Positions 1-31,179 of a DNA stretch of 31,179 nucleotides are shown here, one piece after another. Origin of the DNA: a virus. The stretch covers positions 1 to 31,179 of IMG/VR virus record IMGVR_UViG_3300010297_002404. The stretch is one strand, 5' to 3'. The translations under genes were made by a program, and so were the position numbers. The notes beneath the pieces are model-generated. The model worked only from the letters and a program-made list of their open reading frames with translations. It was not told where the DNA came from and did not search any database. Within the stretch, counting starts at the first letter, position 1. The number at the start of each line of letters is the position of its first letter.

Positions 1-1
1 T

Positions 2-436
2 ACCCAGGTACAAAAAATTGCTTTTACAGACAGAGCTGGTGATTTTATTGGAACAGCAGAAGTTCGTTCTGGAGGATTACCTTCACCAAGGCCTACACAA
101 ACAGTAGATAGTTTTACTCAAGCAGGTAGTTATTATTATAGCAATTCTATGAGAGGAAGCAGTGAAAGAAATTTAACAGCTAGAAATCATACGATTGCAA
201 TTTATACAACTGGATTTACTGGTAATGTTTGGGTAGAAGGAAATCTAGATGATCAAGCTAGTACAAATAACAATCATTGGTTTCCATTAGATGTTAAAGG
301 ACAAGGTACTAGTGCAATACAATTTACAAGTCATACGGATGTTGATCCTTTCTTTTTTGAAACTTCAGTAAAATGGATAAGAATCAAATACGAAGTTACA
401 GCAGGATCACTTGATAAAGTTTTACTAAGGAATTAA
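2..436 (+). CDS. Partial phage virion-type protein (C-terminal end)
   Basis: The frame is open from the left edge of the window to the TAA at 434-436, so the gene begins upstream; an internal ATG at 149 need not be the start. The visible 144 residues are rich in Gly, Ser, Thr and aromatic residues with alternating hydrophobic positions (for example GNVWVEGNLDD, then KWIRIKYEVTAGS), as in the beta-sandwich domains of tail or fibre-associated proteins. There are no catalytic motifs, membrane segments or cysteines. The next gene starts 3 bases later. A structural role is inferred from composition only; I do not recognise the family. Confidence 0.55.
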   Translation, partial: TQVQKIAFTDRAGDFIGTAEVRSGGLPSPRPTQTVDSFTQAGSYYYSNSMRGSSERNLTARNHTIAIYTTGFTGNVWVEGNLDDQASTNNNHWFPLDVKGQGTSAIQFTSHTDVDPFFFETSVKWIRIKYEVTAGSLDKVLLRN

Positions 437-439
437 ACC

Positions 440-1414
440 TTGGAGCACAACATTGTTTTTAGTGATATTAGAGAATCTGACAAAGTAGCTATTGTGCTAT
501 CTGAGTTTGAGCATGATGATAATTTGACTAATTTAGTTAGATATTCGTTTACTAAATTTACCAACAAAGATTCTTTTATACAAAATTGTAAAGATATTTG
601 TTATAATGAACAAGCAAAAAAAATATTATATGGTCTACAAGAAAATTTTAAAACATTTACTGTAGCAGATGACTTTGATCAAAAAGGTAAAGTTATACAA
701 AAACATATTAATCAAGTAGTTGCGGCCACTTTGAAAAATCAAAATATAACAGTTTATCCAGATGGGTCTGTAACCAACAAAGATTTTTATAGAGTAACAC
801 AGGACAAAAATTACTGGTCTGACGCTGAAGCAATTGAAGGAGATTTTAATTCAATTACACGAGTTTTAGTAGCAACAAGACGTATAAAGAATTGTTATAA
901 AGTTAAATTTGATTTCCAATATTGGCAACAAGACTACATTGATCATTTTAAAAAAGTTTTAAAGTATTGGTCAATTGAGTTAGTTGATAAAATTGACAAA
1001 CATACAATAGTACTTACTGATAGAGTTATTGATAGAGAATTTATTAGTGAGTTTCCTTATATGGAAAAACCCATAATAATATCTTTAGCTGATTATTCTA
1101 CAAATTACACAGACAAAGATTATATTTTAGAGTTATGTAAAAGAAAAGTGCATGTAATTCCATCATATTTTGTAAACATTGGATCAACAATTATAGCTGA
1201 AGGGTTAGCAATGGGTACTAGAAATGTAAAAGACAGTTTCCAGTTGATGCAATTAATTGATGATAAGATAGAAAAATTCTGGAATTTTGCTGATAATAAG
1301 CATATAAATTTTTATGAAGTTTGTAAAGAAGTTATAGATAATTATTTTTTTGATAAGCCCAATAAATTTAGAAATACACCAGTTGGCGTTGGTGCAATGA
1401 CCTTAAAAGTTTAA
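440..1414 (+). CDS. Unrecognised 324-aa phage protein
   Basis: This gene begins at a TTG (440) with AAGGA eight bases upstream, immediately after the previous stop; no ATG near the 5' end fits better. The product is soluble, of mixed alpha/beta composition and rich in Asp, Lys, Tyr and Asn, with no signal peptide or membrane segment. A segment near residues 235-265 (IPSYFVNIGST, then AEGLAMGTRN) is Gly-containing but does not match a nucleotide-binding motif I can name. It precedes the primase gene and may belong to the replication block by position, but a separate promoter lies between them. Function unknown. Confidence 0.65.
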   Translation: MEHNIVFSDIRESDKVAIVLSEFEHDDNLTNLVRYSFTKFTNKDSFIQNCKDICYNEQAKKILYGLQENFKTFTVADDFDQKGKVIQKHINQVVAATLKNQNITVYPDGSVTNKDFYRVTQDKNYWSDAEAIEGDFNSITRVLVATRRIKNCYKVKFDFQYWQQDYIDHFKKVLKYWSIELVDKIDKHTIVLTDRVIDREFISEFPYMEKPIIISLADYSTNYTDKDYILELCKRKVHVIPSYFVNIGSTIIAEGLAMGTRNVKDSFQLMQLIDDKIEKFWNFADNKHINFYEVCKEVIDNYFFDKPNKFRNTPVGVGAMTLKV

Positions 1415-1443
1415 TTGACTTTTTGAAAAAAGTATAGTACTAT
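1415..1443 (+). promoter_or_regulatory. Sigma70-like promoter for the primase gene
   Basis: TTGACT (1415-1420) and TACTAT (1438-1443) are separated by 17 bases. The -10 ends nine bases before the ATG at 1453, so the transcript would have a leader of only a few bases and no Shine-Dalgarno. Host-type promoters like this usually drive early or middle phage genes. Confidence 0.5.
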
Positions 1444-1452
1444 ATAAGAACA

Positions 1453-2451
1453 ATGGACATACAAACAACAATTCTTTCGCATATCAGTGTTAAATCAAAG
1501 AAAACACCTTCTGGCTGGATAGCAATTAATTGTCCAATGTGTACGTCTCAAGGTCAAACCAGACCAGATACACGTCAACGAGGGGGTTTTAAAATAGGTG
1601 AAGTAATTAGTTATCATTGTTTTAACTGTAATTACAAAGCATCATTTACACATGGCAGGTTGTTAAACAAAAGAATGCGTGAACTTTTATTAGCAGTAGG
1701 GGTTCCGGACCAAACAGTCAAAGAACTACAATTTCAGGCTATTAAAGAACAAGACAATCAAAAGCAAACGCCAGGTTTAAGTAAATGGACTTTAGATTTT
1801 AAAGAAATTGCATTGCCAAAAGATGCAAAGCCAATTGAAGAAGTTATTAATCATTCTAATCCACCTGATGATGCAGTTTTTGTTTACAAATATATGATTG
1901 ATAGAGGTTTAGATTTTTATAAAAGTTTTTTCTGGTCCCCGGATCCTTATATGAAAATTAACCAACGTTTGCTATTACCTTTTTATTATAACAATAAAAT
2001 TGTAGGATATACTGGAAGACTAATTAAAGAAATTAACAATGTACCAAAATACTATTCTTCGGTACAACCAAACTACTTGTTTAATATTGATAAGTTATTT
2101 GAAGATAGAGTATATACTGTAATTGTTGAAGGTGTTTTTGATGCAATAGCAATAAATGGTATTTCTTCTTTAGGAAATAAACTAACTCAAGCACAAATAG
2201 ATTTATTGAATAATTTGCAATCAAAGATTATTGTTTGTCCAGATAAAGATAAGTCTGGAGGACATTTAGTTGACATTGCAACAGATAATAATTGGGCAGT
2301 TAGCTACCCAAATTGGGAAGATAATAATATTAAAGACACAGCCGAAGCAGTACAAAAATATGGAAGATTATATACATTACAATCTATAATAAAATCTGCT
2401 ACAACAAATAATGCAAAAATACAAGTTATGAAAAAGATAGGAGTCAATTAA
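1453..2451 (+). CDS. DNA primase (zinc ribbon + Toprim; T4 gp61-like role)
   Basis: This primase would synthesise RNA primers for lagging-strand replication with the helicase encoded at 3769. The N-terminus has a zinc ribbon with C27-x2-C30 and C56-x2-C59, as in DnaG-type primases that read single-stranded template. A Toprim domain follows: EGVFD (E226, D230) is the glutamate motif and PDKDKSG (D264, D266) the DxD metal-binding motif. The 332-aa length fits phage primases, which lack the large helicase-interaction region of bacterial DnaG. The predicted transcript is almost leaderless and the gene has no clear Shine-Dalgarno. The ClpP-like gene follows four bases after the stop. Function is secure; naming it gp61 rests on context. 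Confidence 0.85.
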   Translation: MDIQTTILSHISVKSKKTPSGWIAINCPMCTSQGQTRPDTRQRGGFKIGEVISYHCFNCNYKASFTHGRLLNKRMRELLLAVGVPDQTVKELQFQAIKEQDNQKQTPGLSKWTLDFKEIALPKDAKPIEEVINHSNPPDDAVFVYKYMIDRGLDFYKSFFWSPDPYMKINQRLLLPFYYNNKIVGYTGRLIKEINNVPKYYSSVQPNYLFNIDKLFEDRVYTVIVEGVFDAIAINGISSLGNKLTQAQIDLLNNLQSKIIVCPDKDKSGGHLVDIATDNNWAVSYPNWEDNNIKDTAEAVQKYGRLYTLQSIIKSATTNNAKIQVMKKIGVN

Positions 2452-2455
2452 CAAA

Positions 2456-3058
2456 ATGACAGAAGAAAATAACAAAAGAAAAAACGCAGATAAACCTACG
2501 CAACAACAACCATTACAACCAGGTATGTTAATGTATGAAGCTGGAATTATTTATTTTAGTGATGGTTTTGATAGTGCAACAACCAAACCAGTTATCAACA
2601 CAATAATTGAAAAAAACCTTTTACCAAATTCACAAAGACCAAATGAAATTACATTAGTAATTAATTCCCCGGGTGGTCAAGTTCATTCAGCATTTGCACT
2701 TATTGATACAATGAAAGGTAGTGCTATACCTGTAAAAACAGTAGGATTAGGAATGATTGCAAGTTGTGGGCTATTGACTTTTATGAGTGGTACAAAAGGC
2801 CGTAGAGTTATTACACCAAACACATCAATATTATCACATCAATATAGTTGGGGTTCCGGCGGTAAAGAACATGAGCTATTTGCTAGAGTAAGAGAATTTG
2901 AATTAAGTACTGAAAGAATGATTAATCATTATAAAAAATGTACTGGATTAACTGAAAAGCAAGTAAGAGATATTTTGTTACCACCAGAGGATAGATGGCT
3001 ATCAGCCAAAGAAGCAGTTAAGTATGGTATTGCAGACAAAATTGTATCTACATATTAG
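2456..3058 (+). CDS. clpP: ClpP-type ATP-dependent serine protease subunit
   Basis: This is the proteolytic chamber subunit that degrades proteins fed by a Clp unfoldase. The triad is intact: Ser103 in MIASCG, His128 in SHQY and Asp179 in PEDRW, matching S111/H136/D185 of the E. coli precursor. The SPGG loop (71-74) that forms part of the oxyanion site is also present. At 200 aa it has normal length; the first 20 residues are polar and Gln-rich and may be a propeptide. It lies between primase and thyX, about 25 kb from the clpX gene in this window. Because both partners are encoded, it may form a phage ClpXP, or mix with host ClpX; it could also serve in head maturation, a role ClpP-fold proteases take in some phages. 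Confidence 0.9.
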   Translation: MTEENNKRKNADKPTQQQPLQPGMLMYEAGIIYFSDGFDSATTKPVINTIIEKNLLPNSQRPNEITLVINSPGGQVHSAFALIDTMKGSAIPVKTVGLGMIASCGLLTFMSGTKGRRVITPNTSILSHQYSWGSGGKEHELFARVREFELSTERMINHYKKCTGLTEKQVRDILLPPEDRWLSAKEAVKYGIADKIVSTY

Positions 3059-3067
3059 GAGAAAAAA

Positions 3068-3751
3068 TTGAAAGTAACATTAATTGATAAAATGGGTTCA
3101 GATCTTACTGTGGTAAATGCCGCAAGAGTATCTTTTGCAAAAGAATCTGACTGGGAAACAATTACCCCAGCTGGGAAAATACCAGGTATTTTAAAAGACA
3201 GTGATGAGAAATTAATTAGGTTTTTAGCAAAGCATAATCACTGGTCACCATTTGCTCATTGTAGTTTGCAGTTTAGAATTAAAGCACCTATTTTTGTTGC
3301 TAGGCAATTAGTTAAACACCAAGTAGGATTAAGTTGGAATGAAATATCAAGACGTTATGTTGATTATGAACCTGATTTTTACGATCCAGATATCTGGCGA
3401 GCTCGAGCTGAAGATAAAAAACAAGGTTCTGATGAAGATTCAAATGTAGAATGGATTGACAGAGATACTAGAACCGGTAGATTACATGTTGAAGTTTATG
3501 AGTTGGCAAAACAAAATTATAAAAAAATGCTTGATGCAGGAGTGGCACCTGAACAAGCGAGAATGATTTTACCACAGTCAATGAATACAGAATGGTATTG
3601 GAGTGGTACTCTTTATGCATTTGCTAGAGTCTGCAACTTAAGGTGTGAAAAAGATACCCAATTGGAATCAAGAATAATTGCAGATATGATTGACGAATTG
3701 GCAGAAGAAAGTTTTCCAATTAGCTGGAAATACTTGCGAAATAGGGATTAA
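3068..3751 (+). CDS. thyX: Flavin-dependent thymidylate synthase ThyX
   Basis: ThyX converts dUMP to dTMP using FAD, NADPH and methylenetetrahydrofolate, supplying thymidine for AT-rich phage DNA. Start is TTG at 3068 with AGGAG about six bases upstream. The region VARQLVKHQ then SWNEISRRY (78-97) is the ThyX signature, but it differs from the standard RHRxxSxNExSxRY: KHQ replaces RHR and one extra residue lies before the Ser. The C-terminal half (MILPQSMNTEWYW, then ARVCNLRCEKDTQLESR) carries the conserved region that binds dUMP and contains the arginine-rich active-site segment. At 227 aa it has family length. It sits in the replication block and works upstream of the same nucleotide pool as NrdAB. 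Confidence 0.9.
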   Translation: MKVTLIDKMGSDLTVVNAARVSFAKESDWETITPAGKIPGILKDSDEKLIRFLAKHNHWSPFAHCSLQFRIKAPIFVARQLVKHQVGLSWNEISRRYVDYEPDFYDPDIWRARAEDKKQGSDEDSNVEWIDRDTRTGRLHVEVYELAKQNYKKMLDAGVAPEQARMILPQSMNTEWYWSGTLYAFARVCNLRCEKDTQLESRIIADMIDELAEESFPISWKYLRNRD

Positions 3752-3762
3752 TATAGTATAGT
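3734..3762 (+). promoter_or_regulatory. Promoter-like element for the helicase gene
   Basis: TTGCGA (3734-3739) and TATAGT (3757-3762) are 17 bases apart, inside and just after the thyX 3' end. The -10 ends only six bases before the helicase ATG (3769), so transcription would start at or next to the start codon. There is no Shine-Dalgarno. The -35 match is moderate. Confidence 0.4.
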
Positions 3763-3768
3763 AAAAAT

Positions 3769-5184
3769 ATGGCAACAGTTTATTCAGACGATTTACAAAA
3801 ACTTTTTTTAGAATTTATGGTTACCGATCCTGAATTATATGTTAGGGTAAGGAACATTATTAGACCAGAATTCTTTAGCAAGAAATATACAGAAACAGTA
3901 AGTATGTTTGTTGAGTATACTGAAAAGTATAAATCTCTACCAACAGTTGATCAAGTACAAGCAAAAACAGAACTGCAATTATCTTTAGTTCCTGATTTAG
4001 ATGAATCACAAAAAGATTGGTTCTTAGATGAATTTGAAACTTTTTGTCGACACAAGGCACTTGAAAAAGCAATTATTGAAAGTGCTGACATGTTAGAAAA
4101 AGGCGAGTACGGACCAGTTGAACAAAAAATTAAAGACGCAGTAAGGGTTGGGTTAACAAAAGATTTAGGTACAGATTATTTTGAAAATCCAAAAGCTCGT
4201 TTATTGAAACTAAAAGATAACAATGGTACAGTAAGTACAGGCTGGCAAGTACTGGATAAAAAATTGTATGGTGGATTTAACAAAGGTGAATTGAATATTT
4301 TTGCAGGATCTTCTGGTGCTGGTAAATCTCTTTTCTTACAAAATTTAGCAATGAATTGGATGTCACAAGGTATGCACGTATTGTATTTTACATTTGAGTT
4401 AAGTGAAGAATTAAGTTCTATGCGGGTTGACTCAATGACTACAGGTGTTGCATCTAATGAAATCTTTAAAAAGATTGATGATGTTGATTTGTCTGTTAGA
4501 ATGGAAGGTAAAAAATCAGGTAAATTTCAAATCAAATATATGCCTTCTGGCACAACAACAAATGATTTACGTTCGTATTTAAAAGAATATCAAATACAAA
4601 AAGGAATAACACCTGATGTAGTTTTAATTGATTATCTAGATTTAATGATGCCAATTAGTAAAAAAATATCGCCAGCTGATATGTTTTTAAAAGACAAATT
4701 TGTATCTGAAGAACTTCGTAATTTTGCAGTAGAGCAACAATTTGTATTAGTAACAGCATCTCAATTAAACAGAGGTGCTATTGAAGAAATTGAATACGAT
4801 CAAAGTCATATTGCAGGAGGTATTAGTAAAATTAATACAGCAGATAATGTGATAGGTATCTTTACAAGCAGAGCAATGAGAGAACGTGGTAGATATCAAA
4901 TTCAGCTTATGAAAACAAGATCAAGTGGTGGAGTTGGAAGCAAAATTGATTTAGCATTTGATATTGATACTTTAAGAATTTCTGATTTAGATGAAGATCA
5001 AGAAGTTAGTGATTCAGCCGTGCATACTGCTGATGCATTAACCTCAGCAATTAAAAAGCGAACATCAACTGTGTCAAATAAAAGTGAAAATGTTGCAGTA
5101 GTTGAAAAAGTAGAGAGAAGTGTAGCACTAAAAGATATGTTAAAGGCCCAGAAATCAGTTTTTGACGATGATAATGACGAATAG
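3769..5184 (+). CDS. Replicative DNA helicase, DnaB/T4 gp41-like
   Basis: This is the hexameric 5'-3' helicase that unwinds the fork and pairs with the primase. Residues 1-130 form a helical N-terminal domain. A RecA-type ATPase follows, with Walker A GSSGAGKS (180-187), the catalytic-type Glu210 in FTFELSEE and Walker B VLIDYLD (285-291). The segment VTASQLNRGA and the Arg-rich stretch after it match motifs III/IV of the DnaB family. The C-terminal 60 residues are polar, Ser/Thr/Lys-rich and probably disordered. At 471 aa it matches gp41 and DnaB. The predicted promoter overlaps the upstream thyX end. Family assignment is secure. Confidence 0.9.
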   Translation: MATVYSDDLQKLFLEFMVTDPELYVRVRNIIRPEFFSKKYTETVSMFVEYTEKYKSLPTVDQVQAKTELQLSLVPDLDESQKDWFLDEFETFCRHKALEKAIIESADMLEKGEYGPVEQKIKDAVRVGLTKDLGTDYFENPKARLLKLKDNNGTVSTGWQVLDKKLYGGFNKGELNIFAGSSGAGKSLFLQNLAMNWMSQGMHVLYFTFELSEELSSMRVDSMTTGVASNEIFKKIDDVDLSVRMEGKKSGKFQIKYMPSGTTTNDLRSYLKEYQIQKGITPDVVLIDYLDLMMPISKKISPADMFLKDKFVSEELRNFAVEQQFVLVTASQLNRGAIEEIEYDQSHIAGGISKINTADNVIGIFTSRAMRERGRYQIQLMKTRSSGGVGSKIDLAFDIDTLRISDLDEDQEVSDSAVHTADALTSAIKKRTSTVSNKSENVAVVEKVERSVALKDMLKAQKSVFDDDNDE

Positions 5185-5222
5185 CATCATATAAAGCAAG
5201 AAAAAAGATAATAAATAATTTT

Positions 5223-5483
5223 ATGATGAAGAAACAAACACGTTCAATATTAGAAGAGATTAGTAGGGTAGTACCAAAAGCAGATACAAACAGTTTGCTT
5301 GAAGCTCGAGCTAATCATGTTATTAGTTCTGCAATAAATTTAACAAAGTTAATATATGAATCATACGATGAACCAGTTGCAGAAGATCTAGTAAAAAGGT
5401 TAATCAACAGCATAAGATCTCAAGACTCAAGAAAGTTTGAACGTGGCATCAGGAAAATTATTGAATCAAATGAAAGCGAATGA
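5223..5483 (+). CDS. Small helical protein of unknown function
   Basis: This 86-aa protein starts at ATG 5223, about 38 bases after the helicase stop; a second ATG is the next codon. The product is predicted to be all helical, with alternating basic and acidic residues (SILEEISRVV, then LVKRLINSIRSQDSRKF). It has no cysteines, membrane segment or known motif. Its 3' end overlaps the next gene by 14 bases, implying coupled translation. I do not recognise the family. Confidence 0.6.
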   Translation: MMKKQTRSILEEISRVVPKADTNSLLEARANHVISSAINLTKLIYESYDEPVAEDLVKRLINSIRSQDSRKFERGIRKIIESNESE

Positions 5484-7362
5484 TCTTATTGTAAAAGAAG
5501 ATGTTAATACACATCTTACACATTTAGAAGATTTGGCTCTTTTTCAAGGAAATCAAGGGGCTAAAAATGCCATTGCATTTCTACGAAACTTATCAGATTT
5601 AGCAAAAACATCTAGCCCAAAAAAATATAATGTCACTATCAAATGGGATGGATCTCCGGCCATTTTTGCTGGCATAGATCCAAGTGATGGGAAGTTTTTT
5701 GTAGGTACAAAAGCAGTTTTTAATAAAGGTGCTAAACTCAATAAAAGTATTAAAGATATTGATATTAATCACCCAGATGCTAAAGAACCAGGTGACAAAG
5801 CTGATTTAAGAGTAAAACTTAAAAAAGCATTCACTGGATTGTCTCAACTAGGTATCAAAGGTGTGTTACAAGGAGATTTGTTATTTACACAAAGTAGTTT
5901 AAAATCAATACAGTACAACGGCGAATCATATATTGCTTTTAAACCTAATACTATAACGTATGCAGTTCCAACAAATTCTGAATTAGCACAAAAAATACAG
6001 AAGGCTGAAGTTGGAGTTGTATTTCATACATCGTATTCAGGTGATTCTTTAGAAAACATGAGTGCAAGTTTTGATGTTGATCTTTCAAGTTTAAACAAAG
6101 TTGATAGTGTTTGGTATGATGATGCTTATATAAAAGATTTTACTGGTATTGTTAATTTAACAACAGGAGAGTATCAAGCAATTCAGAATGCAATTAATGA
6201 TGCTGAAAACTATTTGAAACAATCCGGAGATATTTTTAGTTGGTTTGATCAAATGGGTATACCCGGAAAAAAATTAAAAGAATTAATTCATGCAAACCAT
6301 AACAAAATGGTTAAGGCAGGAGCAATTGAGCAAGACCCTGCACAATTTTTTGATGGATTTGCAAAAGACTATGAACAGCGAATTGAAAATGATATTGCAA
6401 CTTTGAAAACTGGCAGAGAAGGTCCAGCCGGCCAACGAAAATTAGTCAATTTAGAAAATTTTAAAAAAGCATATTATAGTAACAGAAAAAACATTGAAGC
6501 ATGGTATAGTTTATGGTTAAAGTTAATAGCCATTAAAAACAAATTATATCAAAAGTTAAAAAATATTAAAGCCATTGACGCCTTTGATCAAAATGGTGAT
6601 TCATATGAAGTTAGAGATCAAGAAGGATTTGTTGCTGTTGATCATATTGGAAAAGCAGTAAAAGTTATTGACAGATTAGACTTTTCAAGAAAAAACTTTG
6701 CAAAAGAAAATATACAATTAGTTAATGATTTAACTGAAAGTAGAGCGTTCAGGTCAAGACAAGACATTGGAAAATTTAATGCACAACAAATTGGGGAATT
6801 GATATATGTGTATTTCTTAGCTTTAGTCACATTAAAAAATGAATTTAAGTATAAGAAGATTGCTAGAGAGTATGCCTCACGAACTATGAGTTACAATAAT
6901 TTTGATTACTTTAGAAACAATGGTACAGATTTATATCTATTAATACATAGTTTATTAGGATCAGGTAGTATTGTACAATTTAGCAACAAAGATTTCAGTC
7001 AAAATTACATTGATAGATTATCAACAAATAAATTTACAATTTTAGATTTTTTAAATTACATAGAAATCACCGAAATAGATCATGCATTGTGCAATCGATT
7101 GTTAATGAAGATTGAAAGACAATTTAAAATTGATTCTTTTCAATCTAGAAAAATTCGAAGAGAATTATCTGTATATGATTTACTCAAAATGAAAGATAAA
7201 GCCAACATTGTAAATTTAGTAATGCAACAAATAAAGCAATATGCACCTCGTAGTGAGTTGTATGTTCCTTTGCAAAATATGTTTAGAGAGCGTAAGTTAT
7301 CAAATGATGACACTGTACAACAGAAAAAGATAAAGAAAAATGTTGGTACAGGTGCTTTATAA
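5470..7362 (+). CDS. Nucleotidyltransferase-like protein with KxDG motif (ligase-fold candidate)
   Basis: I chose ATG 5470 (630 aa); the frame stays open to a TTG at 5437, which would add 11 residues. The N-terminal half resembles a covalent nucleotidyltransferase. KWDGSPA (Lys58) fits motif I KxDG, where lysine is adenylylated in DNA/RNA ligases and capping enzymes. GVLQGDLLFT (131-140) fits the motif III region, FKPNTITYA (157-165) a later strand and VGVVFHT (181-187) motif IV. The C-terminal 400 residues are helical, Lys/Asn-rich and unlike any ligase domain I know. Proteins this long with a KxDG core occur in marine T4-like phages as hypotheticals, so ligase activity is inference. It overlaps the preceding gene and abuts the following one. 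Confidence 0.6.
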   Translation: MKANDLIVKEDVNTHLTHLEDLALFQGNQGAKNAIAFLRNLSDLAKTSSPKKYNVTIKWDGSPAIFAGIDPSDGKFFVGTKAVFNKGAKLNKSIKDIDINHPDAKEPGDKADLRVKLKKAFTGLSQLGIKGVLQGDLLFTQSSLKSIQYNGESYIAFKPNTITYAVPTNSELAQKIQKAEVGVVFHTSYSGDSLENMSASFDVDLSSLNKVDSVWYDDAYIKDFTGIVNLTTGEYQAIQNAINDAENYLKQSGDIFSWFDQMGIPGKKLKELIHANHNKMVKAGAIEQDPAQFFDGFAKDYEQRIENDIATLKTGREGPAGQRKLVNLENFKKAYYSNRKNIEAWYSLWLKLIAIKNKLYQKLKNIKAIDAFDQNGDSYEVRDQEGFVAVDHIGKAVKVIDRLDFSRKNFAKENIQLVNDLTESRAFRSRQDIGKFNAQQIGELIYVYFLALVTLKNEFKYKKIAREYASRTMSYNNFDYFRNNGTDLYLLIHSLLGSGSIVQFSNKDFSQNYIDRLSTNKFTILDFLNYIEITEIDHALCNRLLMKIERQFKIDSFQSRKIRRELSVYDLLKMKDKANIVNLVMQQIKQYAPRSELYVPLQNMFRERKLSNDDTVQQKKIKKNVGTGAL

Positions 7363-7728
7363 ATGTACACATATAATCAGAATAAAAATTCATATATTAA
7401 AATTGCTGATACATTAGAAATTTATAAAATATCTACTAAAATTAAATTATCTTACAATGATGGTAAAACCGACTCTGCTTGTGAAAAAGACTTTGATCAT
7501 ATCAAACAGTTAATATCAGTATACTCAAAAATATTATTTTTTACTAAACCAGAATTATGTAATGGTATGTATTCTTTTAAATTTGGTGTAGAACAGCAGA
7601 ATTTGTTTTTAAAAGGAAAAGATCCTGTGGGTGTGTTAAAAGACAGATTACACGGTATTATACTGTTTAATGATACTATATCAATTAATGATAAAAGTAT
7701 AAATATGTATATTACAAAGGAGCTTTAA
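7363..7728 (+). CDS. Unrecognised 121-aa protein
   Basis: The ATG is the first codon after the stop of the 5470 gene, and the stop abuts the next ATG, so the three genes read as one transcript. The product is Lys/Ile/Asn-rich with predicted alternating strands and helices, two cysteines (in SACEK and ELCNG) and no membrane segment. No motif is recognisable. Confidence 0.6.
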   Translation: MYTYNQNKNSYIKIADTLEIYKISTKIKLSYNDGKTDSACEKDFDHIKQLISVYSKILFFTKPELCNGMYSFKFGVEQQNLFLKGKDPVGVLKDRLHGIILFNDTISINDKSINMYITKEL

Positions 7729-8001
7729 ATGGAAAACAACCCAAAACCGGCATTAAATCCAATCCCAGCCAAAGATATCGAGTCTGAAAGTTTGGAATTT
7801 CATGTGGCAATTTCACGCCAGCGTCACGATGAAATAAATGCAAGATTTGATAGGGTTGATGCACGTATGGAAAAAATAGAAACAAACATGGAAAAAGGAT
7901 TTTCAAAAATTGAAAAAATTATTATGTGGTCAGTTGGAACAATGTTTTTTACAATGATTTCTATATATATTTCTACACTAGTAATTCCATTAATGAAATA
8001 A
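7729..8001 (+). CDS. Coiled-coil protein with C-terminal membrane anchor, XhlA/holin-accessory-like
   Basis: This 90-aa protein starts directly after the previous stop, with AAGGAG upstream. The first 25 residues are Pro-rich; residues 28-64 form a heptad-like charged helix (ARFDRVDARMEKIETN). Residues 66-88 are a single hydrophobic segment (MWSVGTMFFTMISIYI), followed by a short tail. This amphipathic-helix-plus-C-terminal-TM layout is that of XhlA-like hemolysin or holin-accessory proteins, which act at the inner membrane in lysis. The resemblance is architectural, so other membrane-tethered adaptors remain possible. Confidence 0.55.
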   Translation: MENNPKPALNPIPAKDIESESLEFHVAISRQRHDEINARFDRVDARMEKIETNMEKGFSKIEKIIMWSVGTMFFTMISIYISTLVIPLMK

Positions 8002-8007
8002 GATAAT

Positions 8008-8319
8008 ATGTTAATAACAGAAGTAACAGGCACACCGCAGATATTTGGAAAGTATAAGCAATCTATTAAGAGAAGATTTCGTTGCCAATCTGGACCTCGA
8101 AAAGGTAGAATAGTTGCCGATCCAGCCACATGTACTAAACCTATTAATCTTAGAAAAAGACAACAGTTTAAAGCTACTAGACAAAAGTTAAGCACAATTC
8201 AAGGTAAGAGAGCTTCTTACACTAAAAAGTACGATCCTACATCAAAAGTTGTTAAAAATTTAAATAGACAAATTCAAAAAACTCGTCCAATTAAAGTTAG
8301 AAAAAGGTCAAAAAAATAA
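8008..8319 (+). CDS. Highly basic Cys-pair protein, paralogue A
   Basis: The 103-aa product is dominated by Lys and Arg. It contains RFRCQSGPRKGRIV followed by ADPATC, giving a Cys pair separated by 16 residues around a PRKGRIV core. The next gene encodes a clear paralogue, and the two share the MLI start, the RC-x-x-G-x-(R/K)KGRIV core, the second Cys and a basic tail containing a KxxPxSK-like block. The stop codon's last base is the first base of the downstream ATG. The charge suggests nucleic-acid binding, for example packaged with DNA or bound to RNA, but I know no function. Confidence 0.65.
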   Translation: MLITEVTGTPQIFGKYKQSIKRRFRCQSGPRKGRIVADPATCTKPINLRKRQQFKATRQKLSTIQGKRASYTKKYDPTSKVVKNLNRQIQKTRPIKVRKRSKK

Positions 8320-8612
8320 TGCTAATATCAGATATTTTCACTAATAATATTGATGAAGCCAAAATGATCTATGGTAAAAAAGGGCGTGAGGTGGTTAGAA
8401 AATACAGATGCACTTTTGGAAGAAAAAAAGGTAGGATTGTTTCTAATCCTAGTGTGTGTTCTGCACCATTGGATATTAAGAAAAGGCTTAATATGAAAAA
8501 AATGAAAGCCAGATTGGGTTCAAGATTAGTACGAAAAATTAAATTTACTAAGAGATTCAATCCAGCTTCAAAGCGTGTAGCGGCAATGAATAAATCATTA
8601 AGACGAAAATAA
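8319..8612 (+). CDS. Highly basic Cys-pair protein, paralogue B
   Basis: This 97-aa tandem copy of the preceding gene overlaps it by one base. It keeps the core YRCTFGRKKGRIV, then SNPSVC, and the basic C-terminus (RFNPASKRVAAMNKSLRRK). Its N-terminus MLISDIFTNNIDE is followed by AKM: the I-x-E|A form resembles the cleavage site used by T4-type prohead proteases to remove capsid-targeting peptides. That would make it a candidate internal head protein, though this rests on a four-residue motif. Confidence 0.65.
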   Translation: MLISDIFTNNIDEAKMIYGKKGREVVRKYRCTFGRKKGRIVSNPSVCSAPLDIKKRLNMKKMKARLGSRLVRKIKFTKRFNPASKRVAAMNKSLRRK

Positions 8613-8615
8613 TAC

Positions 8616-8647
8616 TTGATCTTTTTTAAATTTTTTGTTATTATAAT
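8616..8647 (+). promoter_or_regulatory. Possible promoter upstream of 8673 gene
   Basis: TTGATC (8616-8621) and a perfect TATAAT (8642-8647) are separated by 20 bases, longer than the ideal 17. A TTATTA at 8638-8643 would give 16. The gene at 8673 has AGGAAAGG 12 bases upstream as ribosome binding site. Confidence 0.35.
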
Positions 8648-8672
8648 AATATAACACATAGGAAAGGCCACA

Positions 8673-9380
8673 ATGAAAGTAAACACTACTACTGTAAACA
8701 GATCATATCCTGAGTATAAATCAATAAATGATGCATATGAACATTTTCGTTTAATTACAATTCTGTTTAAATATGACGGAGTTCCGACTGATTATTTAAA
8801 ACATATGAAGAAGCAAGTGGCCAAATTCAAGCATAAACTTGATAGGGTATCTGTAAACAAGATTAATGAAATAAGAACATTATTAAATGGATTAGAACAA
8901 TCATTTAGTGATAGTTTTAAAAAAATAGTTTCAGAATCTTCCAGTGACGAATCTTTTATTTTGGCATTAAAAACTAAGAAAAAAGACGACGGAGTTGTAA
9001 TTGGTAACTATTTTATTAAAATTATTAGTAACAATGATCGAGATAAAAAGTCATATACTGTTTTTGGACCAGATCGTACACCAATAATAACAGATTTATA
9101 TCTATATGAAGTTGCATATATTCTTGTTTATTATTTTCATAAAGGATTTGGGTTAGATAACCCAGAGGTTAACAGTCTAATGGACTTACATGCCGAATAT
9201 AAGAAGATTGCTAATAATTATAGCACTCAGAAATCTAGCTACGACGCTGTAAAATCAGACGATCCTAACTTAAATTATCATAAAAATATGGTATCAGGCT
9301 TAAAAAAGAGCTTAAATCAGGTGTACAGTCAGGTCAACAGTAAATATTCCCGTTTAATAAATCAAGAAAAGACTAAATAA
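8673..9380 (+). CDS. Unrecognised 235-aa helical protein
   Basis: The ATG at 8673 has GGAAAGG upstream. The product is largely helical with a central beta-rich segment (GVVIGNYFIKIIS, then KSYTVFGPDRTP, residues 108-140) and a charged C-terminal coiled-coil-like region (residues 165-230). No cysteines or membrane helices are seen. It is first in a tight run of genes (8673, 9385, 10235, 10566) with four-base gaps. No family is recognised. Confidence 0.65.
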   Translation: MKVNTTTVNRSYPEYKSINDAYEHFRLITILFKYDGVPTDYLKHMKKQVAKFKHKLDRVSVNKINEIRTLLNGLEQSFSDSFKKIVSESSSDESFILALKTKKKDDGVVIGNYFIKIISNNDRDKKSYTVFGPDRTPIITDLYLYEVAYILVYYFHKGFGLDNPEVNSLMDLHAEYKKIANNYSTQKSSYDAVKSDDPNLNYHKNMVSGLKKSLNQVYSQVNSKYSRLINQEKTK

Positions 9381-9384
9381 AAGT

Positions 9385-10230
9385 ATGAAACTAAACGATT
9401 TAACATCTAACTATGAAACACGTATAGCTCGAGTAAATCGATGGCTAGAAGAAACTTATGGTTTTAAAGTGTACGACAAAGTAAGTCTAGAAGAGCTGTA
9501 TAAAGTAAAAGCCGATTTAGACACTCAGCGTGAAAATTTAAAATTATCGCTTCCTTTTAATTCTTATCATCAACATCCGGAGTATGCAAAAAATATTTTG
9601 TTATCTGAAGCAGTTGTATTAATGATTGGTCAAATTGATGATTCAGAGATTGAAAAGTTAAAAGGGGATCATACTCACAGTTGTGGTTGTGATCATAGCA
9701 AACCGTGTGAATGTTCGAGCGATTGTGAATGCGGTTGTAATGCAGAACAGCCAGCAGTACAAAGCATGGAACCTGCAGAGTCTAAAGAAGTTGTAAAAGA
9801 GCAAGATGATCTTGAACAAGCAGAAGTTGTTCTTGCTTCTAAGCAACTAGTAGATGAAATGCAACAGATTATTGAAAAACTAGGTAAGATGCAAAATGAT
9901 GAGTTAGGTGCTATTGTTGATCAAATGACGTATCAACATGGGGCAGAAACTGCCGTTGCTTTTAACAATTCAGTTTCATCAGCATTAGAGAATTTATTAG
10001 TACTTGCAAGAGAAACAAAAGAATCACTAAACAACGAAGTTCTAAAACTTCAAGGGGAAGCACCAGCATCTAATATGGCATCTGTTGGTGACGAAGAAGA
10101 AATTGATTCAATTGATGATCAGATGGACGATGAAGAAGTTGAACCAGTTGATAGCGATATTTCAACAAATGGTGATGAAGCGGCTTCGGGTCCAGAAGAT
10201 GAACCACTAGGAAGAGCTAAGAAATCATAA
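9385..10230 (+). CDS. Acidic protein with metallothionein-like Cys/His insert
   Basis: Residues 1-92 are helical. Residues 96-118 hold an insert with seven Cys (100, 102, 108, 110, 114, 116, 118) and three His (96, 98, 104), a probable metal-binding cluster. Residues 145-230 form a helical domain (EQAEVVLASKQLVDEMQQII, then IVDQMTYQHGAETAVAF) of a type seen in marine T4-like phage hypotheticals. The C-terminal 45 residues are extremely acidic (GDEEEIDSIDDQMDDEEVE), as in scaffold, prohead-core or DNA-mimic proteins. The first ten residues match those of the 10235 product in pattern. A head-assembly role is inference. Confidence 0.65.
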   Translation: MKLNDLTSNYETRIARVNRWLEETYGFKVYDKVSLEELYKVKADLDTQRENLKLSLPFNSYHQHPEYAKNILLSEAVVLMIGQIDDSEIEKLKGDHTHSCGCDHSKPCECSSDCECGCNAEQPAVQSMEPAESKEVVKEQDDLEQAEVVLASKQLVDEMQQIIEKLGKMQNDELGAIVDQMTYQHGAETAVAFNNSVSSALENLLVLARETKESLNNEVLKLQGEAPASNMASVGDEEEIDSIDDQMDDEEVEPVDSDISTNGDEAASGPEDEPLGRAKKS

Positions 10231-10234
10231 TGCA

Positions 10235-10561
10235 ATGCGTTTACACGAATTAAACTCAAATTACTTTTCTCAAATCAGTATTGATGCGAAAAATCTTTTA
10301 ATGAGTCTTGTAGCTCAAGATAAAGATAGTATCAAAACACAAGAATTTATTGATGAACTAGAAACAATGGGACATTCTGTTACAGTCTCATCATTACAAG
10401 ATTTACTAAAAAATTCTAAATTAATACAAAGTGTAAATGACAAAGAAATAAAAATTAATAACAATTTAAATTTGACAACTTATAGCAAAGATGCTAAAAT
10501 GGATAATGAAAAAATAGTTGATAAGTTGGCAAGTAAATCATTAAACAAAGCAATAAAATAA
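10235..10561 (+). CDS. Unrecognised 108-aa protein sharing an N-terminal motif with its upstream neighbour
   Basis: The start at 10235 is four bases after the upstream stop. The N-terminus MRLHELNSNY parallels MKLNDLTSNY of the 9385 product (pattern M-basic-L-x-acidic-L-x-S-N-Y), while the rest differs. Residues 30-65 could form a small helical fold (FIDELETMGHSVTVSSLQDL) and the C-terminus is Lys/Asn-rich. A shared N-terminal sorting or partner-binding peptide is the simplest reading. Confidence 0.6.
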   Translation: MRLHELNSNYFSQISIDAKNLLMSLVAQDKDSIKTQEFIDELETMGHSVTVSSLQDLLKNSKLIQSVNDKEIKINNNLNLTTYSKDAKMDNEKIVDKLASKSLNKAIK

Positions 10562-10565
10562 AACT

Positions 10566-11240
10566 GTGACATTATTAGTAAACAAGTTCAATTACCATGA
10601 ACTTAAAAGAACAACAATCGAAGGCAAGAGACATTATCTAGATCCTAATGGTAATGCAGTTCCATCAGTGACAACAATTCTTTCACATATGAAAGATATG
10701 ACTGCTTTAAATAAGTGGAAAAAAAGAGTTGGTGATACTGAAGCACAACGTATTGTAACAGAGTCTGCAAATATAGGTACAATAACACATAAACATCTTG
10801 AAAATTATATTGTAGGTGAACCTCGGCCATCGGGCAATAATTTAATTTATCAACAAGCAAAACAGTTAAGTGATATAATTATTGAAAATGGAATGTCTGA
10901 TGTTAATGAAGTATGGGCAATAGAGCAAAGTTTATGTTTTCCAGGTCTATATGCCGGCACAGCTGATATGATTTGTGTACACAAAAATAAACCTGTTATT
11001 GGAGATTTTAAAACATCAAGACAAGTTAAAAAACGTGAATGGGTTGAAGATTATTTTATGCAGTGTGCCGCTTATGCTTTAGCACACAACGAATTATATG
11101 GTACTACTATTGATTCTGGGCTTATTTTTATAGTTTCACACTCAGGAGAATACCAAGAATTTATAGTGGAAGGCGAAGAATTTAAAAAATATACTGATCA
11201 GTGGCTTGATAAAGTAGAGCAATACTATAAAACAAACTAA
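10566..11240 (+). CDS. PD-(D/E)XK exonuclease (RecB/Cas4/MGME1-like)
   Basis: This is probably a single-strand or end-directed DNA exonuclease used in recombination or replication. The start is GTG at 10566. The nuclease signature is complete: H76 in THKHLE, E120 in WAIEQSL, D134 in GTADMI, D147-x-K149 in IGDFKTS, and Q166-x3-Y170 in QCAAYAL. This order is that of the RecB-like/MGME1 branch. At 224 aa it is a stand-alone nuclease without a helicase domain or a Cas4 Fe-S cysteine set. It closes the gene run from 8673. Family call is firm; substrate is not readable. Confidence 0.8.
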   Translation: MTLLVNKFNYHELKRTTIEGKRHYLDPNGNAVPSVTTILSHMKDMTALNKWKKRVGDTEAQRIVTESANIGTITHKHLENYIVGEPRPSGNNLIYQQAKQLSDIIIENGMSDVNEVWAIEQSLCFPGLYAGTADMICVHKNKPVIGDFKTSRQVKKREWVEDYFMQCAAYALAHNELYGTTIDSGLIFIVSHSGEYQEFIVEGEEFKKYTDQWLDKVEQYYKTN

Positions 11241-11269
11241 ATAACAGTATAGTTTTTAGGATATTAAAG

Positions 11270-12496
11270 ATGACAACAACGTATGTAAGATTAAAAAACA
11301 GAAGAGGAAATAGAGAAAATCTTCCACAACCTCTTGCTGAAGGCGAAATTGGGTTAGCCACTGACACTAGAGAACTGTTTATTGGTGCTGGATCACAGGA
11401 TTCAAAAAACCGAATGGTACAAGTGGATAGTTTTTTAAATGCTGAAGTACAAACACAATCTTTAATTGATACAAGACTTGTCATGTTTACTCTTGCTGGA
11501 ACACAAAGTTTTTTAGGTGATGGTATAAATGCAATTTCAACTGTATTAAACAGCAATGTTGCTTTAACATTACCAACAGGTAAAAGCACACCAGTTGACC
11601 CAGATGATATCACTGTTACAAAGTTTGATCTTAATAACAGTCCAACAACAATACCTAGTTCAAACTACACAGTATCAGTAGCAGGGTCTGATTTTATAGT
11701 AACATTTGTTTCAACAGCAATACCAGAAGCAAACAGCAAAATTGTAGTAACACCTTGGACGGTAAATGAAATTGTTTCTTCAGTTTCAAGTTCAGGACTA
11801 GGAGTTGAGACAAATCAAGATTTATCAAATAATGCATTGTACATAGACCTAACAACAGGAACTGGATTTGTTGATATCGGGTCAGGGACACAATCAACAT
11901 CAGCAACTACTTTAAGTGGATTAACTGAAATTGCATCTGCAAATGATAATGCTAATCTTAATATTAGAGGAACTATATCCGATCTTGGATATGCTTCAAG
12001 CAAATTAACAGTACCGGGCACATTATTAGTAGAAACAGATTCACCTACACAGGCTATACTATTATCTAAATTTTTAAACAAGGCACTTGGAACGTCACAA
12101 ACGTCAGTTGCAAGTAATATTAAAATTTTTACACAAGATTCAAAACCAGTGTTAGAAACAGATCAGTACATTGGACAAAATGGACTAATTAAATCTACTT
12201 TATCTGCTAACACTTCTTCCACAGTTTTTACATATGATGTCACATCAGAAAATACAATCATTGTTGATTATTCTTTAAAGATTAACAATGCTTACGCCGT
12301 AGGAACAATAAAGATTATATCTGACGGTGCAAACGTTGAATACATGGACGACAGAATTGAAACCAATGACACATCAGCAGTTGCATTTTCAACACCAAGT
12401 ATTTCGGGTACAGATATTAAATTATCTTATACTAATACGGATACAACTTACGATGCGTCTATGTCTTATGTATTAAAACGTTGGTTAACTTCCTGA
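11270..12496 (+). CDS. Fibre-like virion protein
   Basis: The N-terminus, with LPQPLAEGEIGLATDTRE at residues 17-34, is a peptide found at the head of many phage fibre and baseplate-attached proteins. The remaining 350 residues are Thr/Ser/Asn-rich, low in Cys and mostly predicted beta, as in trimeric fibres or receptor-binding tips. No enzymatic motif is seen. Upstream of the ATG lies TTAGGA and an AT-rich TATAGT motif. It is separated from nrdA by about 110 bases carrying a promoter. Host recognition is a reasonable inference; the precise position in the virion is not. Confidence 0.65.
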   Translation: MTTTYVRLKNRRGNRENLPQPLAEGEIGLATDTRELFIGAGSQDSKNRMVQVDSFLNAEVQTQSLIDTRLVMFTLAGTQSFLGDGINAISTVLNSNVALTLPTGKSTPVDPDDITVTKFDLNNSPTTIPSSNYTVSVAGSDFIVTFVSTAIPEANSKIVVTPWTVNEIVSSVSSSGLGVETNQDLSNNALYIDLTTGTGFVDIGSGTQSTSATTLSGLTEIASANDNANLNIRGTISDLGYASSKLTVPGTLLVETDSPTQAILLSKFLNKALGTSQTSVASNIKIFTQDSKPVLETDQYIGQNGLIKSTLSANTSSTVFTYDVTSENTIIVDYSLKINNAYAVGTIKIISDGANVEYMDDRIETNDTSAVAFSTPSISGTDIKLSYTNTDTTYDASMSYVLKRWLTS

Positions 12497-12526
12497 TAAA
12501 AAAATTAAATATTTCTAAAAGAGAGA

Positions 12527-12555
12527 TTGACAAATCTACTCTTGATGTCATAAAA
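12527..12555 (+). promoter_or_regulatory. Promoter upstream of nrdA
   Basis: A perfect TTGACA lies at 12527-12532, and ATAAAA (12550-12555) follows after 17 bases. A TATAAT at 12556-12561 is also present but 23 bases away. The leader is about 45 bases and includes TTGGAG just before the ATG at 12607. Together these make a host-sigma-dependent early or middle promoter plausible. Confidence 0.5.
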
Positions 12556-12606
12556 TATAATAAAATGAGGTAAATATAAGACAATACCTTCATTCTTGGA
12601 GCAAAA

Positions 12607-14949
12607 ATGAATAAGAACAACGATTTATATATTATAAAAAGAGACGGGCACAAAGAGTTACTCAATATTAGTAAAGTACAAAAAATGACTGAAGCGGCAT
12701 GCGAAGGTCTTACTGGTGTTAGTTCATCTGAAGTTGAAATGAATTCTGGATTACAATTTACAGACGGTATGACTACAAATGAAATTCAAGAAATTTTAAT
12801 TAAGTCTGCAAATGACTTAATAAGTTTAGAAGCACCAAATTATCAATATGTTGCGGCAAGACTTTTGCTTTATAGTCTGCAGAAGCATGTGTTTGGAAAA
12901 TTTACACCAACAGATGCACACACTCCTTTAAGATTTGTTGTTGCTAGAAACATTGAAAGAGGTGTGTATGATAGATTAATTTTAGAAAAATATAATGATG
13001 ACGAATGGAATAAATTAGATTCTTATATAAAGCACAATAGAGATCTTAATTTTACTTATGCTGGATTACGACAAATTGTTGACAAATATCTTGTGCAAGA
13101 TAGATCATCGGGTGCAGTATTTGAAACTCCACAATACATGTATATGATGATTGCGGCAACACTGTTTGCTGATTATCCAAAAGACACAAGATTAAAATAT
13201 ATTAAACGATATTACAATGCAGTTTCTGAATTTAAAATTAATATACCAACACCTGTTATGGCCGGTGTTAGAACACCAATGAGACAGTTTGCAAGTTGTG
13301 TTCTTGTTGATGTAAATGATACATTACCGAGTATCTTTAGTAGTGATATGGCAATTGGTAGATATATTGCACAACGAGCCGGAATTGGCATCAATGCAAG
13401 TAGAATTAGAGGTATCAATGCAAAAATCAGAGGCGGAGAAGTAGCACACACAGGTGTTATCCCTTTCCTTAAAAAGTTTGAAGCAACAGTGAGATGTTGT
13501 ACACAAAATGGTGTACGTGGTGGTAGTGCTACAGTTCATTTCCCAATTTGGCATCAAGAAATTAAAGATATTCTTGTGCTAAAAAACAACAAAGGTACTG
13601 AAGATAACAGAGTAAGAAGACTTGATTATTCAATTCAGTTATCAAAATTATTTTATGAAAGATTTTTAAATAATGAAGATATTACATTATTTTCACCGCA
13701 TGATGTGCCTGGACTTTATGAAGCATTTGGTACACCAGAATTTGATGAACTATATACATCTTATGAGCGTAAGAGATCAATTCCAAAAAAAACTATTTCT
13801 GCACAAGAACTGTTTGGAGATCTTTTAAAAGAACGAGCCGAAACTGGTAGAATTTACATCATGAATATAGATCATGCTAACTCTCATAGTTCTTTTGTTG
13901 ATAAAGTTAGTATGTCAAATTTGTGCCAAGAAATTACGTTACCAACAACACCAATTGAACATATTGATGGCGATGGTGAAATAGCATTATGTATTTTATC
14001 TGCAATAAATGTTGGATTAGTTAAAGAGCTTAGTGAACTTGAGGAACTTTGTGAGTTGGCGGTAAGAGCATTAGATGAAATTATTGATTATCAAAAATAT
14101 CCAGTTAAAGCGGCTGAGATTAGTACAAAGGCACGTAGAAGTTTAGGTATTGGTTATATAGGGTTAGCACATTATCTTGCTAAAAACCAAGTGTTATACA
14201 GTGATAAAAGTGCTTTAAAATTAGTGCATGAGTTAACTGAAGCATTTCAGTACTACTTGATAAAAGCATCAGTTGATCTTGCAAAAGAAAAAGGACAATG
14301 CGAATATTTTGAAAGAACAAAATATGCACAAGGTCTTTTACCAATTGATCATTATAAAAAAGATCTTGATGGTGTATGCAATACAAAATTAAAATTAAAT
14401 TGGGAAAAATTAAGAAAAGAAGTTAAACAAAATGGGATGAGACATTCTACATTGTCAGCACAAATGCCATCAGAAAGTTCTTCAGTTGTTAGTAACTCAA
14501 CAAACGGAATTGAACCGCCAAGAGCATATTTGAGTATTAAGAAAAGTAAAAAAGGTCCTTTAAAACAGATTGTTCCACAATACAGTCAGTTAAAGAATTT
14601 TTATACTTTGTTATGGGACATGCCTGGTAATGAAGGATATATTAATATAATTGCTGTCATGCAGAAGTTTTTTGATCAAGCAATTAGTGGTAATTGGAGT
14701 TATAATCCAACTCAGTATGAAAATAATGAAATTCCAACAAGTGTTATGTTTAAAGATCTTCTTACAACATATAAATTAGGATGGAAAACTAGTTACTATC
14801 AAAACACATATGATTTTAAAACTGATCCAGCTGAAATTGAAACACCGCCTATACAAAATGCGGCAGAAGAGTTTCCTACATTCGAACAAGAAGGAAAAAT
14901 ATTAGCTGACATTGAAGACGAAGCTAATTGTGAAGCATGTACTATATAG
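12607..14949 (+). CDS. nrdA: Class Ia ribonucleoside-diphosphate reductase, alpha subunit
   Basis: NrdA reduces ribonucleoside diphosphates to deoxyribonucleotides with the NrdB radical cofactor. An ATP-cone for allosteric activity control spans about residues 5-95. Active-site residues are intact: C231 and C462 as redox pair, and N438-L-C440-Q-E442 carrying the thiyl Cys and general base. YYQNT (near 735) provides the tyrosine pair of the radical path. The C-terminus ends in C775-E-A-C778, the shuttle cysteines, here spaced CxxC rather than the C-x4-C of E. coli. At 780 aa it is full length. nrdB follows after 23 bases. No glutaredoxin or thioredoxin gene is seen nearby, so host reductant is probably used. 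Confidence 0.95.
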   Translation: MNKNNDLYIIKRDGHKELLNISKVQKMTEAACEGLTGVSSSEVEMNSGLQFTDGMTTNEIQEILIKSANDLISLEAPNYQYVAARLLLYSLQKHVFGKFTPTDAHTPLRFVVARNIERGVYDRLILEKYNDDEWNKLDSYIKHNRDLNFTYAGLRQIVDKYLVQDRSSGAVFETPQYMYMMIAATLFADYPKDTRLKYIKRYYNAVSEFKINIPTPVMAGVRTPMRQFASCVLVDVNDTLPSIFSSDMAIGRYIAQRAGIGINASRIRGINAKIRGGEVAHTGVIPFLKKFEATVRCCTQNGVRGGSATVHFPIWHQEIKDILVLKNNKGTEDNRVRRLDYSIQLSKLFYERFLNNEDITLFSPHDVPGLYEAFGTPEFDELYTSYERKRSIPKKTISAQELFGDLLKERAETGRIYIMNIDHANSHSSFVDKVSMSNLCQEITLPTTPIEHIDGDGEIALCILSAINVGLVKELSELEELCELAVRALDEIIDYQKYPVKAAEISTKARRSLGIGYIGLAHYLAKNQVLYSDKSALKLVHELTEAFQYYLIKASVDLAKEKGQCEYFERTKYAQGLLPIDHYKKDLDGVCNTKLKLNWEKLRKEVKQNGMRHSTLSAQMPSESSSVVSNSTNGIEPPRAYLSIKKSKKGPLKQIVPQYSQLKNFYTLLWDMPGNEGYINIIAVMQKFFDQAISGNWSYNPTQYENNEIPTSVMFKDLLTTYKLGWKTSYYQNTYDFKTDPAEIETPPIQNAAEEFPTFEQEGKILADIEDEANCEACTI

Positions 14950-14972
14950 AGATAGAGAGATAAAGAAATAAA

Positions 14973-16073
14973 ATGACAAAGACTGTATTCAATAGAAATG
15001 ATATTGATTTTACAAAAGAGCCAATGTTTTTTGGCGAAGATCAAAATGTACAAAGATATGATGTTTTTAAGTATCCTGCACTGGATAAACTTAATCAAAC
15101 AATGTTGGGCTATTTTTGGAGACCAGAAGAAGTTTCATTACAAAAAGATAGAGCAGATTATCAAAACTTTCGTACTGAACAAAAACATATTTTTACAGCA
15201 AATTTAAAATATCAAACTCTGCTTGACTCAGTTCAAGGACGTGGACCATGTCTAAGTTTTTTACCTTATGTATCAAATCCAGAACTTGAAGGTTGTATTA
15301 TTACATGGGACTTTTTTGAAACAATTCATTCACGTTCATATACACACATTATTAAAAATGTTTATCCTGATCCAAGTGAAGTGTTTGACACAATCCTTGA
15401 TGATGAAGAAATTATTAAGAGAGCAATTTCAGTAACAAAAAATTATGATAGCTTTTCTGAAATAGCTCAAAATTATTTTGTTAAAGGTGTTGGGGATATT
15501 AAAGAAGTTAAACGTCAGTTGTATCTTGCAATGGTCAATGTAAACATACTAGAAGGTTTAAGATTTTATGTTTCGTTTGCTTGTACTTTTGCGTTTGGCG
15601 AACTGAAACTAATGGAAGGCAGTGCTAAGATTATTTCGCTTATTGCTAGAGATGAATCGCAACATCTTGCATTGTCAACACACATTATTAAAAATTGGCA
15701 ACAAGGTGATGACAAAGACATGTTAAAAATTGTTAATGAAGAAAAAGATAGTGTGTACAAAATGTTTAAAACGTGTGTAGAAGAAGAAAAAGCATGGGCA
15801 AGACATTTAATGAAAGACGGTACAATAATTGGATTAAATGAATTGTTGTTAGGAAGATACGTTGAATTTATTGCTAATAAAAGATTAAAAGCAATTGGGT
15901 TAGATCCAATATTTGATCAACCAATTACACAGAATCCATTGCCATGGACACAGCATTGGTTAAGCTCGGCTGGATTACAAGTGGCTCCTCAGGAAACTGA
16001 AGTAGAGAGTTATATTGTAGGTGGTGTAAAACAAGATGTTGAAAAAGATACATTTAAAGGATTTAAACTTTGA
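14973..16073 (+). CDS. nrdB: Class Ia ribonucleoside-diphosphate reductase, beta subunit
   Basis: NrdB houses the di-iron tyrosyl radical that starts catalysis in NrdA. Ligand residues match the E. coli set: D85 (QTLLDS), E116 and H119 (FFETIHSRSY), E194 (NILEGLRF), E228 and H231 (ARDESQHL). The radical Tyr123 in SRSYTHI is present, so this is a standard Ia rather than a tyrosine-less enzyme. Length is 366 aa, slightly under the E. coli protein. The gene follows nrdA in the same frame direction with an AG-rich spacer (GAGATAGAGAG). A 45-codon ORF starts three bases after its stop. Confidence 0.95.
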   Translation: MTKTVFNRNDIDFTKEPMFFGEDQNVQRYDVFKYPALDKLNQTMLGYFWRPEEVSLQKDRADYQNFRTEQKHIFTANLKYQTLLDSVQGRGPCLSFLPYVSNPELEGCIITWDFFETIHSRSYTHIIKNVYPDPSEVFDTILDDEEIIKRAISVTKNYDSFSEIAQNYFVKGVGDIKEVKRQLYLAMVNVNILEGLRFYVSFACTFAFGELKLMEGSAKIISLIARDESQHLALSTHIIKNWQQGDDKDMLKIVNEEKDSVYKMFKTCVEEEKAWARHLMKDGTIIGLNELLLGRYVEFIANKRLKAIGLDPIFDQPITQNPLPWTQHWLSSAGLQVAPQETEVESYIVGGVKQDVEKDTFKGFKL

Positions 16074-16076
16074 TTT

Positions 16077-16214
16077 ATGAAAAAAGGTATCTTTGCCAAC
16101 ATGGACGAAGAGTCGTTTGCTAAAATTAAAAAATTATTAGTGAACACAAAAAAAGAAAAATCAAAAAATAAACACAAAAAACAAAAAGGAAAAAATGTTA
16201 CAAGAAAAATTTAA
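16077..16214 (+). CDS. Possible 45-aa basic peptide after nrdB
   Basis: The ATG at 16077 lies three bases after the nrdB stop. The frame runs to TAA at 16212-16214 and overlaps the start of the next gene by 20 bases. The peptide begins MKKGIFANMDEESFAKIKKL and becomes almost purely Lys/Asn after residue 24. The only upstream ribosome-binding candidate, AAGGA near 16056, is far away. AT-rich sequence produces Lys runs by chance, so this may not be translated. Confidence 0.35.
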   Translation: MKKGIFANMDEESFAKIKKLLVNTKKEKSKNKHKKQKGKNVTRKI

Positions 16215-16503
16215 CAAAGATGATATAGTGGTATTTCGTACTGTAAGCAGTGATGAAGTGATTGCAAAAGTAATTGAAGAAAATGATATAAACTTAGTAG
16301 TATCAAAACCTCTTGCATTAGCACAAACACCACAAGGTATAGGTATGACATTTTATATGATTATGGCAGATCAAGATAGTACTTTTACATTTAACAAAAG
16401 TAGTATAATCACACTAACAAAAGCAAATAAACAGGCTGAAGAATCATATACAAAAAGTACATCAAAAATTGTTCAACCACCAAAATCACAGATTATAACT
16501 TAA
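16195..16503 (+). CDS. Sm-like-fold phage protein
   Basis: The 102-aa product starts at ATG 16195 with AAGGA seven bases upstream. Its strand pattern resembles LSm/Hfq barrels: DIVVFRTVSSDEVIAKVIEE (a bent strand pair carrying the Sm1-like GxEVxG/A turn), then LVVSKPLALAQTPQGIGM, then STFTFNKSSIITLT. Small proteins with this pattern are common hypotheticals in marine T4-like phages. An RNA-binding role would follow if it forms an Hfq-like ring, but oligomerisation and RNA-binding residues cannot be judged here. Confidence 0.55.
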   Translation: MLQEKFNKDDIVVFRTVSSDEVIAKVIEENDINLVVSKPLALAQTPQGIGMTFYMIMADQDSTFTFNKSSIITLTKANKQAEESYTKSTSKIVQPPKSQIIT

Positions 16504-16531
16504 TAAATAATACTATTATTAAGGTATAACT

Positions 16532-16810
16532 ATGACACTACCAGTAACAAGATTAGGTGATTTATGTACAGGACATGGTCCATGTCCTCCAAGACCAAGC
16601 AACGGTGCAAGTCCAAATGTTTATGCAAATAATATTGCAGTACATAGACACACTGATGGATGGTCAGTTCATTGTCTTCATGGAAGTACATTGTCTGCAG
16701 GTTCCGGAACAGTGTTTGCTAATGATTTAGGTGTTGGTAGAATTACTGACCCTGTTGCTTGTGGAAGCACAGTGCAAACGGGCAGTCCAAACGTATACGC
16801 AGGAAAATAA
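16532..16810 (+). CDS. PAAR-domain tail spike tip protein
   Basis: PAAR proteins cap the central tail spike of contractile phages and type VI secretion systems, forming a sharp metal-stabilised cone (T4 gp5.4 role). The 92-aa product has the family features: TRLGDLCTGHGPCPPRP at the start, paired VHRHTDGW and HCLHG histidines/cysteine for zinc, an SGTVFANDLGVGRITDPVACG middle segment, and a repeated SPNVYA(N/G) turn at both ends. Length matches single-domain PAAR tips. It supports a contractile-tail (myovirus) assignment. The following gene starts four bases later. Confidence 0.85.
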   Translation: MTLPVTRLGDLCTGHGPCPPRPSNGASPNVYANNIAVHRHTDGWSVHCLHGSTLSAGSGTVFANDLGVGRITDPVACGSTVQTGSPNVYAGK

Positions 16811-16814
16811 CATT

Positions 16815-17750
16815 ATGGCAACTGGACAACAAATACCGGGTTTACAACTAGATAGTTTAAATTTTCCCACAGACATAAATGCAAATACTATAACTATATC
16901 CGATGTACAAAAAAACTTAATTGCCAGTGGAGCATTAAACATAGTTGATCATGTTGATCCGTGGGGAAGAACATGTAAAGCCTATGCTGGATTTAAAAAT
17001 CCGCATGACGAATCAATTAAAGAAATTGCTCAAATCATCAATCAACAAAAAGCCTCATTACCAGATGGCTGGGGACATAATGATTATAACCAGAGAGCAG
17101 TTGTGCCTGGAAATTTGATTGGCCCTGGGCAACCAGATCGTAAGTTAACTGATATGGAAATTAATGATATTAATTTTGTTGAAGGTGCAATGCAAGATAT
17201 TACTTGGCTACAAAATAGACAGAGTGGTATGTGTATTACTGAGTATGCTGATCCTAATGCACAGTGGGTAGCAATGGGAAAGACTGCATTGTATCCTAAT
17301 TATGGAGTTGATATTCCTACAACTGCTAGTTCACCTGGCGGCGTTGCTGTTCCTACTTTAGGAACATATCTAAGTGCTTTAAGTAGTATTAATGCACTTG
17401 CTACTACATTAGGGAATATACCTGCAACATCAGGTGGTCCATGTAAATTTATGGAAGATATGCTAGGTGCTTTATTTAAAGCCGGACAAGTTTTAGGAGA
17501 AATACTTGGCAAATTAAGACAGGTGCTTGGAATACTTGCTATGGCATTAGCAATTATTGGATTGGTAAAATTATTAATCGATATAATCAAAGAAGATTTA
17601 AGAAACCTTGGAAGATTTTTAGAGTTACTGAAACAAGCGGCATTGGCAGGTCTGCTCGAAGGATTAATGCAAGATCCTTGTGCAAGGTATTTGCTTCAGT
17701 CAGCCATTGCAACCACACAAACAATTAATAATCTAAAAACAACTCTTTAA
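16815..17750 (+). CDS. Virion-associated protein with glycine-rich hydrophobic region
   Basis: I start this gene at ATG 16815 (MATGQQIPG); the frame is open further upstream but only inside the PAAR gene. The 311-aa product has a polar N-terminal half with a WGRTCKAYAGF segment. Around residues 195-270 lies a long apolar, Ala/Gly/Leu-rich part (ILAMALAIIGLVKLLIDII) that could span a membrane or pack as a helical bundle. Its place after the PAAR tip suggests a baseplate, hub or membrane-penetrating protein. No catalytic motif is seen and I do not recognise the family. Confidence 0.6.
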   Translation: MATGQQIPGLQLDSLNFPTDINANTITISDVQKNLIASGALNIVDHVDPWGRTCKAYAGFKNPHDESIKEIAQIINQQKASLPDGWGHNDYNQRAVVPGNLIGPGQPDRKLTDMEINDINFVEGAMQDITWLQNRQSGMCITEYADPNAQWVAMGKTALYPNYGVDIPTTASSPGGVAVPTLGTYLSALSSINALATTLGNIPATSGGPCKFMEDMLGALFKAGQVLGEILGKLRQVLGILAMALAIIGLVKLLIDIIKEDLRNLGRFLELLKQAALAGLLEGLMQDPCARYLLQSAIATTQTINNLKTTL

Positions 17751-17754
17751 TATC

Positions 17755-18066
17755 ATGTATAAGCCATTGCCAGACGGATTAACTATTAAAGAATCAAATG
17801 TGCAAGGTTTAGGTTTGTTTGCAACAAAAGATTTTGATGCCGATGTGGTATTGGGTATAGTACACGTATTAAATAAAAATTTTCCACATGGCAGTATTAG
17901 AACAGCCTTAGGTGCATTTTACAATCATTCAGATGATCCTAACTGTAAAAATGTTTCAGGATTTTGGCATCAACTGCCAGTAAAATATCTTATCACAATT
18001 AAACCAATCAAAGCTGGTCAAGAACTTACAGCCAAATATACTCTTTATAACGATTTTCATGATTGA
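17755..18066 (+). CDS. SET-domain protein (putative protein-lysine methyltransferase)
   Basis: SET domains transfer methyl groups from S-adenosylmethionine to protein lysines. The 103-aa product is a minimal SET core: GLGLFATKDF (18-27) is the N-terminal SAM-binding strand, N57-H-S-x-x-P-N-C64 is the knot motif, and AGQELTAKY (87-95) carries the catalytic tyrosine region. No pre- or post-SET cysteine clusters exist. Phage and bacterial minimal SET proteins are known but their targets rarely are. It sits directly before the tmRNA gene, and its 3' end overlaps the -35 of the tmRNA promoter by a few bases. Confidence 0.75.
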   Translation: MYKPLPDGLTIKESNVQGLGLFATKDFDADVVLGIVHVLNKNFPHGSIRTALGAFYNHSDDPNCKNVSGFWHQLPVKYLITIKPIKAGQELTAKYTLYNDFHD

Positions 18067-18091
18067 CACAATCTGTTTTCTGTGCTATAAA
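18063..18091 (+). promoter_or_regulatory. Strong sigma70-type promoter for the tmRNA gene
   Basis: A consensus TTGACA (18063-18068) and TATAAA (18086-18091) are separated by exactly 17 bases, the best host-type promoter in the window. Transcription would begin near 18098, just ahead of the tmRNA acceptor piece. This indicates transcription by host RNA polymerase. Confidence 0.75.
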
Positions 18092-18150
18092 TATTTATAC
18101 AATGTTGAAATAACTTAAAAGTTGAGTAGGACCCGGGGGCAGTGCCCGGC

Positions 18151-18266
18151 GGCTCCACCATAAACATATTAGGAGTTAAATGGAATTTTTGTGGATAGGA
18201 ATAGCAGTAGCATTTGCTACTGTATTGTGGGCATTAACACTTTAACAATATGTTTATGATGGGGCC
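18151..18266 (+). repeat. 20-bp inverted repeat closing the tmRNA intervening loop
   Basis: The left arm 18151-18170 and right arm 18247-18266 pair over 20 positions with one C-A mismatch and one G-U. The inner ten, TAAACATATT against AATATGTTTA, are perfect; the outer part is the tmRNA acceptor stem. The 76-base loop (18171-18246) is filled by a Shine-Dalgarno and a complete 21-codon ORF. Confidence 0.85.
18180..18245 (+). CDS. 21-aa hydrophobic micropeptide inside the tmRNA intervening loop
   Basis: ATG 18180 is preceded by AGGAG (18171-18175), which begins at the first loop base; TAA ends at 18245, one base before the right stem arm. The peptide begins MEFLWIGIAVAF and continues with TVLWALTL. 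It is almost entirely apolar with a single acidic residue and is long enough for one membrane span. Such peptides can act as membrane-active or regulatory factors, but no family is recognised. Translation would have to precede processing of the tmRNA precursor. The exact fit to the loop argues against chance; coding potential otherwise rests on 22 codons. Confidence 0.55.
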   Translation: MEFLWIGIAVAFATVLWALTL

Positions 18267-18329
18267 GAACTTAGGATCGACTATCATATTAGTAGAGTTA
18301 TGGAGTTGTCCGGCGGGAGCTCGGTTAAC

Positions 18330-18377
18330 GCAACAAAAAATATAAATGCAGATGAAAATCTAGCACTTGCGGCCTAA
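18330..18377 (+). other. tmRNA proteolysis-tag reading frame
   Basis: From the GCA resume codon the frame reads ATKNINADENLALAA and stops at TAA 18375-18377. The ALAA end is the canonical C-terminal degron recognised by ClpX (and ClpA), and the phage encodes its own ClpX and ClpP. The resume codon is assigned by analogy with the usual Ala start; one codon earlier (AAC) is the main alternative. Confidence 0.85.
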
Positions 18378-18437
18378 ATTAGGCTAACGGGGTTGGCAAC
18401 TTACCTGGCAACAGAAAAGTTGCACATAAGGATTAAA

Positions 18438-19154
18438 ATGCAAATATTATCTCAGAGTTTTCCTAGTTGTTATGAATATAATATAGAACAATCTGGAAAA
18501 TTAACATTAAAAACTAGAACCACGTACTTCAATGAAGGACAGTTATGGCCAATAGCAAATACTAATATTGGTTATCTTTCAATAACCAAATGTCTATCAT
18601 CAAGTTTTATAGAGTTTTTGAGATTGCAAAATTTAATAACTGATCAATTCTTATTTTCTAAAGATGATCAGTTAGACAAAGTTGATAAGATATTAGTATT
18701 TCTTCGAGATCCTTGCCAGCGTTATATGTCAGGTATTGCAGAATATATTCATATGCAGTTTGCTTCTGACATACAGACAATGTCACAGCAAACACTGATA
18801 CACATAGTAGAAGCATTGATAGGAATCAGTGATGTAGACGAACACAGCATAGAACAAATTCATTTTTTTAGAGATTTTAATTTGCAAAAGTTTTCAGTTT
18901 TTCTAATGAACGATAAATTTTCCGAACAACAGGTGTTTGATTGGATGCGTGACAACGGGACAATCTTTAGAGACGACATACCATTGACAATACCAAAAAT
19001 CAATAGAACAGTAGACAATGAGATTAAACAAAAAATTTATGATGTAGTACAATCTGTAGGCATGAGAAGAAGTTTTTCTATAATGGGCAAGTGTGTAGGT
19101 GATACAGAGTTAATTAATTATTTTAAATCAAATGGTCAGGTAATAAATGTTTAA
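18438..19154 (+). CDS. Sulfotransferase-like protein
   Basis: Start is ATG 18438 with AAGGA five bases upstream; the open frame extends back into the tmRNA but that part is unlikely to be coding. Two segments match PAPS-dependent sulfotransferases: SITKCLSSSF (48-57) resembles the 5'-phosphosulfate loop (K-x-x-S-S/T), and ILVFLRDPCQRYMSGI (85-100) the 3'-phosphate motif with R90, R95 and S98. The rest of the 238 aa is helical. Similar small sulfotransferase-like proteins occur in marine phages, with unknown acceptors. Its 3' end overlaps the next gene by eight bases. The motif match is good but short. Confidence 0.55.
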   Translation: MQILSQSFPSCYEYNIEQSGKLTLKTRTTYFNEGQLWPIANTNIGYLSITKCLSSSFIEFLRLQNLITDQFLFSKDDQLDKVDKILVFLRDPCQRYMSGIAEYIHMQFASDIQTMSQQTLIHIVEALIGISDVDEHSIEQIHFFRDFNLQKFSVFLMNDKFSEQQVFDWMRDNGTIFRDDIPLTIPKINRTVDNEIKQKIYDVVQSVGMRRSFSIMGKCVGDTELINYFKSNGQVINV

Positions 19155-19425
19155 AACAATCAAAGAATTCTGGATCAACAGTTATAATTCTAATACAACT
19201 GCATTTTATTATGAAATGATGAGTGCTGTAACTGTTATAATTGGTAGTGCAATACTAACTTATACTGTTCTTGCACCAAGACCAGATCTTTTTATACCTT
19301 TTTACTGGATTGGTAGTATTGCAGGTTTCATTGGAGCCTATTACAGAACAAGTGCGTGGACAATGGTACTAACTGCTTGGTTTACTACTATGAACACTAT
19401 TGCATTATATAGATTATTTTTATGA
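19147..19425 (+). CDS. Small three-helix membrane protein, upstream of sufE
   Basis: The 92-aa product has about three hydrophobic spans: SAVTVIIGSAILTYTVL, then PFYWIGSIAGFIGAYY, then a C-terminal WTMVLTAWFTTMNTIALY. The gene overlaps both its upstream neighbour (by eight bases) and sufE (by four, ATGA), so it is translationally coupled to both. A second small polytopic protein follows sufE. No family is recognised. Confidence 0.65.
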   Translation: MFKTIKEFWINSYNSNTTAFYYEMMSAVTVIIGSAILTYTVLAPRPDLFIPFYWIGSIAGFIGAYYRTSAWTMVLTAWFTTMNTIALYRLFL

Positions 19426-19826
19426 TACAAGAAAAACTTGATAGATGGGCTGATGATTTATCTCTGTTAGAAGGTACAGAACGATTAACATATCTAGTAG
19501 AATTAGCCAAACAATCAACAACATTACCAGAAGAACTAAGAACAGATGACAGATTAGTACCTGGATGCATAAGTAAAATATGGGTAGAAGTTGGTTTGGT
19601 TGAAAACAAAGTCAAAGTGTATTACGATAGTGATGCAATGATACCCAAAGGTATTGCAACAATAGTTTGTGATATTTTTACTGATTGTACAAAACAAGAA
19701 GCAAGAGATTTTGACTGGGAAACTGGTCTACAAAAATTAGGATTTGTGCAATTAGTAACACCACAAAGACGTAATGGTCTTTATAACTTGATAGGAGTTT
19801 TGCAAAATAAAATAGCAATGATATAA
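19422..19826 (+). CDS. sufE: SufE-type cysteine desulfurase activator/sulfur acceptor
   Basis: SufE takes the persulfide sulfur from SufS and passes it to the SufBCD scaffold for Fe-S cluster assembly. The active-site Cys49 sits in the conserved LVPGCISKIW. The C-terminal block with RDFDWETGL and QRRNGLYNLIGVL matches the family tail. At 134 aa it equals the usual length. It overlaps the upstream membrane-protein gene and is followed one base later by another. No SufS or SufBCD is visible, so it would act on the host machinery. FdxA is encoded 1 kb downstream, which strengthens an Fe-S supply theme. Confidence 0.88.
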   Translation: MIQEKLDRWADDLSLLEGTERLTYLVELAKQSTTLPEELRTDDRLVPGCISKIWVEVGLVENKVKVYYDSDAMIPKGIATIVCDIFTDCTKQEARDFDWETGLQKLGFVQLVTPQRRNGLYNLIGVLQNKIAMI

Positions 19827-19827
19827 T

Positions 19828-20127
19828 ATGGCAAGAGCTGGTCGTAAAAATGTTGTAAATTGGATACAAGAAGACTATCGAAGTAACAAGTTAAGATTTA
19901 TAGCTGAAATTACAGGAATGACAAGCAATTTAATGGCTAGTTTAATTTTGATGTGGTATTCTCCAAATCCTCCAATGTTTTGGGCTTATGTGTTTTTTTT
20001 AATAGCAACTATTTTATTAATGAGTGCGGCAATATCAAGAAAAAGTTTTGGCTTTACTGTAATGTATATTGCATATTTGGCAATTGATGGCATAGGATTT
20101 TTAAAAACATTATCATGGCTTGGGTAA
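19828..20127 (+). CDS. Small membrane protein, downstream of sufE
   Basis: The 99-aa product has a basic N-terminus (MARAGRKNVV, then YRSNKLRF) and about three hydrophobic spans: LMASLILMWY, then FWAYVFFLIATILLMSAA, then FGFTVMYIAYLAIDGIGF. It overlaps the next gene by 13 bases. Layout and size mirror the membrane protein upstream of sufE, but the sequences do not align clearly. Function unknown. Confidence 0.65.
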   Translation: MARAGRKNVVNWIQEDYRSNKLRFIAEITGMTSNLMASLILMWYSPNPPMFWAYVFFLIATILLMSAAISRKSFGFTVMYIAYLAIDGIGFLKTLSWLG

Positions 20128-20636
20128 AATATTTTTTAATTGAAGAAAATTGGTGTAATGGATTTCCTGATGCACTTGTTGGAGCAGATGAAAAAGAAAA
20201 AGATTTATTAGATTTTCTTAAAAAGAATGAAATTGATTATGGGTATAAATGCGATCAAACTATTCCTTCATTTATTTTTAATGGTGTTAGTTGGTATTGT
20301 CATGAAAAAAGTGCAAAAAAAGTAGAAAAAAAGTTTAACATAACTGCAATACACACAGACAAAGCACAATTAAAGCAATCCAAACAAAGTGAAGAACAAT
20401 TAAAGAAAGAAATGAAAACTGAAGAATGGTTGTTAAACAAATTACAGCAAGATGCCAGTGGTATGTTTGATCAACATAAAAAATTAAAGTTTTGTCAACA
20501 ATTAAAAGATAAAAATACTGATATTGCCAAAACCAGATTACCAAAAGCAATCCAAAAGTTGTTTGATCAAAATGCATTTAGTATTGGTACTGATAGTATA
20601 GTAAGAAAAGGCGAAGCATTTAATATAAATGAATAA
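20115..20636 (+). CDS. Unrecognised 173-aa protein
   Basis: The ATG lies inside the end of the preceding gene. The N-terminal 80 residues are mixed alpha/beta with Trp/Tyr/Cys positions (FNGVSWYCHEKSA). Residues 85-140 form a charged, Gln/Lys-rich helix likely to be a coiled coil. The gene ends four bases before tRNA-Ser. No family is recognised. Confidence 0.6.
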   Translation: MAWVKYFLIEENWCNGFPDALVGADEKEKDLLDFLKKNEIDYGYKCDQTIPSFIFNGVSWYCHEKSAKKVEKKFNITAIHTDKAQLKQSKQSEEQLKKEMKTEEWLLNKLQQDASGMFDQHKKLKFCQQLKDKNTDIAKTRLPKAIQKLFDQNAFSIGTDSIVRKGEAFNINE

Positions 20637-20639
20637 ATT

Positions 20640-20729
20640 GGAAGGGTGGCTGAGTGGTTGAAAGCACTGGTCTTGAAAACCAGCAACGGGGCAACTCGTT
20701 CGTGGGTTCGAATCCCACCCCTTCCGCCA
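20640..20729 (+). tRNA. tRNA-Ser(UGA)
   Basis: The acceptor stem GGAAGGG (20640-20646) pairs with CCCTTCC (20719-20725). The anticodon stem CTGGT/ACCAG holds loop CTTGAAA with anticodon TGA at 20674-20676. A long variable arm (AACGGGGCAACTCGTT) and the T-loop GGTTCGAATCC are present. CCA is encoded, after discriminator G. It reads UCA and other UCN codons, frequent in this AT-rich genome. Confidence 0.97.
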
Positions 20730-20740
20730 TTATAATTGTG

Positions 20741-20769
20741 TTGACGAATTGCAATAAATATAGTAATAT
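20741..20769 (+). promoter_or_regulatory. Promoter for fdxA
   Basis: TTGACG (20741-20746) and TAATAT (20764-20769) are separated by 17 bases and lie just downstream of tRNA-Ser. The start would be near 20776, giving a short leader with TAAGG before the ATG at 20797. Confidence 0.5.
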
Positions 20770-20796
20770 AATAAAAAATAGTTAATAAGGTAAAAT

Positions 20797-21147
20797 ATGA
20801 CATATTACGTAAATCAAGCATGTGTAATGTGCAAACATACAGATTGTGTAGAAGTTTGTCCAGTAGATTGTTTCTATGAAGGTGAAAACATGTTGGTGAT
20901 CAACCCAGATGAATGTATTGATTGTGGAGTTTGTGAACCAGAATGTCCAGTTGATGCAATCAAACCTGATAGTTTTGATGAGCCGGATAAAGCTCATTGG
21001 CTGGATATTAACAAACAGTTTTCAGAACAATGGCCAAATCTTACAAAAATAATAAAAGAAATGCCCGAAGCCGAAAAGTATAAACCAGAAAATTACGGTA
21101 AAGATAAAACTGATCTATTTTCAAAAAACCCAGGAGTAGGAGATTAA
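20797..21147 (+). CDS. fdxA: 7Fe ferredoxin (FdxA type)
   Basis: FdxA carries electrons with one [3Fe-4S] and one [4Fe-4S] cluster. The ligand pattern is that of Azotobacter FdI: C9, C17 and C50 for the 3Fe cluster and C21, C40, C43 and C46 for the 4Fe cluster ([17 protein letters not shown], then [12 protein letters not shown]). The C-terminal 55 residues, including [14 protein letters not shown] and IIKEMPEA, match the extension typical of alphaproteobacterial FdxA, so host origin is likely. It has its own promoter. The stop overlaps the next ATG by one base. In phage the partner could be a host oxidoreductase. Confidence 0.92.
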
Positions 21148-22148
21148 TGTCTAACAAGAAAAAACCAAGTGCGGCCAAACAAGCATATGAAGAAAAAAAA
21201 GTGGCCAAACAAGAGATTAAGAAACAAGAAGAAATTAAAAAACAACAAGGTCAAAATCTTGATAAAGCCTTAGGTACAAAAGTTGAAATTGATCTTTCAT
21301 CATTTAATGGTCAGCATTTATTTGTTGCCACACCTGCATATGGCGGATTAGTAGGTGAAGCATATCTTAAATCAATGACAAAAGTAGGAATATTATTTTC
21401 TAAACATAATATTAATTTTACATTGGCTACGATTGCCAATGAAAGCCTTATTACAAGAGGGCGTAACACCTTAGTAGCAATGTTTATGAGTGATCCAAAA
21501 TATACTCATATGCTTTTTATTGATGCTGATATTCATTTTCAAGCAGAAGATGTATTAAAACTATGGTGGAGAGCTGTAAAGAATCCTGATGTAAAAGTAA
21601 TAACTGGTGCATATCCAAAAAAATCAATTAACTGGAAAGGAATTAGAGAACAAGTAATTTCAAACAGTGCAGATGAAGAAGAAATGCAAAAATATCAAGC
21701 ATCATATGTATTAAATCTTAGAACTGACAATGACGGTCGAATTCCATTACAGAATGGAATTTTACCTGTTTATGATGCTGGTACAGGATTTATGTTATTT
21801 GGAAGAGAAGTTATCCAGACAATGATGGATAAATGGCCTGAATTACATTATAAGAATGATTTAAACACAGATCCAAAATTTAATCCTTATTGTTATGCTT
21901 TGTTTGACACAATAATTGACCCTGAAACACGAAGATATCTTTCAGAAGATTATACATTCTGTCGAAGATGGCAAGAACTAAATGGAACAATTTGGATGGA
22001 TCCAAGTATTAATTTAGATCACCAAGGAACTTATCTGTTTAAAGGAAACATTGGAAATCAGTTTATGGTTCAAGAAAAGATATCAGATGAAACTGCTGAC
22101 CAAATGCTTAAAGAAGCAGAAAACAAACAACGAAATCAAAATACCTAA
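21147..22148 (+). CDS. GT-A fold glycosyltransferase
   Basis: The first 45 residues are a Lys/Glu/Gln-rich disordered or coiled segment. The catalytic domain starts near residue 57 (HLFVATPAYGG) and includes LATIANESLITRGRN and the metal-binding D126-A-D128 in MLFIDADIHF. Later VITGAYPKK and DAGTGFMLFGREV resemble sugar-binding parts of GT2/Anp1-like enzymes, and SEDYTFCRRW is the usual acidic base motif. Such enzymes in T4-like phages modify DNA, virion or host surface glycans; the acceptor cannot be read. It is joined to fdxA and to the next membrane-protein gene by one-base overlaps. Confidence 0.8.
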   Translation: MSNKKKPSAAKQAYEEKKVAKQEIKKQEEIKKQQGQNLDKALGTKVEIDLSSFNGQHLFVATPAYGGLVGEAYLKSMTKVGILFSKHNINFTLATIANESLITRGRNTLVAMFMSDPKYTHMLFIDADIHFQAEDVLKLWWRAVKNPDVKVITGAYPKKSINWKGIREQVISNSADEEEMQKYQASYVLNLRTDNDGRIPLQNGILPVYDAGTGFMLFGREVIQTMMDKWPELHYKNDLNTDPKFNPYCYALFDTIIDPETRRYLSEDYTFCRRWQELNGTIWMDPSINLDHQGTYLFKGNIGNQFMVQEKISDETADQMLKEAENKQRNQNT

Positions 22149-22384
22149 TGGATTGGGAAGTAAAAGATTTTAGACAACAGCCAGAACCACCCAAAGAAGA
22201 TTGGCCAGTTTGGACAGTGCCAAACTATGTTGTGCTTGACTATCTTTTTAAAATAGTTGGATTTATATTTCTTCTGCCTTGGTTGTTTGGTGTTATGTTA
22301 ACACCGTTGGGATTGTTTTTTAATTTTTTATTTATAGATTGGATAATATATAGACAATACAAGAGGGGAAATATAATAAAATGA
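22148..22384 (+). CDS. Small membrane protein next to tRNA-Leu
   Basis: The 78-aa product has a Pro/Asp/Trp-rich N-terminus (PEPPKEDWPVW) and two hydrophobic segments in residues 30-68 (YLFKIVGFIFLLPWLFGV, then GLFFNFLFIDWII). It begins at the last base of the glycosyltransferase stop and its own stop abuts tRNA-Leu. It may anchor or cooperate with the glycosyltransferase, but no family is recognised. Confidence 0.6.
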   Translation: MDWEVKDFRQQPEPPKEDWPVWTVPNYVVLDYLFKIVGFIFLLPWLFGVMLTPLGLFFNFLFIDWIIYRQYKRGNIIK

Positions 22385-22468
22385 GCCCTGGTGGTGGAAT
22401 GGTAGACACGCTGGTCTTAGGAACCAGTGCTGAGAGGCGTGAGAGTTCGAATCTCTCCTAGGGCACCA
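22385..22468 (+). tRNA. tRNA-Leu(UAG)
   Basis: Acceptor stem GCCCTGG (22385-22391) pairs with CTAGGGC (22458-22464, one G-U). The anticodon stem CTGGT/ACCAG holds CTTAGGA with anticodon TAG at 22418-22420. A class II variable arm, T-loop AGTTCGAATCT and encoded CCA are present. It begins on the base after the preceding stop codon, so it is probably cut from a polycistronic transcript. Confidence 0.97.
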
Positions 22469-22484
22469 ACACAAAGGAGATAAA

Positions 22485-22682
22485 ATGACAGATCAATCAA
22501 AACTAGAAAATAGACATAAATCTTTATCAAATAAAGTAGACACACTAGAAGAACAAAGACAATGGAAAAGAAGTTTTGAACACAAGTCGGATTTAATAGA
22601 TTTAAAAAAAGAAAAATTAAAAATAAAAGATAAAATCTTAAAATCAGAATCTGAACAACTTGAACTGTTTAGCAAAAATTAA
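22485..22682 (+). CDS. Small helical protein, YdcH/DUF465-like
   Basis: The 65-aa product starts at ATG 22485 with AAGGAG seven bases upstream. It is a single charged helix with HKSLSNKVDTLEEQR and DLIDLKKEKLKIKDKI, close to the DUF465/YdcH signature (His-x3-Leu helix, then LKKxKLxLKD). Bacterial YdcH proteins have no settled function. It lies between tRNA-Leu and the nuclease remnant. Confidence 0.6.
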   Translation: MTDQSKLENRHKSLSNKVDTLEEQRQWKRSFEHKSDLIDLKKEKLKIKDKILKSESEQLELFSKN

Positions 22683-22684
22683 TT

Positions 22685-22753
22685 ATGTACGAATATAAAT
22701 GTAAAATACTAAGAGTAGTTGATGGAGACACTGAACTCTCCTCGTGTAACTGA
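22685..22753 (+). pseudogene. Truncated staphylococcal-nuclease-like remnant
   Basis: The ATG at 22685 opens a frame reading MYEYKCKILRVVDGDT, the conserved start of SNase/thermonuclease proteins, where RVVDGDT includes the first calcium-binding Asp. After 16 residues it departs (ELSSCN) and stops at 22751-22753. The expected VRLxGIxTPE and catalytic Arg/Glu motifs are not found in any + frame downstream. The break marks the left edge of the block carrying the minus-strand gene and the PlcP/Agt genes, so a deletion or insertion probably removed the rest. Confidence 0.55.
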
Positions 22754-22845
22754 AACACAAGGGGTTCGATTAACACAAGATTTCCTACCAGACAAACTTA
22801 TCCAGATCATGAGTCACAGAGTACTGCAAACTCAGGTGAGTCATC

Positions 22846-23175
22846 CTAACCTGCATTATATTGTGTGTAAGTGGTATGTATCTTTCCTTCAGCCCATACC
22901 CTATCATATTGACTGGCAGTCAACACATCATCGTCACCATACAACAATTCCACTTGTTCCTGTGGTAAGCAGAACGCAATGTTGTGAGTACCTCCATAAT
23001 CAGAGAAAACAGGATCTGATTCTTTTCTTATGTATTCGTTTGCTCTCACAACACATTCTAGGTAACTGTTTGTGTCTTTCATACTGATAGTTTTGAAATC
23101 ACATTTGTCTTCGACAAAGTTAGGTGGTCCACCTAACCAACATACCATTGTTATCAATGTGAAAGGTTCCAACAT
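22846..23175 (-). CDS. Small protein on the minus strand, possibly exported
   Basis: This is the only convincing minus-strand gene. I start it at the ATG complementary to 23173-23175 (109 aa); the frame stays open 26 codons further, into the plcP start. The N-terminus is hydrophobic (MLEPFTLITMVCWLGG) and may be a short signal or anchor. The rest is polar, with cysteines in DKCDF, LECVV and AFCLP that could form disulfides after export. Codon use is protein-like and no + frame across this stretch is comparable. TACTAT lies three bases before the start codon on that strand, hinting at a leaderless transcript. It is divergent from plcP with 59 bases between. Function unknown. Confidence 0.6.
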   Translation of the reverse strand: MLEPFTLITMVCWLGGPPNFVEDKCDFKTISMKDTNSYLECVVRANEYIRKESDPVFSDYGGTHNIAFCLPQEQVELLYGDDDVLTASQYDRVWAEGKIHTTYTQYNAG

Positions 23176-23234
23176 ATAATAGTATTTAACAAAACTGTAA
23201 CATTTTAAAAATACCATTAAAATAAATATATTTG

Positions 23235-23975
23235 ATGCCAAAATACAGGACAATTTTCATATCAGATGTGCATCTAGGCACCAAAGGCTGTCAAGCAGAA
23301 GTGCTTGACGATTTTCTACGTAACAACGATTCAGAAAAATTATACCTTGTGGGTGACATTATTGACGGCTGGAAGTTATCTAAAAGAATTTATTGGCCAC
23401 AAGAACATTCAAATGTAATTCGTAAAATTATTGGCAAGGCACGAAAAGGCACTAAGGTATTTTATATACCTGGAAATCACGATGAAATTCTTCGTAAATG
23501 GTTAGATATGGACCTGCGTTTTGGCAGAATCAGAATCGTAGAAAACAAAGTTCACAAGGGTGCTAATGGTAAAGAATATTTTGTTGTACACGGAGATGCA
23601 TTTGATGGTATTACAAGATTGGCTCCATGGGTGGCCTGGCTGGGAGATTCAGCATACGAGGTCTCACAAAATCTCAACAGATGGTATAATCAAGTAAGAA
23701 AAAAGTTAGGTATGCGTTATTGGAGTTTTTCAAAATTTCTCAAACACAATGTTAAAAAAGCAGTGGACTTTATTTTTAAATTTGAACAGAACGTTAGCGA
23801 GTATTGTAAGAAACAAGGTTATGCTGGTGCCATCACAGGACACATACACACTCCTGAAATAAAAAAGGTAAATGGTGTTGTGTACATGAACTGCGGAGAC
23901 TGGGTAGAAAATACTACAGCACTAGTAGAGCATTATGATGGTAGTTTTGAGATTGTTGAATGGAAAATAAAATAA
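23235..23975 (+). CDS. plcP: PlcP-type metallophosphoesterase (phospholipase C of lipid remodelling)
   Basis: The 246-aa product is a calcineurin-fold phosphoesterase with intact metal ligands: D11-V-H13, G40-D41, G80-N-H-D83, H119-G-D121 and G202-H-I-H205. Often labelled UDP-2,3-diacylglucosamine diphosphatase (LpxH-like), it has the wider pattern of alphaproteobacterial PlcP: YWPQEHSNV, RKKLGMRYWSFSKFLK and NCGDWVENTTALVEHYDG. PlcP cleaves phospholipid headgroups to diacylglycerol during phosphate stress. The glycosyltransferase two genes downstream is the known partner, which supports PlcP over LpxH. Start is ATG 23235, without a clear Shine-Dalgarno. C-richer codons than the neighbours suggest fairly recent transfer. 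LpxH activity cannot be excluded. Confidence 0.8.
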   Translation: MPKYRTIFISDVHLGTKGCQAEVLDDFLRNNDSEKLYLVGDIIDGWKLSKRIYWPQEHSNVIRKIIGKARKGTKVFYIPGNHDEILRKWLDMDLRFGRIRIVENKVHKGANGKEYFVVHGDAFDGITRLAPWVAWLGDSAYEVSQNLNRWYNQVRKKLGMRYWSFSKFLKHNVKKAVDFIFKFEQNVSEYCKKQGYAGAITGHIHTPEIKKVNGVVYMNCGDWVENTTALVEHYDGSFEIVEWKIK

Positions 23976-24202
23976 AAAAGTTATTTTGGTTTTTAGTGAA
24001 TCTTGTTAAAGTCTTGACGATTGATTTTTTCGTTGCATTTGGATCAGTGTTTGTTTCAGTTGCAATATTTTATTCGTTTGATGTACCTAGTCAGTGGAAA
24101 ATACCAAACATTATAATCCCAATCATTGCTGTTTTTATCTACAGAGTTTTTGGAAGAATTTTTGCACCAGGTATTAAAAAGTTTAAGGAAACAAACAAAT
24201 GA
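23960..24202 (+). CDS. Small membrane protein between PlcP and Agt
   Basis: The 80-aa product has two hydrophobic spans: LFWFLVNLVKVLTIDFFVAF through FVSVAIFYSF, and IIIPIIAVFIYRVFG. Termini are basic. It overlaps plcP by 16 bases and the glycosyltransferase by four (ATGA), so the three are one translational unit. A role in placing the soluble or peripheral enzymes at the inner membrane is a guess from position. Confidence 0.65.
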   Translation: MENKIKKLFWFLVNLVKVLTIDFFVAFGSVFVSVAIFYSFDVPSQWKIPNIIIPIIAVFIYRVFGRIFAPGIKKFKETNK

Positions 24203-25194
24203 AAGTTGTAGTTGTTACTGATGCATGGTTGCCACAGGTTAATGGTGTAGTCACAACACTGTCTAACATAATGAAGAATCTGCCAGAGCATGAGTTCACA
24301 GTGATTGACCCTAGTCAATTCAAAACAATATCAGCACCAAAGTATCCAGAATTAAAATTAGCATATAATCCATGGCAGTTAAAAACAAAATTAGATGCAC
24401 TAGAATTTGATGCTATCCATATTGCCACTGAAGGACCTTTGGGATTGTTTGCAAGAAACTATTGTGAAAGTAGACAAGTCAATTATACCACAAGTTATCA
24501 CACAGACTGGCCCAACTTTATCAACAAGTTTTATGGCGTACCATGTTCATGGACCATGTGGTGGATGAAACTGATTCACAAGAATGCCAAAAGAATACTA
24601 GCAACTACACACAGTATGAAAAAAGAACTTGAACAAGCAGGACTACAAAATTTGGTTGTGTGGGGTAGAGGTGTTGATCAAAGCATATTCACAGATGAAG
24701 TTAAAATCAAACGTGGCAAAAGACCTTTGTTGATATCAGTCAACAGAGTTTCGTTTGAAAAAAACATAGAAGCATTTTGTGAACTGTCCACAAACACAGA
24801 ATGGGATTGTGTGGTGGTAGGTGACGGCCCTGCTAGAGCAAGTTTAGAAAAGAAATATCCAAATGTTGAGTTTGTGGGTTACAAGCATGGCAAAGAACTG
24901 GCCAAATGGTATGCTGGTGCTGATGTAAAAGTGTTTCCTTCACGTGTGGACACATTTGGTCTAGTAATGATTGAAGCAATGAGTTGTGGTACTCCGGTTG
25001 CTGGTTTTCCTTGCAGAGGCCCTGTAGATGTAATTGATCAAGGAGTGACTGGGTATATGCACGAATCACTAGAAGTAGCAGTACAGCAGTGCTTAAAACT
25101 GGATACAGACACCATTAAACGCACAGCCAAGCAGAAGTTTACTTGGTCAAAGTGTGCTGAAATATTTGCTAATAACTTAATTAAGTTACAATAA
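24199..25194 (+). CDS. GT4 glycosyltransferase, Agt/SqdX-type diacylglycerol glycosyltransferase
   Basis: The 331-aa product is a GT-B family 4 enzyme. The N-terminal LPQVNGVVTTL (11-21), IHIATEGPLGLFAR (73-86) and SYHTDWPNF (99-107) match SqdX/Agt-like enzymes closely. WGRGVD (155-160), NRVSFEKN (182-189), VVGDGPAR (207-213) and D251-TFGLVMI-E259 form the donor site, with Asp replacing the first Glu of the usual EX7E. Agt transfers glucose or glucuronate to diacylglycerol released by PlcP, making phosphorus-free lipids. The tight operon with plcP supports that pathway; sulfolipid synthesis is the main alternative. A terminator-like hairpin follows. Confidence 0.8.
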   Translation: MKVVVVTDAWLPQVNGVVTTLSNIMKNLPEHEFTVIDPSQFKTISAPKYPELKLAYNPWQLKTKLDALEFDAIHIATEGPLGLFARNYCESRQVNYTTSYHTDWPNFINKFYGVPCSWTMWWMKLIHKNAKRILATTHSMKKELEQAGLQNLVVWGRGVDQSIFTDEVKIKRGKRPLLISVNRVSFEKNIEAFCELSTNTEWDCVVVGDGPARASLEKKYPNVEFVGYKHGKELAKWYAGADVKVFPSRVDTFGLVMIEAMSCGTPVAGFPCRGPVDVIDQGVTGYMHESLEVAVQQCLKLDTDTIKRTAKQKFTWSKCAEIFANNLIKLQ

Positions 25195-25196
25195 GA

Positions 25197-25225
25197 TAGA
25201 CTTTTAAAAAAGCCTTTGCTATAAT
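25197..25225 (+). promoter_or_regulatory. Promoter overlapping a hairpin upstream of the Smr gene
   Basis: TAGACT (25197-25202) and a perfect TATAAT (25220-25225) are 17 bases apart. The -10 lies in the loop of the hairpin at 25206-25245. A transcript starting near 25232 would contain only the right arm, so it would escape the terminator. Confidence 0.5.
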
Positions 25226-25245
25226 TACAAAGTAAAGGCTTTTTT
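25206..25245 (+). terminator. Rho-independent terminator after the PlcP/Agt operon
   Basis: AAAAAAGCCTTT (25206-25217) and AAAGGCTTTTTT (25234-25245) form a perfect 12-bp stem with a 16-base loop and a T-run. The T-run ends on the base before the next ATG (25246). Symmetry allows function on both strands. Confidence 0.75.
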
Positions 25246-25488
25246 ATGACTGAAAAATTAGATTTACATGGCTACACAGTTATGGATGCATGGCGTTGTT
25301 TTGATCAATGGATAAAAGAAAAACATCTTGATTCATCAATTAAAAAAGTAGTAATAGTAACAGGAGATGGCGCAATCAAACAAGAATTTGAAAGATGGTG
25401 TATGGACATGAGTTTTGTTAGACAAGTTGAATTACATAAGTCTGGTGGTGCTTTTATAGTTTATTTTTATAAGAAAAGGAATAGATAA
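25246..25488 (+). CDS. Smr-domain protein
   Basis: The 80-aa product is a bare Smr domain: LDLHGYTVMDA (5-15) is the conserved LDLHG motif and VIVTGDGA (36-43) the TGxG motif, ending with GGAFIVYF. Smr domains occur in MutS2 and in nucleases that nick RNA or DNA, including those cutting mRNA at stalled or collided ribosomes. It overlaps the next ATG by one base. A link with ribosome rescue is attractive given the tmRNA but is inference. Confidence 0.75.
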   Translation: MTEKLDLHGYTVMDAWRCFDQWIKEKHLDSSIKKVVIVTGDGAIKQEFERWCMDMSFVRQVELHKSGGAFIVYFYKKRNR

Positions 25489-26264
25489 TGGAAACGATTG
25501 TATTAGTTACTGGCGGATTTGATCCTTTACATTCTGGACATATTGAATATTTTAAAGAAGCAAAAAAACTAGGTGATTCACTGTACGTGGGTATTAATTC
25601 TGATGCATGGTTGGTTCGCAAAAAAGGACAAGCATTTATGAGTTTTGCAGAAAGAAAAACAATTATAGAAAATCTAAGTATGGTAGATAAAGTCATTAGT
25701 TTTGACGACAGCGACGATACTGCTTGTGGAGCCATATACAAACTAATGGCCACAGATGGTTATGGTAAGCACATTATATTTGCAAACGGCGGCGACAGAA
25801 ACAGTACAAATATTCCTGAAATGCAAACGTATGAAAATCAAATTGAATTTGTGTTTGGTGTAGGTGGTAATAACAAAATAAATTCATCTAGCACAATACT
25901 GGAAAATTGGAAACAACCAAAAGTACAACGTAAATGGGGTTGGTACAGGGTATTACAAACTCGCCCAGGATACAAAATAAAAGAACTAGTAATTAGACCA
26001 GAATCCAGTTTAAGTATGCAACGTCATTTCAAAAGATCAGAAAACTGGTATATTTTAAAAGGAAGTTGTCAATTAGTTACTGTTGAAAACAACAGAAAAA
26101 AGAATCAAGTTCTTAATCCTAATCAATCATATAATATACCAGAACAAACATGGCATCAAGCATCTAATCCTTTTTATGATTATTGTCATATTTTAGAAGT
26201 ACAGTATGGAACAGAATGCATTGAAGAAGATATTGAAAGAAAAAACATTGACAATACTGGCTAG
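25488..26264 (+). CDS. Cytidylyltransferase fused to a mannose-phosphate-isomerase-type cupin
   Basis: The N-terminal 140 residues are a HIGH-class nucleotidyltransferase related to the HldE/RfaE C-terminal domain: GGFDPLHSGH (9-18) carries the nucleotide-binding HxGH, followed by VGINSDAWLVRKKG and INSSSTI (131-137) in place of ISSTxI. Residues 147-250 form a cupin like the C-terminus of ManC/type II mannose-6-phosphate isomerases: GWYRVL, IKELVIRPESSLSMQRHFKR, ENWYILKGSC. In the cupin, HF replaces the usual HH. The fusion suggests synthesis of a nucleotide-activated sugar, perhaps a heptose or mannose derivative for surface glycans. Substrates are not readable. Confidence 0.75.
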   Translation: METIVLVTGGFDPLHSGHIEYFKEAKKLGDSLYVGINSDAWLVRKKGQAFMSFAERKTIIENLSMVDKVISFDDSDDTACGAIYKLMATDGYGKHIIFANGGDRNSTNIPEMQTYENQIEFVFGVGGNNKINSSSTILENWKQPKVQRKWGWYRVLQTRPGYKIKELVIRPESSLSMQRHFKRSENWYILKGSCQLVTVENNRKKNQVLNPNQSYNIPEQTWHQASNPFYDYCHILEVQYGTECIEEDIERKNIDNTG

Positions 26265-26301
26265 ATCATGTACTATTAACTTATACTTTTAGGAGACATT
26301 T

Positions 26302-26754
26302 ATGGCAAAATACTATAGCACAAAAACATATGGACACAACATTGGATTGAGTGCAGTGTTTAGACAACCAAATGCAGATCATTCACATTGTCATCTGCTA
26401 CATGGATACAGTTTACAGTTCAAATTCACATTTGGATGTGATGAATTAGACAACAAAAATTGGGCAGTAGACTTTGGTGGGTTGAAGCCATTAAAGAAAT
26501 GGTTAGAAGACAGTTTTGATCATAAAACTGTAATTGATAAAAAAGATCCTTATATTGAAACTTTTTATGATCTTGAGAAAAAAGGTCTTTGTGAATTAAC
26601 TGTCATGGATGGTGTTGGTGCAGAAAAATTTGCCGAACACGCTTTTAACTATGCAGATGGATTAATCAGAGAAGCAACTAATAACAGATGTTATGTTGTA
26701 GAAGTTGAATGTGCAGAGCACGGTGCCAACAGTGCAATTTATTCTGTAAAATAA
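26302..26754 (+). CDS. queD: 6-pyruvoyltetrahydropterin/6-carboxytetrahydropterin synthase family (QueD-like)
   Basis: QueD makes 6-carboxytetrahydropterin, the second step to 7-deazaguanine (queuosine, or phage DNA modification). The 150-aa product has HSHCHLLHGY (27-36) supplying a Cys and zinc-type His, VDFGGLKPLKKWL (56-68), FDHKTVI (72-78) with the Asp-His of the active site, and VECAEHGANSAIY (135-147) carrying the Glu near the pterin. AGGAGA lies seven bases before the ATG. FolE, QueE and QueC are not in this window; they may be elsewhere in the genome. Without them this could serve a host pterin pathway. Confidence 0.75.
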   Translation: MAKYYSTKTYGHNIGLSAVFRQPNADHSHCHLLHGYSLQFKFTFGCDELDNKNWAVDFGGLKPLKKWLEDSFDHKTVIDKKDPYIETFYDLEKKGLCELTVMDGVGAEKFAEHAFNYADGLIREATNNRCYVVEVECAEHGANSAIYSVK

Positions 26755-26770
26755 TCACATAAATAATTTT

Positions 26771-28336
26771 ATGTTTATAGCAATACTGACATTATTATCA
26801 GCATTATCTATTAGTGCCGTTGCAATTTATTATTCAATTGCTGGTTTGGCGGCTATTTTTGCTGGTGCAGTTATTCCTATTATGATAATGGGAACTGTGT
26901 TAGAGGTGGGTAAATTAATAACAGCCTCTTGGCTATATCAGTATTGGAAACTTGCTCCGCGGTTCTTAAAATATTATCTTTCAGTTGCAGTTCTTGTGTT
27001 GATGTTTATAACAAGTATGGGTATTTTTGGTTACTTGTCTAAAGCACATATTGAGCAAACTAGTTTATCTCAAGAGCAAGTAGCATTAATTGATACGTTA
27101 GATGACAAAATAGATAGATCAACTCTTAAAATTGATAGATGGACAGGCGATATTGATCGCTTAATGAAAGGCGAAGATGTACGAGTTGACAATTTAATAT
27201 CAGCCGAACAACAAGTTCTTAATGATTTATATGCCAAAATCAAACAAGAAAAAGATGATATTAGAGTTGATTTTGATAAACAGATTGAATTACAGAACAA
27301 CAGATTAACTCAAGCAAAAGAACGTAAAGATGCCGACATTGCCGCGGCACAAGAACGTTACAAAGGTGCGTTTAGTAAAAAAGGTTTAGATGATGCAATA
27401 GCACTAGCCACAAGCAATGAATTAGCAGTAGCATCGGCGGCTCAAACAGAAATTAAACTTATTAACAGTAAATTAGACGAAGCATTATCAAGTATTGATA
27501 CAAAATATGCTGAACAAATTAGAACAATAGAAAGTAGAATACAGAGCCTTAGAGATCAAGCAAATGCAAAAACTGAAGATATTGATGGTAGAATATTAGA
27601 ACTTGAAGGATTTATTGATCAAGAACAACTGATTGTTGATCAGGCTAGAGAAGAAAAATTCATATATGAAAAAGAATATCGTAAACTTGAAGCAGAAGTT
27701 GGACCAATCAAATACATTGCAGAATTTATTTACGGTCAAGAAGCAGATAGGGATTTACTAGAAGAAGCAGTACGTTGGGTTATTATTGTTATCATATTTG
27801 TGTTTGATCCACTTGCTGTTTTATTGTTAATAGCGGCCAATTTTACATTTAAACACAGATATGGAAGATCATTTGAAGAAATGATAGGCGTTCCTGGACC
27901 AGATGGTTCTCCGGGTGGTGTAACACCTGATTCGTATTGGAAAGAAAGATACGAAGATATGCAAAGTCAACTTGATGAATTTAATAAACTCAAAGAACAG
28001 CAAGATACACAAAAAACAAAAGAAAATCCAGGAATAGATCTTCCTTCTGCATCGTATCAACTAGACATGGATTATTCTATAACAGAGGAACAAAAAGAAG
28101 ATTTTAAAAAAAGAGAAGAAGCTGAAAAGAAAAAACTAGAAGAAATAGCTCAAAAGGCAAGGGAAGAGATTATTGAAGAAGTTTATCCAATGCCAGATGT
28201 ATCAACAGATGTAGAATCTAAAAAAGAGCCTGAAGTCACAATAGATGATATGCATGAAACTGATCCACCCAAAACCATTGTGGAAGAAGTTGAAGTAAAA
28301 GATCTGTCTGATAAAGACCTAAAAAAAAAGACTTAA
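26771..28336 (+). CDS. Membrane protein with long coiled coil; probable -1 frameshift at its end
   Basis: The 521-aa zero-frame product has about three N-terminal membrane spans (residues 2-25, 27-50, 68-90), a charged coiled coil from about 95 to 325 (LDDKIDRSTLKIDRW and later repeats), and a fourth span near 337-361 (IIFVFDPLAVLLLIAANF). An acidic cytoplasmic tail follows. This layout is familiar from T4-like marine phage hypotheticals. The frame stops at 28334-28336, after a nine-A run; the -1 frame continues for 94 codons to 28614. The slippery sequence A-AAA-AAG is in the correct phase. Function unknown; envelope tethering or lysis control are options. Confidence 0.7.
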   Translation: MFIAILTLLSALSISAVAIYYSIAGLAAIFAGAVIPIMIMGTVLEVGKLITASWLYQYWKLAPRFLKYYLSVAVLVLMFITSMGIFGYLSKAHIEQTSLSQEQVALIDTLDDKIDRSTLKIDRWTGDIDRLMKGEDVRVDNLISAEQQVLNDLYAKIKQEKDDIRVDFDKQIELQNNRLTQAKERKDADIAAAQERYKGAFSKKGLDDAIALATSNELAVASAAQTEIKLINSKLDEALSSIDTKYAEQIRTIESRIQSLRDQANAKTEDIDGRILELEGFIDQEQLIVDQAREEKFIYEKEYRKLEAEVGPIKYIAEFIYGQEADRDLLEEAVRWVIIVIIFVFDPLAVLLLIAANFTFKHRYGRSFEEMIGVPGPDGSPGGVTPDSYWKERYEDMQSQLDEFNKLKEQQDTQKTKENPGIDLPSASYQLDMDYSITEEQKEDFKKREEAEKKKLEEIAQKAREEIIEEVYPMPDVSTDVESKKEPEVTIDDMHETDPPKTIVEEVEVKDLSDKDLKKKT

Positions 28337-28614
28337 AACTTGAAGACAATACTCAAATTATATCAATCAACAAAGATGGTAATTTATCACGTTCTGGAAA
28401 CAGTCTGGAAGCAAGAAAAGAGAACATCAAAAGGATTGACATCAATGATGAAATTAGTATAAACTTAACTGAAGTAAAAAAGATTATTGATATGGATGGT
28501 ATTCATAAATTAACACAACAAACACTACAAACTCCATCAGTCTCTCAAACACAAAATTTTTCAAGAGATAAAAAATGGATAAAAGATTGGTTAGAAAATA
28601 ATAAAAATGAATAA
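28324..28614 (+). other. dnaX-like slippery site and -1 frame extension of the preceding gene
   Basis: The nine-A tract (28321-28329) followed by G contains A-AAA-AAG (28324-28330) in the zero frame of the 26771 gene. Slipping back one base gives GAC at 28330 and an open frame to TAA at 28612-28614. The added 94 residues (KLEDNTQIISINKDGNLSRS and on to [12 protein letters not shown]) have protein-like codon use. No convincing downstream stimulatory hairpin was seen. A one-base homopolymer error in assembly would give the same picture. Confidence 0.6.
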
Positions 28615-28624
28615 GGATGAAAAT

Positions 28625-29851
28625 ATGAAATGTTCTTTTTGTGGTAAGTTACGAAAAGATGCTGAAAAGTTAGTTGCTGGTCCAGAAGGCGCTTATATAT
28701 GTGATGAATGTATTGAACTTTGTCATAGTATAATTGACGACACTAGCAAAGGTAAAGAAAAAGTAATAGAAGAAACATTTGAAATTCCTGATCCAAAAGA
28801 TTTGCATGATCATTTAAATGATCATGTTATTGGTCAAGAACAAGCAAAAAAAGTTTTAAGTGTTGCAGTATATAATCATTACAAAAGATTATTTTCAAAT
28901 AAAGAAGAAGATCATGATGATGGTATTGAAATTGAAAAATCAAATGTATTAATGCTTGGACCATCGGGTGTTGGTAAAACACTTATGGCAAGAAAAATTG
29001 CTGACTATGTTGATGTGCCTTTTGCTATTGGTGATGCTACAACTCTAACTGAAAGTGGATATGTAGGAGATGATGTTGAAAACATTATTGTAAGACTGCT
29101 GGCCAATGCAGATTATGATGTTGAAAAAGCACAAAGAGGAATTATTTACATTGATGAAATTGATAAAAAATCACGTAAATCAGAATCTACATCAATCACA
29201 AGAGATGTATCTGGCGAAGGTGTACAACAAGCACTTCTAAAAATTATTGAAGGTACAGTAGTAAGAGTACCACCACAAGGCGGTAGAAAACACCCACAGC
29301 AAGAAATGATTGAAGTTGACACATCAAACATATTGTTTATATGTGGAGGTGCGTTTGTTGGCTTAGAAAAAATTATTAATAAAAGAGTGAATACAAATGC
29401 AATGGGTTTTGGCAGACCTGTTGAGGTAGATCAAACTTTAAACCAAGAGGTACAACCAGAAGATGTTATAAAGTTTGGATTGATTCCAGAACTAGTAGGT
29501 AGATTGCCAGTTTTAGTATCAGTGTTAGAATTAACTAAAGCCGAAATGAAAGATATTTTAATTAAACCTGAAAATTCATTACTCAAACAAACACAAAAGT
29601 TATTTAAAATGGAGTCTATTGATCTTGAGATAACAAATGATGCTATTGAGCAGATTGTTGAAAATGCTTATGAGAAAAAGTTAGGTGCTAGAGCATTAAA
29701 ATCAGTTTTAGAAGATTTATTGCTAGACATACAATATGAATTACCAAGTTATCGAAAAGCAGGAGTAACAAGACTAGTTGTGAACAAAGATACATTTAAA
29801 AATAAAAACCCTCTTTTGATTTACCAAGATACAGGAACCCAATTGGAATAA
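28625..29851 (+). CDS. clpX: ClpX, ATP-dependent unfoldase of ClpXP
   Basis: ClpX recognises tagged proteins, unfolds them and feeds ClpP. I choose ATG 28625, with AAGGA seven bases upstream; an in-frame ATG at 28607 would add six residues. The N-terminal zinc domain has C3, C6, C26 and C29. The AAA+ core has Walker A GPSGVGKT (112-119), pore loop GYVG (145-148), Walker B IIYIDE (173-178) and the RKH loop (221-223) that binds ssrA tags. The ClpP-docking IGF loop is present as MGF (260-262). Length (408 aa) is near the E. coli 424. IF3 follows directly. The tmRNA tag and ClpP in the same genome make a phage-owned degradation route plausible. Confidence 0.93.
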
Positions 29852-30388
29852 ATGAAACCCCGTTTTGGTCCAAAAGATATTAGTAGAAACAATTCTCTAA
29901 TAAACGAAAAAATTCGAGCATCTAAAGTAAGAGTAGTTGACGACAATTTTAATGTTATAATGAATCTTAATGAAGCAATAGCAAAAGCAAAAAATGAAGG
30001 ATTGGATTTAATTTGTATCACACCAAATGCAAATCCACCTGTTTGCAAAATAATGGATTTTGGTAAGTATCTTTATCAACAAAAAAAGAAAAAGAAAGAA
30101 TCTGCTAAAAACCAAACAGTCACTGAATTAAAAGAAATACAGTTTAGGCCAACCATTGATATTGGTGATATCAAAGTAAAAACCAAAAGAATAAATGAAT
30201 TTTTAGCACAAGGACACAAAGTTAAATTGATTATGCAGGTTCGTGGTAGAGAGCAAGGAATGAAAGACTTTTGTTACCAAAAGTATGAAAATTTTGTTGG
30301 ATTTATTGATAAATTTGAATATGACACAAATCCAAAGTGGCAAGGTAATAAAGTTCTTGCAATTTTAAAAAAATCTAGTATAATATAG
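29852..30388 (+). CDS. infC: Translation initiation factor IF-3
   Basis: IF3 binds the 30S subunit, blocks premature 50S joining and checks the start codon and initiator tRNA. The 178-aa product has the N-domain motif INEKIRASKVRVVDD (18-32), the C-N linker rich in Lys (YQQKKKKKESAKN), and the C-domain with LKEIQFRPTIDIGD and KVKLIMQVRGREQ. Length is that of host IF3. The start is a normal ATG immediately after the clpX stop, not the AUU that autoregulates bacterial infC, so that feedback would be lost. bS21 follows after 19 bases. Its high expression could bias initiation toward phage messages, but this is inference. Confidence 0.93.
   Translation: MKPRFGPKDISRNNSLINEKIRASKVRVVDDNFNVIMNLNEAIAKAKNEGLDLICITPNANPPVCKIMDFGKYLYQQKKKKKESAKNQTVTELKEIQFRPTIDIGDIKVKTKRINEFLAQGHKVKLIMQVRGREQGMKDFCYQKYENFVGFIDKFEYDTNPKWQGNKVLAILKKSSII
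30357..30384 (+). promoter_or_regulatory. Promoter upstream of the bS21 gene
   Basis: TTGCAA (30357-30362) and a perfect TATAAT (30379-30384) are 16 bases apart within the infC 3' end. Transcription would start near 30391 and reach the GAGG-preceded ATG at 30408, allowing bS21 to be made separately from clpX-infC. Confidence 0.5.
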
Positions 30389-30407
30389 TTTAACAAATGA
30401 GGTAAAA

Positions 30408-30737
30408 ATGAAACCAAACAACAGAAACTTTAAATCAAATAAAAACTTTAAAGGGGGCTATTCTAATAACAAGCCAAAATTTGATAGACCAAAACCAGTA
30501 GGATTACAAGTCTTTGTGCGTGAAGGAGAAGATCCTATGAAAGCATATCGTAAATTAAAAAAACGAATTATGCAAGATGGTTTATTACAAGAAGTCAAAG
30601 ATAGACGTTATTATCAAAAGCCAAGTGAAAAAAAGAAAATAGCAAAGCAACAAGCAAAACGTAGGAATGAAAAAAGGCAACGCGAGTTGGCAATGGAATA
30701 CGGTATCCGATATAAAAATTATACACCTGGATACTAA
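30408..30737 (+). CDS. rpsU: Ribosomal protein bS21 with terminal extensions
   Basis: bS21 is a small 30S protein near the anti-Shine-Dalgarno end of 16S rRNA and is needed for initiation. The core at about residues 35-95 is clear: VFVREGEDPMKAYRKLKKRI, KDRRYYQKPSEKKK and the basic KRRNEKRQREL helix. The 109-aa product is longer than typical 65-75-aa bS21, with a 32-residue Asn/Lys/Gly-rich N-terminal extension and a Tyr-rich C-terminal tail (GIRYKNYTPGY). GAGG precedes the ATG. bS21 homologues are known from pelagiphages and other viruses and are thought to exchange onto host ribosomes. Confidence 0.88.
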   Translation: MKPNNRNFKSNKNFKGGYSNNKPKFDRPKPVGLQVFVREGEDPMKAYRKLKKRIMQDGLLQEVKDRRYYQKPSEKKKIAKQQAKRRNEKRQRELAMEYGIRYKNYTPGY

Positions 30738-30748
30738 AGGAAGTAAAA

Positions 30749-30934
30749 ATGAGTATTTTTGAAACAAATGTTTTAAACACAATTGAATCTTTGGCTAGAA
30801 TGAATGAACAAGATAAAGAATTATTTTGTCAGTTGTTAGTTGAAAGGTTTCCAAATCTAGCACAAGAGATTATGACAGCAATTGGTTTTACACTACAAGA
30901 CCAAGAAGAACACCATAGTTACTATCCTAAATAA
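30749..30934 (+). CDS. Unrecognised 61-aa helical protein
   Basis: The ATG at 30749 has AAGGAAG eight bases upstream, and the gene starts 11 bases after bS21. The product is a predicted helical hairpin (LNTIESLARMNEQDKELF, then LAQEIMTAIGF) with an acidic, His/Tyr-rich tail. One cysteine is seen and no motif. Position suggests cotranscription with the translation genes. Confidence 0.6.
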   Translation: MSIFETNVLNTIESLARMNEQDKELFCQLLVERFPNLAQEIMTAIGFTLQDQEEHHSYYPK

Positions 30935-30937
30935 TTA

Positions 30938-30944
30938 AGGAGGT
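30938..30944 (+). promoter_or_regulatory. Near-perfect Shine-Dalgarno
   Basis: AAGGAGG lies seven bases before ATG 30952. It is the strongest ribosome-binding site in the window, in contrast to the many genes with weak or no such site, and it fixes the start of the last gene. Confidence 0.85.
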
Positions 30945-30951
30945 AAGTCAA

Positions 30952-31179
30952 ATGATATTTGACAACAAATTTCGTAAACAAGTTGAAAAATATCTGTCGG
31001 AATCAAAACATTACCCTGACATTTTTAATAAAGATGAAATCAACGAGCTAGTTGATTTTATGTTTAAAGGAACTAAATGGTGGAGAACTAGCCCTACTGG
31101 TAATTTGTTTTTAGGTGGAAATTTTAATCAACTTTTTGAAAAGCATATCAAACACAAAATTGAAAATCTTTTAGATACA
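30952..31179 (+). CDS. Partial gene of unknown function, running off the right edge
   Basis: The 76 visible codons start at ATG 30952 behind a near-perfect ribosome-binding site and remain open to the window end. The product begins MIFDNKFRKQVEKYL and includes DEINELVDFMFKGTKWWR and TGNLFLGGNF. Basic and aromatic residues dominate, with no cysteines or membrane segment so far. The family cannot be judged from this fragment. The strong ribosome-binding site implies abundant product. Confidence 0.7.
   Translation, partial: MIFDNKFRKQVEKYLSESKHYPDIFNKDEINELVDFMFKGTKWWRTSPTGNLFLGGNFNQLFEKHIKHKIENLLDT

Follow-up and report, generated by a model that had tools for sequence, protein, structure and literature searches.

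A candidate phosphate-stress lipid-remodeling operon in a phage genome and its relatives among viruses

Membrane phospholipid is a large store of phosphorus in small marine cells. The stretch of DNA analyzed here, referred to as the window, is the whole of IMG/VR virus record IMGVR_UViG_3300010297_002404 (31,179 nt). Three plus-strand genes at 23235–25194 specify a phosphoesterase of the PlcP type, a membrane protein of 80 aa, and a GT4 glycosyltransferase of the Agt type. Why would a phage carry genes of this kind? The reading we favor, at a probability of about 0.74, is that the locus is a phage-borne phosphate-stress lipid-remodeling operon that would sustain or boost the host's own program during infection. 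The original prediction, made from the sequence of this one record, had proposed such a module and is, as an interpretation, partly supported overall; the finding is also wider than it supposed, as many viral records carry PlcP/Agt relatives. Labels beginning with L denote loci within this analysis.

Operon layout and the two enzymes

The predicted three-gene layout joined by overlaps was confirmed by the open reading frames (ORFs). The phosphoesterase gene (23235..23975, +; ATG at 23235; 246 aa) overlaps by 16 bases the gene of a small protein with two hydrophobic stretches (23960..24202, +; 80 aa), which overlaps by 4 bases the GT4 gene (24199..25194, +; 331 aa). In L002 and L003, all three genes are 95–99% identical to those of the window and kept in order, and the order of PlcP, membrane protein, and GT4 recurs in L311–L313 (L314 ends inside GT4), showing that none of the three is a chance ORF. 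No Pfam family matched the 80-aa protein, and relatives of it were seen only between PlcP and GT4 (L002, L003, and L311–L314). Beyond the GT4 gene lies a 42-base hairpin (25205..25246, +) with a fold energy of −18.4 kcal/mol (z −6.0), a stability equaled by 0 of 200 shuffles; a terminator pattern scan with a loop limit of 8 did not list it, its loop being 10. The terminator of the original prediction is likely, not proven, since the U-rich 3' arm of this hairpin belongs to the stem itself and reaches as far as the A of the following gene's start codon.

Elsewhere in the window, PHROGs identify a DnaB-like helicase, a primase, an exonuclease, and a PAAR protein, and model searches for the Gp23 capsid protein and Terminase_6N found no match anywhere in its 31 kb. 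NrdA has its best phage match in Pelagibacter phage Mosig (71.7% identity) and DnaB is closest to Pseudomonas jumbo phages (52%), so the genome looks mosaic. A minus-strand ORF (22846–23253) lies upstream of the PlcP gene, a glycosyltransferase-like gene is seen at 21147–22148 with sugar-related genes nearby, and a QueD/PTPS-type gene occupies 26302–26754.

The phosphoesterase matches Pfam Metallophos at 46.8 bits (cut-off 21.5), whereas two curated LpxH models, with cut-offs of 190.35 and 134 bits, score it at 40.0 and 53.1. Nine PlcP-bearing bacterial genomes were searched with TIGR01854, an LpxH model: seven have a match above the cut-off (236–337 bits), seven further matches score 42.5–52.6 bits, and one genome has no match; the window protein, at 40.0 bits, is near the low-scoring bacterial group. 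For the PlcP tree, identity thinning reduced 230 unique sequences to 63, and together with the 8 LpxH these make up its 71 rows (37 viral, 26 bacterial, and 8 LpxH), none of which is an experimentally characterized PlcP. A branch with support 100 sets all eight LpxH proteins apart and places the phosphoesterase outside the LpxH clade, a placement on which the original prediction had staked its PlcP assignment. The window protein belongs to a set (support 95) that holds 33 viral rows together with a single Hyphomonas metagenome-assembled genome (MAG); next to this set on the tree lie SAR11 rows, gammaproteobacterial rows, and another small group of viral ones. The viral label requires 3 changes on this tree versus 24 expected by shuffling; as it requires 3, PlcP may possibly have been transferred more than once. 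The Hyphomonas locus (L046) was suspected of being a phage contig, a suspicion that was dropped since its neighbors look bacterial by eye, and it is counted as bacterial.

The residues point the same way. Asp11, His13, Asp41, Asn81, His119, His203, and His205 are common to LpxH and the window protein and include presumed metal ligands, whereas the six letters fixed in 8/8 LpxH rows are all missing from the window, where the PlcP letters Asp44, His82, Glu84, Lys170, Ile204, and Asn219 stand in their places. On model scores, tree, and residues we reject an LpxH identity, and the grouping of the phosphoesterase with bacterial PlcP is well supported. In a structure model of the protein (mean pLDDT 80), the closest structures are those of LpxH (E 6e-10, 18–20% identity), and no PlcP structure was among the PDB matches found by sequence or model; this nearest solved fold would speak to fold only, not substrate, and counts against the remodeling reading. 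The functional assignment as PlcP draws on the neighboring GT4 and on complementation, SAR11 PlcP having restored DGTS synthesis in a Phaeobacter plcP mutant (PMC4796936).

For the glycosyltransferase, Pfam scores are 80.8 bits (Glyco_trans_1_4) and 80.1 bits (Glycos_transf_1). Our GT4 tree of 85 rows was built from 112 viral and 68 bacterial sequences, thinned to 46 and 24 clusters with one viral cluster left out, and from 16 references, among them E. coli WaaG, WaaB, WcaL, and WcaC. With support 93, the tree separates the Agt-like rows (45 viral and 24 bacterial) from these references, many of which have long branches; the enzyme is thus found apart from the LPS-glycan enzymes used, the second placement named in advance. 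Its best identity is 95% to L002, 48% to other viral proteins, 44% to bacterial ones, and 29% to the reference proteins.

Mutational work on the SAR11 enzyme GTcp (PMC8231724) lists 13 residues whose mutation inactivates, including the His104–Asp256 pair and the diacylglycerol contacts Arg163 and Trp320. The numbering was carried over using a SAR11 relative (L101) as a ruler, and several SAR11 glycosyltransferases among the collected loci bear exactly GTcp's residue numbers. The window enzyme keeps 13 of 13 (G16, G79, G82, H101, R157, R183, K188, D251, T252, F253, G254, E259, and W316), as do 59/68 bacterial, 60/112 viral, and 0/16 reference proteins. Two observations count against this picture. 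A figure legend in the same paper also terms Thr162 crucial, and the corresponding position in the window is Gly156, which counts against Agt activity; and Glu at the position of Asp256, reported there to lose more than 90% of activity, is found in 49/112 viral GT4s, although the window has Asp. The first motif, too, is NRVSFEKN in the window versus GRVAxEKN in the GTcp/Agt group. Membership of the Agt/GTcp group is nonetheless well supported, which bears out the Agt part of the "Agt/SqdX-type" label first given to the enzyme.

A structure model of the GT4 (pLDDT 92) is closest to retaining GT-B enzymes, with a tetrahydrobiopterin glucosyltransferase as first match (17% identity), which again indicates fold, not substrate. 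This match, together with the QueD/PTPS-type neighbor, raised the candidate of a tetrahydrobiopterin glucosyltransferase, which we do not favor because the similarity is partial (E 1e-8 to 2.5e-7), whereas PlcP-linked GT4s match over nearly their full length at 37–44%. A surface-glycan GT4 is likewise not favored by the tree within the references used.

Spread among viruses and bacteria

In viral contigs, an initial scan found 27 PlcP loci, and a GT4 is adjacent in 14 of them. Profile scans (600 candidates each) then indicated at least 577 PlcP and at least 399 GT4 relatives, of which the best 80 of each were kept; viral sets from the several scans share some records. Among the best 80 of at least 399 viral GT4 loci, PlcP is adjacent in 66 and lies 0.8–1.3 kb upstream in 10, with no PlcP within the locus DNA compared in the other 4. 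The association is looser from the side of PlcP, where 35 of the best 80 of at least 577 viral loci have an adjacent GT4 and 45 do not, which counts against the remodeling reading; 7 of the 45 have a GT4 0.8–2.7 kb further on. In bacteria, 69 of the best 80 of 593 PlcP loci have an adjacent GT4; two of those counted as non-adjacent (L080 and L109) have a GT4 in an overlapping long ORF. The resemblance of the phage arrangement to the bacterial plcP–agt operon, which the original prediction had drawn, is borne out by these pairs. The "type 2" layout described for SAR11 HTCC7211 and Erythrobacter also has PlcP followed by an Agt-type GT4 (PMC4796936).

The identities of PlcP and of GT4 are correlated, with r 0.53 over 55 viral loci (a value reached by 0 of 2000 permutations) and r 0.83 over 40 bacterial ones. 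Counting as pair-bearing those records with GT4 adjacent to or up to 1.3 kb from PlcP (L314 ending inside GT4), 17 of the 50 such viral records examined carry Gp23 and/or Terminase_6N above cut-off, and 33 of 50 have no match to either; in 14 control genomes, the Gp23 model matched 0 and the terminase model 6. The sheath model PF04984, with matches in 2 of 44 viral records, was of little help.

A putative phosphate-starvation promoter and pstS neighbors

Upstream of the PlcP gene lies a direct repeat, ATTTAAC-AAAA-CTGTAAC (23184..23201, +; −51 to −34 of the PlcP start), followed after 21 nt by the element TAAATA (23223..23228, +; −12 of the PlcP start), which resembles the T4 late promoter TATAAATA. 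The repeat fits 12 of the 14 positions of YTGTMAY-N4-YTGTMAY (2 mismatches), with place and spacing right; by itself it would be a weak candidate for a Pho box, and it gains support from the sites in its relatives. In L002 the corresponding site is perfect and lies equally far from the PlcP start, again 21 nt from TAAATA, and since the window and L002 look unlike upstream of the repeat, the promoter and operon may well have moved as one.

A first scan used a plain Pho-box consensus of the E. coli type. It showed enrichment upstream of bacterial PlcP genes (29/77 at p up to 0.05, 40 shuffles), and phage PlcP upstreams were weak (0/25, 8/60, and 9/71), which counts against phosphate control of the phage genes. 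The scan also revealed a recurring form, TTGTAAY-N4-YTGTAAT, and the looser pattern YTGTMAY-N4-YTGTMAY with one mismatch allowed was chosen post hoc after it. Of 66 bacterial PlcP upstreams, 12 contain this pattern (shuffles gave a mean of 0.2 and a maximum of 2), and three sets of viral upstreams contain it in 4/20, 18/56, and 21/67 (shuffle maxima 1, 1, and 2); pooled, it precedes 37 of 129 viral PlcP genes versus 20 of 548 other viral ORFs. Ten of these 20 are pstS-like by eye. The promoter counts omit loci that have too little upstream DNA, contain N, or are more than 70% alike, and the totals of 129 (repeat) and 130 (TAAATA) viral upstreams are slightly different slices.

The spacing, which played no part in choosing the repeat pattern, is regular. 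Of 30 plus-strand Pho-box-like sites, 30 have TAAATA behind them, at a gap of 11 (17 sites), 21 (6), or 22 nt (7). TAAATA itself is found in the last 35 nt before 63/130 viral PlcP genes, 66/548 control ORFs, and 0/66 bacterial PlcP genes. When the 63 upstreams were anchored on TAAATA alone, the half-site score peaked at 11, 21–22, and 32–33 nt (3.2–4.1), reaching at most 2.97 elsewhere up to 69 nt. In these loci, the same spacing also occurs (by eye, not dereplicated) ahead of 8 genes that are pstS-like and of a recurring "MRLEDLA" gene in 5 copies. A repeat at a fixed distance from TAAATA before many phage plcP genes is new here. PhoB has been reported to bind cyanophage promoters, and the same paper warns that Pho boxes predicted in phages are unreliable (PMC10976474), which counts against our sites. 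Taken together, the promoter pattern strongly suggests phosphate-starvation control of the phage plcP group and is suggestive of it for the window's operon.

Of 44 viral records, 9 have a match to the pstS-type family PF12849, and in 8 of these the gene is near PlcP–GT4 (six within about 105 bases, two within 3.3 kb); in the ninth it is far away. In Mosig, a pstS-type gene is divergent from PlcP and scores 153 bits with PF12849 and 143 bits with TIGR02136 (cut-off 206.6). Of five pstS-type proteins compared with NCBIfam PstS cut-offs, L174, L187, and L189 pass, and L208 and Mosig fail. Among the six adjacent cases, L189 (231 kb, Gp23) is the only record bearing a hallmark gene; no hallmark gene was found in 5 of the 9 pstS-bearing records (5 of the 6 adjacent cases), which counts against the phage link. 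None of the window's nearest relatives (L002, L003, and L311–L314) has a PF12849 match in its record, and no pstS was seen beside the window's operon. The phosphate-stress link thus draws on pstS neighbors and Pho-box-like sites in relatives. We would place even odds on a broader proposal, in which large T4-like and other big phages possess their own phosphate-starvation regulon, with plcP–agt, pstS, and further genes under one hybrid promoter (a host Pho box 11, 21, or 22 nt before a late-type TAAATA) through which host starvation sensing steers phage transcription toward breaking down membrane phospholipid for its phosphate. If so, such a promoter, with its two inputs, would represent a type of control element new to phages.

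Readings of the locus and relation to known systems

How might such an operon act? Judging from its family, PlcP would act on phosphatidylglycerol and phosphatidylethanolamine of the host, cutting off their phosphate head group and yielding diacylglycerol, onto which the GT4, by its family and conserved essential residues, would put sugar from a host UDP-sugar, so that membrane bulk is kept as glycolipid. The small membrane protein may anchor both enzymes at the membrane. In many of these phages, host PhoB would probably raise transcription in phosphate-starved cells through the Pho-box-like repeat at its fixed distance from the phage-type TAAATA, as the promoter pattern and the pstS neighbors in relatives suggest. 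Freed phosphate could then feed phage DNA synthesis, and the lipid program could continue once host transcription stops.

The same enzymes could have another aim, changing envelope lipids to block competing phages or to ease assembly or exit, with phosphate release as a by-product. We consider this unlikely. A Ruegeria aminolipid mutant was less susceptible to phage (PMC9938194), unpublished adsorption changes following lipid remodeling are mentioned in PMC9804370, and the glycosyltransferase-like and sugar-related genes near the operon would fit; however, the pstS neighbors and Pho-box-like promoters indicate phosphate, and PlcP loci without an adjacent GT4 (45 of the best 80 of at least 577) need no new surface lipid. 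A role in LPS or surface glycans, where the phosphoesterase would act on lipid A precursors as LpxH does and the GT4 would decorate LPS, is improbable. It is true that annotators label such genes lpxH, that pelagimyophages are rich in LPS-type glycosyltransferases (PMC7029224), and that LpxH is the nearest solved fold; against this stand the LpxH scores, the PlcP tree and residues, and the placement of the GT4 apart from the LPS and colanic acid enzymes of E. coli that served as references. Passing cargo without phage function, or bacterial DNA binned as viral, is very improbable despite the 33 of 50 pair-bearing records without a Gp23 or Terminase_6N match and the bacterial-looking neighbors in some loci (L181 and L194), given the 17 records with such a match, the isolate Mosig, the clustering of viral PlcPs apart from bacterial ones, and TAAATA before viral and never before the 66 bacterial PlcP genes.

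As in the bacterial plcP–agt operon, PlcP precedes an Agt-type GT4 on the same strand, with Pho-box-like sites upstream in part of the loci; unlike it, the window's operon is phage-borne, belongs to phage-specific sequence groups, and has an extra 80-aa membrane protein, and the phage loci have TAAATA. With the GTcp/Agt group (PMC8231724), the window GT4 shares the 13 mutation-tested residues and about 37–44% identity to bacterial members, and differs in Gly for Thr162 and in its first motif. LpxH shares the calcineurin-like fold and seven letters with the window PlcP, which nevertheless lacks the LpxH-specific letters, scores far under the cut-offs, and sits in a separate clade. Cyanophage pstS and other PhoB-controlled genes (PMC10976474) likewise place phosphate genes of the host type on phages, and control by host PhoB has been proposed for them; unlike these, the window operon would target membrane lipids, not uptake or nucleotides, and here the repeat is joined to TAAATA at fixed spacing. 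A phage tapping membrane phospholipid would tie virus production, lipid make-up, and phosphorus cycling together in poor waters.

The original prediction regarded the module as undescribed in phages. In the open-license PMC literature, which mostly excludes subscription papers, we found no paper on PlcP or PlcP–Agt as a phage module, and within that literature the operon, if the reading is true, would be the first phage-encoded pathway of membrane lipid replacement. The module is not unique, as PlcP is widespread in viral contigs and present in Mosig. Two viral-gene surveys name lpxH (PMC9611531 and PMC10653327), and a term search of the main text of an ocean viral gene survey returned neither plcP nor lpxH (PMC11360552); our results suggest that some phage genes listed as lpxH may be PlcP. 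The GenBank phage collection holds four PlcP-matching records, namely Mosig (55%), a faecal clone (41%), and two entries of cyanophage S-SRM01 (33%). In the isolate Pelagibacter phage Mosig, the gene is annotated as a "putative UDP-2,3-diacylglucosamine hydrolase" (LpxH-like) and goes undiscussed in the first of the two text parts of its announcement (PMC7892664); no GT4 match was found in Mosig, by a search without a positive control of its own, which counts against the remodeling reading. Mosig and HTCC1062 form a cultured pair in which a phage PlcP can be studied.

A shared promoter pattern in phage loci

The Pho-box-like direct repeat that lies at a fixed distance before a TAAATA element upstream of many phage plcP genes is not confined to these genes. 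In phage loci, promoters of the same form, whose gap measures 11 or 21 nt, stand ahead of pstS-like genes as well and of a recurrent 'MRLEDLA' gene (upstream regions of L004, L173, L174, L181, L184, L189, L196, L201, L243, L247, L249, L255, and L264). Judged from these shared upstream sequences, it is as if several phage genes were brought under one common phosphate regulon.

The glycosyltransferase and a possible bacterial counterpart

Comparison of 112 viral GT4 proteins with the residues of GTcp, the SAR11 Agt enzyme studied by mutation, shows that 49 of them (e.g. those of L021, L022, and L026) carry Glu in place of the catalytic Asp256. The same substitution leaves GTcp nearly inactive (PMC8231724); the Glu-bearing phage enzymes may use a different donor or mechanism. 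Among bacteria, an 'LpxH' and an 'RfaG' are reported in HIMB59 phosphate islands (PMC10734472); the pair may, by analogy, correspond to PlcP and Agt.

Surroundings of the operon and other loci

A minus-strand ORF at 22846-23253 of the window lies head to head with PlcP. This DNA is similar to that upstream of PlcP in two of the nearest viral relatives, L312 and L314, whereas comparison with the upstream DNA of another, L002, found no likeness. Elsewhere in the window are a tmRNA-like gene (18064-18468), tRNA genes for Ser(tga) (20640-20729) and Leu(tag) (22385-22468), and a ferredoxin (20797-21147; proteobacterial FdxA model, 146.9 bits against a cut-off of 135), which is present in L002 and matched more weakly by L311 and L028. 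An Smr-domain gene (25246-25488) directly precedes a single gene (25488-26264) fusing a nucleotidyltransferase-like domain to a mannose-6-phosphate-isomerase-type cupin, and consecutive ClpX-like, translation initiation factor, and bS21-like genes occupy 28607-30737 (the second recognized by a PHROG match, the others by eye).

Record CAKLQH020000017.1 (L315), named Acinetobacter phage MD-2021a, looks bacterial where nagZ, prc, ndk, and a radical SAM gene stand consecutively.
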